Of a stretch of DNA of 64,000 nt, positions 1-64,000 are shown piece by piece (the stretch's first letter is position 1; every line of letters starts with the position of its first letter). Location: contig NZ_CP141588.1 in NCBI RefSeq assembly GCF_035594035.1, forward strand, positions 2,944,501 to 3,008,500. Direction: 5' to 3'. Position numbers and translations under genes: made by a program. Source of the DNA: Sphingomonas sp. LY54 (lineage in GTDB: Bacteria; Pseudomonadota; Alphaproteobacteria; Sphingomonadales; Sphingomonadaceae). Below the pieces are notes generated by a model, which saw nothing but the letters and a program-made list of their open reading frames with translations, was not told where the DNA came from and did not search any database.

Positions 1-311
1 AAAGCGCGGCGCGGCTCGCCGACCTGCGCGACGGCTTCGGTGCCGGCGCCGGCACGTTGGTGGGCTCCTCGCTCGCCAGCCACGGCGAGATTGCGATGCG
101 CCTCGACCTCGCGCGGGAAGGACTCGTCCGCTCGATCGGCACCGCCCGCGTCCGCGCCGAAATCTGCAAGGACGCCCGGATCGCCGCACACCGCGACCAG
201 GAAAGCGCCGAGCGCGCTACCGAGCGCGCCATCCGTGAGGCCGCGCGCCGCGCCGAGAAGAAACAGCAGCAGGGCCGCGCGCCGCGCGCCCGCCTCCAGG
301 ACCAGGACTGA
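1..311 (+). CDS. fliJ: FliJ-like flagellar export protein (5' end missing)
   Basis: Partial gene: the frame is already open at the window edge and closes with TGA at 309-311, leaving about 100 codons. The visible part is a highly charged Ala/Arg/Glu-rich sequence with no predicted membrane segment and ends in a basic tail (RRAEKKQQQGRA), which fits the C-terminal coiled coil of FliJ. FliJ is a soluble component that links the FliH/FliI ATPase to the FlhA gate of the flagellar type III export apparatus. The sequence itself is low in diagnostic motifs, so the name rests mainly on its position three bases upstream of fliK and on the charged helical composition. Confidence 0.6.
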   Translation, partial: SAARLADLRDGFGAGAGTLVGSSLASHGEIAMRLDLAREGLVRSIGTARVRAEICKDARIAAHRDQESAERATERAIREAARRAEKKQQQGRAPRARLQDQD

Positions 312-314
312 GAC

Positions 315-1478
315 ATGATGCCGACCGTACCGACTTTTTCCCTGCTCGACTCCATGCTCGACATGACCGTCAAGGCCGTGCCCGAGGGTGCGGGCGAGGG
401 CGACGCCTTCGCCAAACTGATCGCGGGGCTCGAGACGGCGGAGGGCGAAGTCCCGACGCTGCAGGTGGCCACCGTCGGCGCGGAGCCGGAGACGTTGATC
501 CAGGCCGGGCTGGCGCTGGCGACTCTGCCCGCCGCCGGCGAAGCTCCGGCCGGCGAGACGCGCCCGGCGCGGGTGCTGGAGCCCGAGGAAGCGGAGCAGC
601 CGGAAAATGTGCTGGAGGATCTGGGGCTGCCGCCCTTGCTCACGCTCCAGCTCGTGCAGGCGCAACCCGTTCCTGCCGCAGCAAAGACGAAGGCGCCCAT
701 TTCGGTCGACTTCACGGTCGAGACCAGCCTGCCGGCGCCGACGACGCAGGCGCTCATCGCCGCGACGGCACCGCAGCTCCAGGAAATGGTTGCTGCCAAG
801 CCGGGCGAGGCGATCCAGTTGCGCCCCGAGCTGCTGCTGCCGCGCACAGCCGGCAAGGATCAGCCGAAGATCGCTGAAGCCAGCCCGGAGGCGACGGTGG
901 AAGCCGCGCCGGAACTGCCGCTGGTGGCCGCTCTCCAGCGGACGCTCGCCGAGGCCCTGCCGGGCTTCGCCGCTCCGCAGACCGCGCCGGTCGAGGCCGC
1001 ACCGGCTTCGGCCTCGGCTCCGGCGACGCTGAACCCGGCCGACCAGGTGATCGAGCAGCAGCTCGACCTTGCCCAGGAAAGCGAATGGCTCGACCGGCTG
1101 GCAAAGGACATCGCCCGAACGGCGGGCGGCGAGGGCAGCCTGCGCTTCAAGCTCAACCCGGAGAATCTGGGCAGCCTGCACATCGAGATGACGCAGGGTG
1201 CGGCCGGCGCGTCGGTGCGCATGACAGCGGACACCGAGGCGGCGCGCGCGATCATCGCCGATGCGCAGCCGCGGCTCATCGCCGAGGCGCGGGCGCAGGG
1301 CGTCCGCATTTCCGAAGCGCATGTCGATCTCGGCGGCGGCGGCCAGCCGCAAGGCGGGGATCCGCGCGGACAGCGGGAATCACTGCAGGAAAACTACTTA
1401 ACGGGATTTAAACCATCATTGGCCGATGCAGGGCCTGCGCCGGTCTCGGCGCGGCAAGGCGCAGAACGCTATGCCTAA
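315..1478 (+). CDS. fliK: Flagellar hook-length control protein FliK
   Basis: A 387-residue protein with a long Ala/Pro/Glu-rich, low-complexity N-terminal two thirds and a compact C-terminal domain from about residue 255. The core LRFKLNPENLGSLHIEM is the hook-length control (Flg_hook) signature, followed by the helix AARAIIADAQPRLIAEARAQ. FliK is exported during hook assembly, measures hook length and makes FlhB switch substrate specificity. The start is ATG at 315 with a second in-frame ATG next to it. It lies three bases after fliJ and 13 bases before fliL, so it is part of the same operon. The interdomain linker is expected to vary between species. Confidence 0.85.
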   Translation: MMPTVPTFSLLDSMLDMTVKAVPEGAGEGDAFAKLIAGLETAEGEVPTLQVATVGAEPETLIQAGLALATLPAAGEAPAGETRPARVLEPEEAEQPENVLEDLGLPPLLTLQLVQAQPVPAAAKTKAPISVDFTVETSLPAPTTQALIAATAPQLQEMVAAKPGEAIQLRPELLLPRTAGKDQPKIAEASPEATVEAAPELPLVAALQRTLAEALPGFAAPQTAPVEAAPASASAPATLNPADQVIEQQLDLAQESEWLDRLAKDIARTAGGEGSLRFKLNPENLGSLHIEMTQGAAGASVRMTADTEAARAIIADAQPRLIAEARAQGVRISEAHVDLGGGGQPQGGDPRGQRESLQENYLTGFKPSLADAGPAPVSARQGAERYA

Positions 1479-1491
1479 GGGGGAAAAGACA

Positions 1492-2052
1492 ATGGACGAC
1501 AAGGAAGCAGCGCCCAAGCCCAAGAAGAAGGGCAAGCTGGTCCGGCTGCTCGCCGTGGGCGTCGTCCTGGGCGGCGTCGGCGGCGGCGCTTTCTATGCCG
1601 CCGGCGCGGGGTTGATCCCCGGCATGGGCGGCGGCCATTCGGTCGATGCGAACCGGCCTCATCTGGTGCCGCGCGACGGCGTGACGCCGAGCAATTATGC
1701 GGTGCGGGGCGAGCGCCCGGCCGAGCCCGGCCAGTTCAAGGCAAGCTATTATCCGCTGAAGGACGCGTTCACGTCCAACCTGCGCGGGACCGAGGGGTTC
1801 GTGCAGGTCGGGCTTGGCGTCTCGACTTATTATGACGACCGCGTGCTGCAGAATGTCGCGCTGCACGAAATGGCGGTGCGCTCGGCCGTGCTGCTGACGC
1901 TGGCCGACCAGGATCCGGTCCGGATCGCCACCGCCGACGGCAAGGCCGAACTCAAGACCAAGCTCACCGCCGCGGTCAACGACGTGCTGAAGGCCAAAGC
2001 CGGCTTCGGCGGCATCGACGACGTCTATTTCACCAGCTTCGTGATGCAATGA
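1492..2052 (+). CDS. fliL: Flagellar basal-body protein FliL
   Basis: A 186-residue inner-membrane protein: a short Lys-rich cytoplasmic N-terminus (KPKKKGK), one membrane helix at about residues 18-38 (LAVGVVLGGVGGGAFYAAGA), and a periplasmic domain ending in YFTSFVMQ, the typical FliL C-terminus. FliL surrounds the stator units and supports torque generation. I place the start at 1492 because AAGGGGGAA sits about seven bases upstream. An upstream in-frame ATG at 1471 would overlap fliK. The stop overlaps the fliM start as ATGA, so translation of the two is probably coupled. Confidence 0.85.
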   Translation: MDDKEAAPKPKKKGKLVRLLAVGVVLGGVGGGAFYAAGAGLIPGMGGGHSVDANRPHLVPRDGVTPSNYAVRGERPAEPGQFKASYYPLKDAFTSNLRGTEGFVQVGLGVSTYYDDRVLQNVALHEMAVRSAVLLTLADQDPVRIATADGKAELKTKLTAAVNDVLKAKAGFGGIDDVYFTSFVMQ

Positions 2053-3005
2053 GCAAGAAGAAGCCCTCCAGCACGGCCGAGATCGTCGAAACCGAGGCTC
2101 CGGCCGCGGAGGCTGGCGCATCGGGCGGCGCCCAGGCCTTCACCTTCGGTGCCGAATCCTTTCGTCCGATGTCGGCGCTGCCGGCGCTCGACCGGATGAG
2201 CGAGCGCATGGCGCGTCGCATCCGCGACGTGATCGAGCCGTTCGCGCGCAGCAAGCCGCGCGTGGCCGCGACCCCGGTCACGGTCCGCCGCTTCGAGAGC
2301 TGGCGCGAGGAGAAGGCCGAATTCACCAGCCTCAGCCTGTACCGCTTCCGGCCATTGAAGGGCGGCGTCCTGCTCGCGGTCGAGCCGGAATGCGTCAGCC
2401 AGCTGGTCGACGCTTTCTACGGCGGCAGCGGATCCGGCGCGAGCGCGCATGGCGCGGAGTTCACCGCCACCGAGGAGCGCCTGCTGCTCCGCCTCACCGA
2501 GGCTTTGATCGCAACCCTGGTCGAGGTCTGGTCCGAAGTGATGCCGGTCACCGCCCAGCTCATGTCGCGCGAGACCAACACCGCCTATGCCACCCTGGTC
2601 AATCGCGAGGAGCCGGTCGCGGTCGCGCGCTTCACCGTGATCCCGCTCCAGGGCAACCCGACCACCCTCGACGTGCTCTATCCGGTGTCGGCGCTGCGCG
2701 CCGTCGAGGACGAAATCTCGGCCAAGGTGCGCGACGACGCCGCCATCAACAGCGCCGAATGGCGCGAGCGCCTTTCGGCGGCCCTGGGCAATGTCCGGCT
2801 GGACGCGCGCAGCGTCCTTGCCCGGCCGTCGATGCCGCTTACCGACCTGCTGAAGCTCGCGCCCGGCGACATCATCCCGATCACCGTTCCGGCCAACGTG
2901 CCGCTGATCGTCGCCGGCCGCGCCGTCGCCCACGGCACGATCGGCGAAACGGACGGGCGGCCGGCACTGAGAATTGAAAAGATGGGATACAGGAGCCTGA
3001 CATGA
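2049..3005 (+). CDS. fliM: Flagellar motor switch protein FliM
   Basis: A 318-residue C-ring protein. After a disordered, acidic, Ala-rich N-terminus comes the FliM middle domain (from about residue 45) and a C-terminal surface-presentation domain with LAPGDIIPITVPANVPLIV at about residues 270-290, shared with FliN. FliM binds phosphorylated CheY and sets the direction of motor rotation. The classical N-terminal CheY-binding peptide (LSQxEIDAL type) is not obvious here. The start overlaps the fliL stop (ATGA) and the stop overlaps the fliN start the same way. At 318 residues it is close to the usual family length. Confidence 0.88.
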   Translation: MSKKKPSSTAEIVETEAPAAEAGASGGAQAFTFGAESFRPMSALPALDRMSERMARRIRDVIEPFARSKPRVAATPVTVRRFESWREEKAEFTSLSLYRFRPLKGGVLLAVEPECVSQLVDAFYGGSGSGASAHGAEFTATEERLLLRLTEALIATLVEVWSEVMPVTAQLMSRETNTAYATLVNREEPVAVARFTVIPLQGNPTTLDVLYPVSALRAVEDEISAKVRDDAAINSAEWRERLSAALGNVRLDARSVLARPSMPLTDLLKLAPGDIIPITVPANVPLIVAGRAVAHGTIGETDGRPALRIEKMGYRSLT

Positions 3006-3325
3006 GCGAAGTCGAAGAACTGCCGGTAATGTCCGGCGATCCCCAGGATCTCGTCAGCCGCAACTACCGGCTGCTCGCCGACATTCCGATCCGCCTGTCG
3101 GTCGAGGTCGGCAGCACCGCGCTCAAGCTTTCCGAACTGCTCGACCTTGCCGAAGGCAGCGTCGTCGAACTGGACCGCCAGGCCCACGAATTGCTCGACA
3201 TCATGGCCAACGGCACCTTGATCGCCCGCGGCGAAGTCGTGACCGTCAACGGGCGCTTCGGCGTCCGGATCGTGGACGTCGTCGATGCCGACGTCCGCAT
3301 GGCCGGGCTCGAACGCCGCAAATGA
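3002..3325 (+). CDS. fliN: Flagellar motor switch protein FliN
   Basis: A 107-residue C-ring protein. An acidic N-terminal tail is followed by one surface-presentation (SpoA/YscQ) domain: IPIRLSVEVGSTALKLSELLDLAEGS is the expected pattern of strand, helix and turn, then VELDRQAHELLDIMANGTLIARGEVV and the closing FGVRIVDVV strand. FliN forms tetramers with FliM and also docks the FliH/FliI export ATPase complex. Both ends overlap neighbouring genes by four bases (ATGA), giving a translationally coupled fliL-M-N-O series. Confidence 0.92.
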   Translation: MSEVEELPVMSGDPQDLVSRNYRLLADIPIRLSVEVGSTALKLSELLDLAEGSVVELDRQAHELLDIMANGTLIARGEVVTVNGRFGVRIVDVVDADVRMAGLERRK

Positions 3326-3594
3326 TGACCGCTTATATCTTGAAGCTGCTGGTGATGCTGCCGCTGGTCGGCGGCCTCGCATTCGGCGCGCTGTGGCTGT
3401 GGCGCAAGGCCCAGCCCGGCATGGCGCTCGGCCAGCGCAACCGCATGGTGAAGATGGTCGACGCCCTGCCGCTCGGCGCGACCGGCCGGCTGGCGGTCGT
3501 CGAGTTCGGCGACAAAAGGCTGCTGCTGGCCGTCGCGCGCGGCAAGATCGACCTGCTCTCGGAAACCACGATCCCGGCCGAAGCGCGTGACTAA
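3322..3594 (+). CDS. fliO: Flagellar export-gate assembly protein FliO
   Basis: A 90-residue protein with one N-terminal membrane helix (about residues 4-26) followed by a small cytoplasmic domain containing MVDALPLGATGRLAVVEFGD, the usual FliO fold. FliO helps FliP assemble into the core of the export gate but is not part of the finished gate. The start overlaps the fliN stop. The end overlaps the GTG start of fliP by eight bases. FliO is poorly conserved, so the identification draws equally on the sequence and on the fliN-fliO-fliP order. Confidence 0.8.
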   Translation: MMTAYILKLLVMLPLVGGLAFGALWLWRKAQPGMALGQRNRMVKMVDALPLGATGRLAVVEFGDKRLLLAVARGKIDLLSETTIPAEARD

Positions 3595-4354
3595 GGCGCT
3601 CCGGATTGCGGGAGCATTGCTCCCGCTCGCCCTGATGCTGTTCGTCTTCGCCGACCCGGCGCAGGCGCAGCAGGCCGGCGCGCTCGATCGCGCGGTGAAC
3701 ACGATCGCCGGCGACGGCCGTCCGCTGTCGCTGTCCTTGCAGATCCTGTTGCTGATGAGCCTGCTGACGGTGCTGCCGTCGCTGGTGCTGATGATGACGA
3801 GTTTCACCCGCATCATCATCGTGCTCTCGATCCTGCGCCAGGCGCTCGGCCTGCAGCAGACGCCGCCCAACCAGGTCCTGGTCGGGCTCGCCCTGTTCCT
3901 GTCGATCTTCGTGATGCGGCCGGCGATCGAGCAGATCAACGCCAGCGCCTACACGCCTTATGGCGAGGGACAGATCAGCATCGAGGAAGCGGTCAGCCGC
4001 TCGGGCGACGTGCTCCATGGCTTCATGATCGGGCAGACGCGCGAGACCGATCTCAAACTGTTCGCCGATCTCGCCGAGGTCCCGGCCTTCCGCTCGGCCA
4101 ATGAAGTGCCGTTCTCGATCCTGTTGCCGGCCTTCGTCACCAGCGAGCTCAAGACCGCCTTCCAGATCGGCTTCCTGATCTTCCTGCCGTTCCTGATCAT
4201 CGACCTTGTCGTCGCGTCGACCCTGATGGCGCTCGGCATGATGATGCTGTCGCCGACGATCGTGTCGATGCCGTTCAAGCTCCTCCTCTTCGTCCTCGTC
4301 GACGGCTGGGCGCTGACCATGGGCTCGCTCGCTGCTTCCTTCGCGGGAGGCTGA
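3587..4354 (+). CDS. fliP: Flagellar export-gate protein FliP
   Basis: A 255-residue polytopic inner-membrane protein with a cleavable-looking signal peptide (ALLPLALMLFVFADPAQAQ). It then has the FliP signatures MMTSFTRIIIVLSILRQALG (about residues 67-86) and LLPAFVTSELKTAFQIGF (about residues 181-198), and ends with the last membrane helices LLLFVLVDGWALTMGSL. Five FliP copies form the core of the export channel with FliQ and FliR. The start is GTG at 3587, overlapping fliO. The gene order fliP-fliQ-fliR-flhB matches that of most flagellated bacteria. Confidence 0.95.
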   Translation: MTKALRIAGALLPLALMLFVFADPAQAQQAGALDRAVNTIAGDGRPLSLSLQILLLMSLLTVLPSLVLMMTSFTRIIIVLSILRQALGLQQTPPNQVLVGLALFLSIFVMRPAIEQINASAYTPYGEGQISIEEAVSRSGDVLHGFMIGQTRETDLKLFADLAEVPAFRSANEVPFSILLPAFVTSELKTAFQIGFLIFLPFLIIDLVVASTLMALGMMMLSPTIVSMPFKLLLFVLVDGWALTMGSLAASFAGG

Positions 4355-4356
4355 TC

Positions 4357-4629
4357 GTGGAGGGGCCCGATTATTTCATCGGCGTCGCCCAGCAGGCGCT
4401 CTGGATCCTGGCTTTGGCCTCGGCGCCGATCCTGATTCCGGCTTTGCTCGCCGGCCTCGTGCTCGGCATGATCCAGGCCGCGACCTCGATCAACGAGGCG
4501 ACGTTGAGCTTCGTGCCCAAGCTGATGATCGTCGGCGTGTGCCTCGCCTTGTTCGGCGGCGCGATCATGATGCTGATGGTCGATTTCACCCACGAAGTGT
4601 TCGACCGCATTCCCGAGATCACGCGCTAA
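4357..4629 (+). CDS. fliQ: Flagellar export-gate protein FliQ
   Basis: A 90-residue protein with two membrane helices forming a hairpin (about residues 15-37 and 52-75). Between them lies the conserved QAATSINEATLSFVPK segment. Four copies wrap the FliP/FliR core of the type III export gate. The start is GTG at 4357, preceded at good spacing by GGGAGG inside the end of fliP. The stop TAA shares its last base with the ATG of fliR (TAATG). Confidence 0.95.
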   Translation: MEGPDYFIGVAQQALWILALASAPILIPALLAGLVLGMIQAATSINEATLSFVPKLMIVGVCLALFGGAIMMLMVDFTHEVFDRIPEITR

Positions 4630-5408
4630 TGCCGACCGGGTTCGCCGGCCTCGAGGCGCAGCTCTGGCTGTGGATGGTGGCGATGGTGCGGCCCGGCGCG
4701 GCCTTCATCGTCGCGCCCATTTTCGGCGCCGCCTTCGTGCCGGTCCAGCTTCGCCTGATCGTCGCGCTCGCGATCGGCATCCCGGCGCTCGCCGCGACCA
4801 ATTTCCAGCTGCCGATGGAAGGGCTCGCCTCGATCGAGGGGTTCATGCTCATCGCCGGCGAGGTGATGGCCGGCCTCGCGCTCGGCTTTGCCGTGCAAAT
4901 CGGCTTTTCGGCGGCGCTCGTCGGCGGTGAGACGATCAGCAACGCGATGGGCCTCGGTTTTGCGGGCATGATGGACCCGGCCAGCGGCCAGTCCAACCCG
5001 GCGATCGGCCAGTTCCTCGCCATCCTCGGCACCTTCCTGTTCCTCGCCATCGGCGGCCATCTCGCGCTCGCGGCGACCGTGGTCGAAAGCTACAAGGCGC
5101 TGCCGCCCGGCGCGGCCTGGATGAGCAACGACAGCATCTGGAGCCTCGTCCTGTTCGGCGGCGTGCTGTTCGCGGCCGGCCTGTCGATCGCGCTCCCGGT
5201 CGGATCGGCCCTGGTGCTGGTCCAGGTCGTGATGGGCGTGCTCGCCCGCTCCGCGCCCGCGCTCAACCTGTTCGCCGTCGGCCTTCCCGCCGCTTTGCTC
5301 GCCGGCATGGTGCTGCTCGCCATGGCCGCGCCGGTCATGGGCGAAGGGATCATCGCCGCGATCACCCAGGGGCTGGAAATGTCCCGCGAACTCGCACTGG
5401 GCGGCTGA
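4629..5408 (+). CDS. fliR: Flagellar export-gate protein FliR
   Basis: A 259-residue inner-membrane protein with about six hydrophobic segments and the FliR signature VGGETISNAMGLGFAGMMDP at about residues 99-118. One FliR completes the FliP5Q4R1 export core. ATG at 4629 is chosen because it overlaps the fliQ stop as TAATG and gives the normal N-terminus; in-frame codons further upstream would run through fliQ. The stop overlaps the flhB start as TGATG, so coupling continues down the operon. Confidence 0.93.
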   Translation: MPTGFAGLEAQLWLWMVAMVRPGAAFIVAPIFGAAFVPVQLRLIVALAIGIPALAATNFQLPMEGLASIEGFMLIAGEVMAGLALGFAVQIGFSAALVGGETISNAMGLGFAGMMDPASGQSNPAIGQFLAILGTFLFLAIGGHLALAATVVESYKALPPGAAWMSNDSIWSLVLFGGVLFAAGLSIALPVGSALVLVQVVMGVLARSAPALNLFAVGLPAALLAGMVLLAMAAPVMGEGIIAAITQGLEMSRELALGG

Positions 5409-6547
5409 TGTCGAAGGCGCCGGAAAAAGACCAGAAGACGGAGCAGCCGACCGACAAGCGTCGGCGCGACGCGGCGCAGAAGGGCGACGTCCTCCAGTCC
5501 AAGGAGCTCGCCACAGCCCTGGTGATGCTGGCGGGCGCCGCGTGGATGGCGCTGGCCGGGCCGATGCTGGTCGGCACGCTCGAGACGATGCTGATCGACG
5601 GGCTTACCTTCGACGCCGGCGACATCCGCAATTTCGAGCCGCGCGACGCCGCCCTGCGCCTTGCCGGGATCGCGATCGTACCGCTGATCACCCTGTTCGC
5701 CCTGACGATCCTTGCCGCGATCGGATCGTCGGCGATGCTCGGCTCGTTCGGGTTTCGCGCCGGGGCGTTCGCGCCCAAGCCGGAGAAGCTCAATCCGCTT
5801 TCCGGCCTCAAACGCATCTTCGGCGTGCAGGGCCTGATCGAGCTGGTGAAGTCGCTGGCCAAGGTCTGCGTGCTCGGCGCGGTCGGCTACTGGCTGCTCA
5901 ACGACCAGTTCAACCAGATGATGGGGCTCGCCTCGTCGGACGTGCGGCCGGCCATCGTCACGCTCGGCAACACCTTCATCCTGGCCGTCTTGGTCATGGC
6001 GCTGGCGCTGGCGCTGATCGCCCTGATCGACGTGCCCGCCCAGATCTTCCAGCGTGGCGGCCGCCTGCGCATGAGCAAGCAGGAGGTGAAGGACGAGTCC
6101 AAGCAGACCGACGGCTCGCCCGAACTCAAGGCCGCGATCCGCCGCCGCCAGCACGAAGTATTGCGCGGATCGGCGCGGACGGCGGTGCAGGAAGCCACCG
6201 TCGTGCTCACCAACCCGACCCATTTCGCGGTGGCTTTGCGCTATCGCCCGGGCACCGACGCCGCGCCGATCGTGGTCGCGCGGGGTAGGGGCGCGACCGC
6301 CGCCGCCATCCGCGAGCTCGCCGGTGAGCATGAGGTGCCGGTGCTGAGCTATCCGCAGCTCGCGCGCGCCATCTATTACACCGCCCGCACCGGCCAGGTG
6401 ATCCGCGAGGATCTCTACATGGCGGTCGCGACCGTGCTCGCCTTCGTGTTCAATCTCGATCGGATCGTCGCCGAGGGCGGCATCCAGCCCGACATCGAAG
6501 TGCCGACGGGCGCGCGGTTCGACGAGAAGGGCCGCGCGGAAGCTTAA
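5408..6547 (+). CDS. flhB: Flagellar export switch protein FlhB
   Basis: A 379-residue protein. The N-terminal region begins with the standard EKTEQPTDKRRRDAAQKG motif and has four membrane helices up to about residue 215. The cytoplasmic domain carries the autocleavage sequence NPTH (VVLTNPTHFAVALRY, about residues 272-286), where FlhB self-cleaves between Asn and Pro so that export changes from rod/hook to filament substrates. It completes the fliP-Q-R-flhB export-gate set. The C-terminal tail after the cleaved domain is short. Confidence 0.95.
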   Translation: MSKAPEKDQKTEQPTDKRRRDAAQKGDVLQSKELATALVMLAGAAWMALAGPMLVGTLETMLIDGLTFDAGDIRNFEPRDAALRLAGIAIVPLITLFALTILAAIGSSAMLGSFGFRAGAFAPKPEKLNPLSGLKRIFGVQGLIELVKSLAKVCVLGAVGYWLLNDQFNQMMGLASSDVRPAIVTLGNTFILAVLVMALALALIALIDVPAQIFQRGGRLRMSKQEVKDESKQTDGSPELKAAIRRRQHEVLRGSARTAVQEATVVLTNPTHFAVALRYRPGTDAAPIVVARGRGATAAAIRELAGEHEVPVLSYPQLARAIYYTARTGQVIREDLYMAVATVLAFVFNLDRIVAEGGIQPDIEVPTGARFDEKGRAEA

Positions 6548-6591
6548 GCCAGGCGCCGCCGCGCCGTTAATTCACCCGAGGAAGGGAAACC

Positions 6592-8205
6592 ATGGTTTCA
6601 TCGATCGGATACAGCCTCGGCGCCGGCTCTGGCATCGACACCAAGACGCTGGTCGAGGAATTGGCCGCGGCCGCCAAGGCGCCCAAGGAGGCGCTGCTGA
6701 AGCGGCGCGAGGAGCAGAACGGGGCCAAGGTCTCCGCGCTGGCCGAAGTGTCGAACGCAATCGACAGCTTCGCGTCGGCACTTTCGGCGCTGGTTTCGGG
6801 CGGCTCCCTTTTCACCCAGCCGAGCGTGTCGGACCCGACGGTGCTCGGCGCTACCGCCATCGCCGGCAAGGATATCAGCAGCCTTGCCGCCCAACTCGAG
6901 GTGCGCCAGCTGGCGCAGTCGCAGACACTGGAATCGGCCGGCCTGGCGTCGTCCGCCGCAGCGGTCGGCGAGGGCGACCTGACCCTGGTCACCGCGGCCG
7001 GCAGCTTCACCGTCACGATCGATGCCGCCAACAACAGCCTGGCCGGCCTGGCCGACGCGATCAACGCCAAGAAGGCCGGCGTGACGGCCAGCATCGTGAC
7101 GCAGGCCGGCAGCGCGCGTCTGGTGCTGAAGGGCGCCACCGGCGAGATCAATGCCTTCACCCTGGACGTTGCGGGCGGGACGACGAGCGGGCTGGAGCGC
7201 TTCGCGTTCGGCCCGTCCGTGACCGGCGGCCTGACGGCGGCCCAGGAAGCGAAGGATGCCATCGTCCGCCTCGACGGGGTCGAGGTGCGACGCAGCTCGA
7301 ACAGCTTCAACGACCTCATTCCGGGCGTAGAACTCAGCCTCAAGCGGGCCGTGCCGGGCACCACGGTGGCGCTGGGCGTCACCCGTCCCGCTGCAGCGAT
7401 CAGCCAGGCAGTAAACGATTTCGTCACGGCCTATAACGAGCTGCACCGCATGCTCGCCGATGCGACGGCGCCGGCGGGGAAAGCGGGCGGCAATGCCGGT
7501 CCGTTGCGCGGTGATCTCAGCGTCCGCGACATGCAGCGCCAGCTCTCCGCTCTGCCAACCACGGTGCTGAGCTCCACCGGCGGTCCGGCGACCCTCGCGG
7601 AGATCGGTGTCGCCACCAATCGCGACGGCACGCTGCGCGTTCAGGCGGAGACCCTGCAGGCGGCGCTGGCGCGCGACCCGGATGGCGTCGAGGCGATGTT
7701 CAACCCGCGCCAGCACAGCAGCAGCCCGTTGGTTTCGATCGTGAACCGGCCGAACAGCCTGAAGCCCGGGGTCTACACCCTCACGGACCTGCTGCCGAAC
7801 AGCGGCAGTGGGGCCAGCGGCAAGATCAACAATGTGGCGATGACGTCCTCCGGGTCGCGTTTGATCGGGTCGGCGACATCGGCGGCGCCCGGTCTCATCG
7901 TCCAGGTCGACGGCGCCGTTGCGAGCGCCACGCTCACCTTCGATGCCGGGCTCGGCGGTGCTCTCCAGGCGATCCGCGATTCCGTGCGGTCTCGCTCGGG
8001 GTCGATGGCAGGCGCGCAGGAGCGGCTGACCAAGGAAGCCGAGAGGATCGCCGACGACCGCGAGGCGCTCGAGATGCGATCCGAGGCCTATTACAACCAG
8101 CTGGTCAAGAACTTCGCTGCGATGGAGAGGCGCGTGTCGGCCTTCAAGGCGACGCAATCCTACCTGGAGCAGCAGGTGAAGATGTGGACCAGCGGCAACA
8201 ATTGA
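6592..8205 (+). CDS. fliD: Flagellar filament cap protein FliD
   Basis: A 537-residue protein. The N-terminal FliD domain opens with SIGYSLGAGSGIDTKTLVEE, the usual start of filament caps, and the C-terminal FliD domain ends in a long helix containing YYNQLVKNFAAMERRVSAF and YLEQQV. The middle region is variable and Ser/Ala/Thr-rich, as in other caps. FliD forms the cap complex at the filament tip and guides flagellin folding. ATG 6592 has a strong GGAAGGG five bases upstream. A 44-base gap separates it from flhB, so it may have its own promoter. No cysteine is seen, which is typical of exported axial proteins. Confidence 0.9.
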   Translation: MVSSIGYSLGAGSGIDTKTLVEELAAAAKAPKEALLKRREEQNGAKVSALAEVSNAIDSFASALSALVSGGSLFTQPSVSDPTVLGATAIAGKDISSLAAQLEVRQLAQSQTLESAGLASSAAAVGEGDLTLVTAAGSFTVTIDAANNSLAGLADAINAKKAGVTASIVTQAGSARLVLKGATGEINAFTLDVAGGTTSGLERFAFGPSVTGGLTAAQEAKDAIVRLDGVEVRRSSNSFNDLIPGVELSLKRAVPGTTVALGVTRPAAAISQAVNDFVTAYNELHRMLADATAPAGKAGGNAGPLRGDLSVRDMQRQLSALPTTVLSSTGGPATLAEIGVATNRDGTLRVQAETLQAALARDPDGVEAMFNPRQHSSSPLVSIVNRPNSLKPGVYTLTDLLPNSGSGASGKINNVAMTSSGSRLIGSATSAAPGLIVQVDGAVASATLTFDAGLGGALQAIRDSVRSRSGSMAGAQERLTKEAERIADDREALEMRSEAYYNQLVKNFAAMERRVSAFKATQSYLEQQVKMWTSGNN

Positions 8206-8233
8206 GCGGCGCGTCCGCGAGCGGAGACGACGA

Positions 8234-8626
8234 ATGTATATGGCCTCTTCCCGTTTCGGAGCCGCGCGCGCGAGCTACCAGGCGATCGACCTGACCAGCC
8301 GCGTCGAGGGGGCCTCGCCGCAGCAGCTGGTGGCCATCCTGTTCGACGAGCTGATGAAGGGCTTCGATGCATTGCTCGCGGCGGGCGCCAAGCGCGACCG
8401 CGCCCAGATCGCGTCGCACCAGGCGCGCGTCCTCTCGATCCTCGGCGGCCTCGAAGGCAGTCTCGACATGGTGAGCGGCGGCGAGATCGCCCAGAGCCTG
8501 TCGCTTATCTATCGGGAGGCGCGCCGGCTGACCTTGCAGGGCGGACGCGAATGCGACGTCGAGCCGCTGAAGCGGGCGCGCGCCATGCTGGCCGAGATCG
8601 CCAGCGCCTGGAACGAGATTATCTGA
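8234..8626 (+). CDS. fliS: Flagellin export chaperone FliS
   Basis: A 130-residue, mostly helical cytoplasmic protein. It begins YMASSRFGAARASYQAIDL and contains GASPQQLVAILFDELMKGF (about residues 25-43), the FliS N-terminal signature. FliS binds the C-terminus of flagellin to prevent premature polymerisation. GGAG lies seven bases before ATG 8234. The TGA stop at 8624-8626 touches the stop of the convergent sigma-54 regulator at 8627, with no spacer and therefore no room for a terminator between them. Confidence 0.9.
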   Translation: MYMASSRFGAARASYQAIDLTSRVEGASPQQLVAILFDELMKGFDALLAAGAKRDRAQIASHQARVLSILGGLEGSLDMVSGGEIAQSLSLIYREARRLTLQGGRECDVEPLKRARAMLAEIASAWNEII

Positions 8627-9736
8627 TCAGGCCGCTTCGCGGGCGACGAGCCCGTATTTCCGCATCTTCTCGATCAAGGTCGTGCGCTGCAGCGACAGCG
8701 AGCGCGCGGCCTCGGCGACGACACCGTCGGCCTGGCGCAGCGCCTCGCTGATGTAGCGGTGCTCGAGATCGGCGACGATCATGCGCAGGTCGACCGGTTC
8801 GTCGCACGAGAGCCGCACCGCGTTTTCGGGCAGGGCGTCGGCATTGGCGGGAGCCGGGGCAGGCGGGGCAGCGCGCTCGGCGGCCTCCCAGACGGCGGCC
8901 AGCTCGGCCTGGAGGGCGCGTGCATCGCGTTCGACGGCGGGCACGGCGGCGGCGCGGCGGCCACGCGGCTGCAGGATGATCTCCACTTCCTCGGCCGAGA
9001 CGGTCTTGCCGGCAAACAGGATCGTGGCGCGCTCGACGACGTTGCGGAGCTCGCGGACATTGCCGGTCCAGGCATGGCCGACCATCCGGTCCATCGCGGC
9101 CTGGCTCAATTTCACATTGGCCTTGGCCCTGCGCAGGAAATGGCGGACGAGAAGCGGCACGTCCTCGCGGCGCTCGGCCAGCGAGGGCAGATCGATCGGG
9201 AAGACGGCAAGGCGGTAATAGAGATCCTCGCGGAAGCGCTGCTGCTCGATCGCCTCGTCGATGTCGCGATGGGTGGCGGAGACGATGCGGCTGTCGACGG
9301 CGATTTCGCCGCGGCCGCCGACGCGCTGGATGGCGCGCTCTTCGAGAACGCGCAGCAATTTCACCTGCATGTCGGCCGGCATGTCGCCGATCTCGTCTAG
9401 GAAAAGCGTACCCTTGTGCGCTTCCTCGAAGCGACCGCGATGCTGGTTGATCGCGCCGGTGAACGAGCCTTTCTCGTGGCCGAACAATTCGGACTCCAGC
9501 AGGTCGCGCGGGATGGCCCCGGTGTTGACGGCGACGAACGGCTGCGCGGCGCGGTCGCTCTCGGCGTGGATGGCGCGGGCGACCATTTCCTTGCCGCTGC
9601 CCGAAGGGCCGGTGACGATCACGGAGGCGTCGCTCGGCGCGACCTGGCGGACGAGCCGGCGCACTTCGACGATCGCGCGGCTCTCGCCGATCAGCAACGT
9701 CTCCGCCGCAGCGGCGATGTCGTGGCGCATGTCCAT
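8627..9736 (-). CDS. Sigma-54-dependent transcriptional activator, FleQ/FlbD-like, lacking a receiver domain
   Basis: A 369-residue protein. It starts almost directly with the AAA+ sigma-54 interaction domain: Walker A GPSGSGKE at about residue 43, the sigma-54 contact loop as GSFTGA instead of the usual GAFTGA, Walker B TLFLDEIGD, and an R-finger region. It ends with a Fis-type helix-turn-helix (VAEAARSLSLQRTTLIEKMR). There is no N-terminal receiver or other sensory domain, so activity is probably controlled by a partner protein or by level. Position beside fliS suggests it controls late flagellar genes, as FleQ, FlbD and FlgR do elsewhere. The activator class is clear; the flagellar role is inferred. 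Confidence 0.85.
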   Translation of the reverse strand: MDMRHDIAAAAETLLIGESRAIVEVRRLVRQVAPSDASVIVTGPSGSGKEMVARAIHAESDRAAQPFVAVNTGAIPRDLLESELFGHEKGSFTGAINQHRGRFEEAHKGTLFLDEIGDMPADMQVKLLRVLEERAIQRVGGRGEIAVDSRIVSATHRDIDEAIEQQRFREDLYYRLAVFPIDLPSLAERREDVPLLVRHFLRRAKANVKLSQAAMDRMVGHAWTGNVRELRNVVERATILFAGKTVSAEEVEIILQPRGRRAAAVPAVERDARALQAELAAVWEAAERAAPPAPAPANADALPENAVRLSCDEPVDLRMIVADLEHRYISEALRQADGVVAEAARSLSLQRTTLIEKMRKYGLVAREAA

Positions 9737-9764
9737 TCGGCTACTTTCCCCCCGGACCGCTTCG

Positions 9765-9792
9765 TTCGCTTTAGAAAAAAATTTAAAGCGAA
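9765..9792. promoter_or_regulatory. Inverted repeat upstream of the sigma-54 regulator
   Basis: Nine-base arms TTCGCTTTA and TAAAGCGAA flank an A-rich 10-base centre, 29 bases upstream of the regulator's start codon. The A/T-rich centre contrasts with the GC-rich surroundings. It could be an operator for autoregulation or part of the promoter. No U-tract follows on either strand, so a terminator is unlikely. The region 9737-10031 holds no gene. Confidence 0.4.
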
Positions 9793-9872
9793 GCGATGGT
9801 CGGCCGTTATTCCCTCTATAATGGGTATGTTATGCCTCGAATGCGGGGTCGCGGTAAATCATGCATAAGGGC

Positions 9873-9885
9873 AGTCCGCCGGACT
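9873..9885. promoter_or_regulatory. GTCCG/CGGAC dyad 1, upstream of the signalling cluster
   Basis: AGTCCGCCGGACT is a palindrome with six-base arms and a one-base centre. The right half and its flank, CGGACTGTTC, recur as a direct repeat at 9953-9962, and a second dyad lies at 10003-10018. A possible minus-10 box TATAAT is at 9817-9822, with no convincing minus-35. The set lies upstream of the receiver/kinase genes and resembles operator sites for a dimeric regulator. Confidence 0.4.
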
Positions 9886-10002
9886 GTTCATGAGTGCTAG
9901 TACTGCGATCTTGCGGACGGCCTGTGCGTCTGGTGATTTGACTTAGGCGTTTCGGACTGTTCGTTCGACATAGCTCCCGACGCGTCGGCTAGGCCTTGGG
10001 TC

Positions 10003-10018
10003 TAGTCCGTTCGGACTA
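10003..10018. promoter_or_regulatory. GTCCG/CGGAC dyad 2, just upstream of the receiver gene
   Basis: TAGTCCGTTCGGACTA has seven-base arms around a TT centre and ends 13 bases before ATG 10032. It shares the GTCCG-CGGAC core with the dyad at 9873-9885. Its closeness to the start codon means it lies either in the 5' leader, where it could also form an RNA hairpin, or over the core promoter. The repeated core suggests one regulator binds both. Confidence 0.4.
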
Positions 10019-10031
10019 AGGGGGCGAGGCC

Positions 10032-10451
10032 ATGGGATTCCATCATCTCCCGCGCCAACGGGAGGGCGCAACGGAGCTTGAATTGAAATCTCGCGCCGGC
10101 GCCAGACTGGTTCTCGTACTGGAAGAAGACGCACGCTCCGCCGATGCGCTGGCGACGTTGCTCGCCGATTGGGGCTATGATTGCCTCCATGGCCGCAATG
10201 TCAGCGATATGCTGCCGAAGGCGCGCCACTCCGAAGTGTTCGCAATCATCAGCGACTACCGGCTTTCCGAAGGCGTCAGCCATGCCGCCGACAGCGGCGT
10301 CGTCGCGCCGGCCTTGCTGCTCGCCGGCAGCGTCAGCGGTCATGCCGAGCGCCAGGCTCGCGCCGCCGGCCACAGCTGCATCGCCAAGCCCGCCCATCCC
10401 GAGAGCCTCAAGGCCTGGCTCGACCAACTGACGGTGGACGTCTCGCACTGA
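10032..10451 (+). CDS. Stand-alone divergent response-regulator receiver protein
   Basis: A 139-residue protein with one receiver domain from about residue 25: the acidic pocket as LVLEED, the probable phospho-acceptor Asp in IISDYRL (about residue 76), and the conserved Lys-Pro in CIAKPAHPES (about residues 118-127). No output domain follows. The usual Thr/Ser switch region is LLLAGSVSG. It resembles the C-terminal receiver of hybrid kinases more than CheY. The hybrid kinase gene follows 45 bases downstream, which suggests a phosphorelay partner. The start is not certain; GGGGGCGAGG precedes ATG 10032. Confidence 0.7.
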   Translation: MGFHHLPRQREGATELELKSRAGARLVLVLEEDARSADALATLLADWGYDCLHGRNVSDMLPKARHSEVFAIISDYRLSEGVSHAADSGVVAPALLLAGSVSGHAERQARAAGHSCIAKPAHPESLKAWLDQLTVDVSH

Positions 10452-10496
10452 TCCGGTCTAGCTGTGCGGATACCGTGGTTTCCGCATCGAGGCCGA

Positions 10497-11840
10497 ATGT
10501 ACGACGACGACGCGCCAGCCGCTCTCCCCAGTCCCTGGCTCCTCGCCGCCGCTGCCTTGGTCGTCGCCGCCATTTTGGTGCTGTCGGTGGTGCTGCGGCG
10601 GTCCGAGCTGGTTGTCTATGGGCTGGCAGCGCTGTCGGTCATCGCCTTGCTGATTGCAGCCTGGTCGGTCCGCGCCGAGCGCCGGGTCTCGGCCCGCAGC
10701 GCCGAGATCCAAGGCCGCTATTATGAAGAGCTCCAGGCGGCGCGGTCGCATGCCGTGGAGGCCGACAAGGCCAAGTCGCGTTTCCTCGCCACCGTCAGCC
10801 ACGACATGCGCCAGCCGCTGCACGCGCTTGCACTTTACGTCGCAGCGCTCGAGCGGCGCGTCGCGACCGACGACGCGCGCAAGATCGTCGGCAACATGGA
10901 CGGCGCCATCCGCACGATGAGCCGGATGTTCTCGGCCCTGCTCGATCTAGCCCGGCTCGAAGCCGGCGCGCTCGACCCGCAGCCCGAGCCGTTCCGGGTC
11001 GGCGGCCTGCTCGCCGACGTGGTCGCTTACTCGGCCGACCCGAATGGGGGCGAGGCGCGGGTCAAGGTGATCGACAGCGACCTCCTCGTCCAAAGCGATC
11101 CGAACCTGCTCGAGATCGCATTGCGCAATCTCGTCAGCAACGCCCTCAAGCATTCCGAAGGGGGTCGGGTGCTGGTCGGCTGCCGACGCGTCGGGAGCGG
11201 GGTCAATATCGAGGTGCACGACACGGGCCCGGGCATCGCCGAGGACAAGCTGGAGGCGTTGTTCAACGAATTCGTGCGCGGCGAATCCGCGCGTCCGGAC
11301 GGCGGCATCGGGCTCGGTCTCGCGATCGTCGACGGCATGACCGAGTTGCTCGGCCACCGGCTTGCGGTTCGCTCGGAGGTCGGCCGGGGCACCGTCTTCT
11401 CGATCCTGGTGCCGCGGGCCGACCCGGAAGCGTCGGTCCAACTCGCTCAGGCCGCGCCGGCGCGGCTCGAAGGGGTACGCGTGCTGGTCGCCGACAATGA
11501 GGATTTCGCGCGCGATGCGATGCGCCAGGCGTTCGAGGATGCCGGCGCGCTGGTCGAGGCGGCGTCGTCGGCCGAGGCGGTGCGCGTGCTCGGCGCGGGC
11601 CCGGTCGACATCTATGTGTTCGATCTCAATCTCGGCGCGGCCAACGGCATCGCTCTGCTGGAGGAGCTGGAACAGGCGCGGGGCGAGGCGCTGGCCGCGC
11701 TGATCGTGACCGGCGCGACGACCAGCGACGCTTTGGCGGAGCTGAAGGTGAGCGGGCGCGAATGGCTGACCAAGCCGGCCTCGGCAGCGGACCTTACGAA
11801 AGCGGCGTCGCGCATCCTGGGACGTAGCCGTTCGTCATGA
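10497..11840 (+). CDS. Hybrid sensor histidine kinase/response regulator
   Basis: A 447-residue protein. Two N-terminal membrane helices (about residues 10-54) with almost no periplasmic loop are followed by a coiled linker, a HisKA domain with the phosphorylated His in FLATVSHDMRQPLHALAL, and an HATPase domain with N-box (LRNLVSNALKHS), G1 (DTGPGI) and G2 (GIGLGLAI). A C-terminal receiver has Asp in YVFDLNLGAANG. The tiny sensor region suggests it responds to a membrane or cytoplasmic cue. ATG 10497 is preferred because GAGG precedes it; a GTG at 10464 is possible. The last 47 bases overlap the convergent NarL-type gene. Confidence 0.85.
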   Translation: MYDDDAPAALPSPWLLAAAALVVAAILVLSVVLRRSELVVYGLAALSVIALLIAAWSVRAERRVSARSAEIQGRYYEELQAARSHAVEADKAKSRFLATVSHDMRQPLHALALYVAALERRVATDDARKIVGNMDGAIRTMSRMFSALLDLARLEAGALDPQPEPFRVGGLLADVVAYSADPNGGEARVKVIDSDLLVQSDPNLLEIALRNLVSNALKHSEGGRVLVGCRRVGSGVNIEVHDTGPGIAEDKLEALFNEFVRGESARPDGGIGLGLAIVDGMTELLGHRLAVRSEVGRGTVFSILVPRADPEASVQLAQAAPARLEGVRVLVADNEDFARDAMRQAFEDAGALVEAASSAEAVRVLGAGPVDIYVFDLNLGAANGIALLEELEQARGEALAALIVTGATTSDALAELKVSGREWLTKPASAADLTKAASRILGRSRSS

Positions 11841-12504
11841 GCTTCGAGATCGCCGCGGCGCGCGTGTTGACCCCGAGCACCCGGTAGACCGCGGCGAGGT
11901 GGATCTTGACGGTGCCTTCGGCGACGTCGAGCACGCGGGCGATTTCCTTGGACGATTGGCCGAGCAGCAATTGTTCGACCACCTCGCGCTGGCGCGCGGT
12001 GAGATTGTCGAGCCCGTCGAGCGGCTGGCGCGGCTTGGCGGGAGCGCTGGCGCCGCGGGTAAGGCCGCGCGGCACGAAGGTGCCGCCGCTCAAAACCTGC
12101 TGCAGCGCTGCGACCATTTCGGGCACCGCCAGGGACTTGGGCACATAGCCGTCGACGCCCGCGGCGAGCGAGCCGAGCACGTCCTCTTTCGCTTCTGAGG
12201 CGGACATGACGACGATGCTGGATTCGGGAAAGGCGTCGACCAGGGCCACCAGCGATTCCGGGCCGTCGCTGCCCGGCATGTTGAGATCGACGAGGATGAG
12301 GTCGGGCGAGAGGCCCGCGCCGAGCAGCTCGAGGCCTTCGTCGAGCGTGGCGGCCTGCCGGACCTCGCTGAATTCGAGCGCATCTTCGAGAACGCGGCGC
12401 ATGCCGTCGCGGATCAGCTCGTGATCGTCGATCACCAGTGCGCGCAGTCCCGGCTTTTCGGCCGGAAATTCGGCGCAATGCCGCTCGATGTTCGCACTGC
12501 TCAT
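11794..12504 (-). CDS. NarL/FixJ-family response regulator (receiver plus LuxR-type HTH)
   Basis: A 236-residue protein. The receiver (about residues 20-140) has the acidic pair VIDDHE, phospho-acceptor Asp in LILVDLNMPGSDG and the Lys in YVPKSLA. The LuxR-type helix-turn-helix (about residues 165-225) has LTARQREVVEQLLLGQSSKE and VAEGTVKIHLAAVYRVL. ATG 12504 is chosen because GGGGGAG lies seven bases upstream; a GTG at 12522 gives six extra residues. It is the likely output of the neighbouring hybrid kinase and may bind the GTCCG dyads upstream of that cluster. Its 3' end overlaps the kinase gene by 47 bases, tail to tail. Confidence 0.87.
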   Translation of the reverse strand: MSSANIERHCAEFPAEKPGLRALVIDDHELIRDGMRRVLEDALEFSEVRQAATLDEGLELLGAGLSPDLILVDLNMPGSDGPESLVALVDAFPESSIVVMSASEAKEDVLGSLAAGVDGYVPKSLAVPEMVAALQQVLSGGTFVPRGLTRGASAPAKPRQPLDGLDNLTARQREVVEQLLLGQSSKEIARVLDVAEGTVKIHLAAVYRVLGVNTRAAAISKLMTNGYVPGCATPLS

Positions 12505-12593
12505 GACAAGACTCCCCCCCACACCTCACGCCTACCGCCCAATAGCTAACGAGTGGCTAACCATTCACAAAGAGCAAATCGGTCCGGCGGGTG

Positions 12594-12621
12594 TTGACCC
12601 GAAGCGCAGGCTTTCTAGGCT
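12594..12621 (+). promoter_or_regulatory. Candidate sigma-70-type promoter of the secreted hydrolase
   Basis: TTGACC at 12594-12599 and TAGGCT at 12616-12621 are separated by 16 bases and lie 28 bases before the GTG start at 12649. TTGAC-type minus-35 boxes with weak minus-10 boxes are common in this bacterial group. The divergent intergenic region 12505-12648 also holds the NarL regulator's promoter, which I could not place. Confidence 0.4.
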
Positions 12622-12648
12622 GGCCCCGACCGCGACAAGGGGAAATGC

Positions 12649-13734
12649 GTGACCTTCTCAGTCAAACTGCTCGCGGCGCTCCTGTTGTTCGGCGCGGCCC
12701 CCGCCTCGGCGGCGGACGTCGACTATGCCGCGCAGTTGAAGGAAGGCCAGGTCACCCTCAAGGACTTCCGCTTCGGCTCGGGCGGGACGATGAAGGCGCT
12801 GAAGCTTCATTATGGAACGCTCGGCACGCCGGTCCGCGACGCGCGCGGGCGGGTCACCAACGCGGTCATGGTGCTGCACGGAACCGGCGGCAGCGGCAGG
12901 CAGTTTCTCGCGCCCCAGTTCGCCCAGGAACTGTTCGGGCCGGGACAGCCGCTCGACCTTGGCCGTTACTATGTCATCCTTCCCGACAATATCGGCCATG
13001 GCCGATCGTCCAAGCCGAGCGACGGCCTGCGCATGGCCTTTCCGCATTACGATTATGACGACATGGTGGAGGCGCAGCGGCGCCTGCTCGTCGAGGGGCT
13101 GAAGGTCGATCGGCTGCGATTGCTGATGGGCACGTCGATGGGCTGCATGCACGGCTTCGTGTGGGGCGCGCGTCATCCGGATTTCATGCGGGCGATGTTG
13201 CCGATGGCGTGCCTGCCGACGCAGATTGCCGGGCATAACCGGATGTGGCGCAAGGCCGCGATCGAGGGCATCCGCAGCGATCCGGCGTGGCGCGGAGGCG
13301 ATTATTCCGCCCAGCCGGTGCAGGGGCTGCGCACCGCGTCCAGCCTGCTCCAGGTGGCGGGCTTCGCGCCGCTCTACCTGCAAAAGGCCTATCCGACGCG
13401 CAACGCCGCCGACGCCTACATCACCGACCGGGTCACGAAGGACATCGCCACCCGCGACGCCAACGACCTGATCTATCAACTGGAATCGTCGCGCAACTAC
13501 GATCCCTCGCCGCATCTCGAGAAGATCACGACGCCGATCACGTGGATCAACAGCAGCGACGATTTCATCAATCCCTGGGATTATGGCATCGCCGAAAAGG
13601 CCGCGGCCCGCCTGCCCAACGGGAAATATCGGCTGATCAAGGCGACCGACGAGACCCGCGGCCACGGCACGCACACCTGGGCGCGTTTCTGGAAGCAGGA
13701 TCTGCTCGATCTTCTTGCGCGGACCGAGAAGTGA
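12649..13734 (+). CDS. Secreted alpha/beta hydrolase of the MetX (homoserine acetyltransferase-like) family
   Basis: A 361-residue protein with an N-terminal signal peptide (LLAALLLFGAAPASAADV) and an alpha/beta-hydrolase fold. VMVLHGTGGSG forms the oxyanion region, GTSMGCMHG (about residue 164) the nucleophile elbow with Ser, NSSDDFINPW the acid, and RGHGTHTW the catalytic His. The MetX hallmark DPAWRGGDY is present. MetX enzymes acylate homoserine in the cytosol. A signal peptide argues against that job, so this is probably a secreted or periplasmic hydrolase or acyltransferase of unknown substrate. GTG 12649 is preceded by AAGGGGA. The gene is transcribed divergently from the NarL regulator. 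Confidence 0.8.
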   Translation: MTFSVKLLAALLLFGAAPASAADVDYAAQLKEGQVTLKDFRFGSGGTMKALKLHYGTLGTPVRDARGRVTNAVMVLHGTGGSGRQFLAPQFAQELFGPGQPLDLGRYYVILPDNIGHGRSSKPSDGLRMAFPHYDYDDMVEAQRRLLVEGLKVDRLRLLMGTSMGCMHGFVWGARHPDFMRAMLPMACLPTQIAGHNRMWRKAAIEGIRSDPAWRGGDYSAQPVQGLRTASSLLQVAGFAPLYLQKAYPTRNAADAYITDRVTKDIATRDANDLIYQLESSRNYDPSPHLEKITTPITWINSSDDFINPWDYGIAEKAAARLPNGKYRLIKATDETRGHGTHTWARFWKQDLLDLLARTEK

Positions 13735-13786
13735 TCCGCGCCATCGTACCACGCGACAAACGATTGGGAGACGCTAAGAGCCCTAT

Positions 13787-14431
13787 ATGACCCTGCTTGT
13801 ACGTAGTCTTGCCGACCAGTTGGTCGATGTCGTTCGCGACCGGATTTTGGCCGGCGAGGTCCCGGCCGACCGGCCGATCAAGCAGGACAAGCTCGCCGCC
13901 GAGCTCGGCGTCAGCAAGATCCCGCTGCGCGAAGCGCTCGCCCGGCTCGAGGAGGACGGGCTGATCGTGTCGCAGCCCAATCGCGGCTTCTTCCTGCGCC
14001 CGCTCACCACCGCCGAGGCCGAGGAAGTCTATGCGCTGCGCCTGAAGCTCGAGCCGGATGCGATGCAGGTCGCGGCGACGCGCGCCACCGAGGAGGAGCG
14101 GCAGGCGGCGATCGAGGCGCTGAACCGGGTCGACCGGGTCACCGACGCCGGCGACGACGAGGTCGGCGCCTACAACCGCGCCTTCCACCTCGCCCTTGTC
14201 CGGCCGTCGCGCCAGAGCATCACCATCGCCATCATCAACCGGCTCCAGGTCATGTCCGAGCGTTACGTGCGCAAGCATCTCGAGCCGATCGGCCGCGACG
14301 TGCGCGCCACCGAAGAGCATCGCCAGATGCTGGAGGCGTGGCTGGTCGGCGGCGATATTGCGGGTCTCGCGCGCGAGCATCTCGGAAAGACGCTGGCGGA
14401 GCTGCGCGGACAGCTCGCTGCGGAAGGTTAG
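13787..14431 (+). CDS. GntR-family transcriptional regulator (FadR-C/FCD subgroup)
   Basis: A 214-residue protein. The N-terminal winged helix-turn-helix (about residues 5-70) contains KLAAELGVSKIPLREALARL and the wing GLIVSQPNRGFFLRPL. The C-terminal all-helical FCD ligand-binding domain has AEEVYALRLKLEPDA, the metal-binding-type NRAFHLALV and a late His in EEHRQMLEAW. FCD regulators usually sense organic acids or sugar acids and control nearby catabolic genes. No catabolic gene lies next to it except the hydrolase 52 bases upstream, so the target is unknown. Confidence 0.85.
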   Translation: MTLLVRSLADQLVDVVRDRILAGEVPADRPIKQDKLAAELGVSKIPLREALARLEEDGLIVSQPNRGFFLRPLTTAEAEEVYALRLKLEPDAMQVAATRATEEERQAAIEALNRVDRVTDAGDDEVGAYNRAFHLALVRPSRQSITIAIINRLQVMSERYVRKHLEPIGRDVRATEEHRQMLEAWLVGGDIAGLAREHLGKTLAELRGQLAAEG

Positions 14432-14506
14432 TCGCTCCCTCAAGGATGTGTCGCCGCGCCGGACCGCAAATGAAGTCCGGCCGGCCCGTCGGATGCCGGA
14501 AGTGAA

Positions 14507-14527
14507 GATCAAGACGGTGTCTTGATC
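14507..14527. terminator. Stem-loop downstream of the GntR gene
   Basis: GATCAAGAC and GTCTTGATC pair perfectly around a three-base GGT loop, 75 bases after the GntR stop codon. The stem is AT-richer than its surroundings, and only a mixed CTTCTTC tract follows, so it is at best a weak intrinsic terminator. It could also be an operator upstream of luxR. The rest of 14432-14665 has no gene. Confidence 0.35.
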
Positions 14528-14616
14528 GTCTTCTTCAAACGATTTGCCGGGCGCCCAACCTTCTCTTGCGAGACTGTGTAATCGTCTGGATTGATCCCTT
14601 GGGCGGGGGGTAGGAT

Positions 14617-14629
14617 TCATCCGGGATGA
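14617..14629. promoter_or_regulatory. Short dyad upstream of luxR
   Basis: TCATCCGGGATGA is a palindrome with six-base arms and a one-base centre, 36 bases before the luxR start. It does not match the dyad upstream of luxI, so it is not obviously a lux box. It may be an operator for luxR. Confidence 0.3.
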
Positions 14630-14665
14630 CTGGTAAAACGGGCGCTATGCTTCACGGTCATCCCC

Positions 14666-15439
14666 ATGCCTGAGGTCGTATTTGAACGCGCGAGCGAGGC
14701 TTTTCCGCACGTTCGCGACTTCGTGGCCGCGGCGCAAATGGCGGAATCGCTGAAGTCTCTGCAGGAAATGATCAGCCAGGTCTTGCCGCGCTTCGGGCTC
14801 GATTATTTCCTGATGAGCCACCATGTCGATTTCGGCAAGCCGGCCCCCGGGACCGTCCAGATCAGCAATTATCCGGCCGAGTTCGTCGCCGTTCAGCGCG
14901 AGCATGGCGGGTGGCGCGACGACCCCGTGCTGCTGGCCTGCGAGAAGACGACAGCGGGCTTTTTCTGGTCGGATGTGGTCACGATGATGCCGCTCACCGA
15001 CCATCACCGCAGCCGTTTCGAGATCGGCCGCCGCTATGGCCTCGCCGACAGCTTCGTCGTGCCGAACCACATACCGGGCGAATATAGCGGCTCGGTCCAT
15101 TTCACGGTCGGCCCGAGCCGGCCCTTTCCGCGCCATCTCGCGCCGGCGCTGCAGTCGTTCGCCACTTACGGCTTCGAAGCGGCGCGCCGGCTGGCGCGGA
15201 CCCATGACGGATCAACGCTGAACAGCGTGCCGCTCACCGACCGGCAGATCGACTGCGTGCTATTGTCCGCACGCGGCAAGAGCGACACCGACATCGCGCA
15301 ACTGCTCGGCCTCACCCGGCGCACGGTCAACGAATATATCGAGGGCGCGAAGCGCCGCTACTGCGTCGCCACGCGGCAGCAGCTGATCGTGCGGGCCCTG
15401 TTCAACTCCCAGATCACCTTCTCGCAGGTATTGCAGTAA
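14666..15439 (+). CDS. LuxR-family quorum-sensing regulator with autoinducer-binding domain
   Basis: A 257-residue protein with the two-domain LuxR layout. The N-terminal autoinducer-binding domain (about residues 15-175) has WRDDPVLLACE, matching the conserved W-x2-D-P motif that contacts acyl-homoserine lactone. The C-terminal LuxR helix-turn-helix (about residues 190-250) has LTDRQIDCVLLSARGKSDTD and LTRRTVNEYIEGAKRRY. It lies 1.5 kb from a luxI-type synthase gene, so the two are a cognate pair by context. No clear Shine-Dalgarno sequence precedes ATG 14666. Its last 26 bases overlap the 3' end of the convergent P450 gene. Confidence 0.88.
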   Translation: MPEVVFERASEAFPHVRDFVAAAQMAESLKSLQEMISQVLPRFGLDYFLMSHHVDFGKPAPGTVQISNYPAEFVAVQREHGGWRDDPVLLACEKTTAGFFWSDVVTMMPLTDHHRSRFEIGRRYGLADSFVVPNHIPGEYSGSVHFTVGPSRPFPRHLAPALQSFATYGFEAARRLARTHDGSTLNSVPLTDRQIDCVLLSARGKSDTDIAQLLGLTRRTVNEYIEGAKRRYCVATRQQLIVRALFNSQITFSQVLQ

Positions 15440-16832
15440 CCCTGGCCTCCAGCCGTCCGCGCGGACGGCAATTGGGCCAGTGATACCAGCGCGCCGCGTC
15501 CGGATTGACGATGCGCAATTCCGCCTTCGAGAAAAGGCGGGTCATGAAGATCCGCGCTTGCTGCTGCGAGAAATGCAGCCCGAGGCATTTGTGGACGCCG
15601 CCGCCGAACGGCACGAACGCGTGCTTGTGCCGCAGGGCCTCGGCCTCCGGCGTGAAGCGGTGCGGGTTGAAATCGAGCGGATCGGGCCAAATTTCCGGAT
15701 CGAGATGGACCAGCATCGGGCTGACGCCGGTGATCGTGCCGGCCGGCAGGTCGTAGCCGTAGATGCTGTAGGGCCGCGTCGCGCGGCGCCAGATCACCGG
15801 CGCCGTGGCGTTGAGGCGCAGCGCCTCCTTGAAGCTCATGTCCTGCAGCGGCAGATCGGCCAAAGCCGCATCGACCGGTTGCGCCAGGCCGGCGCTGTCG
15901 ATCTCGGCGCGGATGCAGTCCTGCCACCAGCGGCCTCGCCCGAGATAATAAAGCGTCGAGGTGAGGCCCGAAGCCATCGTGTCGTGGGCTGCGGCCAGCA
16001 GGAAGATGATGCTGTTGAGGATCTCGTCGTCGCTGAGCCGGGTGCCGTCCTCGTCCTCGAGATGGCAGATGCGCGAGAGGATGTCGTCGCCCGGATTGGC
16101 GCGCTTCTCCGCGATCAGATCGAGGATGAAGGCCTCGAGGAAAGCCTTCCCCTGATAGCCGCGCGCGGCGACGGGGCTCAGCCAGCGATTGTGGCCGAGG
16201 GCGGTCAGCGCCGTCATCATGCGGGCGAAGGCCTTCATCGCCGCATCGGTGCGGCCTCCGATTTCGATACCGAGGAAGGTCGAGGCCGCGATCCGCAGCG
16301 TCAGCCGCTTCACCTCGTCATAGACGTCGATGGTGCGGCCGATCCAGCTGTCGACCGTGCGGGCGATTTCGGCGTCGAGCAAAGCCTGGTAGCCGGCCAG
16401 CTTCTGCTGGCGGAAGGCCTCGCCGAGGATGCGGCGGTTGGCGCGGTGGCGCTCGCCGTCCTGGATCAGCAGGGCGCCGGGGAAGAAGGGTTCGATCACC
16501 GGCGACCAGCCGCCCCATGCCGAGAAGCTGCTGTCGCGGTCGAACAATACCAGCTCGTTGGCCTCGGGCCCGATGATCTGCACGTTCCAGCTGCCGCATG
16601 CGTAGAAGCGGTACACGCGACCGTGGCGCGCGTGCATCCGCCGCGCAAAGCCGATCGGATCGAGCACCGCCTCGGGCAGGATACCGAGCAAGGGCAGGCC
16701 CTTCTTGCCCGGAATATGGGCGAGCTCGCGAGCGCCCGGCTTGCCGATCCGGTCGAATGCCGAGGCGTCCGAATGCCAGCGCCGGCCACGGTCGGCGCCC
16801 GCAAAGGCCAAAGCCGGTGTCATCTGGTTCAT
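15414..16832 (-). CDS. Cytochrome P450
   Basis: A 472-residue soluble P450. The haem-binding loop is FGGGVHKCLG with the axial Cys at about residue 416, the K-helix E-x-x-R is FKEALR, and the I-helix oxygen-activation motif is AAHDT. There is no N-terminal membrane anchor, as in most bacterial P450s. The sequence LIQDGERHRANRRILGEAF and the overall size suggest relation to CYP120/CYP26-like or CYP51-like hydroxylases of lipophilic substrates. No ferredoxin or reductase gene is adjacent. GGAGG lies five bases before the start. It sits between luxR and luxI, divergent from luxI across a shared dyad, so it is probably quorum-regulated and may modify the signal or a signal-dependent product. Confidence 0.88.
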   Translation of the reverse strand: MNQMTPALAFAGADRGRRWHSDASAFDRIGKPGARELAHIPGKKGLPLLGILPEAVLDPIGFARRMHARHGRVYRFYACGSWNVQIIGPEANELVLFDRDSSFSAWGGWSPVIEPFFPGALLIQDGERHRANRRILGEAFRQQKLAGYQALLDAEIARTVDSWIGRTIDVYDEVKRLTLRIAASTFLGIEIGGRTDAAMKAFARMMTALTALGHNRWLSPVAARGYQGKAFLEAFILDLIAEKRANPGDDILSRICHLEDEDGTRLSDDEILNSIIFLLAAAHDTMASGLTSTLYYLGRGRWWQDCIRAEIDSAGLAQPVDAALADLPLQDMSFKEALRLNATAPVIWRRATRPYSIYGYDLPAGTITGVSPMLVHLDPEIWPDPLDFNPHRFTPEAEALRHKHAFVPFGGGVHKCLGLHFSQQQARIFMTRLFSKAELRIVNPDAARWYHWPNCRPRGRLEARVTAIPARR

Positions 16833-16887
16833 GGTCGCCTCCGCGCTGTTGAGGTGCTTGTCTCATGCTCGGATGCGACCGTTCCAC

Positions 16888-16903
16888 CCCGGTAACTACC
16901 GGG
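16888..16903. promoter_or_regulatory. Lux-box-like 16-bp dyad between P450 and luxI
   Basis: CCCGGTAACTACCGGG has perfect seven-base arms around AC. Its centre lies 45 bases before ATG 16941 of luxI and 63 bases before the P450 start on the other strand. LuxR-type activators commonly bind 16-20-bp dyads centred near minus 42, so one site could drive both genes. If so, luxI transcription would start only a few bases before its first ATG. Confidence 0.55.
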
Positions 16904-16940
16904 ATTAAGTCGTTGGCCTCTCCGATTTACGCTACGGCCC

Positions 16941-17576
16941 ATGAAGAAGGCGATGCAGATCGAGGTCGTCCATCCGGAGGACAGGTGGACGTTCAGCCGG
17001 CCGCTGATGGAGATGCACCATCATCGCAAGCAGGTCTTCGTCGACCGGCTCGACTGGCAGCTCTCGTCGCGCGGGAGCTGGCTCGAGATCGACCAATTCG
17101 ACGACGAATATGCGGTCTACATCATGGCCGTAGCCCACGAGACCGGGCGGCATCTCGGGTCGGTGCGGCTGCTGCCGACCACCCGGCCGCATATGCTCAG
17201 TACCATCTTTGCCGATCTCTGCCCCGATGGCGCGCCGACGGGCGAAAGCGTGTGGGAAATTTCCCGCTTCGTCGCCGCGCCCGACGGAGGCGCCGGCACC
17301 AACATCCTGCGCGTCCACCGCCGCCTGGCCTGGGGTCTCGTCGATTTCGCCCGACGCAATGGCATCGACCGATACACCTTGGTGGCGGAGGCGCAGCGCG
17401 TGCCGGCCCTGCTGTCCGTTGGGTGGACCGTCGCGCCTCTGTCGCTGCCGACGCTGCACGACGGCCAACTGATCGAGGCGCTGGAGATCGTCATCGACGC
17501 GGAGTCGATCGCCCGCATGGAGCGGCGCCAGGCCGGCGTCATCGAGAATGGCGAGCCGATGAGGAGCGCGGCATGA
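16941..17576 (+). CDS. LuxI-type acyl-homoserine lactone synthase
   Basis: A 211-residue GNAT-fold autoinducer synthase. The LuxI-family pattern is present: MHHHRKQVFVDRLDW (conserved R, F and W near the N-terminus), then EIDQFDDEYAVYI, GSVRLLPTTRPHML, and VWEISRFVAAP, which carries the catalytic-region E and R. These enzymes join S-adenosylmethionine to an acyl group from acyl-ACP or acyl-CoA. The sequence does not tell which acyl group is used. ATG 16941 has no clear ribosome site. ATG 16953 has GAAGAAGG just upstream and may be the real start. The stop overlaps the phyH start (ATGA). Confidence 0.88.
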   Translation: MKKAMQIEVVHPEDRWTFSRPLMEMHHHRKQVFVDRLDWQLSSRGSWLEIDQFDDEYAVYIMAVAHETGRHLGSVRLLPTTRPHMLSTIFADLCPDGAPTGESVWEISRFVAAPDGGAGTNILRVHRRLAWGLVDFARRNGIDRYTLVAEAQRVPALLSVGWTVAPLSLPTLHDGQLIEALEIVIDAESIARMERRQAGVIENGEPMRSAA

Positions 17577-18454
17577 ACGCGCCCTGGCTTCCGCCCCGGC
17601 CGAGCGCTGCCGACGAGGCGGGGCGGCAATTGCTGGGCGAAGGCTACTGCATCCTGCGTGCGCTCGTTCCTCCGAAGGAGGTCGCGGCCCTGGCCGCCGA
17701 CTTCGATGCTCGTTTCGAACGGATCGGCCGGTGCGACGGATTCTTCTTCGGCCACAGCACAAAGCGTTTCCATGCTCTGCTGACGCGCAGCGCGCGGACC
17801 GCCGGCTTCGTGCTCAATCCCCTCATCCTCGATCTGGTCGATCGGGCGCTGCTGCCGCATTGCGACCGGGTCCAGCTCAATCTCACCCAGGCGATCGAGA
17901 TATTGCCCGGCGAGCGCGCGCAGGCGCCGCACCGGGACCAGGACATGTGGCAGCGGCCGGTCGCCGGGATCGAATATCTGGTCAACGTGATGTGGCCGCT
18001 CACCCCCTTTACCGCCGAGAACGGCGCGACGCGCCTGTGGCCCGGCACCAACCACGATCTCGCCGAGCGCCGCGTCCCGATGTCCGAGGCCGTGGTGGCG
18101 GAGATGGAGCCCGGGGACGCCCTGCTCTACCTCGGCTCGGTGGTCCACGGCGCCGGCGCCAACCGGTCGGCTGCGCCGCGGCGCGGCATGGTGATCAGCT
18201 ACGCGCTCGGCTGGCTCAAGCAGTTCGAGAATATGAGCCTTACTTATCCACCGCATGTCGCGCGCCATTTCCCGCGGCAGCTGACCGACCTGATCGGCTA
18301 TCGCCGCCACAATGCCAATCTCGGCAGCTATGATGGAAATTGCCCGTCGCGGCTGCTCGACGGCGAAACCGATTTCCTCGCCGCGACCGAGAACATGACG
18401 TCCGAGCAGCAGGCGATCCTCGAGCAGTTCGCGGCGCGCCAGGACTGGTCATGA
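17573..18454 (+). CDS. Phytanoyl-CoA dioxygenase (PhyH) family Fe(II)/2-oxoglutarate oxygenase
   Basis: A 293-residue protein with a double-stranded beta-helix fold. The iron triad is HRDQD (His at about 120, Asp at about 122) and SVVHGAGANRS (His at about 192); the Arg expected to hold 2-oxoglutarate follows the second His. PhyH enzymes hydroxylate lipid-like or CoA/ACP-bound substrates. ATG 17573 overlaps the luxI stop and has GGAG six bases upstream, so the two genes are translationally coupled. This makes a role in maturing the quorum signal or its acyl precursor a reasonable inference, together with the P450. The substrate is unknown. Confidence 0.85.
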   Translation: MNAPWLPPRPSAADEAGRQLLGEGYCILRALVPPKEVAALAADFDARFERIGRCDGFFFGHSTKRFHALLTRSARTAGFVLNPLILDLVDRALLPHCDRVQLNLTQAIEILPGERAQAPHRDQDMWQRPVAGIEYLVNVMWPLTPFTAENGATRLWPGTNHDLAERRVPMSEAVVAEMEPGDALLYLGSVVHGAGANRSAAPRRGMVISYALGWLKQFENMSLTYPPHVARHFPRQLTDLIGYRRHNANLGSYDGNCPSRLLDGETDFLAATENMTSEQQAILEQFAARQDWS

Positions 18455-18500
18455 CCACCTGGAACCCCCCTTTTCCGACCACAATCCAGAGGGAGCTGGA

Positions 18501-18992
18501 ATGATGGAGATGTTGTCGCCTGTCGCGGAATCGCGGATGGACTATGTCGAGCCGGCCCGCCCGCTCAGGACCCGATTCCAGCCTGAACATTGGATGCTGT
18601 GCGCCGCGCGCCGGTCCTATGCGGGGCGGCGCGAGCGGGAGCGGCTGTTCGGCGGGGCTTTGTTCGCCGATCCCGTGTGGGACATTCTCCTCTACCTGTT
18701 CATCGCGGCCGGGGAGGGGCGCCATGTCAGCGTTAGCGAAGTCTGCTCGGCGGCTTCGGTTCCGGCGACGACGGCGTTGCGCAACATCGCCCACATGACC
18801 GACCGCAAGCTGCTCATCCGCTGCGCCAACCCGGAGGACCGCAGGAGCAGCCACCTCAAGCTCAGCGCCGCCGCTCTCGAGAAGATGGCCTTGTGCTTCG
18901 TCGCCGGCCTGCGCGCCCGAACCGAACCGGACATGGATGGCGTGCCCGCCAACGATCGCGCGAGCGGCGAATCTGGCTTCTTCATGCCCTGA
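18501..18992 (+). CDS. MarR-like winged-helix DNA-binding protein
   Basis: A 163-residue protein with one winged helix-turn-helix (about residues 55-135): FADPVWDILLYLFIAAGEGR, VSVSEVCSAASVPATTALRN, and the wing NPEDRRSSHLKLS. The arrangement is that of small sphingomonad winged-helix proteins often annotated as MarR-like. It has no ligand domain beyond the flanking helices. GGGAG lies five bases upstream of ATG 18501. It follows phyH by 46 bases in the same direction and probably belongs to the luxI-phyH transcript, as a second-tier regulator of the locus. Confidence 0.7.
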   Translation: MMEMLSPVAESRMDYVEPARPLRTRFQPEHWMLCAARRSYAGRRERERLFGGALFADPVWDILLYLFIAAGEGRHVSVSEVCSAASVPATTALRNIAHMTDRKLLIRCANPEDRRSSHLKLSAAALEKMALCFVAGLRARTEPDMDGVPANDRASGESGFFMP

Positions 18993-19000
18993 TTGGGCGG

Positions 19001-20917
19001 TTATGCGGGGAGCGGGGGGCGCCACCGTTCGAGTTGTTCGAGGACGTCGTGCGCGATCTGGTCTCTGCTGAGGTCGGTCATGTCGCGGACCCGCGCGTCG
19101 CCTTCGACCTGCGCCGCCAGCGCCCAGGTGAGGTTGCGACGCATTTCCGGCGCGTCGACCGGGGTGAAGGCGGGGAGCGGGCGGGACCGGGCATAGAGGC
19201 GATACACGAACGAGCGGCCAGGCGCGAAGTCCACGGACAATGTCGCAGCGCTATCGGCGGCGTCGACCCGGCAACCCGCACAGCCTTCCTTGACGAGGGC
19301 GTCGCGCACCGAGAACAGGGCAGGCGCGCCATTGTCGGCGATCTGGCGGGCAATGTCCTCCTGGGTGGCCGGAACGAACAGGCGGCGCAGCCGCTCGCCG
19401 ACTGCGGGCACCGGCTGGGACAGCGAGGTCCCTTCGAGATCGGCATTGGTCTGCCGGAACAGCCCTGCGATCAGGAGGAACATGATGAAGCAGAAGGGCA
19501 AAGCCGCCATCAAAGTCGCCGCCTGCAGCGCGCCGAGGCCGCCGGCAAGGAGAAGGAGGGCGGCGGTCGCGCCCAGAAGGGCGCACCAGAACATGCGCTG
19601 CCAGCGCGGCGTCTGCTCGGCGCCCCCGGAAGCGAGCGTGTCGATGACGAGCGAGCCTGAATCGGCCGAGGTGACGAAGAAGACGCCGACGAGGATAATC
19701 GCGAGGGTCGACGTGATCGCGGTCCCCGGCAGATATTCCAGGAACTTGAACAAGGCGGTCGACAGATCGGCCTGGACGGCATCGGCAATGCCGCCTGCCG
19801 CGATGCCGAGATCGAGCGATATCGCGGTGTTGCCGAAGACGGTCATCCACAGGAAGGTGAAGCCGCTCGGAACGAACAGGACGCCGACCACGAACTCGCG
19901 GATCGTGCGGCCGCGCGAGATGCGTGCAATGAACATGCCGACGAAGGGCGACCAGGAAATCCACCAGGCCCAGTAGAACAAGGTCCAATCGGCCATCCAC
20001 GCCCGTGGCTCATAGGCGTAGAGCGTGAAGCTGCGCACGAAGAAGTGGTCGAGATACAGGCCGAAATTCTGGACGAGCGCGCGCAGCAGGAACAGGGTCG
20101 GCCCGACCGCCAGCACGAACAGCATCAGCAAAATGGCGAGGACCAGGTTGAGCTCCGACAGGCGCCGAACGCCGCGATCGACTCCGCTCAGGACCGAAAG
20201 GGTCGCCGCGCCCATCACGACGATGATGATCCCGACCTGGACGGTGACGGTGTTGGGCAGGCCGTAGACATAGGAAAGGCCGGCCGCCATCTGCGACACG
20301 CCGAAGCCCAGCGACGTGGCGAGGCCGAACACCGTTCCGCAGATCCCGAAAATGTCGATGGCATCGCCGGCCACGCCGTTGATCCGGTCGCCGGCCAGCG
20401 GGTGGAGGCCGGAACGCAGCGTCAGCGGCAGGCCCTTGCGGTGCGAGAAATAAGCAAGGCTCAGCCCGACGATCGCGTAGATCGCCCAGGCGTGCACGCC
20501 ATAATGGGTGAAGGTGATGACCATCGCCTCGCGCGCGGCGTCGATCGTGCCGGACTGGGCGTCGGGCGGCGCGATATAATGCTGCACCGGCTCGGCGACC
20601 GCGAAATACATGAGGCCGATGCCCATGCCCGCCGCGAACAGCATCGCCAGCCAGGAGACATAGGGGAAATCGGGCTCGCCATCGTCGGGGCCGAGGCGCA
20701 ATCGCCCCGCTCGCCCGAACGCGAGGGCGAGAGCGGCGAACAGAAATAGCGAGACGGATACGACGTAGAACCAGCCGAAACTGTCGATCACCCAGCCCTG
20801 CGCGCGGCCGAAGAGAATGTTGAACGTCCCGGGCGCGAGCATCGCGCCGGCCAGCAGCAGCCCGATGATCGCCGTCGCGCCGAAAAAGACACGCGGGTTC
20901 ATCTGGTGCTTCGGCAT
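19001..20917 (-). CDS. BCCT-family betaine/choline/carnitine transporter (BetT-like)
   Basis: A 638-residue inner-membrane carrier with about 12 hydrophobic helices up to residue about 500. The BCCT signatures are GMGIGLMYFAVAEPVQHY (about residues 95-112) and the aromatic cage region DWTLFYWAWWISWSPFVGMF (about residues 310-329), where quaternary-ammonium substrates bind. A C-terminal cytosolic domain of about 130 residues is present, as in BetT-type members, where it senses osmotic stress. It probably imports choline or glycine betaine by ion or proton coupling; no bet genes are adjacent. It is convergent with the marR-like gene, eight bases apart. Confidence 0.88.
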   Translation of the reverse strand: MPKHQMNPRVFFGATAIIGLLLAGAMLAPGTFNILFGRAQGWVIDSFGWFYVVSVSLFLFAALALAFGRAGRLRLGPDDGEPDFPYVSWLAMLFAAGMGIGLMYFAVAEPVQHYIAPPDAQSGTIDAAREAMVITFTHYGVHAWAIYAIVGLSLAYFSHRKGLPLTLRSGLHPLAGDRINGVAGDAIDIFGICGTVFGLATSLGFGVSQMAAGLSYVYGLPNTVTVQVGIIIVVMGAATLSVLSGVDRGVRRLSELNLVLAILLMLFVLAVGPTLFLLRALVQNFGLYLDHFFVRSFTLYAYEPRAWMADWTLFYWAWWISWSPFVGMFIARISRGRTIREFVVGVLFVPSGFTFLWMTVFGNTAISLDLGIAAGGIADAVQADLSTALFKFLEYLPGTAITSTLAIILVGVFFVTSADSGSLVIDTLASGGAEQTPRWQRMFWCALLGATAALLLLAGGLGALQAATLMAALPFCFIMFLLIAGLFRQTNADLEGTSLSQPVPAVGERLRRLFVPATQEDIARQIADNGAPALFSVRDALVKEGCAGCRVDAADSAATLSVDFAPGRSFVYRLYARSRPLPAFTPVDAPEMRRNLTWALAAQVEGDARVRDMTDLSRDQIAHDVLEQLERWRPPLPA

Positions 20918-21002
20918 GCCCGCTGTTTACCCTTTCCCGAAAGCGAAGCCAATCGGCAGGGTTACGCGTCCGGGGCCGGGACGTGCCCGGTAGCTCGGCT
21001 GC

Positions 21003-22370
21003 CTAAAGCAGCCGGCTGCTCCTCAGCTTCGCCTTCTTGATGAGGTCGCCATATTGGTGGGCGATCAGGTGGCTCTGGATCTGGGACACCGTATCCATCG
21101 TGACGTTGACGACGATCAGCAGGCTCGTGCCGCCGAGATAGAAGGGGATGCCGGCGCGGGCGATCAGATATTCGGGCACGAGGCAAATGAGCGTGAGATA
21201 GGCCGCGCCGACGACGGTGATGCGGGTCAGCACATAATCGAGATATTCCTCGGTGCGCTTGCCGGGGCGGATGCCGGGGATGAATCCGCCGTAGCGCTTG
21301 AGGTTGTCGGCCGTTTCCTCCGGGTTGAACACGACCGCGACGTAGAAGAAGGTGAAGAAGATGATGCCGGCGCCGTAGAGCGCCATGTAGAGCGGCGCGC
21401 CATGCTGGAGCGCCGTGGTGACGGTGATCAGCAGGTCGCCGGAGGTGGTGCCGCCCTCGATCCGATTGCCCGCGAATTGCGCGATCGTCAGCGGCATCAG
21501 CAGCAGCGAGGAAGCGAAGATCGGCGGAATGACGTTCGCCGTGTTGAGCTTTAGCGGCAAATGCGAGCGATCGGCCTGGATGCCGCCGCGTCCCACCTGC
21601 CGCTTGGGATATTGGATCAGCACCCTGCGCTGGGCGAGCTCCATGAAGCAGATGAAGATGATGAGCGTGACGGCGAAGGCCAGCACCCCGATGATGACCA
21701 TCGGCGAGAGCGTGCCGGTGCGGCCGCCTTCGAGGGCCTGGGCGACGGCGGTCGGCAGCTGCGCCACGATCCCGGCCGTGATGATCAGCGAGACCCCGTT
21801 GCCGACGCCGCGGCTGGTGATCTGCTCGCCCAGCCACATCAGGAACATCGTGCCGCCGACCAGATTGACCACCGTGGTGATGCGGAACATAGGGCCGGGA
21901 TCGAGCACCGCCGAGCCGCCCTGTCCCGAGCCCCAGCCCTCGAGCCCGACCGCGATGAAATAGCCCTGGATGATGCACAGGAACACGGTCCCGTAGCGCG
22001 TATATTGGTTGAGCTTCTTGCGACCGCTCTCGCCTTCCTTCTTCAGCGCGGCGAGCGTCGGCGACATGGACGAGGCGAGCTGCATTACGATCGACGCGGT
22101 GATGTAGGGCATCACGCCGAGCGCGATCAGGCTCATCCGCTCGAGGCCGCCGCCCGAGAACATGTTGAAGAAATCGAGCACGCCACCGCGCGTGCCCGCG
22201 AACAAGGCGTTGAGCGCGCGGGGATCGATCCCGGGCAGGGGCACGAAGCTCAGCAGCCGGAAGACGACGAGTGCGCCGAGCGTGAACCAGAGCCGCTTTT
22301 TGAGGTCGGTGGCGAGCGCGAAGTTGGCGAGGCTGAAATTGGCGGCCAAAGCCTGGGCTTGCGTTGCCAT
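21003..22370 (-). CDS. secY: Protein translocase subunit SecY
   Basis: A 455-residue polytopic protein with ten membrane helices and the SecY signatures VPLPGIDP, ALGVMPYITASIVMQLASS (plug/lateral gate) and KKEGESGRKKLNQYTRYGT. The conserved basic cytosolic loops YPKRQVGRGG and IPGIRPGKRTEEYLD contact the ribosome and SecA. I start it at ATG 22370 (MATQAQALAANFSL), the normal SecY N-terminus; in-frame codons upstream reach 22433. It is not inside a ribosomal-protein (spc) operon, unlike secY in most alphaproteobacteria. A hairpin spans its stop codon (20996-21014). It may be a relocated or second secY. Confidence 0.92.
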   Translation of the reverse strand: MATQAQALAANFSLANFALATDLKKRLWFTLGALVVFRLLSFVPLPGIDPRALNALFAGTRGGVLDFFNMFSGGGLERMSLIALGVMPYITASIVMQLASSMSPTLAALKKEGESGRKKLNQYTRYGTVFLCIIQGYFIAVGLEGWGSGQGGSAVLDPGPMFRITTVVNLVGGTMFLMWLGEQITSRGVGNGVSLIITAGIVAQLPTAVAQALEGGRTGTLSPMVIIGVLAFAVTLIIFICFMELAQRRVLIQYPKRQVGRGGIQADRSHLPLKLNTANVIPPIFASSLLLMPLTIAQFAGNRIEGGTTSGDLLITVTTALQHGAPLYMALYGAGIIFFTFFYVAVVFNPEETADNLKRYGGFIPGIRPGKRTEEYLDYVLTRITVVGAAYLTLICLVPEYLIARAGIPFYLGGTSLLIVVNVTMDTVSQIQSHLIAHQYGDLIKKAKLRSSRLL

Positions 22371-22398
22371 TGCTGTCGAAACCTCGAGACGCAGAGGG

Positions 22399-22423
22399 AA
22401 AAGCGGAGCCGCGCGTGCGGCTC
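22399..22423 (-). terminator. GC stem-loop with U-tract in the secY leader (possible attenuator)
   Basis: Read on the minus strand, GAGCCGC-ACGC-GCGGCTC forms a seven-pair stem with a four-base loop, followed by CGCTTTTCCC. This looks like an intrinsic terminator. It ends only about 28 bases before the secY start, leaving no room for a promoter between, so it either terminates the upstream small gene's transcript or acts as an attenuator in the secY leader. Confidence 0.5.
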
Positions 22424-22517
22424 TTGTCGCCAAGGGAATGTGTTCACCCCTCGTGCCGAAGACAAATGATTATTATTGCTGCGTCATATGAAATGTATTG
22501 GTCTTATAGCCGCGAGC

Positions 22518-22856
22518 CTAAATTGAATCGTTACTTGGCTGTCGCTTGATCGCGTCGGTTGACGTGCGGCGCGGAGCGCAGGTCTCGCCTTCCAGAAAGA
22601 CCGATCCCATCCTGGTCTTACTCGATGCAACCTGCTCACGGCCGAGCGCACCGATCCCCGGAAACTGGTCGACGTCGATCTGCAGGATCGTCTCGGCCGA
22701 CGGCCTGACGCCAAAGCGCAGCAGCGTCTCCAATCCCTGTTTGATCGGCCGCCACAGCCAGGCGGTGACGAACCTCATTTCCGGTGCGGCGCGGGGGAAG
22801 AGGTGCGGAAGATTTTCGTTGGGCGCATGGCCGCGAGGCTGTGGGCGCGATGACAT
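22518..22856 (-). CDS. Hypothetical small protein
   Basis: A 112-residue protein I do not recognise. It has no membrane segment or signal peptide. The middle part (MRFVTAWLWRPIKQGLETLL and ETILQIDVDQFPGI) looks like a folded region with hydrophobic periodicity; the C-terminus is polar and basic. I keep it because ATG 22856 has a strong GAGGAG seven bases upstream. It lies head to head with the LysR gene (122 bases apart), which LysR regulators often control. It could also be the broken remnant of a longer gene, since the C-terminal third falls in lower-GC sequence. Confidence 0.4.
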   Translation of the reverse strand: MSSRPQPRGHAPNENLPHLFPRAAPEMRFVTAWLWRPIKQGLETLLRFGVRPSAETILQIDVDQFPGIGALGREQVASSKTRMGSVFLEGETCAPRRTSTDAIKRQPSNDSI

Positions 22857-22943
22857 GGTCGATCTCCTCGGCTCGGGAGTCGTCACAGGCGCTCGCCGAG
22901 CCTCACGAGGATGGTTCCTTGCTCACCAGCACGCAAACGAATA

Positions 22944-22960
22944 CTATTGTGCTTTAATAG
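22944..22960. promoter_or_regulatory. LysR-type T-N11-A dyad
   Basis: CTATT and AATAG flank seven bases (a T-N11-A arrangement) in a short AT-rich stretch between the divergent hypothetical gene and lysR, 18 bases before the lysR start. LysR proteins typically bind such a site to repress themselves and activate the divergent gene. Confidence 0.4.
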
Positions 22961-22978
22961 CAAAAATGGTGCTTGATC

Positions 22979-23839
22979 ATGGACATCAGCAGCGCGCGCA
23001 CGTTCCTGGAGATCGTCAAGACCGGGAGCTTCGTCCGCGCCGCTGCCAATCTGAATCTCACCCAGACCGCCGTGAGCGCCCGGGTGCGGGTGCTCGAGGA
23101 CCAGCTCGACCGCGCTTTGTTCGTGCGCAACAAGGCCGGTGCGAGGCTGACCCCGGCCGGTGAGCAGTTCCTGCGATACGCCACCACTTTGGTGCAGGTG
23201 TGGGAGAGAGCGCGGCACCAGGTGGCGATGCCGGCTGGACGCGAGCGGATCGTCACCGTCGGCGGCGAGCACAGCCTGTGGAACCCGCTGCTGCGCGACT
23301 GGCTGGTGTGGATGCGCGACCGATGCCCCGATGTCGCGACACGGACCCAGATCGACGTCCCGGACCGGCTGATGGAGCAGGTCCAGGACGGGGTGATCGA
23401 CGTGGCGGTCGTCTATGCTCCGCCCCAGCGACCGGGGATCGTCGCCGAACTCCTCCAGGAGGAGAAATTGGTGGCCGTCACGACCGCACCGGGCGTCGGG
23501 CATCCGCCAGCGGAGGATTATGTCTATGTCGACTGGGGCCCGGAATTCGGGGCCAGCCACCACGCCGCCTTTCCCGATGCGCCCAGCCCGGTCGTGTCCG
23601 TGAATTACGGCCCGCTCGCCATGGAATATATTCTGGCCGCGGGCGGAAGCGGCTATTTCCGCATGGAGGCGGCGCGGCCGCATCTGGAGGCGGGGCGGCT
23701 CCACTTGGTCGAAAGCAGGCCGAGATTCTCATATTCGGTCTACGCCGTCTATTCCGCCAAGGCCGACGAAGACCTGATGGAGCGCGTCCGCCAGGGGCTG
23801 AGATCCGTAGCGTTCGCGATGGCCCAGCCTGCCGGCTGA
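22979..23839 (+). CDS. LysR-family transcriptional regulator
   Basis: A 286-residue protein. The N-terminal winged helix-turn-helix has FLEIVKTGSFVRAAANLNLT and TAVSARVRVLEDQLDRALFV, the LysR signature. A periplasmic-binding-protein-like effector domain follows from about residue 88 and is shorter than in classic CbbR/BenM regulators. ATG 22979 is preferred to a TTG two codons upstream. The effector cannot be told. The divergent hypothetical gene at 22518-22856 is the obvious candidate target. Confidence 0.88.
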   Translation: MDISSARTFLEIVKTGSFVRAAANLNLTQTAVSARVRVLEDQLDRALFVRNKAGARLTPAGEQFLRYATTLVQVWERARHQVAMPAGRERIVTVGGEHSLWNPLLRDWLVWMRDRCPDVATRTQIDVPDRLMEQVQDGVIDVAVVYAPPQRPGIVAELLQEEKLVAVTTAPGVGHPPAEDYVYVDWGPEFGASHHAAFPDAPSPVVSVNYGPLAMEYILAAGGSGYFRMEAARPHLEAGRLHLVESRPRFSYSVYAVYSAKADEDLMERVRQGLRSVAFAMAQPAG

Positions 23840-23900
23840 GCGCCGAAAAGCGGCGCAGCCACTCCCGCGAAGGTGGGGATGCGGATTTCCCGGGGGGGAG

Positions 23901-23977
<77 letters not shown>

Positions 23978-24017
23978 CTTGGATCAGCGCTTAGAGGCTC
24001 TTTCCGCGGCCCGCAAG

Positions 24018-24668
24018 TCATGGAAGCGCGCCCGGAGGCGGCGTTTTCGGCTTGTAGCGGCAGAGGTCGAGCACGACGCAGCGCCAGCATTCGGGCTTGC
24101 GCGCCTTGCACACGTAGCGGCCGTGCAGGATCAGCAGGTGGTGGGCGTCGCGCCGGTAGGGCGGGGGCGTCACCTTGTCGAGCTTGAGCTCGACCGCGAG
24201 CACGTCCTTGCCCGGCGCGAGGCCGGTGCGGTTGGAGATGCGGAAGATGTGGGTGTCGACCGCGAAGGTCTCGGCCCCGAACGCGGTGTTCATGACCACG
24301 TTGGCGGTCTTGCGGCCGACGCCAGGGAGCCTGACCAGCGCGTCGCGGTCGGCCGGCACTTCGCCGCCATGCTCGTCGACGAGGATGCGCGAGAGGGCGA
24401 TGACGTTCTTCGCCTTGGTGTTGAACAGGCCGATCGTCTTGATGTGCTGCTTGAGCTTTTCCTCGCCGAGATCGAGCATCGCCTGGGGCGTCTGCACTTT
24501 CCTGAACAGCTCGCGCGTCGCGATGTTGACGCCGGCGTCGGTCGCCTGCGCCGAGAGCACCACCGCCACCAGCAAGGTGTAGGTGTTCACATATTCGAGC
24601 TCGGTCTCCGGATTGGGCGTGCGGTCCGCGAGCCTGCGGTAGAATTCGGAGACGTCGGCGCGCTTCAT
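24018..24668 (-). CDS. nth: Endonuclease III (DNA glycosylase/AP lyase)
   Basis: A 216-residue base-excision repair enzyme that removes oxidised pyrimidines and cuts the abasic site. The helix-hairpin-helix [14 protein letters not shown] supplies the catalytic Lys (in RKTAN), and [11 protein letters not shown] supplies the catalytic Asp. The C-terminus has the 4Fe-4S motif C-x6-C-x2-C-x5-C with Cys at about 187, 194, 197 and 203. Length is normal for the family. It is transcribed in the same direction as dapB upstream, with a palindromic repeat between them. Confidence 0.95.
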
Positions 24669-24677
24669 CGCCCAGCT

Positions 24678-24757
24678 CCGTTCGCCCTGAGCCTGTCGAA
24701 GAACCGTCTTCTCTTCGACCAGGAAGGGTAGGGCTTCGACGGGCTCAGCCCGAACGG
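24678..24757. repeat. Palindromic repeat, family B (CCTGTCGAAG core), copy 1
   Basis: About 80 bases with imperfect inverted arms: CCGTTCGCCCTGAGCCTGTC on the left and CGACGGGCTCAGCCCGAACG on the right. The same family recurs at 35201-35273. It fills the dapB-nth gap and could form a strong hairpin in a transcript from dapB to nth. Confidence 0.75.
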
Positions 24758-24765
24758 AAAAGCGG

Positions 24766-25473
24766 TCACGCCAGCCCCAGCACGTCGCTCATCGTGTAGC
24801 GGCCGGCCGGCTTGCCGGCGAGCCAGAGCGCGGCGCGCACCGCGCCCTGCGCGAAGATCGCCCGGCTTTCGGCGCGATGGCCGAGCTCGAGCCGTTCGCC
24901 CTCGCCGGCGAAGACGACCATGTGATCGCCCGCGACCGAGCCGCCGCGCATCACCGCAAAGCCGATATGGCCTTCCTCGCGCGCGCCCATGCCGTCTCGC
25001 CCGCGGTCGGACATGGCGGCGAGATCGACTCCGCGCCCCTCGGCCGCCGCGGCACCGAGCAGCAGGCCGGTGCCCGACGGCGCGTCCACCTTGTGGCGAT
25101 GGTGCATTTCGACCACTTCGATGTCCCAGTCGGACCCGAGCTTCGCCGCCGTCTCGCGCACGAGGTGGGCGAGCAGGTTGACTCCGAGCGAGGTGTTGGC
25201 CGCCTGCAGCACCGCGATCTTGCCGGCGGCCGCGTCGATCAGCGCATGGTGCTCGGAAGTAAGCCCGGTCGTGCCGATAACGATCGGCTGACCCGCGTCC
25301 AGCGCGTCGTCGAGATGCTTCTCGAGCGCGTCGGGCGCGGAGAAATCGACGAAGACGTCGGGCGCGTCGGCCACCGCCTCCGCGTCGTCGCGCGCGGCGA
25401 TAACGTCCGCGATCGCGCGTCCCATGCGCCCGGTCGCGCCCTTGATCCCGATCTTCGTCACCGCCCTCGCCAC
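24766..25473 (-). CDS. dapB: 4-hydroxy-tetrahydrodipicolinate reductase
   Basis: A 235-residue enzyme of the lysine/meso-diaminopimelate pathway that reduces hydroxytetrahydrodipicolinate with NAD(P)H. The Rossmann motif [14 protein letters not shown] is at the N-terminus, [11 protein letters not shown] and IGTTGLT follow, and the active-site signature is [13 protein letters not shown] (catalytic His and Lys). GTG 25473 is chosen because AAAGGCGG lies upstream at good spacing; GTG 25461 is the alternative. It is slightly shorter than many DapB proteins. Its 5' end faces the leftover cobB fragment, so this end of the gene lies at the edge of a rearranged patch. Confidence 0.92.
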
Positions 25474-25512
25474 CGTCTTGCCGCCTTTCGCATTTGCTGC
25501 TTCATGGGACGC

Positions 25513-25644
25513 ATGGACGACATTCGCAACATCGTCATCCTCACCGGCGCGGGGGTTTCGGCCGAGAGCGGCGTCGCCACCTTCCGCGGCCCCGACGGCC
25601 TGTGGGAAGGGCATCGCGTCGAGGATAGAGGGCGCTCCCGATGA
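25513..25644 (+). pseudogene. Left-behind 5' end of a sirtuin gene (cobB')
   Basis: About 38 codons, [20 protein letters not shown] followed by [18 protein letters not shown], are a clear sirtuin N-terminus (NAD-binding GAGVSAESG). The frame then leaves homology at about 25625 and stops at 25642-25644. Codon use is GC-rich like the neighbours. The native continuation VATPEAF is found 427 bases further on, inside the intact cobB. This is therefore the original 5' end of that gene, cut off by an insertion. Confidence 0.85.
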
Positions 25645-25654
25645 CCCTCCCGTC

Positions 25655-25692
25655 GAATGTCTGATTTCGACCCATTGCGGACATTCGCATAT
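25655..25692. repeat. GACATTC palindrome and first copy of a 16-base direct repeat
   Basis: GAATGTC (25655-25661) and GACATTC (25680-25686) form inverted arms around about 18 bases. GCGGACATTCGCATAT at 25677-25692 recurs exactly at 25889-25904. The repeats bracket the small membrane ORF. Related AATGTCYGC/GCGGACATT palindromes are, as far as I recall, common between genes in sphingomonads. Confidence 0.7.
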
Positions 25693-25711
25693 AACACGTA
25701 TCACATTAGCT

Positions 25712-25879
25712 ATGCGTAGATTGTTCAGTCTTAAGCTGATCTGGATATTGATGTTCATACTCCACGCGGGGGCGCTGGACCGCATAGGAAGGTGGGCATT
25801 CGTTACGCTGCCTGTGATAGCTATCATTGGCATGGCAGTGTTCGCCCCGAGTTTTAGACGCGGCTCGAACGGCAGCTAA
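25712..25879 (+). CDS. Possible small membrane protein inside the insertion
   Basis: 55 codons with two hydrophobic stretches: LIWILMFILHAGAL (about residues 9-22) and FVTLPVIAIIGMAVFAP (about residues 30-46), with positive charges at both termini (MRR and RRGS). Codon use is unlike the neighbouring chromosome. No convincing ribosome site precedes ATG 25712, so expression is doubtful. It matches nothing I recognise. It lies between the two 16-base repeats. Confidence 0.3.
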   Translation: MRRLFSLKLIWILMFILHAGALDRIGRWAFVTLPVIAIIGMAVFAPSFRRGSNGS

Positions 25880-25888
25880 CCACCCTTC

Positions 25889-25904
25889 GCGGACATTCGC
25901 ATAT
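25889..25904. repeat. Second copy of the 16-base direct repeat
   Basis: GCGGACATTCGCATAT, identical to 25677-25692, lies 18 bases before the start of the intact cobB. It may mark an end of the inserted unit or a recombination point. Confidence 0.7.
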
Positions 25905-25921
25905 CGCGCTAAAGCGGCTGC

Positions 25922-26665
25922 ATGAATGAAATCCGAAACATAGTCGTGCTGACAGGCGCAGGGGTCTCAGCGGAATCCGGGATTCCGATCTTCCGTTCCG
26001 TGCGCGGTCAGACGATGTGGGACACTGGTGACGACGTTTATCCACTTGAGGACGTCGCCACGCCCGAGGCGTTCGTGCGCGACCCGCAGCTGGTCCAGAC
26101 CTTTTACGATCAGCGCCGGGCCAAGCTGACGCGGGTCGAGCCCAACGCGGCCCACAAGGCGCTGGCGCGGCTCGACGCCGAGTGGCCGGGCGAGTTGCTG
26201 ATCGTCACCCAGAATGTCGACGATCTCCACGAGCGGGCCGGCGCCAAGCGCGTGCTGCACATGCACGGCGAGCTGAAATCGGCCTGGTGCTTCGCCTGCG
26301 ACGGCCGCATCCCCTGGCAGGAGACGCTCGCCGACAGCCCGACCTGCAGCGCCTGCGGGGCAAGCGGGCTGCTCCGTCCAGACATCGTCTGGTTCGGCGA
26401 GATGCCCTATCGGATGGACGAGATCGACGAGGCTTTGCGCCGCGCCGATTTGTTCGTCTCGATCGGAACGTCGGGCGCGGTCTACCCGGCCGCCGGCTAC
26501 GTCCAGACCGCGCGCTACCTCGGGGCGCGCACGCTCGAGATCAATCTCGAACCGAGCCAGGGCAGCCTGTTCTTCCACGAAAGTCGCATCGGCCGCGCCG
26601 GGGAGCTGGTGCCGGACTGGGTCGAGGACATGCTGGCGCCGCGCGCGCCCTACGAGAGCTTCTAA
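25922..26665 (+). CDS. cobB: NAD-dependent protein deacylase, sirtuin class III (CobB)
   Basis: A 247-residue sirtuin. [14 protein letters not shown] binds NAD, TQNVDDLHERAG is the conserved core, the catalytic His is in HMHGEL (about residue 115), and CFAC/CSAC cysteine pairs hold zinc. FYDQRR supplies the Tyr-x-x-Arg pair that lets class III sirtuins remove succinyl and malonyl groups. The first 43 or so codons have lower GC and a different N-terminal sequence (RSVRGQTMWDTGDDVYPLED); from VATPEAF on, codon use is native. The gene is thus a mosaic whose 5' end was replaced. Motifs are intact, so it is probably functional. Confidence 0.9.
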   Translation: MNEIRNIVVLTGAGVSAESGIPIFRSVRGQTMWDTGDDVYPLEDVATPEAFVRDPQLVQTFYDQRRAKLTRVEPNAAHKALARLDAEWPGELLIVTQNVDDLHERAGAKRVLHMHGELKSAWCFACDGRIPWQETLADSPTCSACGASGLLRPDIVWFGEMPYRMDEIDEALRRADLFVSIGTSGAVYPAAGYVQTARYLGARTLEINLEPSQGSLFFHESRIGRAGELVPDWVEDMLAPRAPYESF

Positions 26666-26687
26666 AGCCCGATCGTTTAGGTCAGGT

Positions 26688-26772
26688 CGTCATTGCGAGG
26701 AGCGTAAGCGACGAAGCAATCCAGCCGGGACGCGGAGATCCTCTGGATTGCTTCGCTCCGCTCGCAATGACG
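26688..26772. repeat. Palindromic repeat, family A (CGTCATTGCGAGG core), copy 1
   Basis: An 85-base inverted repeat: arms CGTCATTGCGAG / CTCGCAATGACG and inner arms GAAGCAATCCAG / CTGGATTGCTTC, with the loop GGGACGCGGAGATC. A second full copy with the same loop lies at 48103-48185, and a half copy at 27179-27208. It lies 22 bases after the cobB stop. Confidence 0.85.
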
Positions 26773-26849
26773 CGGCGGGGCCTGGGTTGACGACATGCTG
26801 GCGGACGCTTCCGGGCGAGCTTGAAGAGGGTGTTGGATAGGCCCATTAA

Positions 26850-27125
26850 ATGGTCATGGCCGCCTCGAAATCACGCTTGCTCGACCAAATGCTTGCCGGA
26901 TCGAGCATCAGCATCAGCGACCTCAAGCGTAACCCATCGGCCGTTATCGAAGCTGCCGAAGGCTTCCCGGTGGCGATCCTCAACCGCAATACGCCGTCCG
27001 CTTATCTGATCCCGGCCGCCGCCTGGGAGGAGCTTGTGGATCGGTTGGAGGATATCGAGCTGGCCGCAATCGTCCGCGACCGTGCGGGGGAAGTGCCGGT
27101 CGAGGTCGCGCTTGACGATCTATAG
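26850..27125 (+). CDS. Phd/YefM-family antitoxin (orphan)
   Basis: A 91-residue protein with the Phd/YefM fold: ISISDLKRNPSAVIEAAEGF, then PVAILNRNTPSAYLIPAAAW, and an acidic C-terminal helix (about residues 60-91) that would wrap the toxin. These antitoxins bind their own promoter and neutralise a RelE- or Doc-type toxin encoded next. Here only a broken stub of the toxin follows, so the antitoxin is an orphan. It may still act as a DNA-binding protein or protect against related toxins. ATG 26850 follows AGG at usable spacing. Confidence 0.85.
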   Translation: MVMAASKSRLLDQMLAGSSISISDLKRNPSAVIEAAEGFPVAILNRNTPSAYLIPAAAWEELVDRLEDIELAAIVRDRAGEVPVEVALDDL

Positions 27126-27179
27126 GCTCGCCTTCCTGCCAGCGCCCGCAAGGAATGGGACCGGCTCGGCGCCAAGTTC
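27112..27179 (+). pseudogene. RelE/ParE-type toxin remnant
   Basis: Overlapping the antitoxin stop, TTG 27112 opens TIYRLAFLPA, the typical start of RelE-family toxins. After a one-base frameshift near 27143 the next frame reads RKEWDRLGAKF, the expected first helix. Similarity ends at about 27179, exactly where a half copy of the family A palindromic repeat begins. The toxin is therefore dead. The normal length would be about 85-95 residues. Confidence 0.7.
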
Positions 27180-27208
27180 TGGATTGCTTCGCTAGGCTCG
27201 CAATGACG
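27179..27208. repeat. Family A repeat, right half only
   Basis: CTGGATTGCTTCGCT, then CTCGCAATGACG, match the right arm of the repeat at 26688-26772. The left arm is missing. It joins directly to the toxin stub, so it marks a deletion end between two repeat copies or an incomplete insertion. Confidence 0.75.
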
Positions 27209-27223
27209 GATGGGCGTAAGCGC

Positions 27224-28117
27224 TCACTCCACCCAGTCGAGGCCGATTTCCTGGTAGAGGCCGCGGTCCTCTTCCCAGTCGGGCTTGACCTTGACGTGGA
27301 GGAAGAGGTGGACCTTGCGGCCGAGCTGTTCGCCCAGTTCCTTGCGCGCGGCGGCGCCGATTTCCTTGATCATCGATCCGCCCTTGCCGAGCACGATCGC
27401 CTTCTGGGTTGGGCGGCCGACCAGGATCTGCTGGTGGATCACCACCGAGCCGTCCTTGCGCTCCTCATATTTCTCGGTCTCGACCGCGCTCGCATAGGGA
27501 AGCTCGGCGTGGAGCTTCAGGTAGAGCTGCTCGCGCGTCACTTCGGCGGCGAGCATGCGGTCGGTGGCGTCGGAGACCTGGTCCTCGGGGAAATGCCACG
27601 GCCCCTCGGGCACGCGCGCGGCGAGCGCGTCCTTCAAATCCTGGACGCCGTCGCCGGTGGTCGCGGAGACCATGAAGATCTGCTCGAACTCGATCTCCTG
27701 GCTTAGCGCGGTGACCAGGGTCAGCAACTCCTCCTTGGGCGTGACGTCGACCTTGTTCAGCACCAGGATCTTGGGCTCGCGACGCCCTTTCAGCGTCTCT
27801 ACCATCTCGGCGATGCGCTTGGAGAGGCCGGTCTTGGCGTCGATCACCAGGGCGATCAGGTCCGCGTCCTGCGCCCCGCCCCAGGCGGCGGCGACCATCG
27901 CCCGGTCGAGCCGGCGGCGCGGCGCGAAGATGCCCGGCGTGTCGAGCAGCAGGATTTGCGCCTCGCCCTGGAGCGCAACGCCCATCAGGCGGACGCGGGT
28001 CGTCTGCGCCTTGGGGCTGACGATCGCGACCTTCTGCCCCACGAGCGCGTTGACGAGGGTCGACTTGCCCGCATTGGGCGCGCCGACCACGGCGACCAGC
28101 CCGCAACGTTCCGTCAT
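27224..28117 (-). CDS. era: GTPase Era
   Basis: A 297-residue ribosome-assembly GTPase that binds the 3' end of 16S rRNA. G1 is GAPNAGKST, G2 lies around TTRVRLMG, G3 is DTPG, G4 is NKVD, and a C-terminal KH domain has VLGKGGSMIKEIG. The start overlaps the rnc stop (ATGA on the minus strand), giving the classic alphaproteobacterial lepB-rnc-era operon. Confidence 0.96.
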   Translation of the reverse strand: MTERCGLVAVVGAPNAGKSTLVNALVGQKVAIVSPKAQTTRVRLMGVALQGEAQILLLDTPGIFAPRRRLDRAMVAAAWGGAQDADLIALVIDAKTGLSKRIAEMVETLKGRREPKILVLNKVDVTPKEELLTLVTALSQEIEFEQIFMVSATTGDGVQDLKDALAARVPEGPWHFPEDQVSDATDRMLAAEVTREQLYLKLHAELPYASAVETEKYEERKDGSVVIHQQILVGRPTQKAIVLGKGGSMIKEIGAAARKELGEQLGRKVHLFLHVKVKPDWEEDRGLYQEIGLDWVE

Positions 28118-28785
28118 TTCAATTTCTCCAGCAATGCTTTGGCGGCGGCCGTCTCGGCCTCCTGTTTAGATAGTCCCTCGGCCTCGGTCTCGCCAACGCC
28201 GGGGATGGCGACGCTGACGCGGAAGCGGGGCGCGTGGTGCGGGCCGCTACGGCCCTTCAATTCGTAGACCGGCGGGCGCTTGTCCTTCGCCGCGGCCCAT
28301 TCCTGCAACTGGGACTTGGGATGCTTGGGCGCCTTGTCCTGCGTGCTGACGCGTTCGCCCCAGGCGCTGCGGATGAAGGCGACGGCGGCGTCCAGCCCCG
28401 CCTCGAGATAGAGCGCGCCGATCAAAGCTTCGACGATGTCGCCGAGCACATTGTCGCTCTCGGCCGCGCCGTCGTCGCGGGCCTGCTTGCCGAGCTTCAG
28501 CTGGCTGCCGGCGCCGAGTTCGCGGGCGATCTCGGCGCAGGTCTCGCCCGAGACGAGGGCGTTGAACCGGCGCGACAATTTCCCTTCCGGCTCGTCGGGG
28601 AACAGTTCGAAGAGCCAGGTCGCCATGGTCAGGCCGAGGACGCGGTCGCCAAGGAATTCGAGCCGCTCATAATGGTCTTCGCCGCGGCTCGAATGGGTGA
28701 GGGCGCGGGTGAAGAGGGCAGCGTCCTTGGGCTTGTGGCCCAGCGTCCGCTCCACCCATTTCGCGGCCGATTCAGGGCCGCTCAA
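28114..28785 (-). CDS. rnc: Ribonuclease III
   Basis: A 223-residue double-strand RNA endonuclease. The catalytic signature is ERLEFLGDRVLGLTMA, with further active-site acids in DNVLGDIVEALIGALY. A double-stranded-RNA-binding domain occupies the C-terminal 70 residues (PKSQLQEWAAAK to AAAKALLEKL). The start is TTG at 28785, one base into the lepB stop codon, with GGAG seven bases upstream inside lepB. No ATG or GTG gives a sensible N-terminus. Translational coupling on both sides is likely. Confidence 0.95.
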   Translation of the reverse strand: MSGPESAAKWVERTLGHKPKDAALFTRALTHSSRGEDHYERLEFLGDRVLGLTMATWLFELFPDEPEGKLSRRFNALVSGETCAEIARELGAGSQLKLGKQARDDGAAESDNVLGDIVEALIGALYLEAGLDAAVAFIRSAWGERVSTQDKAPKHPKSQLQEWAAAKDKRPPVYELKGRSGPHHAPRFRVSVAIPGVGETEAEGLSKQEAETAAAKALLEKLK

Positions 28786-29621
28786 AACGTGTCTCCGATC
28801 CGCTCCCAGCGGGTTGCCGAAAGCCAGGTCCAGGGCTTGGACCATTCGGCCGAGCCGTCGGTCGACCAGAAATTGATGAGCGCCTCGCCGATCAGATTGT
28901 CGCTGGGCAGGAAGCCGACGCCCTGGACGGCGGGCGAGAAGCGGCTGTCCTGGCTGTCGTCGCGATTGTCGCCCATCACGAAATAATGGCCGTCGGGGAC
29001 GATGAAGACCGGCGTGTTGTCGCCGATGCCGTCGACCTGGTCGAGCACCTCGTAGGAGCGGCCGCCGGGCAGGGTCTCGCGATAGCGCGGGAAGGCGCAG
29101 TAACGCTGCCCGTCCTCGTCGGTCACGACGCGCGAGGCCTCCGGGTCGACGGTGCGGCACGGGCTGTTGGGCGTCACCGGCATCAGATAGTCGGCGATGC
29201 GTACCCGCGGCACGGCATCGCCGTTGAGATAGAGCACGCCGTCCTTCACCCGGATCTGGTCGCCGGGCAGGCCGATCAGCCGCTTCACATAATCGTCCTC
29301 GCCGCCGCCGGGATAGCGGAAGACGACGACGTCGCCGCGATCCGGCTCGCGCCCGAAGATGCGGCCCTCGAAGCGGCCGAGCCCGAACGGCATCGAAAAG
29401 CGCGAATAGCCGTACGGCCATTTGGCGGCGAACAAATAGTCGCCGATCATCATCTTCGGGAGCATCGAGCCCGAGGGGATATTGAACGGCGCGACGATGA
29501 AGCTCCGTATCACCACCGCGATCAGGAACACCGTCAGCACGAAGCGCACGAACTCGCCGGCTCCGCCCGTCTGCTTGGCTTTCGGCACGGGCAGGGCCTC
29601 GATCTTCTCGCTATTCTCCAT
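28782..29621 (-). CDS. lepB: Signal peptidase I
   Basis: A 279-residue inner-membrane protease that removes signal peptides. One membrane anchor (about residues 23-43) precedes the catalytic Ser in IPSGSMLPKM; the general-base Lys is in DYVKRLIGLPGD, and GDNRDDSQDSR is the conserved box. ATG 29621 (MENSEKIEAL) gives the usual short cytosolic N-terminus; an in-frame ATG 24 codons further upstream is less likely. It is the first gene of lepB-rnc-era. Confidence 0.95.
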   Translation of the reverse strand: MENSEKIEALPVPKAKQTGGAGEFVRFVLTVFLIAVVIRSFIVAPFNIPSGSMLPKMMIGDYLFAAKWPYGYSRFSMPFGLGRFEGRIFGREPDRGDVVVFRYPGGGEDDYVKRLIGLPGDQIRVKDGVLYLNGDAVPRVRIADYLMPVTPNSPCRTVDPEASRVVTDEDGQRYCAFPRYRETLPGGRSYEVLDQVDGIGDNTPVFIVPDGHYFVMGDNRDDSQDSRFSPAVQGVGFLPSDNLIGEALINFWSTDGSAEWSKPWTWLSATRWERIGDTF

Positions 29622-29770
29622 CGCCGCCGCTTTCGCTCGCGCGGCGGGCGCGGTCAAGCGCGGGTCGGCAACAATCGGCGCTCGGCAGCCCATGCTGGTT
29701 CGATCGCTGGGCTAGGCACGGGGGCGGCACGAACCTAGATAGGCGCCGGGGCCAGGACAGGGAGTTGAGA

Positions 29771-31270
29771 ATGGGCGACGCATGGGCGGCAGTGGAGGCA
29801 GCGGAAACCCGGCCGCTCCAGGCGCTGTTCAAGGCCGAGCCAGACCGGCTCTCCAATCTGGCGATCGAGGAAGCGGGTATCCGCTTCGATTTCTCCAAGA
29901 CCCATTTGACCGCGCCGCTGGTCGCCGCCTTCACGGCGCTGGCCGAAGAGCGCGATCTCACCGGCGCACGCGAGGCTTTGTTCGCAGGCAAGCCGATCAA
30001 CGTCACCGAAGGACGCGCGGTCGAACATATCGCCGAGCGCGGGCAGGGGGCGCCCGACAGCGTCCAGCGCGCCGCCCATCACCGCACCCGCATGCGGGCC
30101 GTGATCGACGCGATCGAGGCCGAGGCGTTCGGCCCCGTCCGCCACATCCTCCACATCGGCATCGGCGGCTCCGCGCTCGGGCCCGACTTCCTGGTCGACG
30201 CGCTCGGCCGCGATTCCGACCGCTACGAGGTCGCGATCGTGTCCAATGTCGACGGCGCCGCGCTCGAGGAGGTGTTCCGCCGCTTCGATCCGACCGCCAC
30301 CTTGCTGGTGATCGCATCGAAGACCTTCACCACCACCGAGACGATGCTGAACGCGCAATCGGCTTTGACCTGGCTGGAGGAGGGCGGCGTGGTCGATCCC
30401 TATGGCCGCGTCATCGCGCTTACCGCCTCGCCGGAGCGCGCGGTCGAGTTCGGTATCGACGAGACCCGCATCCTGCCGTTCGCCGACACGGTGGGCGGGC
30501 GCTACTCGCTCTGGTCGTCGATCGGCTTCCCCGCGGCGCTTGCGCTCGGCTGGGACGCTTTCGAGGAACTGCTCGAGGGGGCGGCGGCGATGGACCGCCA
30601 CTTCCGGTTGCAGCCGCCGGAGCGCAACGCGCCGGTGCTGGCCGCCTTCGTCGACCGCTATTACGCCAACGTCCGCGGCGCGCAGACCCGTGCCGTCTTC
30701 GCCTATGACGAGCGGCTGCGGCTGCTGCCTTCCTACCTGCAGCAGCTCGAGATGGAATCGAACGGCAAGAGCGTCACCGTCGACGGCCAGCCGGTCGGCC
30801 GCGCCACCTCGCAGATCACCTGGGGTGGCGTCGGCACGGACGCCCAGCATGCGGTGTTCCAATTGCTCCACCAGGGCACGCATCTCGTCCCGGTCGAGTT
30901 CGTCGCGGCGATCGAGCCGGAGCACGGCCTCGATTTCGCCCACCACCGCCAGCTCCTCGTCAACTGCTTCGCCCAGGGCGCGGCGCTGATGGGGGGCAAG
31001 GCGTCCGACGACCCGGCTCGCTCCTATCCCGGCGACCGACCCTCGACGACCCTGCTGCTCGACCGCGTCGACCCGTATACTTTGGGCGCGCTGATCGCCT
31101 TTTACGAGCACCGCACCTTCGTGAACGGCGTGCTACTTGGCATCAATCCGTTCGACCAGTTCGGGGTCGAGCTCGGCAAGGAAATCGCCAAGGCGATCGA
31201 CGGTGGCGGCCTGGAGTTCGACCCGTCCACCGAGGCCCTGATCGAGCGCGCCTTCGGCACGGCGCTATGA
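29771..31270 (+). CDS. pgi: Glucose-6-phosphate isomerase
   Basis: A 499-residue cytosolic enzyme interconverting glucose 6-phosphate and fructose 6-phosphate. The SIS-fold signatures are HIGIGGSALGPDFLVDAL, VIASKTFTTTETM and GGRYSLWSSIGFPAAL, with the active-site Glu in LEMESNGKSV and the Lys in GVELGKEIAK. GGAG lies six bases before ATG 29771; a TTG two codons upstream is rejected. It is divergent from lepB. Confidence 0.95.
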   Translation: MGDAWAAVEAAETRPLQALFKAEPDRLSNLAIEEAGIRFDFSKTHLTAPLVAAFTALAEERDLTGAREALFAGKPINVTEGRAVEHIAERGQGAPDSVQRAAHHRTRMRAVIDAIEAEAFGPVRHILHIGIGGSALGPDFLVDALGRDSDRYEVAIVSNVDGAALEEVFRRFDPTATLLVIASKTFTTTETMLNAQSALTWLEEGGVVDPYGRVIALTASPERAVEFGIDETRILPFADTVGGRYSLWSSIGFPAALALGWDAFEELLEGAAAMDRHFRLQPPERNAPVLAAFVDRYYANVRGAQTRAVFAYDERLRLLPSYLQQLEMESNGKSVTVDGQPVGRATSQITWGGVGTDAQHAVFQLLHQGTHLVPVEFVAAIEPEHGLDFAHHRQLLVNCFAQGAALMGGKASDDPARSYPGDRPSTTLLLDRVDPYTLGALIAFYEHRTFVNGVLLGINPFDQFGVELGKEIAKAIDGGGLEFDPSTEALIERAFGTAL

Positions 31271-31364
31271 GCCGGTTACGCGCGACCGCCGCGTCCATCA
31301 CGGTCCACCGCGACCGCCTCCCCATCCCTTTTCCGCAGCAGAGGCTGCGGCTGGAGCGCCCATA

Positions 31365-32714
31365 ATGCCCAAGAGTTTCGACTATGATCTGTTCGTGATC
31401 GGCGCCGGATCCGGCGGCGTGCGCGCATCGCGCGTGGCCGCGGCCCATGGCGCGAAGGTGGCGGTGGCCGAGGAGTTTCGCGTCGGCGGAACCTGCGTGA
31501 TCCGCGGCTGCGTGCCCAAGAAACTGCTCGTCTACGGCGCGCATTTTGCGGAGGATCTGCAGGACGCCCGCCGCTTCGGCTGGGACGTCGGTGAGCCGAG
31601 CTTCGACTGGCCAACTTTGCGCGACAACGTCCTCGGCGAGGTCGACCGGCTGGAAGGGCTCTACAAGCAGACGCTCGGCAGCCACGACGTCGAGATCATC
31701 CCGCAGCGCGCCACCGTCGCCGGCCCGAACGAGGTGCTGCTCGCCGACGGCCGGACCGTGACCGCCAAAACTATCCTGATCGCGGTCGGCGCCTGGCCGC
31801 TCGTCCCGGATTTCGCGGGCAGCGAACACGGCATCACCTCGAACGAGGTCTTCCATCTGGAGAAGATGCCGGGCCGCGTGGTGATCGCCGGCGGCGGCTA
31901 TATCGCCAACGAATTCGCCGGCATCTTCCACCAGTTCAGCTGCGACGTGACCCTCGTCAATCGCGGCGAGACGATCCTGCGCGGCTATGACGAGCAGGTG
32001 CGCGACCGCCTGCTGCAGATCTCGCTCACCAAGGGCATCGCCTTCCGCTTCAACGCGCCGTTCGAGAAGGTCGAGAAGAACGAGGACGGATCGCTGCGCG
32101 TTCATCTGGGCGGGGGCGACCCGATCGATACGGACGTGCTGCTGTTCGCGACCGGGCGCAAGCCGAAGACCGCTGGCCTGGGGCTGGAAGATGCCGGTGT
32201 CGAGCTCGACGAGAACGGCGCCGTCGTGGTCGATCCCGACAATCGCTCGACCTGCCCTTCGATCTTCGCGGTCGGCGACGTTACCAATCGCGTCCAGCTC
32301 ACGCCGGTCGCGATCCGCGAGGGCCAGGCCTTCGCCGACAGCGTGTTCGGCGACAAGCCGACCCGGGTCGATTACGGCTGCATCCCTTCGGCGGTGTTCA
32401 GCCATCCGCCGATTGCGGCGGTCGGCATGACCGAGGGCCAGGCCCGCAACACGCTCGGCGCGGTCAGGACCTACGTCTCCGACTTCCGGCCGATGAAGAA
32501 CGTCCTCGCCGGCCGCACCGAGCGTTCGCTCTACAAGCTGGTCGTCGACGACAATAACGACCAGGTGGTCGGCATCCACATGATCGGCCCCGACGCACCC
32601 GAGATCCTCCAGGCTGCGGCGATCGCCGTGAAGGCCAAGCTCAAGAAAGAGGATTTCGACGCGGTGGTTGCGCTCCACCCCACGATGGCGGAAGAGTTGG
32701 TGCTGATGAAATAG
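31365..32714 (+). CDS. gor: Glutathione-disulfide reductase
   Basis: A 449-residue FAD enzyme that keeps glutathione reduced. [15 protein letters not shown] binds FAD, the redox-active disulfide is [12 protein letters not shown] (about residues 41-52), [11 protein letters not shown] binds NADPH, and the C-terminal HPTMAEE provides the catalytic His-Glu pair. The site reads CVIRGC where the textbook enzyme has CVNVGC; similar variants occur in alphaproteobacterial plant-type reductases. It lies 94 bases after pgi and 13 before hmgA, with the glutathione-dependent dehydrogenase gene next. Confidence 0.92.
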
Positions 32715-32727
32715 GAGCGACGGGGCG

Positions 32728-34017
32728 GTGTCAGCAGACGAATATATGTGCGGCTTCGGGAGCCACTTCGCGACGGAGGCGGTGCAGGGGGCGCTGCCGA
32801 TCGGCCGCAATTCGCCGCAGCAGCCGCCGTTCGGCCTCTATGCCGAGCAGCTTTCGGGCACGGCCTTCACCGCGCCCCGCCACGAAAACCGCCGCTCGTG
32901 GCTGTACCGGATGCGGCCAAGCGCCGAGCATCCGCCCTACCAGCCTTATCATGGCGCGCCCCTGTTCGCGCCCGGCAACGCCGAGGGGCCGCTCGCGCCC
33001 AACCGGCTGCGCTGGAACCCGCTGGCGATGCCGTCGCAGCCGACCGACCTCATCGATTCCATGGTGACGATGATGGCCAATCGCGATCCGCAGTCGCTGG
33101 AGGGCGTCGCCGTCCACGTCTATCGCGCCAATCGCGACATGGACCATCGCGCTTTCGCCGACGCCGACGGCGAACTGCTCTTCATCCCCCAGCAGGGCCG
33201 GATGACCCTGCTCACCGAGATGGGCCGGCTCGACATCGGCCCGGGCGAGATCGCTTTGGTGCCGCGCGGGGTCCGTTTCCGCGCCTTGCTGCCGGACGGC
33301 GAGGCGCGCGGCTATGTCGCCGAGAACCATGGCAGCCTGTTCCGCCTGCCCGAGCTCGGCCCGATCGGGTCGAACGGTCTCGCCAATCCGCGCGATTTCC
33401 TGACGCCGGTCGCGGGCTACGAGGATTGGGACGACGAGTTCGAGCTCGTTCAGAAATATCTGGGATCGCTGTGGACGACGACGCTCGACCACAGCCCGCT
33501 CGACGTGGTGGCCTGGCACGGCAATCTCGTGCCCTGGAAATACGACCTCTCGCGCTTCAACGCGATGAACACGGTGAGCTTCGACCATCCCGATCCGTCG
33601 ATCTTCACCGTCCTCACCAGCCCGAGCGACGTGCCCGGCCGCGCCAACGCCGATTTCGTCATCTTCCCGCCGCGCTGGATGGTGGCCGAGGGCACGTTCC
33701 GGCCGCCCTGGTTCCACCGCAACGTGATGAGCGAGTGCATGGGCCTGATCCACGGCGCCTATGACGCCAAGGCCGAAGGCTTTGCGCCGGGCGGCATGAG
33801 CCTGCACAATATGATGGCCGGCCACGGCCCCGACGTCGCGACCTGGAAGGGCGCTTCGGAAGCCGAGCTCGTCCCGCACAAGATCGAGGACACGATGGCG
33901 TTCATGGTCGAAAGCTGCTGGCCGTTCCGCCCGACCGAGCATGCGCTCGGCTGCGAGGAACTGCAGCGCGATTATGACGAGGCCTGGGGCGGTTTCCCGA
34001 AGGCGCGGCTTCCGTAG
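32728..34017 (+). CDS. hmgA: Homogentisate 1,2-dioxygenase
   Basis: A 429-residue non-haem iron ring-cleavage enzyme of tyrosine catabolism that turns homogentisate into maleylacetoacetate. The N-terminal [20 protein letters not shown] and the C-terminal [20 protein letters not shown], which carries two iron ligands, are diagnostic; a third ligand His is expected in [12 protein letters not shown]. The start is GTG 32728. The usual partners fahA and maiA are not adjacent, so the pathway is split. It follows gor closely, perhaps because downstream steps use glutathione. Confidence 0.94.
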
Positions 34018-34085
34018 CGGAACCGCGCGCCGGCTTGCAAAGGCGGCCCGGGCTCAGCATGAGAGCCTCCCGAAGGAGATCGTAC

Positions 34086-35198
<1,113 letters not shown>

Positions 35199-35200
35199 AA

Positions 35201-35273
35201 CCGTTCGGGCTGAGCCTGTCGAAGCCCAAACCTTCTCAAGACAGAAGCCCTTCGACAGGCTCAGGGCGAACGG
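35201..35273. repeat. Palindromic repeat, family B, copy 2
   Basis: Arms CCGTTCGGGCTGAGCCTGTC and GACAGGCTCAGGGCGAACGG are almost perfectly complementary over about 30 bases with a short central loop. It starts two bases after the frmA stop and ends eight bases before the TTG of cysQ, so its edge sits against the cysQ ribosome site. Confidence 0.85.
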
Positions 35274-35281
35274 AGCGTAGA

Positions 35282-36058
35282 TTGACGGCCAGCCCCCTCC
35301 TGCAGAGCCTCGTCGATGCCGCGCTGGAGGCGGGCGCCGAGATCGAGGCGATCTACGGCGCGGGCTGCGCGCATGAGCTGAAGGAGGACGGCTCGCCGGT
35401 GACGATCGCCGACCAGCGCGCCGAGGCGATCATCCTTGCGCGGCTCGCGGCGGCCTTTCCGGACGTGCCCGTCGTCGCCGAGGAGGAGGCGTGCGCGGGC
35501 CGCATCCCCGAATTCGGGGACCGTTTCTTCCTGGTCGACCCGCTCGACGGCACCAAGGGCTTCATCCAGCGCAACGGCGAGTTCACGGTCAATATCGGCC
35601 TGATCGAACATGGGGCGCCGGTCGCGGGCGTGGTCTACGCGCCCGACAGCGGGCTTCTTTACTACGGCGCCAAGGGCGAGGGCGCGTTCCGGCGTCAGGT
35701 GCGCGGCGAAGCCTCCGCCGAAGCGATCCGGGTGCGGCCGCGGCCTGCCTCCGGGCTGACCGCGATCGGCAGCCGCAACCACCACGCCCAGGGCACCGAG
35801 GCGCGCAACGCTGCGCTCGGCATCACCGAATATCTGCCATCGGGCTCCAGCCTCAAATTCTGCCTGCTCGCCGAGGGATCGGCCGACGTCTATCCGCGCT
35901 ACGGGCGGACGATGGAATGGGACACGGCGGCCGGCCAGGCGGTGCTCGAGGCGGCCGGCGGCCGGGTGATGGCGCTGGACGGCGACCGCGAGGCCGGGCC
36001 GCTGCGCTACGGCAAAGCGGACTTCGCCAACCCGCACTTCATAGCCTGGGCGACATGA
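35282..36058 (+). CDS. cysQ: 3'(2'),5'-bisphosphate nucleotidase CysQ
   Basis: A 258-residue inositol-monophosphatase-fold enzyme that removes the 3'-phosphate from PAP made by sulfate assimilation. Metal-binding motifs are EDGSPVTIADQRAE, EEEA and VDPLDGTKGF, and the C-terminal EWDTAAGQAVLEAAGG is the family hallmark. The start is TTG 35282, with GGAG six bases upstream at the edge of the palindromic repeat; in-frame sequence further up runs through frmA. Related inositol phosphatases are the alternative, but SGSSLKFCLLAEG fits CysQ best. Confidence 0.92.
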   Translation: MTASPLLQSLVDAALEAGAEIEAIYGAGCAHELKEDGSPVTIADQRAEAIILARLAAAFPDVPVVAEEEACAGRIPEFGDRFFLVDPLDGTKGFIQRNGEFTVNIGLIEHGAPVAGVVYAPDSGLLYYGAKGEGAFRRQVRGEASAEAIRVRPRPASGLTAIGSRNHHAQGTEARNAALGITEYLPSGSSLKFCLLAEGSADVYPRYGRTMEWDTAAGQAVLEAAGGRVMALDGDREAGPLRYGKADFANPHFIAWAT

Positions 36059-36099
36059 TCCCGGGCGCGCATTAGACTTCGAAGGAAAGAGGATCAGGA

Positions 36100-36882
36100 A
36101 TGAAGCTCGACAATAATATCGCTGCCGTCGTCACGGGGGGCGCTTCGGGCCTCGGCGAGGCCACTGCCCGCGCGTTCGCCGCCAGGGGCGTCAAGGTCGC
36201 CATATTCGACCGCGATGCCGACAAGGGCCAGAAGGTCGCCGACGCGATCGGCGGCATTTTCTGCCAGGTCGACGTCACGTCCGATGAATCGGTCGAGGCC
36301 GGCTTCGCCAAGGCCCGCGCCGCGCACGGCCAGGAGCGGATCTGCGTCAATTGCGCCGGCGTCGCCAACGCGGTGAAGACGGTCGGCCGCGACAAGGAGA
36401 CCAAGGCGGTCAAGCGCTACCCGATCCACCAGTTCGAGCTCGCAATCCAGATCAACCTGATCGGCAGCTTCCGCGTGCTCGCCGCTTCGGCCGCCGGCAT
36501 GGCCGATCTCGAGCCGCTCGCGGACGGCGAGAAGGGCGTGATCATCAACACCGCCAGCGTCGCCGCGCAGGACGGCCAGATCGGCCAGGCGGCCTATTCC
36601 GCGTCCAAGGCCGGCGTGCTCGGCATGGCGCTGCCGATCGCCCGCGACCTGATGAGCGAAGGCATTCGCGTCAACACCATCCTGCCGGGCGTGTTCAAGA
36701 CGCCGATGGTGGCGATGATGCCGCAGAACGTGCAGGACGCGCTGGGCGCGCAGGTGCCGTTCCCCAAGCGCCTCGGCGAGGCCGAGGAATATGCCAAGCT
36801 CGCTTTGTTCATGGCCGAGACCGTCTACCTCAACGCCGAATATGTCCGCCTCGACGGCGGCATTCGCATGGCCCCGCGCTGA
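36100..36882 (+). CDS. Short-chain dehydrogenase, 3-hydroxyacyl-CoA dehydrogenase type II-like
   Basis: A 260-residue Rossmann enzyme. TGGASGLGEATARAFA binds NAD, NCAGVANA is the core motif, and the catalytic set is Ser in NTASVAAQDG with Tyr and Lys in YSASKAGVLG. The sequence LPGVFKTPMVAMMPQNVQDA and the C-terminus YLNAEYVRLDGGIRM match the HSD17B10-type enzymes that oxidise 3-hydroxyacyl-CoA. It is followed by a CaiB-type CoA enzyme and an acyl-CoA dehydrogenase, which supports a role in fatty or branched acyl-CoA breakdown. Confidence 0.88.
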   Translation: MKLDNNIAAVVTGGASGLGEATARAFAARGVKVAIFDRDADKGQKVADAIGGIFCQVDVTSDESVEAGFAKARAAHGQERICVNCAGVANAVKTVGRDKETKAVKRYPIHQFELAIQINLIGSFRVLAASAAGMADLEPLADGEKGVIINTASVAAQDGQIGQAAYSASKAGVLGMALPIARDLMSEGIRVNTILPGVFKTPMVAMMPQNVQDALGAQVPFPKRLGEAEEYAKLALFMAETVYLNAEYVRLDGGIRMAPR

Positions 36883-36894
36883 TATGGGGCGCGC

Positions 36895-36977
36895 CGTCAT
36901 GCCGGCGCAGGCCGGCATCTCAGGACGGAAGAGGGCGACCCTTCCCGCTGAGGCCCCGGCCTGCGCCGGGGCGACGG
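36895..36977. repeat. Palindromic repeat, family C (CGGCGCAGGCCGG core), copy 1
   Basis: Two hairpins in opposite sense: CCGGCGCAGGCCGG at the left and CCCCGGCCTGCGCCGGGG at the right, flanked by CGTCAT and GCGACG. It fills the gap between the SDR and CaiB genes. The family recurs at 40920-41068 and 44998-45066. Confidence 0.8.
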
Positions 36978-36990
36978 TGCGAGGACGAGG

Positions 36991-38016
36991 ATGACCGGGG
37001 CGCTCGAAGGGATCCGGATCGTCGAGCTGGCCGCGCTCGGGCCGGGGCCCTTCGCGGCGATGATGCTGGCCGATCATGGCGCCGAGGTGGTGCGGGTCGA
37101 GCGGGCGGGGCACAGGCCCGCCATTCCGGCCGACAAGGATATTCTCAACCGCTCGCGCGCCGCGACGATCGCGGTCGATCTGAAGAGCGAAGAGGGCGTC
37201 GCCGAGGTCCGGGCACTGATCCGCGACGCGGACGGTCTGATCGAGGGCTTCCGGCCGGGCGTGATGGAGCGGCTCGGACTTGGGCCGGAAGCGCTGCTCG
37301 CCGACAATCCGCGCCTCGTCTACGGCCGCATGACCGGCTGGGGGCAGGAGGGGCCGCTCGCCGACGCGGCCGGGCACGACATCAACTACATTGCGCTGGC
37401 CGGCGCGCTGCACACCTACGGACGGGCGGGCGAGAAGCCGACGCCGCCGGTCAATGCGGTGGCCGATTTCGGCGGCGGCGGGATGATGATGGCCTTCGCC
37501 ATGCTCGCTGGCATCCTCTCGGCGCGGCGCACCGGCCAGGGGCAGGTGATCGACTGCGCGATGGTCGATGGCGCCGCGCTCGTCTCGGCGCTGACCTGGT
37601 CGCTCAATGCGGCCGGCATGTGGACCGACGCGCGCGGCGTCAATCTGCTCGATACCGGCGCCGCCTTCTACGACAGCTATGAATGCGCCGACGGCAAGTT
37701 CGTCGCGGTGGGCGCGCTCGAGCCGCATTTCTACGCCGCTTTATGCGCCAAGCTCGGCATCGACGAGCCGCAGATGAGCCCTGATCTCGGCGAGCGGCTG
37801 ACCGCTTTGTTCAAGACCCGCAGCCGGGACGAATGGTGCGCTCTGCTCGAAGGGAGCGATGCCTGCGTCGCGCCGATACTGTCGCTGGCCGAAGCGCCAG
37901 AGCATCCGCACAACCGGGCGCGCGGCACCTTCGTCACCGCCGGCGGGGTGGTCCAGCCTGCGCCCGCGCCCCGCTTCTCGGCCACACCGGCCCGTCCGCC
38001 TCGCATGGGAGACTGA
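36991..38016 (+). CDS. CaiB/BaiF-family CoA enzyme (alpha-methylacyl-CoA racemase-like)
   Basis: A 341-residue protein of the type III CoA-transferase fold. The N-terminus IRIVELAALGPGPFAAMMLA, then the CoA-binding NRSRAATIAVDLKSEEG and the catalytic-region GRMTGWGQEGPLADAAGHDINY, correspond to alpha-methylacyl-CoA racemase, where His and Asp of GHDINY act as acid and base. Length also fits the racemase rather than longer formyl-CoA transferases. With the following acyl-CoA dehydrogenase it would let the cell degrade 2-methyl-branched acyl chains. Confidence 0.87.
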   Translation: MTGALEGIRIVELAALGPGPFAAMMLADHGAEVVRVERAGHRPAIPADKDILNRSRAATIAVDLKSEEGVAEVRALIRDADGLIEGFRPGVMERLGLGPEALLADNPRLVYGRMTGWGQEGPLADAAGHDINYIALAGALHTYGRAGEKPTPPVNAVADFGGGGMMMAFAMLAGILSARRTGQGQVIDCAMVDGAALVSALTWSLNAAGMWTDARGVNLLDTGAAFYDSYECADGKFVAVGALEPHFYAALCAKLGIDEPQMSPDLGERLTALFKTRSRDEWCALLEGSDACVAPILSLAEAPEHPHNRARGTFVTAGGVVQPAPAPRFSATPARPPRMGD

Positions 38017-38018
38017 CC

Positions 38019-39161
38019 TTGCTCGATATCAGCCGCCGCACCGCCTTCGACGAGACCCACGACCAGTTCCGCGAGCAGGTGAGGAAGTTCTTCGAGCGCG
38101 AGCTGACGCCGCATCTCGAAGCCTGGGAGCGGGCCGGAATCACGCCGCGCGCATTCTGGAACTTATGCGGCGACGCGGGGCTGCTGTGCCCGACCGTGCC
38201 CGAGCAATATGGCGGCCTCGGGCTCGATTTCGGCTTCAACGCGGTGATCGACGAGGAGCTGGCTTATGCCGGCTCGACCTCGGGCATGACGCTCCATTCC
38301 GACATCGTGGCGGACTATATCGTCGCCTATGGCAGCGAGGCGCAGAAGCTTCATTGGCTGCCGCGCATGGTATCCGGCGAGACCGTCACCGCGATCGCCA
38401 TGACCGAGCCCGGCGCCGGATCGGACCTGCAGGGCATCAAGACCGTCGCCCGTCGCGACGGCGACGATTATGTGGTGAACGGCTCCAAGACCTACATCAC
38501 CAACGGCCAGCATGCCGACCTCACGATCGTCGTCGCCAAGACCGACCCCGCGCTCGGCGCCAAGGGAACCTCGCTGATCCTGGTCGAGGCGGAGCGCGAG
38601 GGCTATGCCAAGGGCCGCAACCTCGACAAGATCGGTTTCCATTCGCAGGACACGTCCGAACTGTTCTTCCACGACGTGCGCGTGCCCGCGACCAACCTGC
38701 TCGGCGGGGAGGGGCAGGGTTTCGCCTATCTCATGAACCAGCTGCCGCAGGAGAGGCTGTCGATCGCCTGCTCCGCGCAGGGATCGGCGCAGCGCGCGTT
38801 CGACGAGGCGGTGAGGTTCACCAAGGAGCGCAAGGCGTTCGGCAAGACCGTGTTCGATTTCCAGAACACCAAGTTCAGCCTCGCCGACATGGCGACCAGG
38901 CTGCAGGTCGGCTGGGCCCATCTCGACTGGGCGATCAAGCGCCACATCGCCGGCGAGCTCACTGCGGCGGAGGCCTCGGCCGCCAAGCTCTGGCATACCG
39001 AATTGCAGGGCGAGATATGCGACGCCGCGCTCCAACTCCACGGCGGCGCCGGCTATATGAACGAATATCTGATCGCGCGGCTCTGGCGCGACGCGCGCGT
39101 CACGCGCATCTTCGGCGGCACCAGCGAGATCATGAAGGAAGTGGTCAGCCGCTCGATCTGA
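38019..39161 (+). CDS. Acyl-CoA dehydrogenase
   Basis: A 380-residue FAD flavoenzyme with the three-part fold. The signature AITEPGAGSDLQG-type motif appears as AMTEPGAGSDLQGIKT, the second signature as QLHGGAGYMNEYLIARLWRD, and the catalytic Glu is expected in FGGTSEIMKEVV. The start is TTG 38019, two bases after the CaiB stop, with GGGAG seven bases upstream. In-frame sequence before that lies inside the CaiB gene. It probably oxidises long-chain or branched acyl-CoA; the exact chain length cannot be read from the sequence. Confidence 0.9.
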   Translation: MLDISRRTAFDETHDQFREQVRKFFERELTPHLEAWERAGITPRAFWNLCGDAGLLCPTVPEQYGGLGLDFGFNAVIDEELAYAGSTSGMTLHSDIVADYIVAYGSEAQKLHWLPRMVSGETVTAIAMTEPGAGSDLQGIKTVARRDGDDYVVNGSKTYITNGQHADLTIVVAKTDPALGAKGTSLILVEAEREGYAKGRNLDKIGFHSQDTSELFFHDVRVPATNLLGGEGQGFAYLMNQLPQERLSIACSAQGSAQRAFDEAVRFTKERKAFGKTVFDFQNTKFSLADMATRLQVGWAHLDWAIKRHIAGELTAAEASAAKLWHTELQGEICDAALQLHGGAGYMNEYLIARLWRDARVTRIFGGTSEIMKEVVSRSI

Positions 39162-39182
39162 AAGGTCACACTAAGGTCACAC
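39162..39182. repeat. Tandem decamer AAGGTCACAC x2
   Basis: AAGGTCACAC occurs twice with one base between, giving an 11-base period that puts both on the same DNA face. It lies straight after the acyl-CoA dehydrogenase stop and about 100 bases before the GST gene. It may be an operator. The rest of the gap to 39284 shows nothing clear. Confidence 0.4.
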
Positions 39183-39284
39183 CCGGAACGAGAATCCGCT
39201 CACTCAATGACCCGCTTTCGAACGAGCTGATCGATCAGTCGGCGATGTCAAAGAGCGGTGGAACAATAAGGGAACATCGGCGAA

Positions 39285-40025
39285 ATGTCAAGGAAAGTGA
39301 TCGGCTCCTATGTCAGCCCTTACGTCCGCAAGGTGCTGGCGTGCATGGCGCTGAAAGGGCTCGATTACGAGATCGACCCGATCACCGCCTTCTTCGGCAA
39401 TGAGGAGTTCGAACGGCTGAGCCCGCTGCGCCGCATCCCGGTGCTGATCGACGGCGGGATGGCGCTGTGCGATTCCACGGTGATCTGCGAGTGGCTGGAC
39501 GAGGCCTATCCCGGCACGGCGCTGCTGCCGGCCGACCCGAAGGAGCGGGCGCGGGCGCGGTGGCTCGAGGAATATGCCGACACGCGGCTCGGCGACATCT
39601 TCATCTGGGGCCTGTTCTACCCGAAGTTCGTCCACCCGATCATCTGGGGCGAGCCCGGCGACGCGGACCGGATCGAGAAGAGCCTGGCGGAGGATATTCC
39701 GCGCGAGATGGACTGGCTGGAGGGCGAGCTTCCGGCCGATGGCTTCCTGTTCGGAGACGCAATCGGCCTTGCCGACATCGCGATCGCCTCCTTCTTCCGC
39801 AACGCAGCCTATGTCGGCTTCACGCCCGACAGATGGCCGCGCGTCGCCGCGTTCGTCGAGCGCGCCCTGGCCGAGCCCTGCTTCGCGTCGCTCTATCCGT
39901 TCGAGCAGGCGCAGATCGCCACCAACCCGCAGGGCCGGCGCCAGGCGCTGCTGGCGGCGGGCGCGCCACTCACCGCGGAGACGCTGGGCACGCGCGAGCC
40001 GCGCAAGGGCGTGATGCGCCTCTGA
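39285..40025 (+). CDS. Glutathione S-transferase family protein
   Basis: A 246-residue protein. The N-terminal thioredoxin-like domain starts KVIGSYVSPYVRKVLACMAL, and RRIPVLIDGG with cis-Pro and DSTVICEWLDE provide the glutathione site. An all-helical C-terminal domain has DAIGLADIAIASFF. The Ser of GSYVSPYV is the probable catalytic residue. It could be a maleylacetoacetate isomerase relative (homogentisate dioxygenase is 5 kb away), but the MaiA active-site SSASYR-type motif is not present, so I keep the general name. Confidence 0.85.
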   Translation: MSRKVIGSYVSPYVRKVLACMALKGLDYEIDPITAFFGNEEFERLSPLRRIPVLIDGGMALCDSTVICEWLDEAYPGTALLPADPKERARARWLEEYADTRLGDIFIWGLFYPKFVHPIIWGEPGDADRIEKSLAEDIPREMDWLEGELPADGFLFGDAIGLADIAIASFFRNAAYVGFTPDRWPRVAAFVERALAEPCFASLYPFEQAQIATNPQGRRQALLAAGAPLTAETLGTREPRKGVMRL

Positions 40026-40078
40026 CGCCGCGGGCCCGGTCGATTGAGTTCGTAGCCTTCGCTCCCTAGATGGGAGGC

Positions 40079-40453
40079 ATGGGCAGGACCGTGAACGAGT
40101 TGCAACGCAGAGTGAGGCATTTGTCCGCCTTGCTCGTGCTGCTCGTCGCGGCCATCGCGGGCCCCGGCCCGCTCTCTGCGCAGGAGCATCATCCCGCGCG
40201 CGCCAGCCTCGATGCATTCGCCGGGCTGGAACAGGCGCAGCCGGCGACGATCGCGCTCCAGCAACCGCTGGCGAGAGCGGCAGCCCCAGACGACAATGAT
40301 CGTTCCAATGGCGACCCGCCGCCGATCCTGGCAGCGACGGCGCCGACAGCGGGTGGCGTTTCCGCCGGTGCGGAAGCGCGAGACGCGCTCGTCACCGGCC
40401 TAGTCCGGCGTCCCCACAGCCTCCCATCGGCACGCGCTCCACCGGCGATGTGA
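40079..40453 (+). CDS. Hypothetical secreted protein
   Basis: A 124-residue protein with a plausible signal peptide (LSALLVLLVAAIAGPGPLSAQ, Ala-Gln cleavage) and a Pro/Ala-rich, apparently unstructured mature part. No family is recognised. ATG 40070 is an alternative start. Neither start has good ribosome-site spacing, so the gene is possible but not secure. Without it, 40026-40536 would hold no gene. Confidence 0.4.
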   Translation: MGRTVNELQRRVRHLSALLVLLVAAIAGPGPLSAQEHHPARASLDAFAGLEQAQPATIALQQPLARAAAPDDNDRSNGDPPPILAATAPTAGGVSAGAEARDALVTGLVRRPHSLPSARAPPAM

Positions 40454-40536
40454 TCCGGCGCCCATCGGGCGCTTTCCCCGATCACCAATCGTACCTGCCC
40501 GCGCCCCCAGGCGCGCGGGCCGCCATGGAGTTTGTC

Positions 40537-40872
40537 ATGAAACAAGCCAACGCCACCGTGCTGCGCACCGGACCTCTCGTCGACCCCGAAACCAAGTCCG
40601 CCGGCGCCTCGCCTGCGGGAATGAGTGAGGCCCTGCGCCGCTATCCGGACATTGACGACGCGCTGCGCCTCCAGCTCATCCACTTCCTCAACCACGGCCA
40701 TCCCGACGAGATCGCCCGCGCCACCTATGGCGCCGGGCTCGACTCGGAACTGGCAGCGTTCAAGAAAAACCACCCCGAGCACTTCAAGGGCGGGCTCAAG
40801 GCCTGGGTTCCCTTGATCCTGTTCCTGGTGGTGCCGTTGCTGGTGATCCTGGGCGTGCGCTTCGCCGCCTGA
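40537..40872 (+). CDS. Hypothetical protein with C-terminal membrane anchor
   Basis: A 111-residue protein: a soluble helical region (MSEALRRYPDIDDALRLQLI and EIARATYGAGLDSELAAFKK) followed by one membrane helix at the C-terminus (WVPLILFLVVPLLVILGVRF). The tail-anchored layout suggests a cytosolic domain held at the inner membrane. GGAG lies six bases before ATG 40537. A strong intrinsic terminator follows the stop. I do not recognise the family. Confidence 0.65.
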   Translation: MKQANATVLRTGPLVDPETKSAGASPAGMSEALRRYPDIDDALRLQLIHFLNHGHPDEIARATYGAGLDSELAAFKKNHPEHFKGGLKAWVPLILFLVVPLLVILGVRFAA

Positions 40873-40878
40873 CGCGGG

Positions 40879-40909
40879 CGGGGGAGGGCGGTGTGCCTTC
40901 CCCCGTTTC
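40879..40909 (+). terminator. Intrinsic terminator
   Basis: CGGGGGA and TCCCCCG pair around an inner GGC/GCC helix, followed by TTTC. It lies seven bases after the stop of the tail-anchored hypothetical gene. Confidence 0.65.
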
Positions 40910-40919
40910 GCGCACCCTC

Positions 40920-41068
40920 GCCCCGGCGGAGGCCGGGGCCTCCGGACGGGATCGCAGGACGGCGGGGCGCGGCGATGCGTCGCGCTTCGCTCGTCCTGAG
41001 GTCCCGGCCTGCGCCGGGACGACGTTATGCCCACTGGTCCTGAGGTCCCGGCCTTCGCCGGGATGACG
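40920..41068. repeat. Palindromic repeat, family C, compound copy 2
   Basis: Three related hairpins in a row: CCCCGGCGGAGGCCGGGG, then TCCCGGCCTGCGCCGGGA, then TCCCGGCCTTCGCCGGGA with the flank TGACGTC. The last hairpin runs up to the stop codon of the YciI-like gene. It fills the whole gap between converging genes. Confidence 0.8.
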
Positions 41069-41494
41069 TCAGCCGGGCTCGCCGAGCCGCTCGGCGAGGC
41101 GCTCCTCGCGGGCGCGCAGCTCGGGGCTGAGCATTTCGGCGAAATCCTCGGCGGTATAGAAGGGCCGGATTTCGAGATCCGACGGGCCGGGCATCGGATT
41201 GGGGCAGCGCTTGGCCCATTCGATCGCCTCGTCCATCGACGCGACCTCCCAGATCCAGAAGCCGGCGACCAATTCCTCGGTCGCGGCGAACGGGCCCGGA
41301 ACGACGCTCCGCTCGTCGCCGTCGAAGCGGATGCGGGCGCCGAACGAGGACGGCTTCAGCCCGTCGCCGCTGACCATGATGCCGGCGTCCACCAATTGCT
41401 CGTTGAAGCTGGTCATCGCCGCGAACATCTCTTCGGACGGCATTTCGCCGGCTTCGCTCTCCCTGGTCGCCTTGACCAGAACCATGACGCGCAT
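41069..41494 (-). CDS. YciI-like (YCII/DGPF domain) protein
   Basis: A 141-residue protein with a ferredoxin-like fold: MRVMVLVKATRESEAGE, then FNEQLVDAGIMVSGDGLKPS, the conserved FAATEELVAGFWIWEVAS and the C-terminal strand LEIRPFYTAEDF. Members are small dimers of uncertain function, frequently found beside extracytoplasmic sigma factor genes; none is present here. The conserved His-Asp pair of catalytic YCII proteins is not obvious. Confidence 0.85.
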   Translation of the reverse strand: MRVMVLVKATRESEAGEMPSEEMFAAMTSFNEQLVDAGIMVSGDGLKPSSFGARIRFDGDERSVVPGPFAATEELVAGFWIWEVASMDEAIEWAKRCPNPMPGPSDLEIRPFYTAEDFAEMLSPELRAREERLAERLGEPG

Positions 41495-41514
41495 GCTGCT
41501 CCTCCTCTCCTGGA

Positions 41515-43440
<1,926 letters not shown>

Positions 43441-43502
43441 CAAGGCCTCTCAGATACTCGTCGGCAGCCATCCTAGACCGCCGGCGAGGCAGAGGCCATA
43501 TT

Positions 43503-44969
43503 TCAGCCGCCGGCGAGAGTGACGATCTTGACCCGCTCGCCGGGCCGCAGCGGCTGGTCGGCGGATCGGCCGTTGAGCATCAGGAAATGGTCGACCGGAT
43601 GGTCGCTCGCCATGCGGCGGGCAAGGCTCTGCACAGTGTCGCCGGCGCCGGCGGCGACCACCCGGATCTGGCGCGGGCGCAGGCTCTGCGCCTCGGCCGG
43701 GGTGAGCAGACGGAACGAGCCGATCAGCCGGCCGATCGCCGGCTCGCCGCCGCTTCCCGACGAGACCATGATGAAATGGTAAGCGGCATCGCCGCCGGTG
43801 GCGTAAGCGGCGACGACGATGTGCGCGTCGCCCTGCTCGGTGCGGACCAGGACCGGGACGACCAGAGCCGGCAGCCCGTTGATGCGCCTCTGCTCGGGCG
43901 CGCCGACCTCGGCCTGGCTGCCGCCGAGCATCTGGCCGAGCAGGGCCTCAACATAGGCGCCGAGCCCGCCGGCGGGGAGCGTGCCGCCGCCAAATTCGCC
44001 GCGGACGCCGTCGGGGCCGGCGAGCAGGATCGCCTGCGGGCTGTTGGTGAGGGTGAAGCCGGCCGGCGCCTCGAAGCTGATCCGCATCACCGGATGAGCG
44101 AAGCGGCTGCCGAGGACGAAGCCCTGTTCGGGGTCGTCGCCGTAGAGCAGACCATCGACCTGATCGAGGAAGGGACCGATCTTTTCGGGCAAGGCATTGT
44201 CGGCGACGCCGGTCTTGGCCGCGGTCTGGCGTGCGCGCTCGATCCGGTTCTCGGTGAGCGGGTGGGTGCGCGCCCATTCGGGGATGGCCTTGGCGTTCTC
44301 GCCGCCGGTGCCGGCCAGGAACTGCTCCTGCCGGGCGAGCGCGCCGAGCATGTCGGCGGCCTCGAACGGATCGTAGCCCGCCGCCTTCATGTAGCGGATG
44401 CCGAGATCGTCCGATTCATATTCCTGCGTGCGCGAATAGCGCAGAGTGAAATATTGGGCGGCCTGGCCGGCGAGGCGGGTAAGCCGGTCCGAACCGGTGA
44501 CGAGGCCGACCGCGATCACGCCAAGCTCGCGCAGGATCGAGCGGCTCTGCTGGCGCTCGGAGTGGTCGGCGACGATATGGCCGAGCTCGTGGGCGAGCAC
44601 CGAGGCGAGTTCGGCCTCGCTGTTGACGAGGCCCATCAGGCCGCGGGTGACGTAGATGTAGCAGCCGGGCACGGCGAAGGCGTTGACGACGTCGGTGTTG
44701 ACCAAGGTGAAGGTGCACGCGCCGCCAAGCTCCGCCGCTTGCGCGATCGTCTCGCCGATGCGCGCGACATAGGCTGCCTCGGGCCCCTGATAGGCGCCGC
44801 CAAACTCGGCCAGCAAGACGGGGTGCTGCTCGGCGCCGAGGCGGCGCTCCGCTTCCTCGATCTGCGGGTGATATTCGGTTGGCTCGCTGCCGCCGCCGCA
44901 GCCGGCGATCAGGAGGAGGGAGCCGGCGAGGAGGGGCGATACAAAGCGACGCATGGATGCGCTACGCAT
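43503..44969 (-). CDS. M48-family metalloprotease lipoprotein (BepA/YfgC-like)
   Basis: A 488-residue protein with a lipoprotein signal (LLLIAGCGG) and a periplasmic zinc protease domain: HELGHIVADH with the zinc ligands and catalytic Glu, and the downstream ligand in RTQEYESDDLGIRYM. A conserved THPLTENRIERA follows. The C-terminal part (from about residue 425) has a LysM-like stretch, GDTVQSLARRMASDHPVDHF, instead of the TPR domain of BepA. It probably helps quality control of outer-membrane proteins. ATG 44969 has GGAG four bases upstream; ATG 44954 is an alternative. Confidence 0.88.
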   Translation of the reverse strand: MRSASMRRFVSPLLAGSLLLIAGCGGGSEPTEYHPQIEEAERRLGAEQHPVLLAEFGGAYQGPEAAYVARIGETIAQAAELGGACTFTLVNTDVVNAFAVPGCYIYVTRGLMGLVNSEAELASVLAHELGHIVADHSERQQSRSILRELGVIAVGLVTGSDRLTRLAGQAAQYFTLRYSRTQEYESDDLGIRYMKAAGYDPFEAADMLGALARQEQFLAGTGGENAKAIPEWARTHPLTENRIERARQTAAKTGVADNALPEKIGPFLDQVDGLLYGDDPEQGFVLGSRFAHPVMRISFEAPAGFTLTNSPQAILLAGPDGVRGEFGGGTLPAGGLGAYVEALLGQMLGGSQAEVGAPEQRRINGLPALVVPVLVRTEQGDAHIVVAAYATGGDAAYHFIMVSSGSGGEPAIGRLIGSFRLLTPAEAQSLRPRQIRVVAAGAGDTVQSLARRMASDHPVDHFLMLNGRSADQPLRPGERVKIVTLAGG

Positions 44970-45795
44970 CGCTCTCCACTTGGTTGCTTTCGCCGGCCTG
45001 TTCCCCGGCGGAAGCCGGGGTCCAGCCCTCAGGCCGAGAATGGGCCCCGGCTTTCGCCGGGGAGCAAGTGGGTTCGGACGTCAGGGCGAGGCCGTGGCCC
45101 AGAGCGATGCGCTCGTCGAACACGAAGCATTCGCCGCGCCAGAGGCTTTCGGCTTGGTCGACCGTCTCGAGGTAGCGCAGGATGCCGCCCTTCAGATGAT
45201 GGACGCCGTCGACGCCCTCGGCCTTCAAAAAGGCGGTCGCCTTCTCGCAGCGTATGCCGCCGGTGCAGAACATCGCGACCTGGCTCTTGCCCTCGAGCAA
45301 CGTGTCGCGATTGGCGCGGAACCAGCCGGGGAAATCGCGGAAGCTGATTGTCTCCGGGTTCACCGCGCCCGCGAACGTGCCGAGATCGACCTCGAAGCCG
45401 TTGCGCGTGTCGATCACCAGGGTCTCGGGATCGGCGATCAAAGCGTTCCACGCCTCGGGCTCGACATAGGCGCCGACGCCCTCGATCGCGTCGAGATCCG
45501 GCACGCCCATCGTGACGATCTCCTTCTTGAGCCGCACCTTCATCTTGCCGAACGGCATCGTCTCGGCGTGCGAATATTTGACCTCGATATCGGCGCAGCC
45601 GGGCAAGGCGCGGATATGGCCGAGGACGCGGCCGAGCCCGTCCGGAGCGCCGGCGATCGTGCCGTTGATGCCTTCGCGGGCGAGCAAAAGGGTGCCCTTC
45701 ACGCCAGCTTCCGCGCACAGATCCGCCAGCGGGCCTTTGAGCGCCGCCGGGTCGGCGAAGTCGGAAAACTGGTACAAAGCGGCGACGCTGATCAT
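44962..45795 (-). CDS. trhO: tRNA uridine 34 hydroxylase TrhO (rhodanese-fold)
   Basis: A 277-residue protein. The N-terminal acylphosphatase-like domain holds GTLLLAREGINGTIAG and the rhodanese domain has the active-site Cys in MFCTGGIRCEKATAFL. TrhO proteins hydroxylate uridine 34 of some tRNAs to 5-hydroxyuridine. ATG 45795 (MISVAALYQF) gives the family N-terminus. The last 30 or so residues (from CSPAKAGAHSRPEGW) are encoded by a family C palindromic repeat and are absent from what I know of the family, so the C-terminus has been remodelled. The end overlaps the M48 gene by eight bases. Confidence 0.9.
   Translation of the reverse strand: MISVAALYQFSDFADPAALKGPLADLCAEAGVKGTLLLAREGINGTIAGAPDGLGRVLGHIRALPGCADIEVKYSHAETMPFGKMKVRLKKEIVTMGVPDLDAIEGVGAYVEPEAWNALIADPETLVIDTRNGFEVDLGTFAGAVNPETISFRDFPGWFRANRDTLLEGKSQVAMFCTGGIRCEKATAFLKAEGVDGVHHLKGGILRYLETVDQAESLWRGECFVFDERIALGHGLALTSEPTCSPAKAGAHSRPEGWTPASAGEQAGESNQVESDA
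44998..45066. repeat. Palindromic repeat, family C, copy 3 (inside trhO)
   Basis: CCCCGGCGGAAGCCGGGG and CCCCGGCTTTCGCCGGGG in opposite halves of a 69-base unit. It lies in frame within the 3' end of trhO, replacing the natural C-terminus. Confidence 0.8.
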
Positions 45796-45893
45796 CGGGC
45801 AGGGCGTTCCATTCGGGGGGCGGCGCTTACTTAAGGGCTCGATCGCGCGCACACCAGCTTTGGAAATCGGCGGAGGCGTGCTAACGGCCCGCC

Positions 45894-47780
45894 ATGCTTA
45901 CCATCAGCGACGTCACGGTCCGCCTCGGCGGAAGGGTCATCCTCGACCATTGTTCGGCCAGCCTGCCGCCCCGCAGCCGGGTCGGCTTGATCGGCCGCAA
46001 CGGCGCCGGCAAGTCGACTTTGATGAAGGTGATCGCCGGGATGGGCGAGCCCGACGACGGCGAGGTCAGCATGCCGCGCGGCGCGCGCATGGGCTATATC
46101 GCCCAGGAAGCGCCGGCCGGGAAGAAGACCCCGTTCGAGACGGTGCTGGAGGCCGATGTCGAGCGCGCGCGCCTGCTCGACGAGGCCGAGCATAGCGACG
46201 ATCCGCACCGGCTCGGCGAACTCCACGAGCGATTGAACGCGATCGACGCCCATTCCGCGCCGGCCCGCGCCGCCAAGATCCTGATCGGCCTCGGCTTCGA
46301 CGAGGACATGCAGCACCGCCCGCTCGATTCCTTCTCGGGCGGCTGGCGGATGCGCGTCGCATTGGGCGCCCTGCTCTTCTCCGAGCCCGATCTGCTGCTG
46401 CTCGACGAGCCTTCGAACCACCTCGACCTCGAGGCGACCTTGTGGCTCGAATCGTTCCTCAAATCCTATCCCGCGACGATGATCGTGATCAGCCACGAGC
46501 GCGACCTGCTGAACAATGTCGTCGACCACATCCTCCACCTCGATCGCGGCAAGACCACGCTCTATGTCGGCGGCTATGACGCGTTCGAGCGCCAGCGCGC
46601 CGAGCGCATGGCGCAGCTCGAATCGGCGCGCGCCGCGCAGATGGCGCAGCGCGCCAAGCTGCAGGATTATATCGCCCGCAACAGCGCCCGGGCGAGCACC
46701 GCCAAGCAGGCGCAGTCGCGCGCCAAGGCCCTGGCCAGGATGCAGCCGATCGCCGCCATGGCCGAGGATCCGAGCCTGTCGTTCGGTTTCCCGAGCCCGA
46801 CGGAGCTCAAGCCGCCGCTGGTGACCCTGGACATGGCCGCGGTCGGCTATACCGAGGGCCAGCCGATCCTGCAGCGCTTGAACTTCCGGCTCGACCCGAC
46901 CGACCGCGTCGCCTTGCTCGGCCGCAACGGCAACGGCAAGACGACGCTGGCGCGGCTGCTCGCGGCGCAGCTTGCGCCGATGGACGGTGCGATCACCGCC
47001 TCGGGCAAGATGAAGGTCGGCTATTTCACCCAATATCAGGTGGAAGAGCTCGACCGCGACGATACGCCGCTCGAGCATATGACCCGCGTCATGAAGGGCG
47101 CGACGCCGGGCGCGGTGCGCGCGCAGCTCGGCCGGTTCGGCTTTTCGGGCGAGATGGCGACGCAGAAGGTCGGCAAGATGTCGGGCGGCGAGCGCGCGCG
47201 GCTGGCGCTGGCCCTGATCACGCGCGAAGCGCCGCACATGCTGATCCTCGACGAGCCGACCAACCATCTCGACGTCGATGCGCGCGAGGCCCTGGTCCAG
47301 GCGCTCAACGAATATAGCGGCGCGGTCGTCGTGGTCAGCCACGACCGCCACATGCTTGAGCTCACCGCCGACCGGCTGGTGCTGGTCGACGGCGGCACCG
47401 CCACGGAATATACCGGCACGCTCGACGATTATACCGACATGGTGCTCGGCAAGAAGCCGGCCGGCGGCGGGGCGGCATCGAGCGGACCCAAGATCAGCCG
47501 CAAGGACGAGCGCCGCCTCGCCGCCGAGGCCCGCGAGCGCAGCCAGAGCCTGCGCAAGCGCGCCAAGGCCGCCGAGGAGCTGGTCGCCCGGCTGGGCGCG
47601 CGCGGCAGCGCGATCGACCGCGCCATGTTCGACCCGTCCGCGGCCGATGCGGCCGACGCCAAGCTCACCATGACGGAACTGATGAAGGTCAGGGCCGAGG
47701 TCGCGAAGCAGCTCGCCGCCGCCGAGGAGGAATGGCTCGAGCTGACCGAGATCCTGGAGGGGGAGCAGAAGGCCGCCTGA
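45894..47780 (+). CDS. ABC-F family ATPase (YheS-like)
   Basis: A 628-residue soluble protein with two ATPase domains and no membrane segment. Domain 1: GRNGAGKSTL, signature SFSGGWRMRVAL, LLLLDEPSNHLD. Domain 2: GRNGNGKTTL, signature KMSGGERARLAL, LILDEPTNHLD. The P-site tRNA interaction linker lies between (about residues 245-290), and a Lys/Arg/Glu-rich coiled-coil tail follows residue 525. ABC-F proteins act on stalled or antibiotic-bound ribosomes. Length and linker match YheS best; Uup is the alternative. Confidence 0.92.
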   Translation: MLTISDVTVRLGGRVILDHCSASLPPRSRVGLIGRNGAGKSTLMKVIAGMGEPDDGEVSMPRGARMGYIAQEAPAGKKTPFETVLEADVERARLLDEAEHSDDPHRLGELHERLNAIDAHSAPARAAKILIGLGFDEDMQHRPLDSFSGGWRMRVALGALLFSEPDLLLLDEPSNHLDLEATLWLESFLKSYPATMIVISHERDLLNNVVDHILHLDRGKTTLYVGGYDAFERQRAERMAQLESARAAQMAQRAKLQDYIARNSARASTAKQAQSRAKALARMQPIAAMAEDPSLSFGFPSPTELKPPLVTLDMAAVGYTEGQPILQRLNFRLDPTDRVALLGRNGNGKTTLARLLAAQLAPMDGAITASGKMKVGYFTQYQVEELDRDDTPLEHMTRVMKGATPGAVRAQLGRFGFSGEMATQKVGKMSGGERARLALALITREAPHMLILDEPTNHLDVDAREALVQALNEYSGAVVVVSHDRHMLELTADRLVLVDGGTATEYTGTLDDYTDMVLGKKPAGGGAASSGPKISRKDERRLAAEARERSQSLRKRAKAAEELVARLGARGSAIDRAMFDPSAADAADAKLTMTELMKVRAEVAKQLAAAEEEWLELTEILEGEQKAA

Positions 47781-47811
47781 TCCAAAGCGGCCGGCGCGCG
47801 TTCAGAACCGC

Positions 47812-48093
47812 ATGACGAGCCGCATCGAAGAGCTTCGCCGCCGCATGGAGGAAGCCGCCGCCGCGATGGATTTCGAGGAAGCGGGAAAGCTGCGCGACCA
47901 GATCAGCCTGCTGCGCGGGCAGGAGGACGAGGGCGCGGACGAGATCGACCCGACCGGCCTCGAACGCCAGCAGCCGGGCCGGATGGGGCTCGGCACCAGC
48001 CAGCAGCGCGTCACGCCGCCGCCGGGCTGGAAGCCCCCCAGGAAGCCCGATCCGATGACGCGGGGGCGATCGCGGGGGCGACGCCCATCTTAG
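47812..48093 (+). CDS. UvrB/UvrC-motif small protein
   Basis: A 93-residue protein. The N-terminal 35 residues form a UVR motif (RIEELRRRMEEAAAAMDFEE, then AGKLRDQISLLRG), the helical hairpin used by UvrB and UvrC to bind each other. The rest is Pro/Gly/Arg-rich and disordered. Such small UVR proteins are common in sphingomonads; their function is not known to me. It follows the ABC-F gene by 31 bases and is probably co-transcribed. Confidence 0.8.
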   Translation: MTSRIEELRRRMEEAAAAMDFEEAGKLRDQISLLRGQEDEGADEIDPTGLERQQPGRMGLGTSQQRVTPPPGWKPPRKPDPMTRGRSRGRRPS

Positions 48094-48102
48094 TGCCTTG
48101 AT

Positions 48103-48185
48103 CGTCATTGCGAGGAGCGCAGCGACGCGGCAATCCAGCGGGACGCGGAGATCGCCAGGATTGCTTCGCTTCGCTCGCAATGACG
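48103..48185. repeat. Palindromic repeat, family A, copy 2
   Basis: Arms CGTCATTGCGAGGAGCG and CGCTCGCAATGACG, with inner GCAATCC/GGATTGC arms and the loop GGGACGCGGAGATC shared with the copy at 26688-26772. It starts 10 bases after the UVR-motif gene. Confidence 0.85.
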
Positions 48186-48277
48186 GGGGGGCGGGAAGAC
48201 GGAAAGGCGTTAATCGCCAAATCTTTACCGACTGCGACGTAAAACCGGCCCGACGCGCGTAGCAGAGGGATTCGTGG

Positions 48278-49480
48278 ATGAGGGCGGCGCCTGCCTTGCC
48301 GATCGTGGCCGAGCCGTGCGCCCGCGCGCCCGCGGTTGACGGCTTCGTTGTGCGCGAATGCATCGTCCGTACCGTGCCCGAAGAGCTTGCGGCCGAATGG
48401 CAGGCGCTTGCCGAGGTGGCGGCAGAGCCCAATTGCTTCGCCGAGCCGTGGTTCGTCGCAGCCGGACTACGCAATCTAGCCGAGAGCGAGATCCGCCTAG
48501 TCGAGGTGCGGGAAGCGGGGCGGCTGATCGGAGTGCTGCCGCTATGCGCGGCGCGGGACTACGGCCGGATGCGCGTCGCCCATGTCGAGAACTGGCAGCA
48601 TTATCACGATTTCCTCGGCACCCCGCTCATCCGGGGCGGGGCCGAGCAGGCCTTCTGGTCGGCAATCCTCGCGCATCTCGACGGCGCCGACTGGGCGCCG
48701 GCCTTCTTCCATATGAGCGGCCTCGTCGAGGACGGGCCGGTCCATCGCGGCCTAGAAGCGGCGGCGCGGGCGCTGGGACGCGGCTGCCCGCTCGTCCACC
48801 GCACGGTCCGCGCCGAGCTTGCCAGCAGCCTTTCGCCCGCGGCTTATTATGAAAGCCATGTCCGAAAAAAGAAGCGCAAGGAGCTGAAAAGGCTGCAGAA
48901 CCGACTTTCCGAACTGGGTGCGGTTTCGGCCAGGAGCCTTGGCGGCGGGGAAGATGTCGGGGACTGGATCGACCAGTTTCTCGCGCTCGAAAGGGCCGGC
49001 TGGAAAGGCGAGGCCGGGTCGGCGCTGGGCTGTACGCCCGCCACCGAGGCCTTCTTCCGCGAAGCCGTGACCGGAGCGGCCGCTGCAGGCCGGCTCGATT
49101 TCCTCCGCCTCGACCTCGACGGGCGGCCGATCGCGATGCTCGTCAACTTCCTGACCCCGCCCGGCGCCTTCTCGTTCAAAATCGCCTTCGACGAGGCCTT
49201 CGCCCGCTTCTCGCCCGGCGTGCTGATCCAGCTCGAGAATCTGCGCGTGCTTGCGCGCGGCGACATCGCCTGGATGGACAGCTGCGCGGCCGAGCATCAC
49301 CCGATGATCGACAGCCTGTGGGGCGAGCGGCGCTCGGTCGTGCGCGCCACAATCCGCCTCGCCGGCATCCGGCGGGGTCTCATTTATTATGGCTGCCGGG
49401 CGCTCGAGCTTGCGTCGGCGGCGCGGTGGGCCGCGCTGAAGGCGCTCGCCACCGTGATGGCCCTGGAGGAAGTCGCGTGA
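48278..49480 (+). CDS. GNAT/FemAB-type acyltransferase (CelD/BcsL-like)
   Basis: A 400-residue protein with the double-GNAT layout of CelD/FemAB-like enzymes: an N-terminal half from about residue 28 (RTVPEELAAEWQALAEVAAE), KKKRKELKRLQNRLSELG in the middle, the second GNAT fold (GRLDFLRLDLDGRPIAMLVN) and the conserved KIAFDEAFARFSPGVLIQLE. Relatives take part in cellulose or exopolysaccharide assembly and may move acyl or aminoacyl groups. GAGGGA lies seven bases before ATG 48278. It is the first gene of a four-gene operon; the stop overlaps the next start as GTGA. Confidence 0.82.
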   Translation: MRAAPALPIVAEPCARAPAVDGFVVRECIVRTVPEELAAEWQALAEVAAEPNCFAEPWFVAAGLRNLAESEIRLVEVREAGRLIGVLPLCAARDYGRMRVAHVENWQHYHDFLGTPLIRGGAEQAFWSAILAHLDGADWAPAFFHMSGLVEDGPVHRGLEAAARALGRGCPLVHRTVRAELASSLSPAAYYESHVRKKKRKELKRLQNRLSELGAVSARSLGGGEDVGDWIDQFLALERAGWKGEAGSALGCTPATEAFFREAVTGAAAAGRLDFLRLDLDGRPIAMLVNFLTPPGAFSFKIAFDEAFARFSPGVLIQLENLRVLARGDIAWMDSCAAEHHPMIDSLWGERRSVVRATIRLAGIRRGLIYYGCRALELASAARWAALKALATVMALEEVA

Positions 49481-50334
49481 CGCCATTTGCAGAGCCCGCG
49501 CTGGACGTCCTGCGCGCCGCCTATCCCGAACGGCCGACACTGGTGCGCCACGAATTGTGCGACCACCCGCTGCTCGGCCTCGAGGCCTTGATTGCGCTGG
49601 CCCAGCGGATGCGGCCGGTCGACGTCGAATATAATCGCGCGGACCTGCCGGTCGGCGTGGACCCCGCGGAAACGCCGTCCAACGGCCTGTCGATCACCGA
49701 CACGATCCGGTCGATCGAGGAGAATGGATCGTGGATGGTGCTGAAGTTCGTCGAGCAGGACCCGCTGTACCGCGCCCTGCTCGCCGACACGCTCGCCGGC
49801 CTCGCGCCGGTGGTCGACCCGGCGACGGGGGCGATGCTGAAGCAGGAAGGCTTCATCTTCATCTCGTCGCCGCACGCGGTGACGCCGTTCCATTTCGATC
49901 CGGAGCACAACATCCTGCTCCAGATAAGGGGCGAGAAGGTGATGCATGTCTTCCCGGCCGGCGACGAGGCGGTGGCGCCCGCGCCCCTGCACGAGAAATT
50001 CCACGCCGGCGGCCACCGCAACCTTCCCTGGAGCGACGAATTCGCCGCCAAGGAAACGCCGTTCCGGCTGACGCCGGGGGACGGGCTGTATGTCCCGGTC
50101 AAGGCGCCGCATTGGGTCAAGAACGGCGCCCGGACGTCGATCTCCTTCTCGATCACCTGGCGTTCGGAATGGAGCTTCCACGAGGAATATGCCCATGGCT
50201 GCAACCGGCTGCTGCGGTCGATGGGGTTGAACCCCGCCGCCCCGCGCCGCTATCCTGACGGAAATCGGTGGAAATCGACCGCCTATCGCGCCCTTCGCCG
50301 GGCCGAAAGAGCGGTGAGGGGCGAGCGACATTGA
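49477..50334 (+). CDS. JmjC/cupin-like Fe(II)-dependent oxygenase
   Basis: A 285-residue protein with the JmjC-type cupin fold. The iron site reads PFHFDPEHN (His at about 139, Asp at about 141) and KAPHWVKNG (His at about 212). NILLQIRGEKVMHVFPAGD is the expected strand between. Bacterial proteins of this group are peptide or small-molecule hydroxylases related to FIH-type enzymes. GTG 49477 overlaps the upstream stop, and its own stop overlaps the TTG start of the glycosyltransferase gene. The coupling implies it works on the same product as the acyltransferase and glycosyltransferase. Confidence 0.78.
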   Translation: MTPFAEPALDVLRAAYPERPTLVRHELCDHPLLGLEALIALAQRMRPVDVEYNRADLPVGVDPAETPSNGLSITDTIRSIEENGSWMVLKFVEQDPLYRALLADTLAGLAPVVDPATGAMLKQEGFIFISSPHAVTPFHFDPEHNILLQIRGEKVMHVFPAGDEAVAPAPLHEKFHAGGHRNLPWSDEFAAKETPFRLTPGDGLYVPVKAPHWVKNGARTSISFSITWRSEWSFHEEYAHGCNRLLRSMGLNPAAPRRYPDGNRWKSTAYRALRRAERAVRGERH

Positions 50335-51329
50335 AGCATGAAGTCCAGCAGCCGCGGCTCAGCGTCGCCATGGCCGTCTATAACAATGCGCCGTTCCTCG
50401 CCGAGGCGATCGAGAGCATCCTTGCGCAGACGATCGGCGATTTCGAGTTCCTGATCGTCAACGACGGATCGACCGACGGCTCGGGCGCGATCATCGATGG
50501 ATACGCCGCGCGCGATCCGCGCATCCGCGCCATCCACCAGCCCAATCGCGGCCTCGTCGCCAGCCTCAACCACATGGTCGAGGAGGCGCGCGCGCCGCTG
50601 ATCGCGCGCATGGACGGCGACGACATCTCGCTGCCGACCCGGTTGGAGCGCCAGCTCGCCTTCCTGGACGCCAATCCGGATTACGGGGTCGTCGGCACCA
50701 GCACCCACGATATCGACGAGCAGGGGCGGCTCTCCCCAAACGTCGATTTCCACCCACTCGACCATGACGCCTTCCTGGCCGCGCTCGAGACCGGGCCGTG
50801 GCTGTGCCACCCGTCGGTGATCATGCGCCGCGACGTGGTGCGGGCGGCGGGCGGCTATCGCGCGGCCTTCCGCCATTGCGAGGATTACGATCTCTGGCTG
50901 CGCCTGTCGGAGACGACCAAGCTGTGCACGCTCCCCGACCGGCTGTTCCACTATCGCCGCTCGCCCACCCAGGTGAGCAGCGCCCATGTCCTCGAGCAAT
51001 TGACCGGGGCCGCGATCGCCTATGCCGCGCATTGCGAGCGCGAAGCCGGCCGGCCCGACCCGACCGAGGGCCTGGAACGGCTGCCGCCGATCGACCGGCT
51101 GGATGCTGTGTTCGGCCGCGGAGGCGTGTCGCGCGAGGTCCGCGCCAAGGTTGCGCCCAACATCGTCTGGTCCGCGGGAGCGCTGCGCGGCGACGGCTTC
51201 CCGTTGCTGCTCGCCCATATCGAGGAAGGCGGCGACCGCGCCGGCCTGTGGCGGACGGCGCTGCGCCTCGTGAAGCTGGGCGAGCCCGGACGGGCGGCGC
51301 GGCTCGCTCTCGCCCTCGCGGCCGCCTGA
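50331..51329 (+). CDS. Family 2 glycosyltransferase
   Basis: A 332-residue GT-A enzyme. The nucleotide-sugar site has LSVAMAVYNNAPFLAEAIES, LIVNDGSTDGSG and the metal-binding DGDD (ARMDGDDISLP); HCEDYDLWLRLSE provides the ED catalytic region. The C-terminal 100 residues are helical with no membrane anchor. The TTG start at 50331 overlaps the JmjC gene stop; the ATG 13 codons on would cut the first beta strand. The donor sugar is unknown. It precedes an exporter gene, so its product is probably exported. Confidence 0.87.
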   Translation: MKHEVQQPRLSVAMAVYNNAPFLAEAIESILAQTIGDFEFLIVNDGSTDGSGAIIDGYAARDPRIRAIHQPNRGLVASLNHMVEEARAPLIARMDGDDISLPTRLERQLAFLDANPDYGVVGTSTHDIDEQGRLSPNVDFHPLDHDAFLAALETGPWLCHPSVIMRRDVVRAAGGYRAAFRHCEDYDLWLRLSETTKLCTLPDRLFHYRRSPTQVSSAHVLEQLTGAAIAYAAHCEREAGRPDPTEGLERLPPIDRLDAVFGRGGVSREVRAKVAPNIVWSAGALRGDGFPLLLAHIEEGGDRAGLWRTALRLVKLGEPGRAARLALALAAA

Positions 51330-51424
51330 ACGGCGCTGCCGGGCGGCCGTCGCAATTCTTCCGGACGGCGGTTATAGCTGGGGCCCAGAGAGGGCCGACA
51401 CGGCTCCGGGACCTGGGGAATGCT

Positions 51425-53194
51425 GTGACCGAGGATAAGGGGCCTGGCATAATGCCCGCGCTTTACGGCGCGATGAGCCCCCGGCTGCGGCGGCGGCTGG
51501 GGCTGGCCCTCGCTTTGATGCTCGGCGGCGCGCTGGCCGAGCTGGTCACGATCGGGGCCGTGCTGCCCTTCCTCGCCCTGCTCGCCGATCCGGGGCGGGC
51601 AGGGGAGATACCGGGCTTCGGCCCGTTGCTGCGCGGACGCGCGCCCGCGGACCTGCTCGTGCCGGCGACGATGCTGTTCGTCGGCGCGGCCCTGGTCGCC
51701 GCCGCGGCCCGGATCGCGATCCTGCGCGTGACCCAGGGTTTCGTGCTGGCGCTGGGGCACGAGGTGGGAACGGCGATCTTCGGCCGGATGCTGCGCCAGC
51801 CCTACAGCCTCTATGTCAGCCGCAATTCGAGCGAGCTCGTCGCCAGCGTCGAGAAGGTGCAATTGCTGATCTCGATGGTGCTGATGCCGCTGATGCAGGG
51901 CATCACCGCCACGATCATCGCGGTCGCGATCCTGTCCCTGCTGGTGGCGATCGATCCCGGGACTGCCGCGGCCGCGGCGGCGATGGTGGCGCTCCTCTAT
52001 ATGCTGATCAGCCTCGCCACGCGGCGGCTGCTGCGGCGCAATTCGGGGGTCGTCGCGGACATGGCGACGGCGCGGATCAAGGCGGTGCAGGAGGGGCTGG
52101 CCGGCATCCGCGACATATTGCTCGAACAGTCGCAGCCCGTGTTCGAGGCGCACTATCGCGCGGTCGATGCCGCCTACCGCCGCGCCCAGGCGACCCAGAT
52201 CTTCGTCAGCACGGCGCCGCGCTTCGTAGTCGAGGCGGCCGGGATCATCCTCGTCGCCTTGGTGGCGCTCTACATGAGCGGCCGGCCGGGCGGGATCGTC
52301 GCCGCCATCCCCGTGCTCGGCGCGCTGGCGCTGGGCGCGCAGCGGTTGCTGCCCTTGGTCCAGAACGCCTATTTCGGCTGGGCCCAGCTCAGCGGCAACG
52401 TGCAGGTGCTGCGCGACGTGGCCGAGCTGCTGCAGGCGCCGGTCGTCGCCGCGAGCGGCCGCATCCCGCGCGGCGAAGTCGTGCCGTTCCAGGCCGAGAT
52501 CGTGTTCGATCACGTCGGCTTCCGCTATCCGGGCCGCGGCGCGACTTTGCACGACGTCAGCCTCGTCATCCGCAAGGGCGCGCGCATCGGCATCGTCGGC
52601 CGAACCGGCAGCGGCAAGAGCAGCTTCCTCGATTTGCTGATGGGGCTGCTCGAGCCGAGCGACGGCGAGATCAGGGTGGACGGACGGAGGCTGGAGGGCG
52701 CCGCGCGCGACCATTGGCAGGCGCAGATCGCACACGTCCCGCAGATCATCCATCTCGCTGACAGCTCGATCGCGGCCAATATCGCATTCGGCGAGGCGGC
52801 CGGAGATATCGACCTCGATCGCGTGCGCGACGCCGCGCGCCGGGCCGAGCTGGACGATTTCATCTCAGAGCTACCCGAGGGCTACGACACATTGGTCGGC
52901 GAGCGGGGCGTGCGCCTGTCGGGCGGGCAGCGCCAGCGCGTCGCGCTCGCGCGCGCGCTCTATAAGGCGGCCACGGTGCTGATCCTGGACGAGGCTACGA
53001 CCGCGCTCGACCCGCAGACCGAGAAGGCCGTGATCGACGGCATCAGCGGGCTCGGGCTGGAAATGACCCTGCTGATCGTGGCGCATCGCCTGTCGGCGCT
53101 GACGGTGTGCGACGTCATCGTCCGCTTCGAGGACGGCAGGATCGCCGAGGTGACGAGCTACGACGAGGCTGCGCGCGCCGCGTCCGCGGCCTGA
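51425..53194 (+). CDS. ABC exporter, fused permease and ATPase
   Basis: A 589-residue half-transporter. Six membrane helices fill about residues 25-320, and the ATPase domain has Walker A GRTGSGKSS, Q-loop HVPQIIHL, signature RLSGGQRQRVALARAL, Walker B VLILDEATTALD and the switch His in VAHRLSAL. The layout resembles lipid-linked oligosaccharide (PglK-like) or peptide exporters. GTG 51425 and ATG 51452 are both possible starts. It lies 95 bases after the glycosyltransferase and ends the four-gene set, which supports export of a glycosylated or acylated product. Confidence 0.88.
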   Translation: MTEDKGPGIMPALYGAMSPRLRRRLGLALALMLGGALAELVTIGAVLPFLALLADPGRAGEIPGFGPLLRGRAPADLLVPATMLFVGAALVAAAARIAILRVTQGFVLALGHEVGTAIFGRMLRQPYSLYVSRNSSELVASVEKVQLLISMVLMPLMQGITATIIAVAILSLLVAIDPGTAAAAAAMVALLYMLISLATRRLLRRNSGVVADMATARIKAVQEGLAGIRDILLEQSQPVFEAHYRAVDAAYRRAQATQIFVSTAPRFVVEAAGIILVALVALYMSGRPGGIVAAIPVLGALALGAQRLLPLVQNAYFGWAQLSGNVQVLRDVAELLQAPVVAASGRIPRGEVVPFQAEIVFDHVGFRYPGRGATLHDVSLVIRKGARIGIVGRTGSGKSSFLDLLMGLLEPSDGEIRVDGRRLEGAARDHWQAQIAHVPQIIHLADSSIAANIAFGEAAGDIDLDRVRDAARRAELDDFISELPEGYDTLVGERGVRLSGGQRQRVALARALYKAATVLILDEATTALDPQTEKAVIDGISGLGLEMTLLIVAHRLSALTVCDVIVRFEDGRIAEVTSYDEAARAASAA

Positions 53195-53219
53195 TCCCGT
53201 CCGCTCGGCGAATTCTCGC

Positions 53220-53483
53220 TCAGGCGACCGGCGCGGGCTCGGGCCGGCCGCGACGGCCGCGGACGGCCATGCTGTTCAAGGTCCGCTCCCAGGCGGCGAT
53301 CTCTTCCGGCGTCAGGCCGTAGCGTTCCTGCGCTTCCCCGGCCGTGATCCGGCCCTCGCGCAATGCCCGCACCGCCTCCGCTTTCTCGGCCCCGTTCCAC
53401 ACCGGAACGGAGACCTGGTCCCGGTCGGTCCATGCAGGTCCGCCGGAGATGGGAGCCGAAGCACCCTTGGTCGTCATCGTCAT
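53220..53483 (-). CDS. DUF1153 family protein, SciP-like
   Basis: An 87-residue protein. The C-terminal half is a helix-turn-helix with KAEAVRALREGRITAGEAQE and RYGLTPEEIAAWERTL, the DUF1153 pattern of Caulobacter SciP, which binds CtrA and stops it activating target promoters. The N-terminal part lacks the longer SciP beginning, and some residues differ (for example GAEKAE where SciP has RRKAE), so it is a relative, not a sure orthologue. Transposase-type helix-turn-helices share this pattern but are rarely alone. ATG 53483 is preferred; upstream in-frame codons exist. Confidence 0.65.
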   Translation of the reverse strand: MTMTTKGASAPISGGPAWTDRDQVSVPVWNGAEKAEAVRALREGRITAGEAQERYGLTPEEIAAWERTLNSMAVRGRRGRPEPAPVA

Positions 53484-53638
53484 GTCTTTCACTCGCCTCG
53501 TCGGGTCCCAGTTTTGCCCCCCGCATTGGCTGTCCAAGGCTTCGGCCGGCTCTGGTTAACAAAAGGTAAAGAAGCCCCGCCAAAGCGACGAGGCGAGGGC
53601 GGGCAGCGCCAGTTGCGTTTCCGTAATGAGATGCGGAG

Positions 53639-53662
53639 CCCTGCGCCCGGGAGGGCGCAGGG
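53639..53662 (-). terminator. Perfect GC-rich stem-loop downstream of the hemerythrin-PRC gene
   Basis: CCCTGCGCCC and GGGCGCAGGG pair perfectly (10 bp) around a four-base loop, 23 bases past the stop of the minus-strand gene ending at 53686. No U-tract follows, so it is a non-canonical terminator or an RNA-stabilising hairpin. The rest of 53484-53685 shows no gene. Confidence 0.45.
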
Positions 53663-53685
53663 GGGAAGCTAGCTAGAGCGGAGGT

Positions 53686-54663
53686 TCAGGCGGGTTCCAT
53701 CATCCCGGGAGTGGGCGCGCCGGCATTCTGGCGCGTGCCGCGATCGGCAGGAGGCTGCCGGTCGGGCTGGTAGAAGACGATGATCTCGCGCAGATATTCG
53801 CCGCTGAACTCGGGCTCGTCGCTGGCCTTGAAGCGCGGCGCCGCCTCGAGCTCCTCGCGGGTCAGCGCCAGCACGTAGCCGCCGAGCGTTTCCTCATAGG
53901 TGAGGACGTCCCACGGCAGCGGGAACAGGCTGCGGCCGAAGCCCATATGGCCGCCGAACGAGAGCACGGCATAAGCGACGCGGCCGCTATATTTGTCGAC
54001 CATGAAGCTCTCGATCCGGCCGAGCCGCTCGCCGGCGGGGTTCACGACCGGCGTGCCTTCGACCTTCTTCGACGAAATGAGCCGCACGGTCTCGTCGGTG
54101 TGGAGCGCGAGCGGCGCCCTGTCCCTGCCGCCGCTGCGGGCGCGGACCGCTCCCACGATCGCGGCTCCGGCGGCGACTGCGCCGAGAGCGGCGCCGGCAC
54201 CGAGGGCGACCAGACGCCAATCCGGAGTCTCCTGGTCGAGGTGCCTTATCTTGGCCTGTTCATATTCTTCGCCCAGTGTTTGGGCGCGGGCCTCGTCGAT
54301 CGTCGCGCGCGACAGATTCTCGAGCCCGTCATGCTGCTTGCACGTTTCCTCGAAGCGCAAGGCGAGCGCGTTGAAATCCTCGATCCAGTCGGCGGTCTTG
54401 TCGGTGCGGTCGAGCGCGCGCAGCTCCTGCCGCAGCGCCTTATGCTCGGCGGCGAGGCCGGCGACGGTCGCCGCCGTCGCGGGGTCGCGGCGAAACAGCG
54501 GGAAGATCACTTCCTCGACGACGGCGAGGTGACGCCGCACTTCATGGTCGTAATTGGCGAACTGGTTGTGGCGCCGCGGCTGGTCGCCGTGGCTCTGCAT
54601 GATGTCGGCCGCGGCGGCGTGGATGACGATATGGTCTCGATCGAGACGCTCCCAGATATTCAT
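53686..54663 (-). CDS. Hemerythrin-like HHE domain fused to a PRC-barrel domain
   Basis: A 325-residue fusion. Residues about 1-140 form a hemerythrin HHE domain with its metal-ligand His and Glu in LDRDHIVIHAAA, HEVRRHLAVVEEVIFP, EHKALRQELRAL and CKQHDGLENL. A short membrane-like helix follows (about 152-172, LVALGAGAALGAVAAGAAIV), then a PRC-barrel at about 190-270 (VRLISSKKVEGTPVVNPAGE, LGRIESFMVDKYSGRVAYAV). Hemerythrin domains bind oxygen, iron or NO; PRC-barrels bind partner proteins or RNA. AGGAG lies six bases before ATG 54663. The fusion suggests membrane-linked stress sensing. Confidence 0.82.
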   Translation of the reverse strand: MNIWERLDRDHIVIHAAAADIMQSHGDQPRRHNQFANYDHEVRRHLAVVEEVIFPLFRRDPATAATVAGLAAEHKALRQELRALDRTDKTADWIEDFNALALRFEETCKQHDGLENLSRATIDEARAQTLGEEYEQAKIRHLDQETPDWRLVALGAGAALGAVAAGAAIVGAVRARSGGRDRAPLALHTDETVRLISSKKVEGTPVVNPAGERLGRIESFMVDKYSGRVAYAVLSFGGHMGFGRSLFPLPWDVLTYEETLGGYVLALTREELEAAPRFKASDEPEFSGEYLREIIVFYQPDRQPPADRGTRQNAGAPTPGMMEPA

Positions 54664-54782
54664 GTGTCGCTCCTGATGCGGCCTTGATGCGGCTTCGCCT
54701 CACCAACGGTGCGCATCCCCGCGCGTTCCCGATAAGCGGCTGGGCTGCGGCGGGTTGCCGGCCGGGCAAGCTCTAACGTGGA

Positions 54783-55682
54783 TCAGGACCAGAGTTCGGC
54801 CCGGTAGCGCTCGAAGCAGCGCTGGCCGCAGCGCAGCCGGATCAGCGCGCCCTCGGCGATCGCGGAGGCGCGGCGCGGATCCTCGGTGACGAGCGGGCGC
54901 AGCGCCTCGCGATTCCAGTCCTCGCTATGCTTGACGTCGAGCACCGCGTGCAGGTCGAAATAGCGCCGCTCGCGGTCCGAGAAGCCCAAACGGCGCAGGC
55001 CCTTGGCGGTGGCGGCCGAGCGGCCCGGGGCGGTCAGCTCGATGACGCCGAGCGCGCCGACCGAATGCCAGGCATAGCGCCGGGTGGTCGCCATCGCCGT
55101 CATGGCGTTGGCGAGCGCGAGACTTTCCCAGACCGTGTCGTCGATCTGCGGATCGAGCGCGAGCGTCTCGACGAGAACGTCAAGCATCGGGCCGTGCATG
55201 CCCTTGGGATTGCCGCGGCCCATCTCGTCCCAGTAATTGCGCGCCAGTTCGAGCTTGGCCGTCGCCGGCAGCTTGACCTGGGTGAAAGCGACGAGGTCGT
55301 CGAACCCGGCCTCCCCGGCCGCTTCCTGGCGCAGGAACCAGCGCAGCTCGTCGAGCGAGGCCTCCTCGGCCAGCCACGGGAAGAGCGGATCGCCCTGGCC
55401 CGGGCCGTTCTCCTGCAGCGCCTCGAACCAGGCGATGAAGCCTTCGACGTCGGTGGGCGCCGCCGCGGCCTCCTCGGCGATCTCGGCGCGCAGGCTTTCC
55501 ATGAAGCCGCCCTCGAGGCGCAGCATGCGCGTGTCGCGGTCGAGAATCTTCTGCCAGTCGTCGCCGGGGAATTGCGGCGCCAGCCGCTCGTGGTTCCAGT
55601 GGGAGAGGCCGCGCTGGAAGCTGTCGGTGAGGAATTGCCCGGCCGGCGCATCCGCCGGTCGCCATAAAGCCTTGGTTGCCAT
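54783..55682 (-). CDS. Haem-oxygenase-like di-iron protein (iron-containing redox enzyme family)
   Basis: A 299-residue all-helical protein. Candidate metal ligands are in DELRWFLRQEAAGEAGFDDL, in RYAWHSVGALGVIELTAPGR, and in YFDLHAVLDVKHSEDW (about residues 241-256, with Asp 243, His 245, Asp 249 and His 252). This arrangement is that of the haem-oxygenase-like di-iron oxidases (relatives of UndA, CADD and SznF), which do not bind haem but use two irons to activate oxygen. The substrate cannot be told. It stands alone, next to the hemerythrin-PRC gene on the same strand, which may link both to iron or oxygen handling. Confidence 0.72.
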   Translation of the reverse strand: MATKALWRPADAPAGQFLTDSFQRGLSHWNHERLAPQFPGDDWQKILDRDTRMLRLEGGFMESLRAEIAEEAAAAPTDVEGFIAWFEALQENGPGQGDPLFPWLAEEASLDELRWFLRQEAAGEAGFDDLVAFTQVKLPATAKLELARNYWDEMGRGNPKGMHGPMLDVLVETLALDPQIDDTVWESLALANAMTAMATTRRYAWHSVGALGVIELTAPGRSAATAKGLRRLGFSDRERRYFDLHAVLDVKHSEDWNREALRPLVTEDPRRASAIAEGALIRLRCGQRCFERYRAELWS

Positions 55683-55913
55683 AGAAAATTTCTCGCGATT
55701 GGTTGCCTGTTAAACAAGCGGCGGCGCGTGCGGTTCCGACGACAGCCCGAGTCAAGCTGTATTGTCGCGCTAAATCACCTATGGTAAAGGGGGCGCGGGG
55801 GAGGAGTCCGTGCCCCTTCAAGCCGAGATCTGCCGATGAACGCTGCCGGACGCGCGGTTGCCACGACATCGCCGGCATATTATGGGCCACGTCCGCCGCT
55901 CTTGGAGTCGTTG

Positions 55914-57059
55914 ATGCTGACAGCCAATTTGCGAATGCCCGGCTTGCCCCTGCCCATATTGGGCCGGAAGCATTGGGCCCCGGCTTGCCTGTTGGCGGTG
56001 ATGCTTGGCCTTTACTTGGTCGCCGGCTTGAGCGTCCTCGGCGTGCGGGCACCGGACGGCCGCGCCGTTGCGCGCGTGGCGCCGAACCTTCCCGCCGCGG
56101 TGCGCGCCGCGCCGCCGAAGCCCGAGCCGCTCGCCTTTCGCGACATCGCGCCGCAGGACGCAGTCGCGCTCAACGCCGCGGTCCCGCTCTCGACCGCGCC
56201 CAATCCCGCAGCGCGCCCGTTCAAGCTGGTCGGGATTGCCGAAGCCGACCGTGCGCGCGCGATCGAATGCCTGACCGCCGCCGTCTATTACGAAGCGGCG
56301 ATCGAGCCGCTCGACGGCCAGCGCGCGGTCGCGCAGGTGGTGCTGAACCGCGTGCGCCACCCGGCCTATCCCAACAGCGTCTGCGGCGTCGTGTATGAAG
56401 GCGCGCAGCGGACCACCGGCTGCCAGTTCACCTTCACCTGCGACGGCTCGCTGGCGCGCACGCCGGTGCCCTCTTTGTGGCAGCGCGCCCGCGCGATCGC
56501 CGAGGCGGCGCTGGCCGGCCGGGTCTATGCGCCGGTCGGATGGGCGACTCACTACCACACCAATTGGGTCGTTCCCTATTGGAGCTCGAGCCTGGTCAAG
56601 GCCGCCAATGTCGGCACCCACATCTTCTACCGCTGGACCGGCGGCTGGGGCACCGGCCCGGCCTTCCGCACCCGCCACGCCGGCATCGAACCCGACGTCA
56701 GGCGCCTCGGCCGCCTGGATGCGCAGGCGGCGACGCTGGCCGCCGGGACGGTGACCGAGGAGGACCTCGCCGCCGCGACCGCGAACGGCGCTTCGGCCGC
56801 GAGCATCGACAGCTTCCAGCGCGCCGTTCTGCGCCGCTATGAGCCGGCGAACAGGGAAGGCGTCGCCAAGGTGCTGGCGGCCCAGACCCGAACCGGCGAC
56901 GCGGTCCCGGCCGTGCACCGCTGGGCGCTGACCGGCGACGGCACCGACGATAAGCAGAAGCCGCTCGGCAAGGCGGCCGAGGCGGCGCCCGCGCCGCCGG
57001 CCTGCCTCCAGGGCGTGACCCGCAAGACCGAGAGCGGCGCGGCGACGGTGACCTGCTGA
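55914..57059 (+). CDS. SleB-type cell-wall hydrolase
   Basis: A 381-residue protein with an N-terminal membrane anchor (WAPACLLAVMLGLYLVAGLS) and the hydrolase_2 (SleB) domain at about residues 110-235: the catalytic Glu in CLTAAVYYEAAIEPLDGQRA, VAQVVLNRVRHPAYPNSVCG, and GCQFTFTCDGSLAR. Such lytic transglycosylases or amidases cut peptidoglycan for growth or cell separation. ATG 55914 is preferred because GGAG lies six bases upstream; ATG 55836 would add 26 residues. The C-terminal 120 residues are not recognised. Confidence 0.87.
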   Translation: MLTANLRMPGLPLPILGRKHWAPACLLAVMLGLYLVAGLSVLGVRAPDGRAVARVAPNLPAAVRAAPPKPEPLAFRDIAPQDAVALNAAVPLSTAPNPAARPFKLVGIAEADRARAIECLTAAVYYEAAIEPLDGQRAVAQVVLNRVRHPAYPNSVCGVVYEGAQRTTGCQFTFTCDGSLARTPVPSLWQRARAIAEAALAGRVYAPVGWATHYHTNWVVPYWSSSLVKAANVGTHIFYRWTGGWGTGPAFRTRHAGIEPDVRRLGRLDAQAATLAAGTVTEEDLAAATANGASAASIDSFQRAVLRRYEPANREGVAKVLAAQTRTGDAVPAVHRWALTGDGTDDKQKPLGKAAEAAPAPPACLQGVTRKTESGAATVTC

Positions 57060-57074
57060 CCTGCTGACCTGCTG
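57051..57074. repeat. Three tandem ACCTGCTG octamers across a stop codon
   Basis: ACCTGCTG is repeated three times, covering the stop codon of the cell-wall hydrolase. Adding or removing a unit does not change the protein, since the first unit already contains the stop. It is a small slippage-prone tract. Confidence 0.7.
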
Positions 57075-57179
57075 ACTCCGGGGCCACTCGGCCGGCGCCG
57101 GTGGGGCTTTTACGGGATCGACGGGGCGCGGCGCGGAAAATAGGGATTCCGCTACCCCCCATTATCTCCGAGAACGCCC

Positions 57180-57794
57180 GTGTCCGCTCCGTTGGTTCAT
57201 ATTGTCGATGACGACGCCCAGGTGCGGGCCTCGACCAGCTTCCTGCTGCGGGGCCGCGGCTATGCGACCGAAATCTATGCGAGCGGCGAGGAGTTTCTCG
57301 ACCAGGCGGATCTCAATCGCGGCTGCGTCCTGCTCGACCTGCGCATGCCGGGGATGAACGGCTTCGAGGTCCAGCGCGCGCTCGTCCAGCGCGGGGCCGA
57401 GCTTCCCGTGATCATGCTGAGCGGCCATGGCGACATCAAGATCGCGGTCGAGGCGATGAAGCTCGGCGCCAGCGATTTCCTGGAAAAGCCCTATGGCGAG
57501 AACGAATTGATCGACGCGCTGGCGCGGGGCTGGGAAACGTCCGCCTACAAGGCGGACCACCGGGCCGGCCGCGCCGCCGCAATCGCGCGGATCGAGACCT
57601 TGTCGGCACGCGAGCGCGAAGTGCTGCAGGGACTCGTCGCCGGCCATCCCAACAAGGGCATCGCTCGCCTGCTCGGGCTGAGCGTCCGCACGGTCGAGAT
57701 GCACCGCGCGCGGATGCTTGCCTCGCTCGGCGCCGGCAGCCTTGCCGAGGCGGTGCGCATCGCGATTGCCGCCGATCTCCCGCCGCTCGAATAG
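57180..57794 (+). CDS. FixJ-family response regulator (orphan)
   Basis: A 204-residue protein. The receiver has VHIVDDDAQV, the phospho-acceptor Asp in CVLLDLRMPGMNG, Ser in IMLSGHGD and Lys in FLEKPYGENE. The LuxR-type helix-turn-helix has LSARERVLQ-type core SAREREVLQGLVAGHPNKGI and LSVRTVEMHRARML. The HPNK and VRTVE pattern is typical of FixJ/NodW-like regulators. The start is GTG 57180 with only a weak ribosome site. No sensor kinase gene is near, so its partner is elsewhere. It is convergent with the efflux operon, 23 bases apart. Confidence 0.88.
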   Translation: MSAPLVHIVDDDAQVRASTSFLLRGRGYATEIYASGEEFLDQADLNRGCVLLDLRMPGMNGFEVQRALVQRGAELPVIMLSGHGDIKIAVEAMKLGASDFLEKPYGENELIDALARGWETSAYKADHRAGRAAAIARIETLSAREREVLQGLVAGHPNKGIARLLGLSVRTVEMHRARMLASLGAGSLAEAVRIAIAADLPPLE

Positions 57795-57817
57795 CGAGCG
57801 GGAGCGACCCCTCTGGG

Positions 57818-59236
57818 TCAGGCGGCGGGCGTGCTGCTTTCCAGCGCGCCGCCGCCGAGCGCGACGTACAGCGCCACCAGATTCTGGAGCTCGTTGCGGC
57901 GCAGCTGGATCAACGCCTGCTCGGCGGTGAACAGGTTGCGCTCGGCGTCCAGCACTTCGAGATAATTGGCGACGCCCTCGCGGTAACGGATGCGGGCAAG
58001 GCGCGCGATCTGGCGCTGCGCTTCGGTCGCGCGCATCTGCGCAGCAACTTGGTCGGCCAGCCAGCGCCGCCCGGCGAGCGCGTCGGCAACCTCGCGGAAA
58101 GCCTGCTGCACGGTCGATTCATAGGACGCGACGGCGATATCCTCGCGCGCCACGGCCACGCTCAGATTGCCCTTGCGGCGGCCCCAATCGAAGATCGGCA
58201 GGCTGATGCTCGGGCCGAAGCTCCAGCTGAAGCCGTCGCTGCCGACCAGATTGCCGAGGTCGGTCGAGGCGAAGCCGAGATTCCCGGTGAGCGAGATCGA
58301 CGGGAAGAAGGCGGCGCGCGCGGCGCCGATATTGGCGCGGGCGGCGCGCAGCCTCTCCTCGGCGGCGAGGATGTCGGGGCGGACCACCAGCAAATCGGAC
58401 GGGAGGCCGGCCGCGATCGTGATGCCGCTCTTCTGCTCGGCGAGCGGCAGCGGGGCGGGGAGGTCGGTCGGAACCGGGCCGCCGGTCAGCACGGCGAGGA
58501 AATTGTCGCTCTGCGCCCTGGCGAGGCGGAGCCCGGCCAGTTCGGTCTCGGCCTGGGTCAGCAACGACTCGGCCTGGCGGGAATCGAGCGCGGACGTGAC
58601 GCCGGCGTCGAGCCGCAACCGGGCGATGCGCAGGCCCTCGAGGCGGCTGCGCACGGTCGCCTCGGCAAGCGCGATCCGCTCGTCGGCCTCGCGTGAGGCG
58701 AAATAGGCCGAGGCGACGTCGCGGATCAGGGCGAGGCGAAAGGCGCGCTGCGCCTCGACTGTCGCCAGATATTGCGAGCGCGCGGCCTCGGAGAGGTTGC
58801 GCACGCGACCCCAGAAATCGAGCTCGAAGCCGGTGACTCCGACGCCGACCGAATAGCGATCGTCGGTCGACGAGGAGGCGCCGGGAATGCCGGTGACGGC
58901 GCCGGGGGTGCGCGCGACGCTGGCGTCGCCGCTCGCGCCGAGCGTCGGCAGGCGGTCGGCGGCCTGGATGCGGTAGAGGCCGCGCGCTTCCTCGATCTGC
59001 GCGACGGCGATGGCGAGGTCGCGGTTGCGGACCAGGGCCGTCGCCACGAGCTGCTCGAGCCGCCGGTCGGCGAAGAAATCGCGCCAGCCGATCTCGACTG
59101 CGCGCTGGCCGAGGGCGACGTCGCCGGCATAGCCGGGGAAGTCGCTCGCGGTCGGCAGGTCCGGCCGCTGGTGCGGCGGCGCGAGCTGGCAGCCGCCGAG
59201 CAGAGCGGCGAGGGTGAGGGCGAAGACCTTACGCAT
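57818..59236 (-). CDS. Outer-membrane efflux lipoprotein (OprM/NodT family)
   Basis: A 472-residue TolC-fold protein with a lipoprotein signal (LTLAALLGGCQ). The NodT-type sequence starts DFPGYAGDVALGQRAVEIGW, then WRDFFADRRLEQLVATAL. The two repeats each hold long hairpin helices, with RPDILAAEERLRAARANIGA and FFPSISLTGNLGF typical of OprM. Trimers form the outer-membrane channel of RND pumps. ATG 59236 is used because it gives the lipobox N-terminus; it overlaps the pump gene's end by eight bases. Confidence 0.93.
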   Translation of the reverse strand: MRKVFALTLAALLGGCQLAPPHQRPDLPTASDFPGYAGDVALGQRAVEIGWRDFFADRRLEQLVATALVRNRDLAIAVAQIEEARGLYRIQAADRLPTLGASGDASVARTPGAVTGIPGASSSTDDRYSVGVGVTGFELDFWGRVRNLSEAARSQYLATVEAQRAFRLALIRDVASAYFASREADERIALAEATVRSRLEGLRIARLRLDAGVTSALDSRQAESLLTQAETELAGLRLARAQSDNFLAVLTGGPVPTDLPAPLPLAEQKSGITIAAGLPSDLLVVRPDILAAEERLRAARANIGAARAAFFPSISLTGNLGFASTDLGNLVGSDGFSWSFGPSISLPIFDWGRRKGNLSVAVAREDIAVASYESTVQQAFREVADALAGRRWLADQVAAQMRATEAQRQIARLARIRYREGVANYLEVLDAERNLFTAEQALIQLRRNELQNLVALYVALGGGALESSTPAA

Positions 59237-62200
59237 GGGTGGGCTCCGGGCCGTCGGGGGTCCGCGCCTCACCGGGGGCGGGCGGGCGCCTCCGGGTCAG
59301 CCAGCGGCGCACCGACAGGTAGAAAACGGGGATGAAGAAGATGCCGAGCAGGGTCGCGGCGAGCATGCCGCCGACGACGCCGGTGCCGACCGCGATGCGG
59401 CTGGCGGCGCCGGCCCCGTTGGCGGTGAACAAGGGAATCATGCCGCCGATGAAGGCCAGCGACGTCATGATGATCGGACGAAGCCTGAGCTTCACCGCCT
59501 CCAGCGTCGCCGCCAGCGGAGTCTTGCCCTCGGCTTCCTGCTCGATCGCGAACTCGACGATCAGGATCGCGTTCTTGGCGGCGAGGCCGATGATCGTGAT
59601 CAGGCCGACGTTGAAATAGACGTCCGCCGAAAGGCCGCGCATCATCGTGAACAGGATCGATCCGAGCACGCCGAGCGGCACCACGAGCAGCACCGCGACC
59701 GGGATCGCCCAGCTCTCGTACAGAGCGGCGAGCAGCAGGAAGACGACCAGGAAGGACAGGCCGAGCAGGAGGCCGATCTGGCCGCCCGACTGCTTCTCCT
59801 CGAAGGAGATGCCGGTCCATTCATAGGCGAAGCCCTCGGGCAGCTGGGTCGCGAGCCGTTCCATCTCCGCCATCGCCTCGCCGGTCGAATGGCCGGGCGC
59901 GGCCATGCCGGAGATGGTGGTGGCGGGATAGCCGTTGTAGCGCTGGAGCTGCTGCGGGCCCGACGTCCACTCGACCTGCGTGAAGGAGCCGAACGGCACC
60001 ATCTCGCCCGCCGCATTGCGGACCTTGAGCGCGAGCACGTCCTCCGGCGTCATGCGATAAGGGGCATCGGCCTGGAGCAGGACGCGCAGGACGCGGCCGT
60101 CGCGGGTGAAGTCGTTGGCGTAGGCGCTGCCGAAGGTGATCGCGAGCGTGCCGTTGACGTCGCCGATCGACAGGCCGAGCGCACGCGCCTTGATCCGGTC
60201 GATCACCACCTTGAGCTGCGGCGCATCCTCCTGCGCCTCGGGGCGGACCCCGACGAGCAGGGGACTCTGGCTGGCCGCGCCGAGCATCTGGTTGCGGGCG
60301 GCGAGCAAGGCCGCCGTGCCGTTGCCGCCGACATCCTCCAGCTTGAAGGTGAAGCCGCTGGCGGTGCCGAGCTCCTGAATGGCGGGCGGATTGAGCGCGA
60401 AGACCATGGCGCTCTTGATCTGGCTGAAGGCGCCCATCGCCTTGCCGACCAAAGTCATCGAGCTGTTCTCCTCGCCCGGGCGCTCGTCCCAGGGCTTCAG
60501 CGTGCTGAAGGCAATGGCGTTGGCCTGGCCCTGGCCGAAGAAGCTGAATCCGCGCACGACGACGAGATTCTCGACGATGTCCTGCTCGCGGTAGAAGGCC
60601 TTGACCGCGGTGATGGCTTCTTCGGTGCGCTCGCGGGTCGCGCCCGGCGGGGCCTGGATCGCGGTGATGACCGTGCCCTGGTCCTCGGCCGGCAGGAAGC
60701 CGCCCGGGAGACGCGAGAAGAGGAACAACGTCACCACCAGCATCGCGGCGAAAACGCCGAGCCAGCGCAAAGGCGCGCCGAGCATCCGGCCGACGCCGCT
60801 CTGGTAGCGCAGGGTCGTGCGCTCGAACCAGCTGTTGAAGCCGGCGAAGAAGCGGCCGGTGCGGCGCGTGAACCAATTTTCCTTGCGCTGGTCCGCGGGG
60901 ACGTGCGGCTTCAGGAAGGTGGCGCACAGGGCCGGCGTCAGCGTCAGCGCGAGCAGAGCAGAGAAGCCGATCGAGACGATCAGCGTCACCGAGAATTGCT
61001 GGTAGATGGCGCCGGTCGAACCCGGGAAGAAGGCCATCGGCACGAACACCGCCATCAGCACCAGGGTGATGCCGACGATCGCCGAAGTGATCTGGCCCAT
61101 CGCCTTCACGGTCGCCTGATAGGGAGGCAAACCCTCCTCGGCCATGATGCGCTCGACATTCTCGATGACGACGATGGCGTCGTCGACGAGGATGCCGATC
61201 GCCAGCACCATCGCGAACAGCGACAGCACGTTGATCGAGAAACCGAACAGCCACAGGCCGAGGCAGGCACCGGCGAGCGCGATCGGCACGACGATGGTGG
61301 GAATGAGGGTGGCGCGCCAGTTCTGCAGGAACAGGAACATGACGAGGAAGACGAGCGCCATCGCCTCGAGCAGGGTCTTCACGACCTCGGTGATCGAAGC
61401 TTCGATGAACGGCGTGGTGTCGTAGGGGACGGTCCAGGCGATGTCTTCGGGGAAGGACTGGGCGAGCTCGGCCATCCGCGTGCGGACGCCTTCGGCAGTG
61501 GCGAGCGCGTTGGCGCCGGTCACCATCTGGATGGCGACGCCGGCCACCGGCTTCCCGTTCAATTCGGAATCGAACAGATAGGTCTGCGCGCCGAGCTCGA
61601 CGCGCGCGACGTCGCCCAGCGTGACGGCCGAACCGTCGGGATTGGCGCGCAGGATGATGTCAGCGAACTGCTCGGGCGTGGTGAAGCGGCTCTGCGTCAA
61701 CACCGTGGCGTTGAGCTCGGTGCCGCCGGCCATCGGCAGGTCGCCGATCTGGCCGCCGGGGCTCTGGCTGTTCTGTTCGCGCACGGCGGCCAAGGCTTCG
61801 GCCGCGGACAGGCGGTAATTGGCGAGCTTTTGCGGATCGAGCCAGATGCGCATCGCATAAGGCGAGGCGAAGACCTGGACGTTGCCGACGCCCTCGACGC
61901 GCCGCAGCTCATCGACGATGCGGGCATTGGCGAAGTTGCCGAGTTCGAGCGCGCCGGTCTGGCCGGACTTGGAGCCCATCGCGACCAGCATCAGGAAGCC
62001 CGCATTGGCCTCCCGCACCGGGATGCCCTGGCGCCGCACTTCCTCTGGCAGGCGCTGCTCGACCAGCGTCAGCCGGTTCTGCACGTCCATCTGCGCCTTG
62101 TCGATGTCGGTTCCGGTCTTGAAGGTGACCGTGATGCTCGCCGAGCCGTTCGAGTTGCTCGTCGAGGACATGTAGAGCAGGCCCTCGACGCCGTTCAGCT

Positions 62201-62405
62201 CCTGCTCGATCACCTGGGTGACGTTCTGCTCGAGCGTCGCCGCGTCGGCGCCGGGATAGGTGGCGTTGATGGTGAGCGAGGGCGGCGCGACCGACGGATA
62301 TTGCTCGATCGGCAGCGCGCGCAAAGTCAGCACGCCCGCGAGGGTGATGCACAAGGCGACCACCCAGGCGAAGATCGGCCGGTCGATGAAGAAACGGGGG
62401 CTCAT
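59229..62405 (-). CDS. RND multidrug efflux transporter, inner-membrane pump (AcrB/MexB family)
   Basis: A 1058-residue HAE-1 RND pump. It starts with the standard SPRFFIDRPIFAWVVALCI. The proton-relay Asp pair is in GILVDDAIVVIENVERIM (TM4), and the conserved Lys in GLAAKNAILIVEFA (TM10). Twelve membrane helices and two large periplasmic loops (PN/PC domains) are in place. It uses proton influx to expel drugs, detergents or solvents. A second reading frame is open for over 1400 codons on the other strand, but only as a codon-bias shadow. Confidence 0.96.
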   Translation of the reverse strand: MSPRFFIDRPIFAWVVALCITLAGVLTLRALPIEQYPSVAPPSLTINATYPGADAATLEQNVTQVIEQELNGVEGLLYMSSTSNSNGSASITVTFKTGTDIDKAQMDVQNRLTLVEQRLPEEVRRQGIPVREANAGFLMLVAMGSKSGQTGALELGNFANARIVDELRRVEGVGNVQVFASPYAMRIWLDPQKLANYRLSAAEALAAVREQNSQSPGGQIGDLPMAGGTELNATVLTQSRFTTPEQFADIILRANPDGSAVTLGDVARVELGAQTYLFDSELNGKPVAGVAIQMVTGANALATAEGVRTRMAELAQSFPEDIAWTVPYDTTPFIEASITEVVKTLLEAMALVFLVMFLFLQNWRATLIPTIVVPIALAGACLGLWLFGFSINVLSLFAMVLAIGILVDDAIVVIENVERIMAEEGLPPYQATVKAMGQITSAIVGITLVLMAVFVPMAFFPGSTGAIYQQFSVTLIVSIGFSALLALTLTPALCATFLKPHVPADQRKENWFTRRTGRFFAGFNSWFERTTLRYQSGVGRMLGAPLRWLGVFAAMLVVTLFLFSRLPGGFLPAEDQGTVITAIQAPPGATRERTEEAITAVKAFYREQDIVENLVVVRGFSFFGQGQANAIAFSTLKPWDERPGEENSSMTLVGKAMGAFSQIKSAMVFALNPPAIQELGTASGFTFKLEDVGGNGTAALLAARNQMLGAASQSPLLVGVRPEAQEDAPQLKVVIDRIKARALGLSIGDVNGTLAITFGSAYANDFTRDGRVLRVLLQADAPYRMTPEDVLALKVRNAAGEMVPFGSFTQVEWTSGPQQLQRYNGYPATTISGMAAPGHSTGEAMAEMERLATQLPEGFAYEWTGISFEEKQSGGQIGLLLGLSFLVVFLLLAALYESWAIPVAVLLVVPLGVLGSILFTMMRGLSADVYFNVGLITIIGLAAKNAILIVEFAIEQEAEGKTPLAATLEAVKLRLRPIIMTSLAFIGGMIPLFTANGAGAASRIAVGTGVVGGMLAATLLGIFFIPVFYLSVRRWLTRRRPPAPGEARTPDGPEPTHA

Positions 62406-62414
62406 GGACTGTCC

Positions 62415-63569
62415 TTAGCGCTTGGCGGCGGGCTGCGGCTTGGCCGCGGCGGCCCCGGCGATGCGCACCGGCTGGCCCGGCTGGACCTTCTGCAGGCCGC
62501 TGACGATCACCTTGTCGCCGGGCTTGAGCCCGCCGAGCACGACCCAGTTGCTGCCCTCGAGCGAACCGAGGCGGACGGGACGGGCCTCGACGATATTCTT
62601 GGCGCCGACGACCATGACGGTGCCGCCCTGCGGCGCGACCTGGACTGCGCGCTGCGGGACCATGATGCCTTCCTTGACGCCGGCGAGGACGCGGGCGCGG
62701 ACGAACTGGCCGGGCAGGAGCAGACGGCCGGGATTGGGGAATTCGGCGCGCAGGGCGGCGGTGCCGGTGGCCTCGTCGATCGAGAGGTCGAGGAAGTCGA
62801 TATGGCCGGCGATGCCGTAGCTGCTGCCGTCTTCGAGCTGGAGCTGGACCGCGATCCGCTCGAGCGACGGCGCGTTGAGGCGGCCGGCGGTGAGGTCGCG
62901 GCGCAACGCGAGCAGGTCGGAGCTCGACTGCGAGAAATTGACATAGATCGGATTGATCTGCTCGATCGTCGTCAGCAGCGTGCCGGCGGCGGCGCTGACG
63001 AGCGCGCCCTCGGTCACCTGGGCGCGGCCGGCGCGGCCCGAAATGGGGGCGCGGACCGTGGTGTAGCCGAGGCTGAGCTGCGCGCTTTCGACCTGGGCCT
63101 GGGCCTGGGCGACATCGGCCTGGGCCGAGCGCAGCCGCGCCACGGCGGCGTCATATTCCTGCTTGCTGATCGCCTGGTCGGCGAGCAGCGGGCGATAGCG
63201 GTTGACGTCCTGCTGGGCGTTTGCGGCGTTGGCGCGGGCACGGGCGAGGCTCGCCTGGACCGCGCCGAGGCTGGCGCGCAACTCGCGCGGGTCGATCGCG
63301 AACAGGCCCTGGCCGGCGCCGACATCGGTGCCTTCCTCGTAGAGCCGGCGCTGGACGATGCCGTCGACGCGGGCGCGGACCTCGGCGGTGCGGACCGCCT
63401 GGACGCGGCCGGGCAGCTCGACGACGTTGGGCACCTGCTGCGAGCGTACCGTGATCACCTCGACCTCGGGCGGGGGCGGCGCGGGCGGCGCCTCCTGGGA
63501 ACAACCGGCGAGGGCGAGCACCATGGCGGCGGCAAGCGAGGCGGCGCGGGAGAAACCCGGCTTGGACAT
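62415..63569 (-). CDS. RND efflux periplasmic adaptor (AcrA/MexA family)
   Basis: A 384-residue lipoprotein (lipobox ALAGC at about residues 19-23). The barrel-sandwich hybrid domain has VRARVDGIVQRRLYEEGTDV and YTTVRAPISGRAGRAQV, with a coiled-coil hairpin between (about residues 100-165, QQDVNRYRPLLADQAISKQE). Beta-barrel and membrane-proximal domains follow, up to VIVSGLQKVQPGQPVRI. AGGA lies seven bases before ATG 63569. It is the first gene of the pump operon and is divergent from the TetR gene. Confidence 0.94.
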   Translation of the reverse strand: MSKPGFSRAASLAAAMVLALAGCSQEAPPAPPPPEVEVITVRSQQVPNVVELPGRVQAVRTAEVRARVDGIVQRRLYEEGTDVGAGQGLFAIDPRELRASLGAVQASLARARANAANAQQDVNRYRPLLADQAISKQEYDAAVARLRSAQADVAQAQAQVESAQLSLGYTTVRAPISGRAGRAQVTEGALVSAAAGTLLTTIEQINPIYVNFSQSSSDLLALRRDLTAGRLNAPSLERIAVQLQLEDGSSYGIAGHIDFLDLSIDEATGTAALRAEFPNPGRLLLPGQFVRARVLAGVKEGIMVPQRAVQVAPQGGTVMVVGAKNIVEARPVRLGSLEGSNWVVLGGLKPGDKVIVSGLQKVQPGQPVRIAGAAAAKPQPAAKR

Positions 63570-63630
63570 AGATCGATCCTGCATATGATTCGCGACGGTG
63601 GGATACATCCCCAGCTTGCCGTGGCCGGTA

Positions 63631-63648
63631 GTGTAAGCTAGATTACAC
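63631..63648. promoter_or_regulatory. Palindromic operator between the efflux operon and tetR
   Basis: GTGTAAGCTAGATTACAC is an 18-bp dyad with GTGTAA/TTACAC arms and a CTAG centre. It lies 61 bases before the adaptor start and 32 before the TetR start. TetR repressors of RND pumps typically bind one such dyad and repress both directions. Confidence 0.6.
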
Positions 63649-63680
63649 GTCAACCGGGGATTGGCTGTGAAAGTGAGTGA

Positions 63681-64000
63681 ATGAGTAAAATTCCTGCGTG
63701 CCCCCGTCCCTCGCGCGCCGTGCTTGGTCGAGAAGATCGCTGCCAGGCCATGCTCGATGCGGCCGAGGAGCTTTTCCTCGAGCAAGGGTTCGAACGTACC
63801 ACTTTGAGCGCGGTGGTGGCGCGGTCCGGCGGTTCGCTGGCGACGCTCTACGCGGAGTTCGGGAACAAGCAGCAATTGCTGCGGGCGGTCGTCGCGCGCG
63901 GGCGAGAGGAAGGAATCGGCGACCTGCTCGACTTCGGCGATGGCGGCGAGTCGCCGCGCGAGCAACTCCGGATCGCCGCCCAGCGATTCCACGCCTTCCT
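63681..64000 (+). CDS. TetR-family repressor (3' end beyond the window)
   Basis: The gene starts at ATG 63681 and is still open at the window end, giving about 106 codons. The N-terminal helix-turn-helix is QAMLDAAEELFLEQGFERTT, then LSAVVARSGGSLATLYAEFG and NKQQLLRAVV, the classical TetR pattern. A ligand-binding domain should follow. It is divergent from the RND operon and next to a palindromic operator, the standard acrR/mexR-type arrangement. Confidence 0.88.
   Translation, partial: MSKIPACPRPSRAVLGREDRCQAMLDAAEELFLEQGFERTTLSAVVARSGGSLATLYAEFGNKQQLLRAVVARGREEGIGDLLDFGDGGESPREQLRIAAQRFHAF

Follow-up and report, generated by a model that had tools for sequence, protein, structure and literature searches.

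Why should a cytochrome P450 gene lie between the receptor and synthase genes of a quorum-sensing locus? The locus that raises this question belongs to Sphingomonas sp. LY54 and was analysed in a window of 64,000 nucleotides (the window being the whole stretch of DNA under study). A preliminary description had read its gene order as luxR> <P450 luxI> phyH> marR>; all five genes were placed in this order, with Pfam in agreement for each (Table 1). The two overlaps that it reported are also correct: luxR and the P450 gene overlap tail to tail by 26 bases (15414-15439), and luxI and phyH overlap by 4 bases (17573-17576). The phyH gene lies directly 3' of luxI on the same strand. Alignment with eight relatives indicates that the real luxI start is probably the ATG at 16953. 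The locus contains a single luxR, and a BCCT transporter gene is found downstream of marR. No redox partner for the P450 was found among the five cassette genes.

Table 1. Features of the luxR-P450-luxI-phyH-marR cassette, with positions counted from the first base of the window.
Feature	Position	Strand	Pfam match	Remark
luxR	14666-15439	+	PF03472 (5.8e-20); PF00196 (7.1e-7)	autoinducer-binding receptor/regulator
Cytochrome P450 gene	15414-16832	-	PF00067 (1.7e-58)	472 aa
lux-box-like palindrome	16888-16903	none		CCCGGTA-AC-TACCGGG; between P450 and luxI
luxI	16941-17576	+	PF00765 (4.5e-22)	AHL synthase
phyH	17573-18454	+	PF05721 (1.7e-28)	Fe(II)/2-oxoglutarate oxygenase
marR-like gene	18501-18992	+	PF12802 (8e-8)	regulator; last gene of the block

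The arrangement is more than a chance adjacency of luxI and P450 genes, which is ruled out because a genome-wide search of the window's genome shows one luxI and two P450 genes, and because the order is found again in relatives with cassette proteins only 34-60% identical to those of the window. Searches of 397 family genomes starting from either the P450 or LuxI recovered the same five cassette genomes (both searches were taken as the same sample: 397; 360; 96 genera). The P450-first search covered 30 loci of at least 150 places, and the luxI-first search the best 30 loci (the five cassettes and 25 others), with flanks of at most 1.5 kb, some shortened by contig ends. The five best P450 matches after the window comprise four in the cassette arrangement (G083, G252, G142, and G203) and one in a separate paralogue clade (G337); in the luxI-first search, the five cassette genomes score 341-373 bits and the next match 208. 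Four more loci were found in the window's genus (G004, G005, G007, and G021), giving a total of nine cassette loci in three genera. Seven are complete, and in each of these the P450 gene sits between luxR and luxI; in G021, the contig ends upstream of luxI, so that the P450 position is outside the sequence. A marR homologue lies 3' of luxI in all nine. The preliminary description had named beforehand a result that would count against its reading, namely that the P450 and phyH genes do not accompany luxI in related genomes. Both genes do travel with luxI in the relatives, except that phyH was not found between luxI and marR in one cassette (locus L109 of G004).

All nine cassette LuxI proteins form one clade (support 0.999; UFBoot 99 on eight), as do the seven cassette LuxRs (0.931; 89), and the cassette P450s also form a single clade (0.928 on eight; 87 on seven). 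These luxI trees exclude L090 (a repeat of L005), L101 (a repeat of L010), L049-L077, and L222-L251; L010, with its repeat L101, is absent from the luxI set, its ORF having had a higher score as phyH, and L109 was excluded from the UFBoot trees. Since the cassette has one origin, counts over the nine loci are not independent. Beyond the five genes, only a sigma-54 activator and one 40-residue match are shared between genera in the stretches examined (crude gene calls).

The gap between the divergent P450 and luxI genes contains a lux-box-like palindrome, CCCGGTA-NN-TACCGGG, whose centre lies 63.5 bp from the start of the P450 gene and 57.5 bp from the probable start of luxI. It is exact in seven of the nine cassette loci, where it occurs once per genome, and is present as a variant in L088 and L106; base composition predicts 0.044 exact palindromes per genome. 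Among 17 genomes scanned, the exact site occurs once in each of seven, all cassette-bearing, and in none of the other ten, which include G005 and G021 with their variant-bearing cassette loci. No wider LuxR regulon based on the exact site was found in these 17 genomes. Eight one-mismatch sites occur elsewhere; by crude ORF calling, six of them fall within ORFs and two are intergenic. The palindrome is not strictly cassette-specific: it also precedes luxI in L139 and L310 (genus g106), in which P450 and phyH are absent from the stretch examined.

The hallmarks of a P450 are the haem-cysteine motif FxxGxxxCxG, an ExxR motif, and an acidic I-helix residue. The window P450 has FGGGVHKCLG, KEALR, and AAHDT at these places. 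The haem motif is intact in all seven full-length cassette P450s, and the I-helix threonine is replaced by alanine in four of them. The PhyH protein of the window keeps the HxD...H iron ligands (HRDQDMW, HGAGANRS), which have equivalents in eight of eight cassette PhyHs. PhyH does not appear to be obligatory to the cassette, as the cassette PhyHs are not a single clade and the gene was not found in L109. The closest solved sequences are remote in both cases: 2ve3, named P450 120, for the P450, and the fungal enzymes PrhA/AusE/AndA for PhyH. We take these to act on other substrates, isoprenoid or meroterpenoid, partly on the basis of the enzyme names.

The catalytic residues of the synthase are intact as well: equivalents of R24, F28, W34, E43, D45, D48, R68, F82, E97, and R100 are kept in all nine cassette LuxIs. 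Two further residues distinguish this clade: Trp47 (9/9 cassettes versus 0/142 others) and Arg153 (9/9 versus 2/140).

The LuxR of the locus has both autoinducer-binding and GerE domains, and its ligand pocket is altered. Of the conserved pocket set W57, Y61, D70, P71, and W85 (TraR numbering), it retains the last three and departs at the first two, with Phe73 at Trp57 and Gln77 at Tyr61; Arg78 stands at position 62. In the predicted structure, Phe73, Gln77, and Arg78 lie on one helix (71-79). Phenylalanine replaces Trp57 in six of seven cassette LuxRs (L107 is the exception, with Trp57), whereas 75 of the 80 distinct LuxRs from luxI-phyH loci have Trp57 (absent from 5/80), as do 39 of 42 other LuxRs. 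Position 61 is non-aromatic in 7/7 cassette LuxRs (Q/S/I/L61), and Arg62 is invariant among them. The changes at position 61 and Arg62 did not necessarily originate together with the P450, as they are also seen in L139, a locus without P450 or phyH. According to the available text of PMC3821632, W57 and Y61 are ligand contacts, and substitutions at these two positions characterise LuxR solos believed to respond to plant compounds and not to AHLs. These plant-associated solos (W57M, Y61W) resemble the cassette LuxR in being substituted at positions 57 and 61; they differ in that the cassette LuxR has its own luxI in the locus and carries F57 with Q/S/I/L61 (F57/Q61 in the window).

A P450 gene has also come to lie beside luxI in another lineage. 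A P450 within 600 bases of luxI is found in 16 of 159 luxI loci (154 distinct and five surplus identical copies), a rate that is biased upward because L218-L221 entered via the P450-first search; the order-wide luxI neighbourhoods exclude 28 weaker luxI places. In families f2, f6, and f7, luxI is followed in eight loci by a member of an unrelated P450 clade (approximately 22% identical); of the seven of these genomes searched with PF00067, five yielded no other P450. The LuxRs of these loci have Trp57 in 7/8 and an aromatic residue at position 61 in 8/8, so a luxI-linked P450 alone does not entail a changed pocket.

The cassette is thus a retained unit with a shared palindrome, intact active-site motifs, and an altered receptor pocket. 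These features suggest that cassette-bearing bacteria may use a chemically altered signal. The P450, together with a PhyH-type oxygenase in most loci, would belong to the LuxI/LuxR signalling unit. LuxI would produce an acyl-homoserine lactone, and signal-bound LuxR would occupy the single palindrome, activating luxI-phyH-marR to its right and the P450 gene to its left. Either the signal itself or its acyl-ACP/CoA precursor would then be oxidised on its acyl chain by the P450, perhaps together with PhyH, and LuxR would have a pocket matched to the oxidised product. That LuxR controls both arms of such a compact signalling unit and that the P450 acts on the acyl chain in this way is, in our estimate, just on the probable side of even. 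We propose more tentatively, as a possibility open to considerable doubt, that the cassette defines a new signal class: the P450 would oxidise the LuxI acyl chain to a hydroxyl or further (e.g. a terminal carboxyl), only the oxidised molecule would fit the roof of the LuxR pocket (Phe57, small or polar 61, and Arg62), and the P450, as an enzyme that finishes the signal, would have been recruited next to luxI on two independent occasions, in the cassette clade and in the clade of f2, f6, and f7.

The shared palindrome would be equally well explained if the oxygenases were an output of quorum sensing and not part of the signal, with P450 and PhyH oxidising another lipid or terpenoid at high density and belonging to the locus only through LuxR control. 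The isoprenoid and meroterpenoid enzymes among the closest solved sequences (judged by names and general knowledge) point the same way, and earlier work treated phyH as being under quorum control (Hao 2010, cited in the available text of PMC3704786). We consider this rather unlikely, as both receptor and synthase carry cassette-specific residues, a second, unrelated P450 clade also took its place beside luxI, and no other pathway gene was seen to be retained, given how little else is shared between genera under our crude gene calls.

Less probable still is signal turnover, in which the P450, induced together with luxI through the shared site, would inactivate or weaken the AHL as built-in negative feedback. 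A divergent gene that is co-regulated with the synthase suits such a loop, and AHLs oxidised by CYP102A1 are reported to be approximately 18-fold less active (as cited in the available text of PMC12501872); turnover, however, leaves the changed receptor pocket and the cassette-specific LuxI residues unexplained, and phyH overlaps the synthase gene. Finally, the P450 gene might have been inserted once and kept as a passive neighbour without a functional link. Its one origin in the clade means that the nine loci cannot be counted as independent events, but the order has held across three genera despite strong divergence, the palindrome is conserved in the P450-luxI gap, the haem motif is intact in 7/7 full-length genes, and a second luxI-P450 pairing exists; we regard passive retention as very improbable.

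The proposed oxidation of the signal by the cassette P450 can be compared with known systems. A pairing of luxI with phyH in sphingomonads, which the preliminary description had mentioned as possibly known, is indeed published: luxR-luxI-phyH loci occur in Novosphingobium, Sphingobium, and Sphingopyxis (Gan et al. 2013, PMC3704786; 2015, PMC4288048; 2016, PMC5012321; Hao et al. 2010, cited there; each in its available text). As in those loci, luxR, luxI, and phyH of the cassette are on the same strand, and a regulator gene after phyH occurs there too (PMC5012321). Unlike them, the cassette has a P450 gene separating luxR and luxI, and the 82 distinct luxIs of sampled luxI-phyH loci (L113, with a P450 beyond a phyH-like gene, is tallied among these loci) all fall outside the cassette's LuxI clade. 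Topology T, luxR-luxR-luxI-phyH-X-virB (available text of PMC4288048), differs from the cassette, which has one luxR and a BCCT transporter gene after marR. We found no P450 within a sphingomonad luxI-phyH locus in print, and the term is absent from the available text of PMC3704786, PMC4288048, and PMC5012321. In the last of these, the reaction of the luxI-linked oxygenase in sphingomonads is called yet to be described. Two of three Novosphingobium luxIs from phyH loci, placed alone in Agrobacterium, already yielded OH-AHLs (PMC5012321), so PhyH as the necessary OH-AHL hydroxylase fails as a general rule.

The reaction proposed for the cassette enzyme has a precedent in CYP102A1 of Bacillus/Priestia megaterium, a P450 described as oxidising the acyl chain of AHLs (Chowdhary 2007, cited in the available text of PMC5479921 and PMC12501872). 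That enzyme comes from a Gram-positive bacterium and lowers signal activity, whereas the cassette P450 gene and luxI flank a common gap that contains the palindrome. The Rhodobacteraceae strain MOLA 401 makes AHLs with two or three hydroxyls, and a P450 as their maker is its authors' hypothesis; in contrast to the cassette, the P450 is merely noted in the genome, and the available text gives no linked locus or mutant (PMC5479921). The cassette is a genetically linked candidate for such poly-oxygenated AHLs, for which the enzyme has elsewhere only been guessed, and supplies a named receptor, control site, and promoter pair for testing signal oxidation. If our proposal holds, AHL signals would not be confined to the products of fatty-acid metabolism that LuxI draws on: they would be completed by a dedicated oxygenase controlled from the same site, creating a private channel possibly missed by standard AHL biosensors. 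The cassette is also relevant to the question of why luxI in sphingomonads is so often found with an oxygenase gene.

A class-wide search of 385 genomes, in which at most four candidates per genome were scored, added 11 P450s with E of 1e-110 or better; one belongs to the window's family, and none has luxI in a flank of at most 1.5 kb. Five plasmid-borne relatives of the P450 are 33-38% identical; the best of these (Sulfitobacter) has no luxI annotation within 6 kb. Within the cassette clade, the LuxI tree pairs the window with L218-L221 (UFBoot 67), and the P450 and LuxR trees pair it with L088 (98 and 97); this difference in placement suggests that the block may have recombined.

All five genes of the cassette (luxR, P450, luxI, phyH and marR-like) lie in the window where the preliminary description placed them, with the overlaps of 26 and 4 bases that it had reported, and each is assigned to a Pfam family. 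A gene for a GntR-type regulator is located upstream of the cassette and one for a BCCT transporter downstream. The genome is a single contig of 3,282,853 bases, in which a genome search finds one luxI and two P450 genes. The pairing of luxI and phyH in sphingomonads, which had been suspected to be known, is already published (PMC3704786, PMC4288048, PMC5012321). No report of a P450 in such a locus was found in literature that mostly excludes papers behind a subscription: none of these three papers uses the term P450, and PMC6374434, in the portion available, draws no link between a P450 and such a locus.

Linkage of the P450 and luxI was searched twice, once starting from the P450 and once from luxI, each time in a sample of 397 genomes of the family. 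Four of the five best P450 matches after the window (genomes G083, G252, G142 and G203; 42–44% identity to the window P450) are found in the arrangement luxR> <P450 luxI> phyH>. The fifth (G337, 44%) ranks among the cassette P450s yet groups in a separate paralogue clade, so score alone cannot tell the two apart; luxI is absent near this gene and 24 other fetched P450 matches (25/25, flanks of up to 1.5 kb). Non-cassette P450s are common in the family: at least 145 occur among the matches listed, 38–44% identical to the cassette P450, and a P450 match of some kind is present in 347 of the 397 genomes at an E value of 0.001. When a model built from the nine cassette LuxIs was used instead, the five cassette genomes of the P450 search (the window's included) again came out on top (341–373 bits, next 208); because these genomes contributed to the model, the scores are inflated, but the neighbourhoods are unaffected. 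No P450 was found in the fetched flanks of the 25 next-best luxI loci.

Of 26 genomes of the window's genus, 15 have luxI. The cassette arrangement is also found in G005 and G007, and probably in G021, whose contig starts 91 bases before luxI and shows no P450. The remaining luxI loci of this genus lack the P450; one of them is an additional locus in G005. In two further genera, the cassette is present in 3/3 genomes (g115) and 1/2 (g56). All five genes are complete in seven loci (the window, L088, L107 and L218–L221); P450 and phyH thus do travel with luxI in relatives, as the preliminary description required. An exception for phyH is L109 (G004, also of the window's genus), where the P450 is truncated at the contig end and phyH was not found: unless the contig is misassembled, this locus keeps P450 and luxI without phyH. 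The marR match of L109 starts 270 bases past the end of the luxI match.

The LuxI proteins of the nine loci form a single clade among 159 sequences (154 distinct; support 0.999), recovered with a UFBoot value of 99 in a smaller set that includes eight of them. The LuxR proteins of 7/7 cassette loci (support 0.931; UFBoot 89) and the cassette P450s (support 0.928 on eight; UFBoot 87 on seven) also form single clades, and the cassette thus appears to have arisen once and then been retained. Identities to the window proteins are 50–60% for LuxI, 38–53% for P450, 43–50% for PhyH, 44–53% for LuxR and 34–54% for MarR. Across the cassettes, neither PhyH nor MarR groups in one clade, and the LuxI tree (67) disagrees with the P450 and LuxR trees (98 and 97) on the window's nearest partner, so an exchange of parts is possible. 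The I-helix threonine beside the conserved acid is alanine in four of the seven full-length cassette P450s (L107, L219, L220 and L221). Some P450s with alanine at this position are said to use a hydroxyl of the substrate in catalysis.

A 16-bp palindrome lies between P450 and luxI in the window. It recurs at the equivalent place in L107, L109 and L218–L221, where only the two centre bases differ, and L088 and L106 carry a related site (GGGGTAGTTACCC, GGGGTGATTACCC). In the seven loci that have the palindrome itself, its centre is 57–74 bp from the luxI start. The distance to the P450 start is 57–72 bp once L109, at 102 bp, and L221, with an unsettled start, are set aside. Among 17 genomes searched, seven cassette genomes have a single copy each of the exact palindrome and the other ten have none, against an expectation by base composition of 0.044 per genome. 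Position, symmetry and conservation make it a predicted LuxR site. The exact palindrome also precedes luxI in two loci of genus g106, L139 (G133) and L310 (G247), whose fetched stretches show neither P450 nor phyH. As the LuxR of L139 is sister to the cassette LuxR clade (16-sequence tree, support 98), the site probably predates the P450.

Positions of features in the window and in related loci
Locus	Position	Feature
Window	16888–16903	Palindrome CCCGGTAACTACCGGG in the P450-luxI gap
Window	8627–9736	Sigma-54 activator
Window	8234–8626	fliS
L220	11005–12072	Sigma-54 activator
L139	3869–3884	Exact palindrome before luxI
L310	near 1405	Exact palindrome before luxI
L109	2220–2490	Cassette in which phyH was not found
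L113 (G037)	5753–9949	luxR, luxI frame, weak phyH-like gene, P450
L010 (same locus as L101)	7941–9445	luxI and part of phyH in one frame, rest of phyH in another
L079, L080, L120, L082, L083, L085, L097, L131		Second luxI-P450 pairing

Eight loci from other families of the order (f2, f6 and f7) have a different arrangement, luxR> luxI> P450>, with phyH after the P450 in two (L080 and L120). Their P450s make up a separate, unrelated clade and share approximately 22% identity with that of the window (15% in the case of L131, which is partial); a P450 has thus been placed beside luxI at least twice. With one of them as query against 196 genomes of the order, the seven best matches (37–100% identity) all adjoin luxI. 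No luxI is present in the flanks of 23 further fetched loci, one of which (G444:C67) resembles the second half of a P450 whose first half adjoins luxI at a contig end. The luxI-linked P450 is the sole P450 found in G041, G054, G446, G059 and G036. A short related protein (about 60–100 aa, identified by eye) lies between luxI and P450 in 7/8 loci, and the LuxR of these loci mostly retains the usual ligand pocket. A third neighbourhood, L113, has a luxI frame with an internal stop, a P450 near the widespread paralogue, and a LuxR in which positions 57 and 61 are occupied by Leu and Arg. In L010 (Hankyongella ginsenosidimutans), luxI and part of phyH share a 489-codon open frame, with the remainder of phyH in another frame; either the genes are fused, or a frameshift or an error in the sequence has produced this layout.

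Linkage, the shared palindrome and the altered receptor, taken together, favour oxidation of the signal as the role of the cassette P450, to which we give slightly better than even chances. P450 CYP102A1 is able to oxidise AHL acyl chains (as cited in PMC12501872 and PMC5479921), and AHLs bearing two or three hydroxyls exist, for which the authors suppose a P450 origin (PMC5479921). That the oxygenases act instead on a quorum-controlled product is a less probable alternative, and signal turnover is more doubtful still. According to PMC5012321, where three luxI genes taken from loci with phyH were cloned on their own, two yielded OH-AHLs (C8-OH and C10-OH; C8-OH to C12-OH), so PhyH is not needed for these; the third gave C8, C10 and C12 only. 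Among solved sequences, the P450 is nearest to P450 120 (2ve3) and PhyH to the fungal PrhA, AusE and AndA; these matches are remote and do not fix a substrate.

Crude gene calls show several flanking genes common to the g115 loci, three in number, and between genera they reveal, beyond a sigma-54 activator, only one 40-residue match (L218 versus L220). The activators of the window and L220 are 62% identical. This gene adjoins luxR in three cassettes (L219–L221) and lies approximately 5 kb upstream in the window, where it stands beside fliS; a tie to flagellar control is possible.
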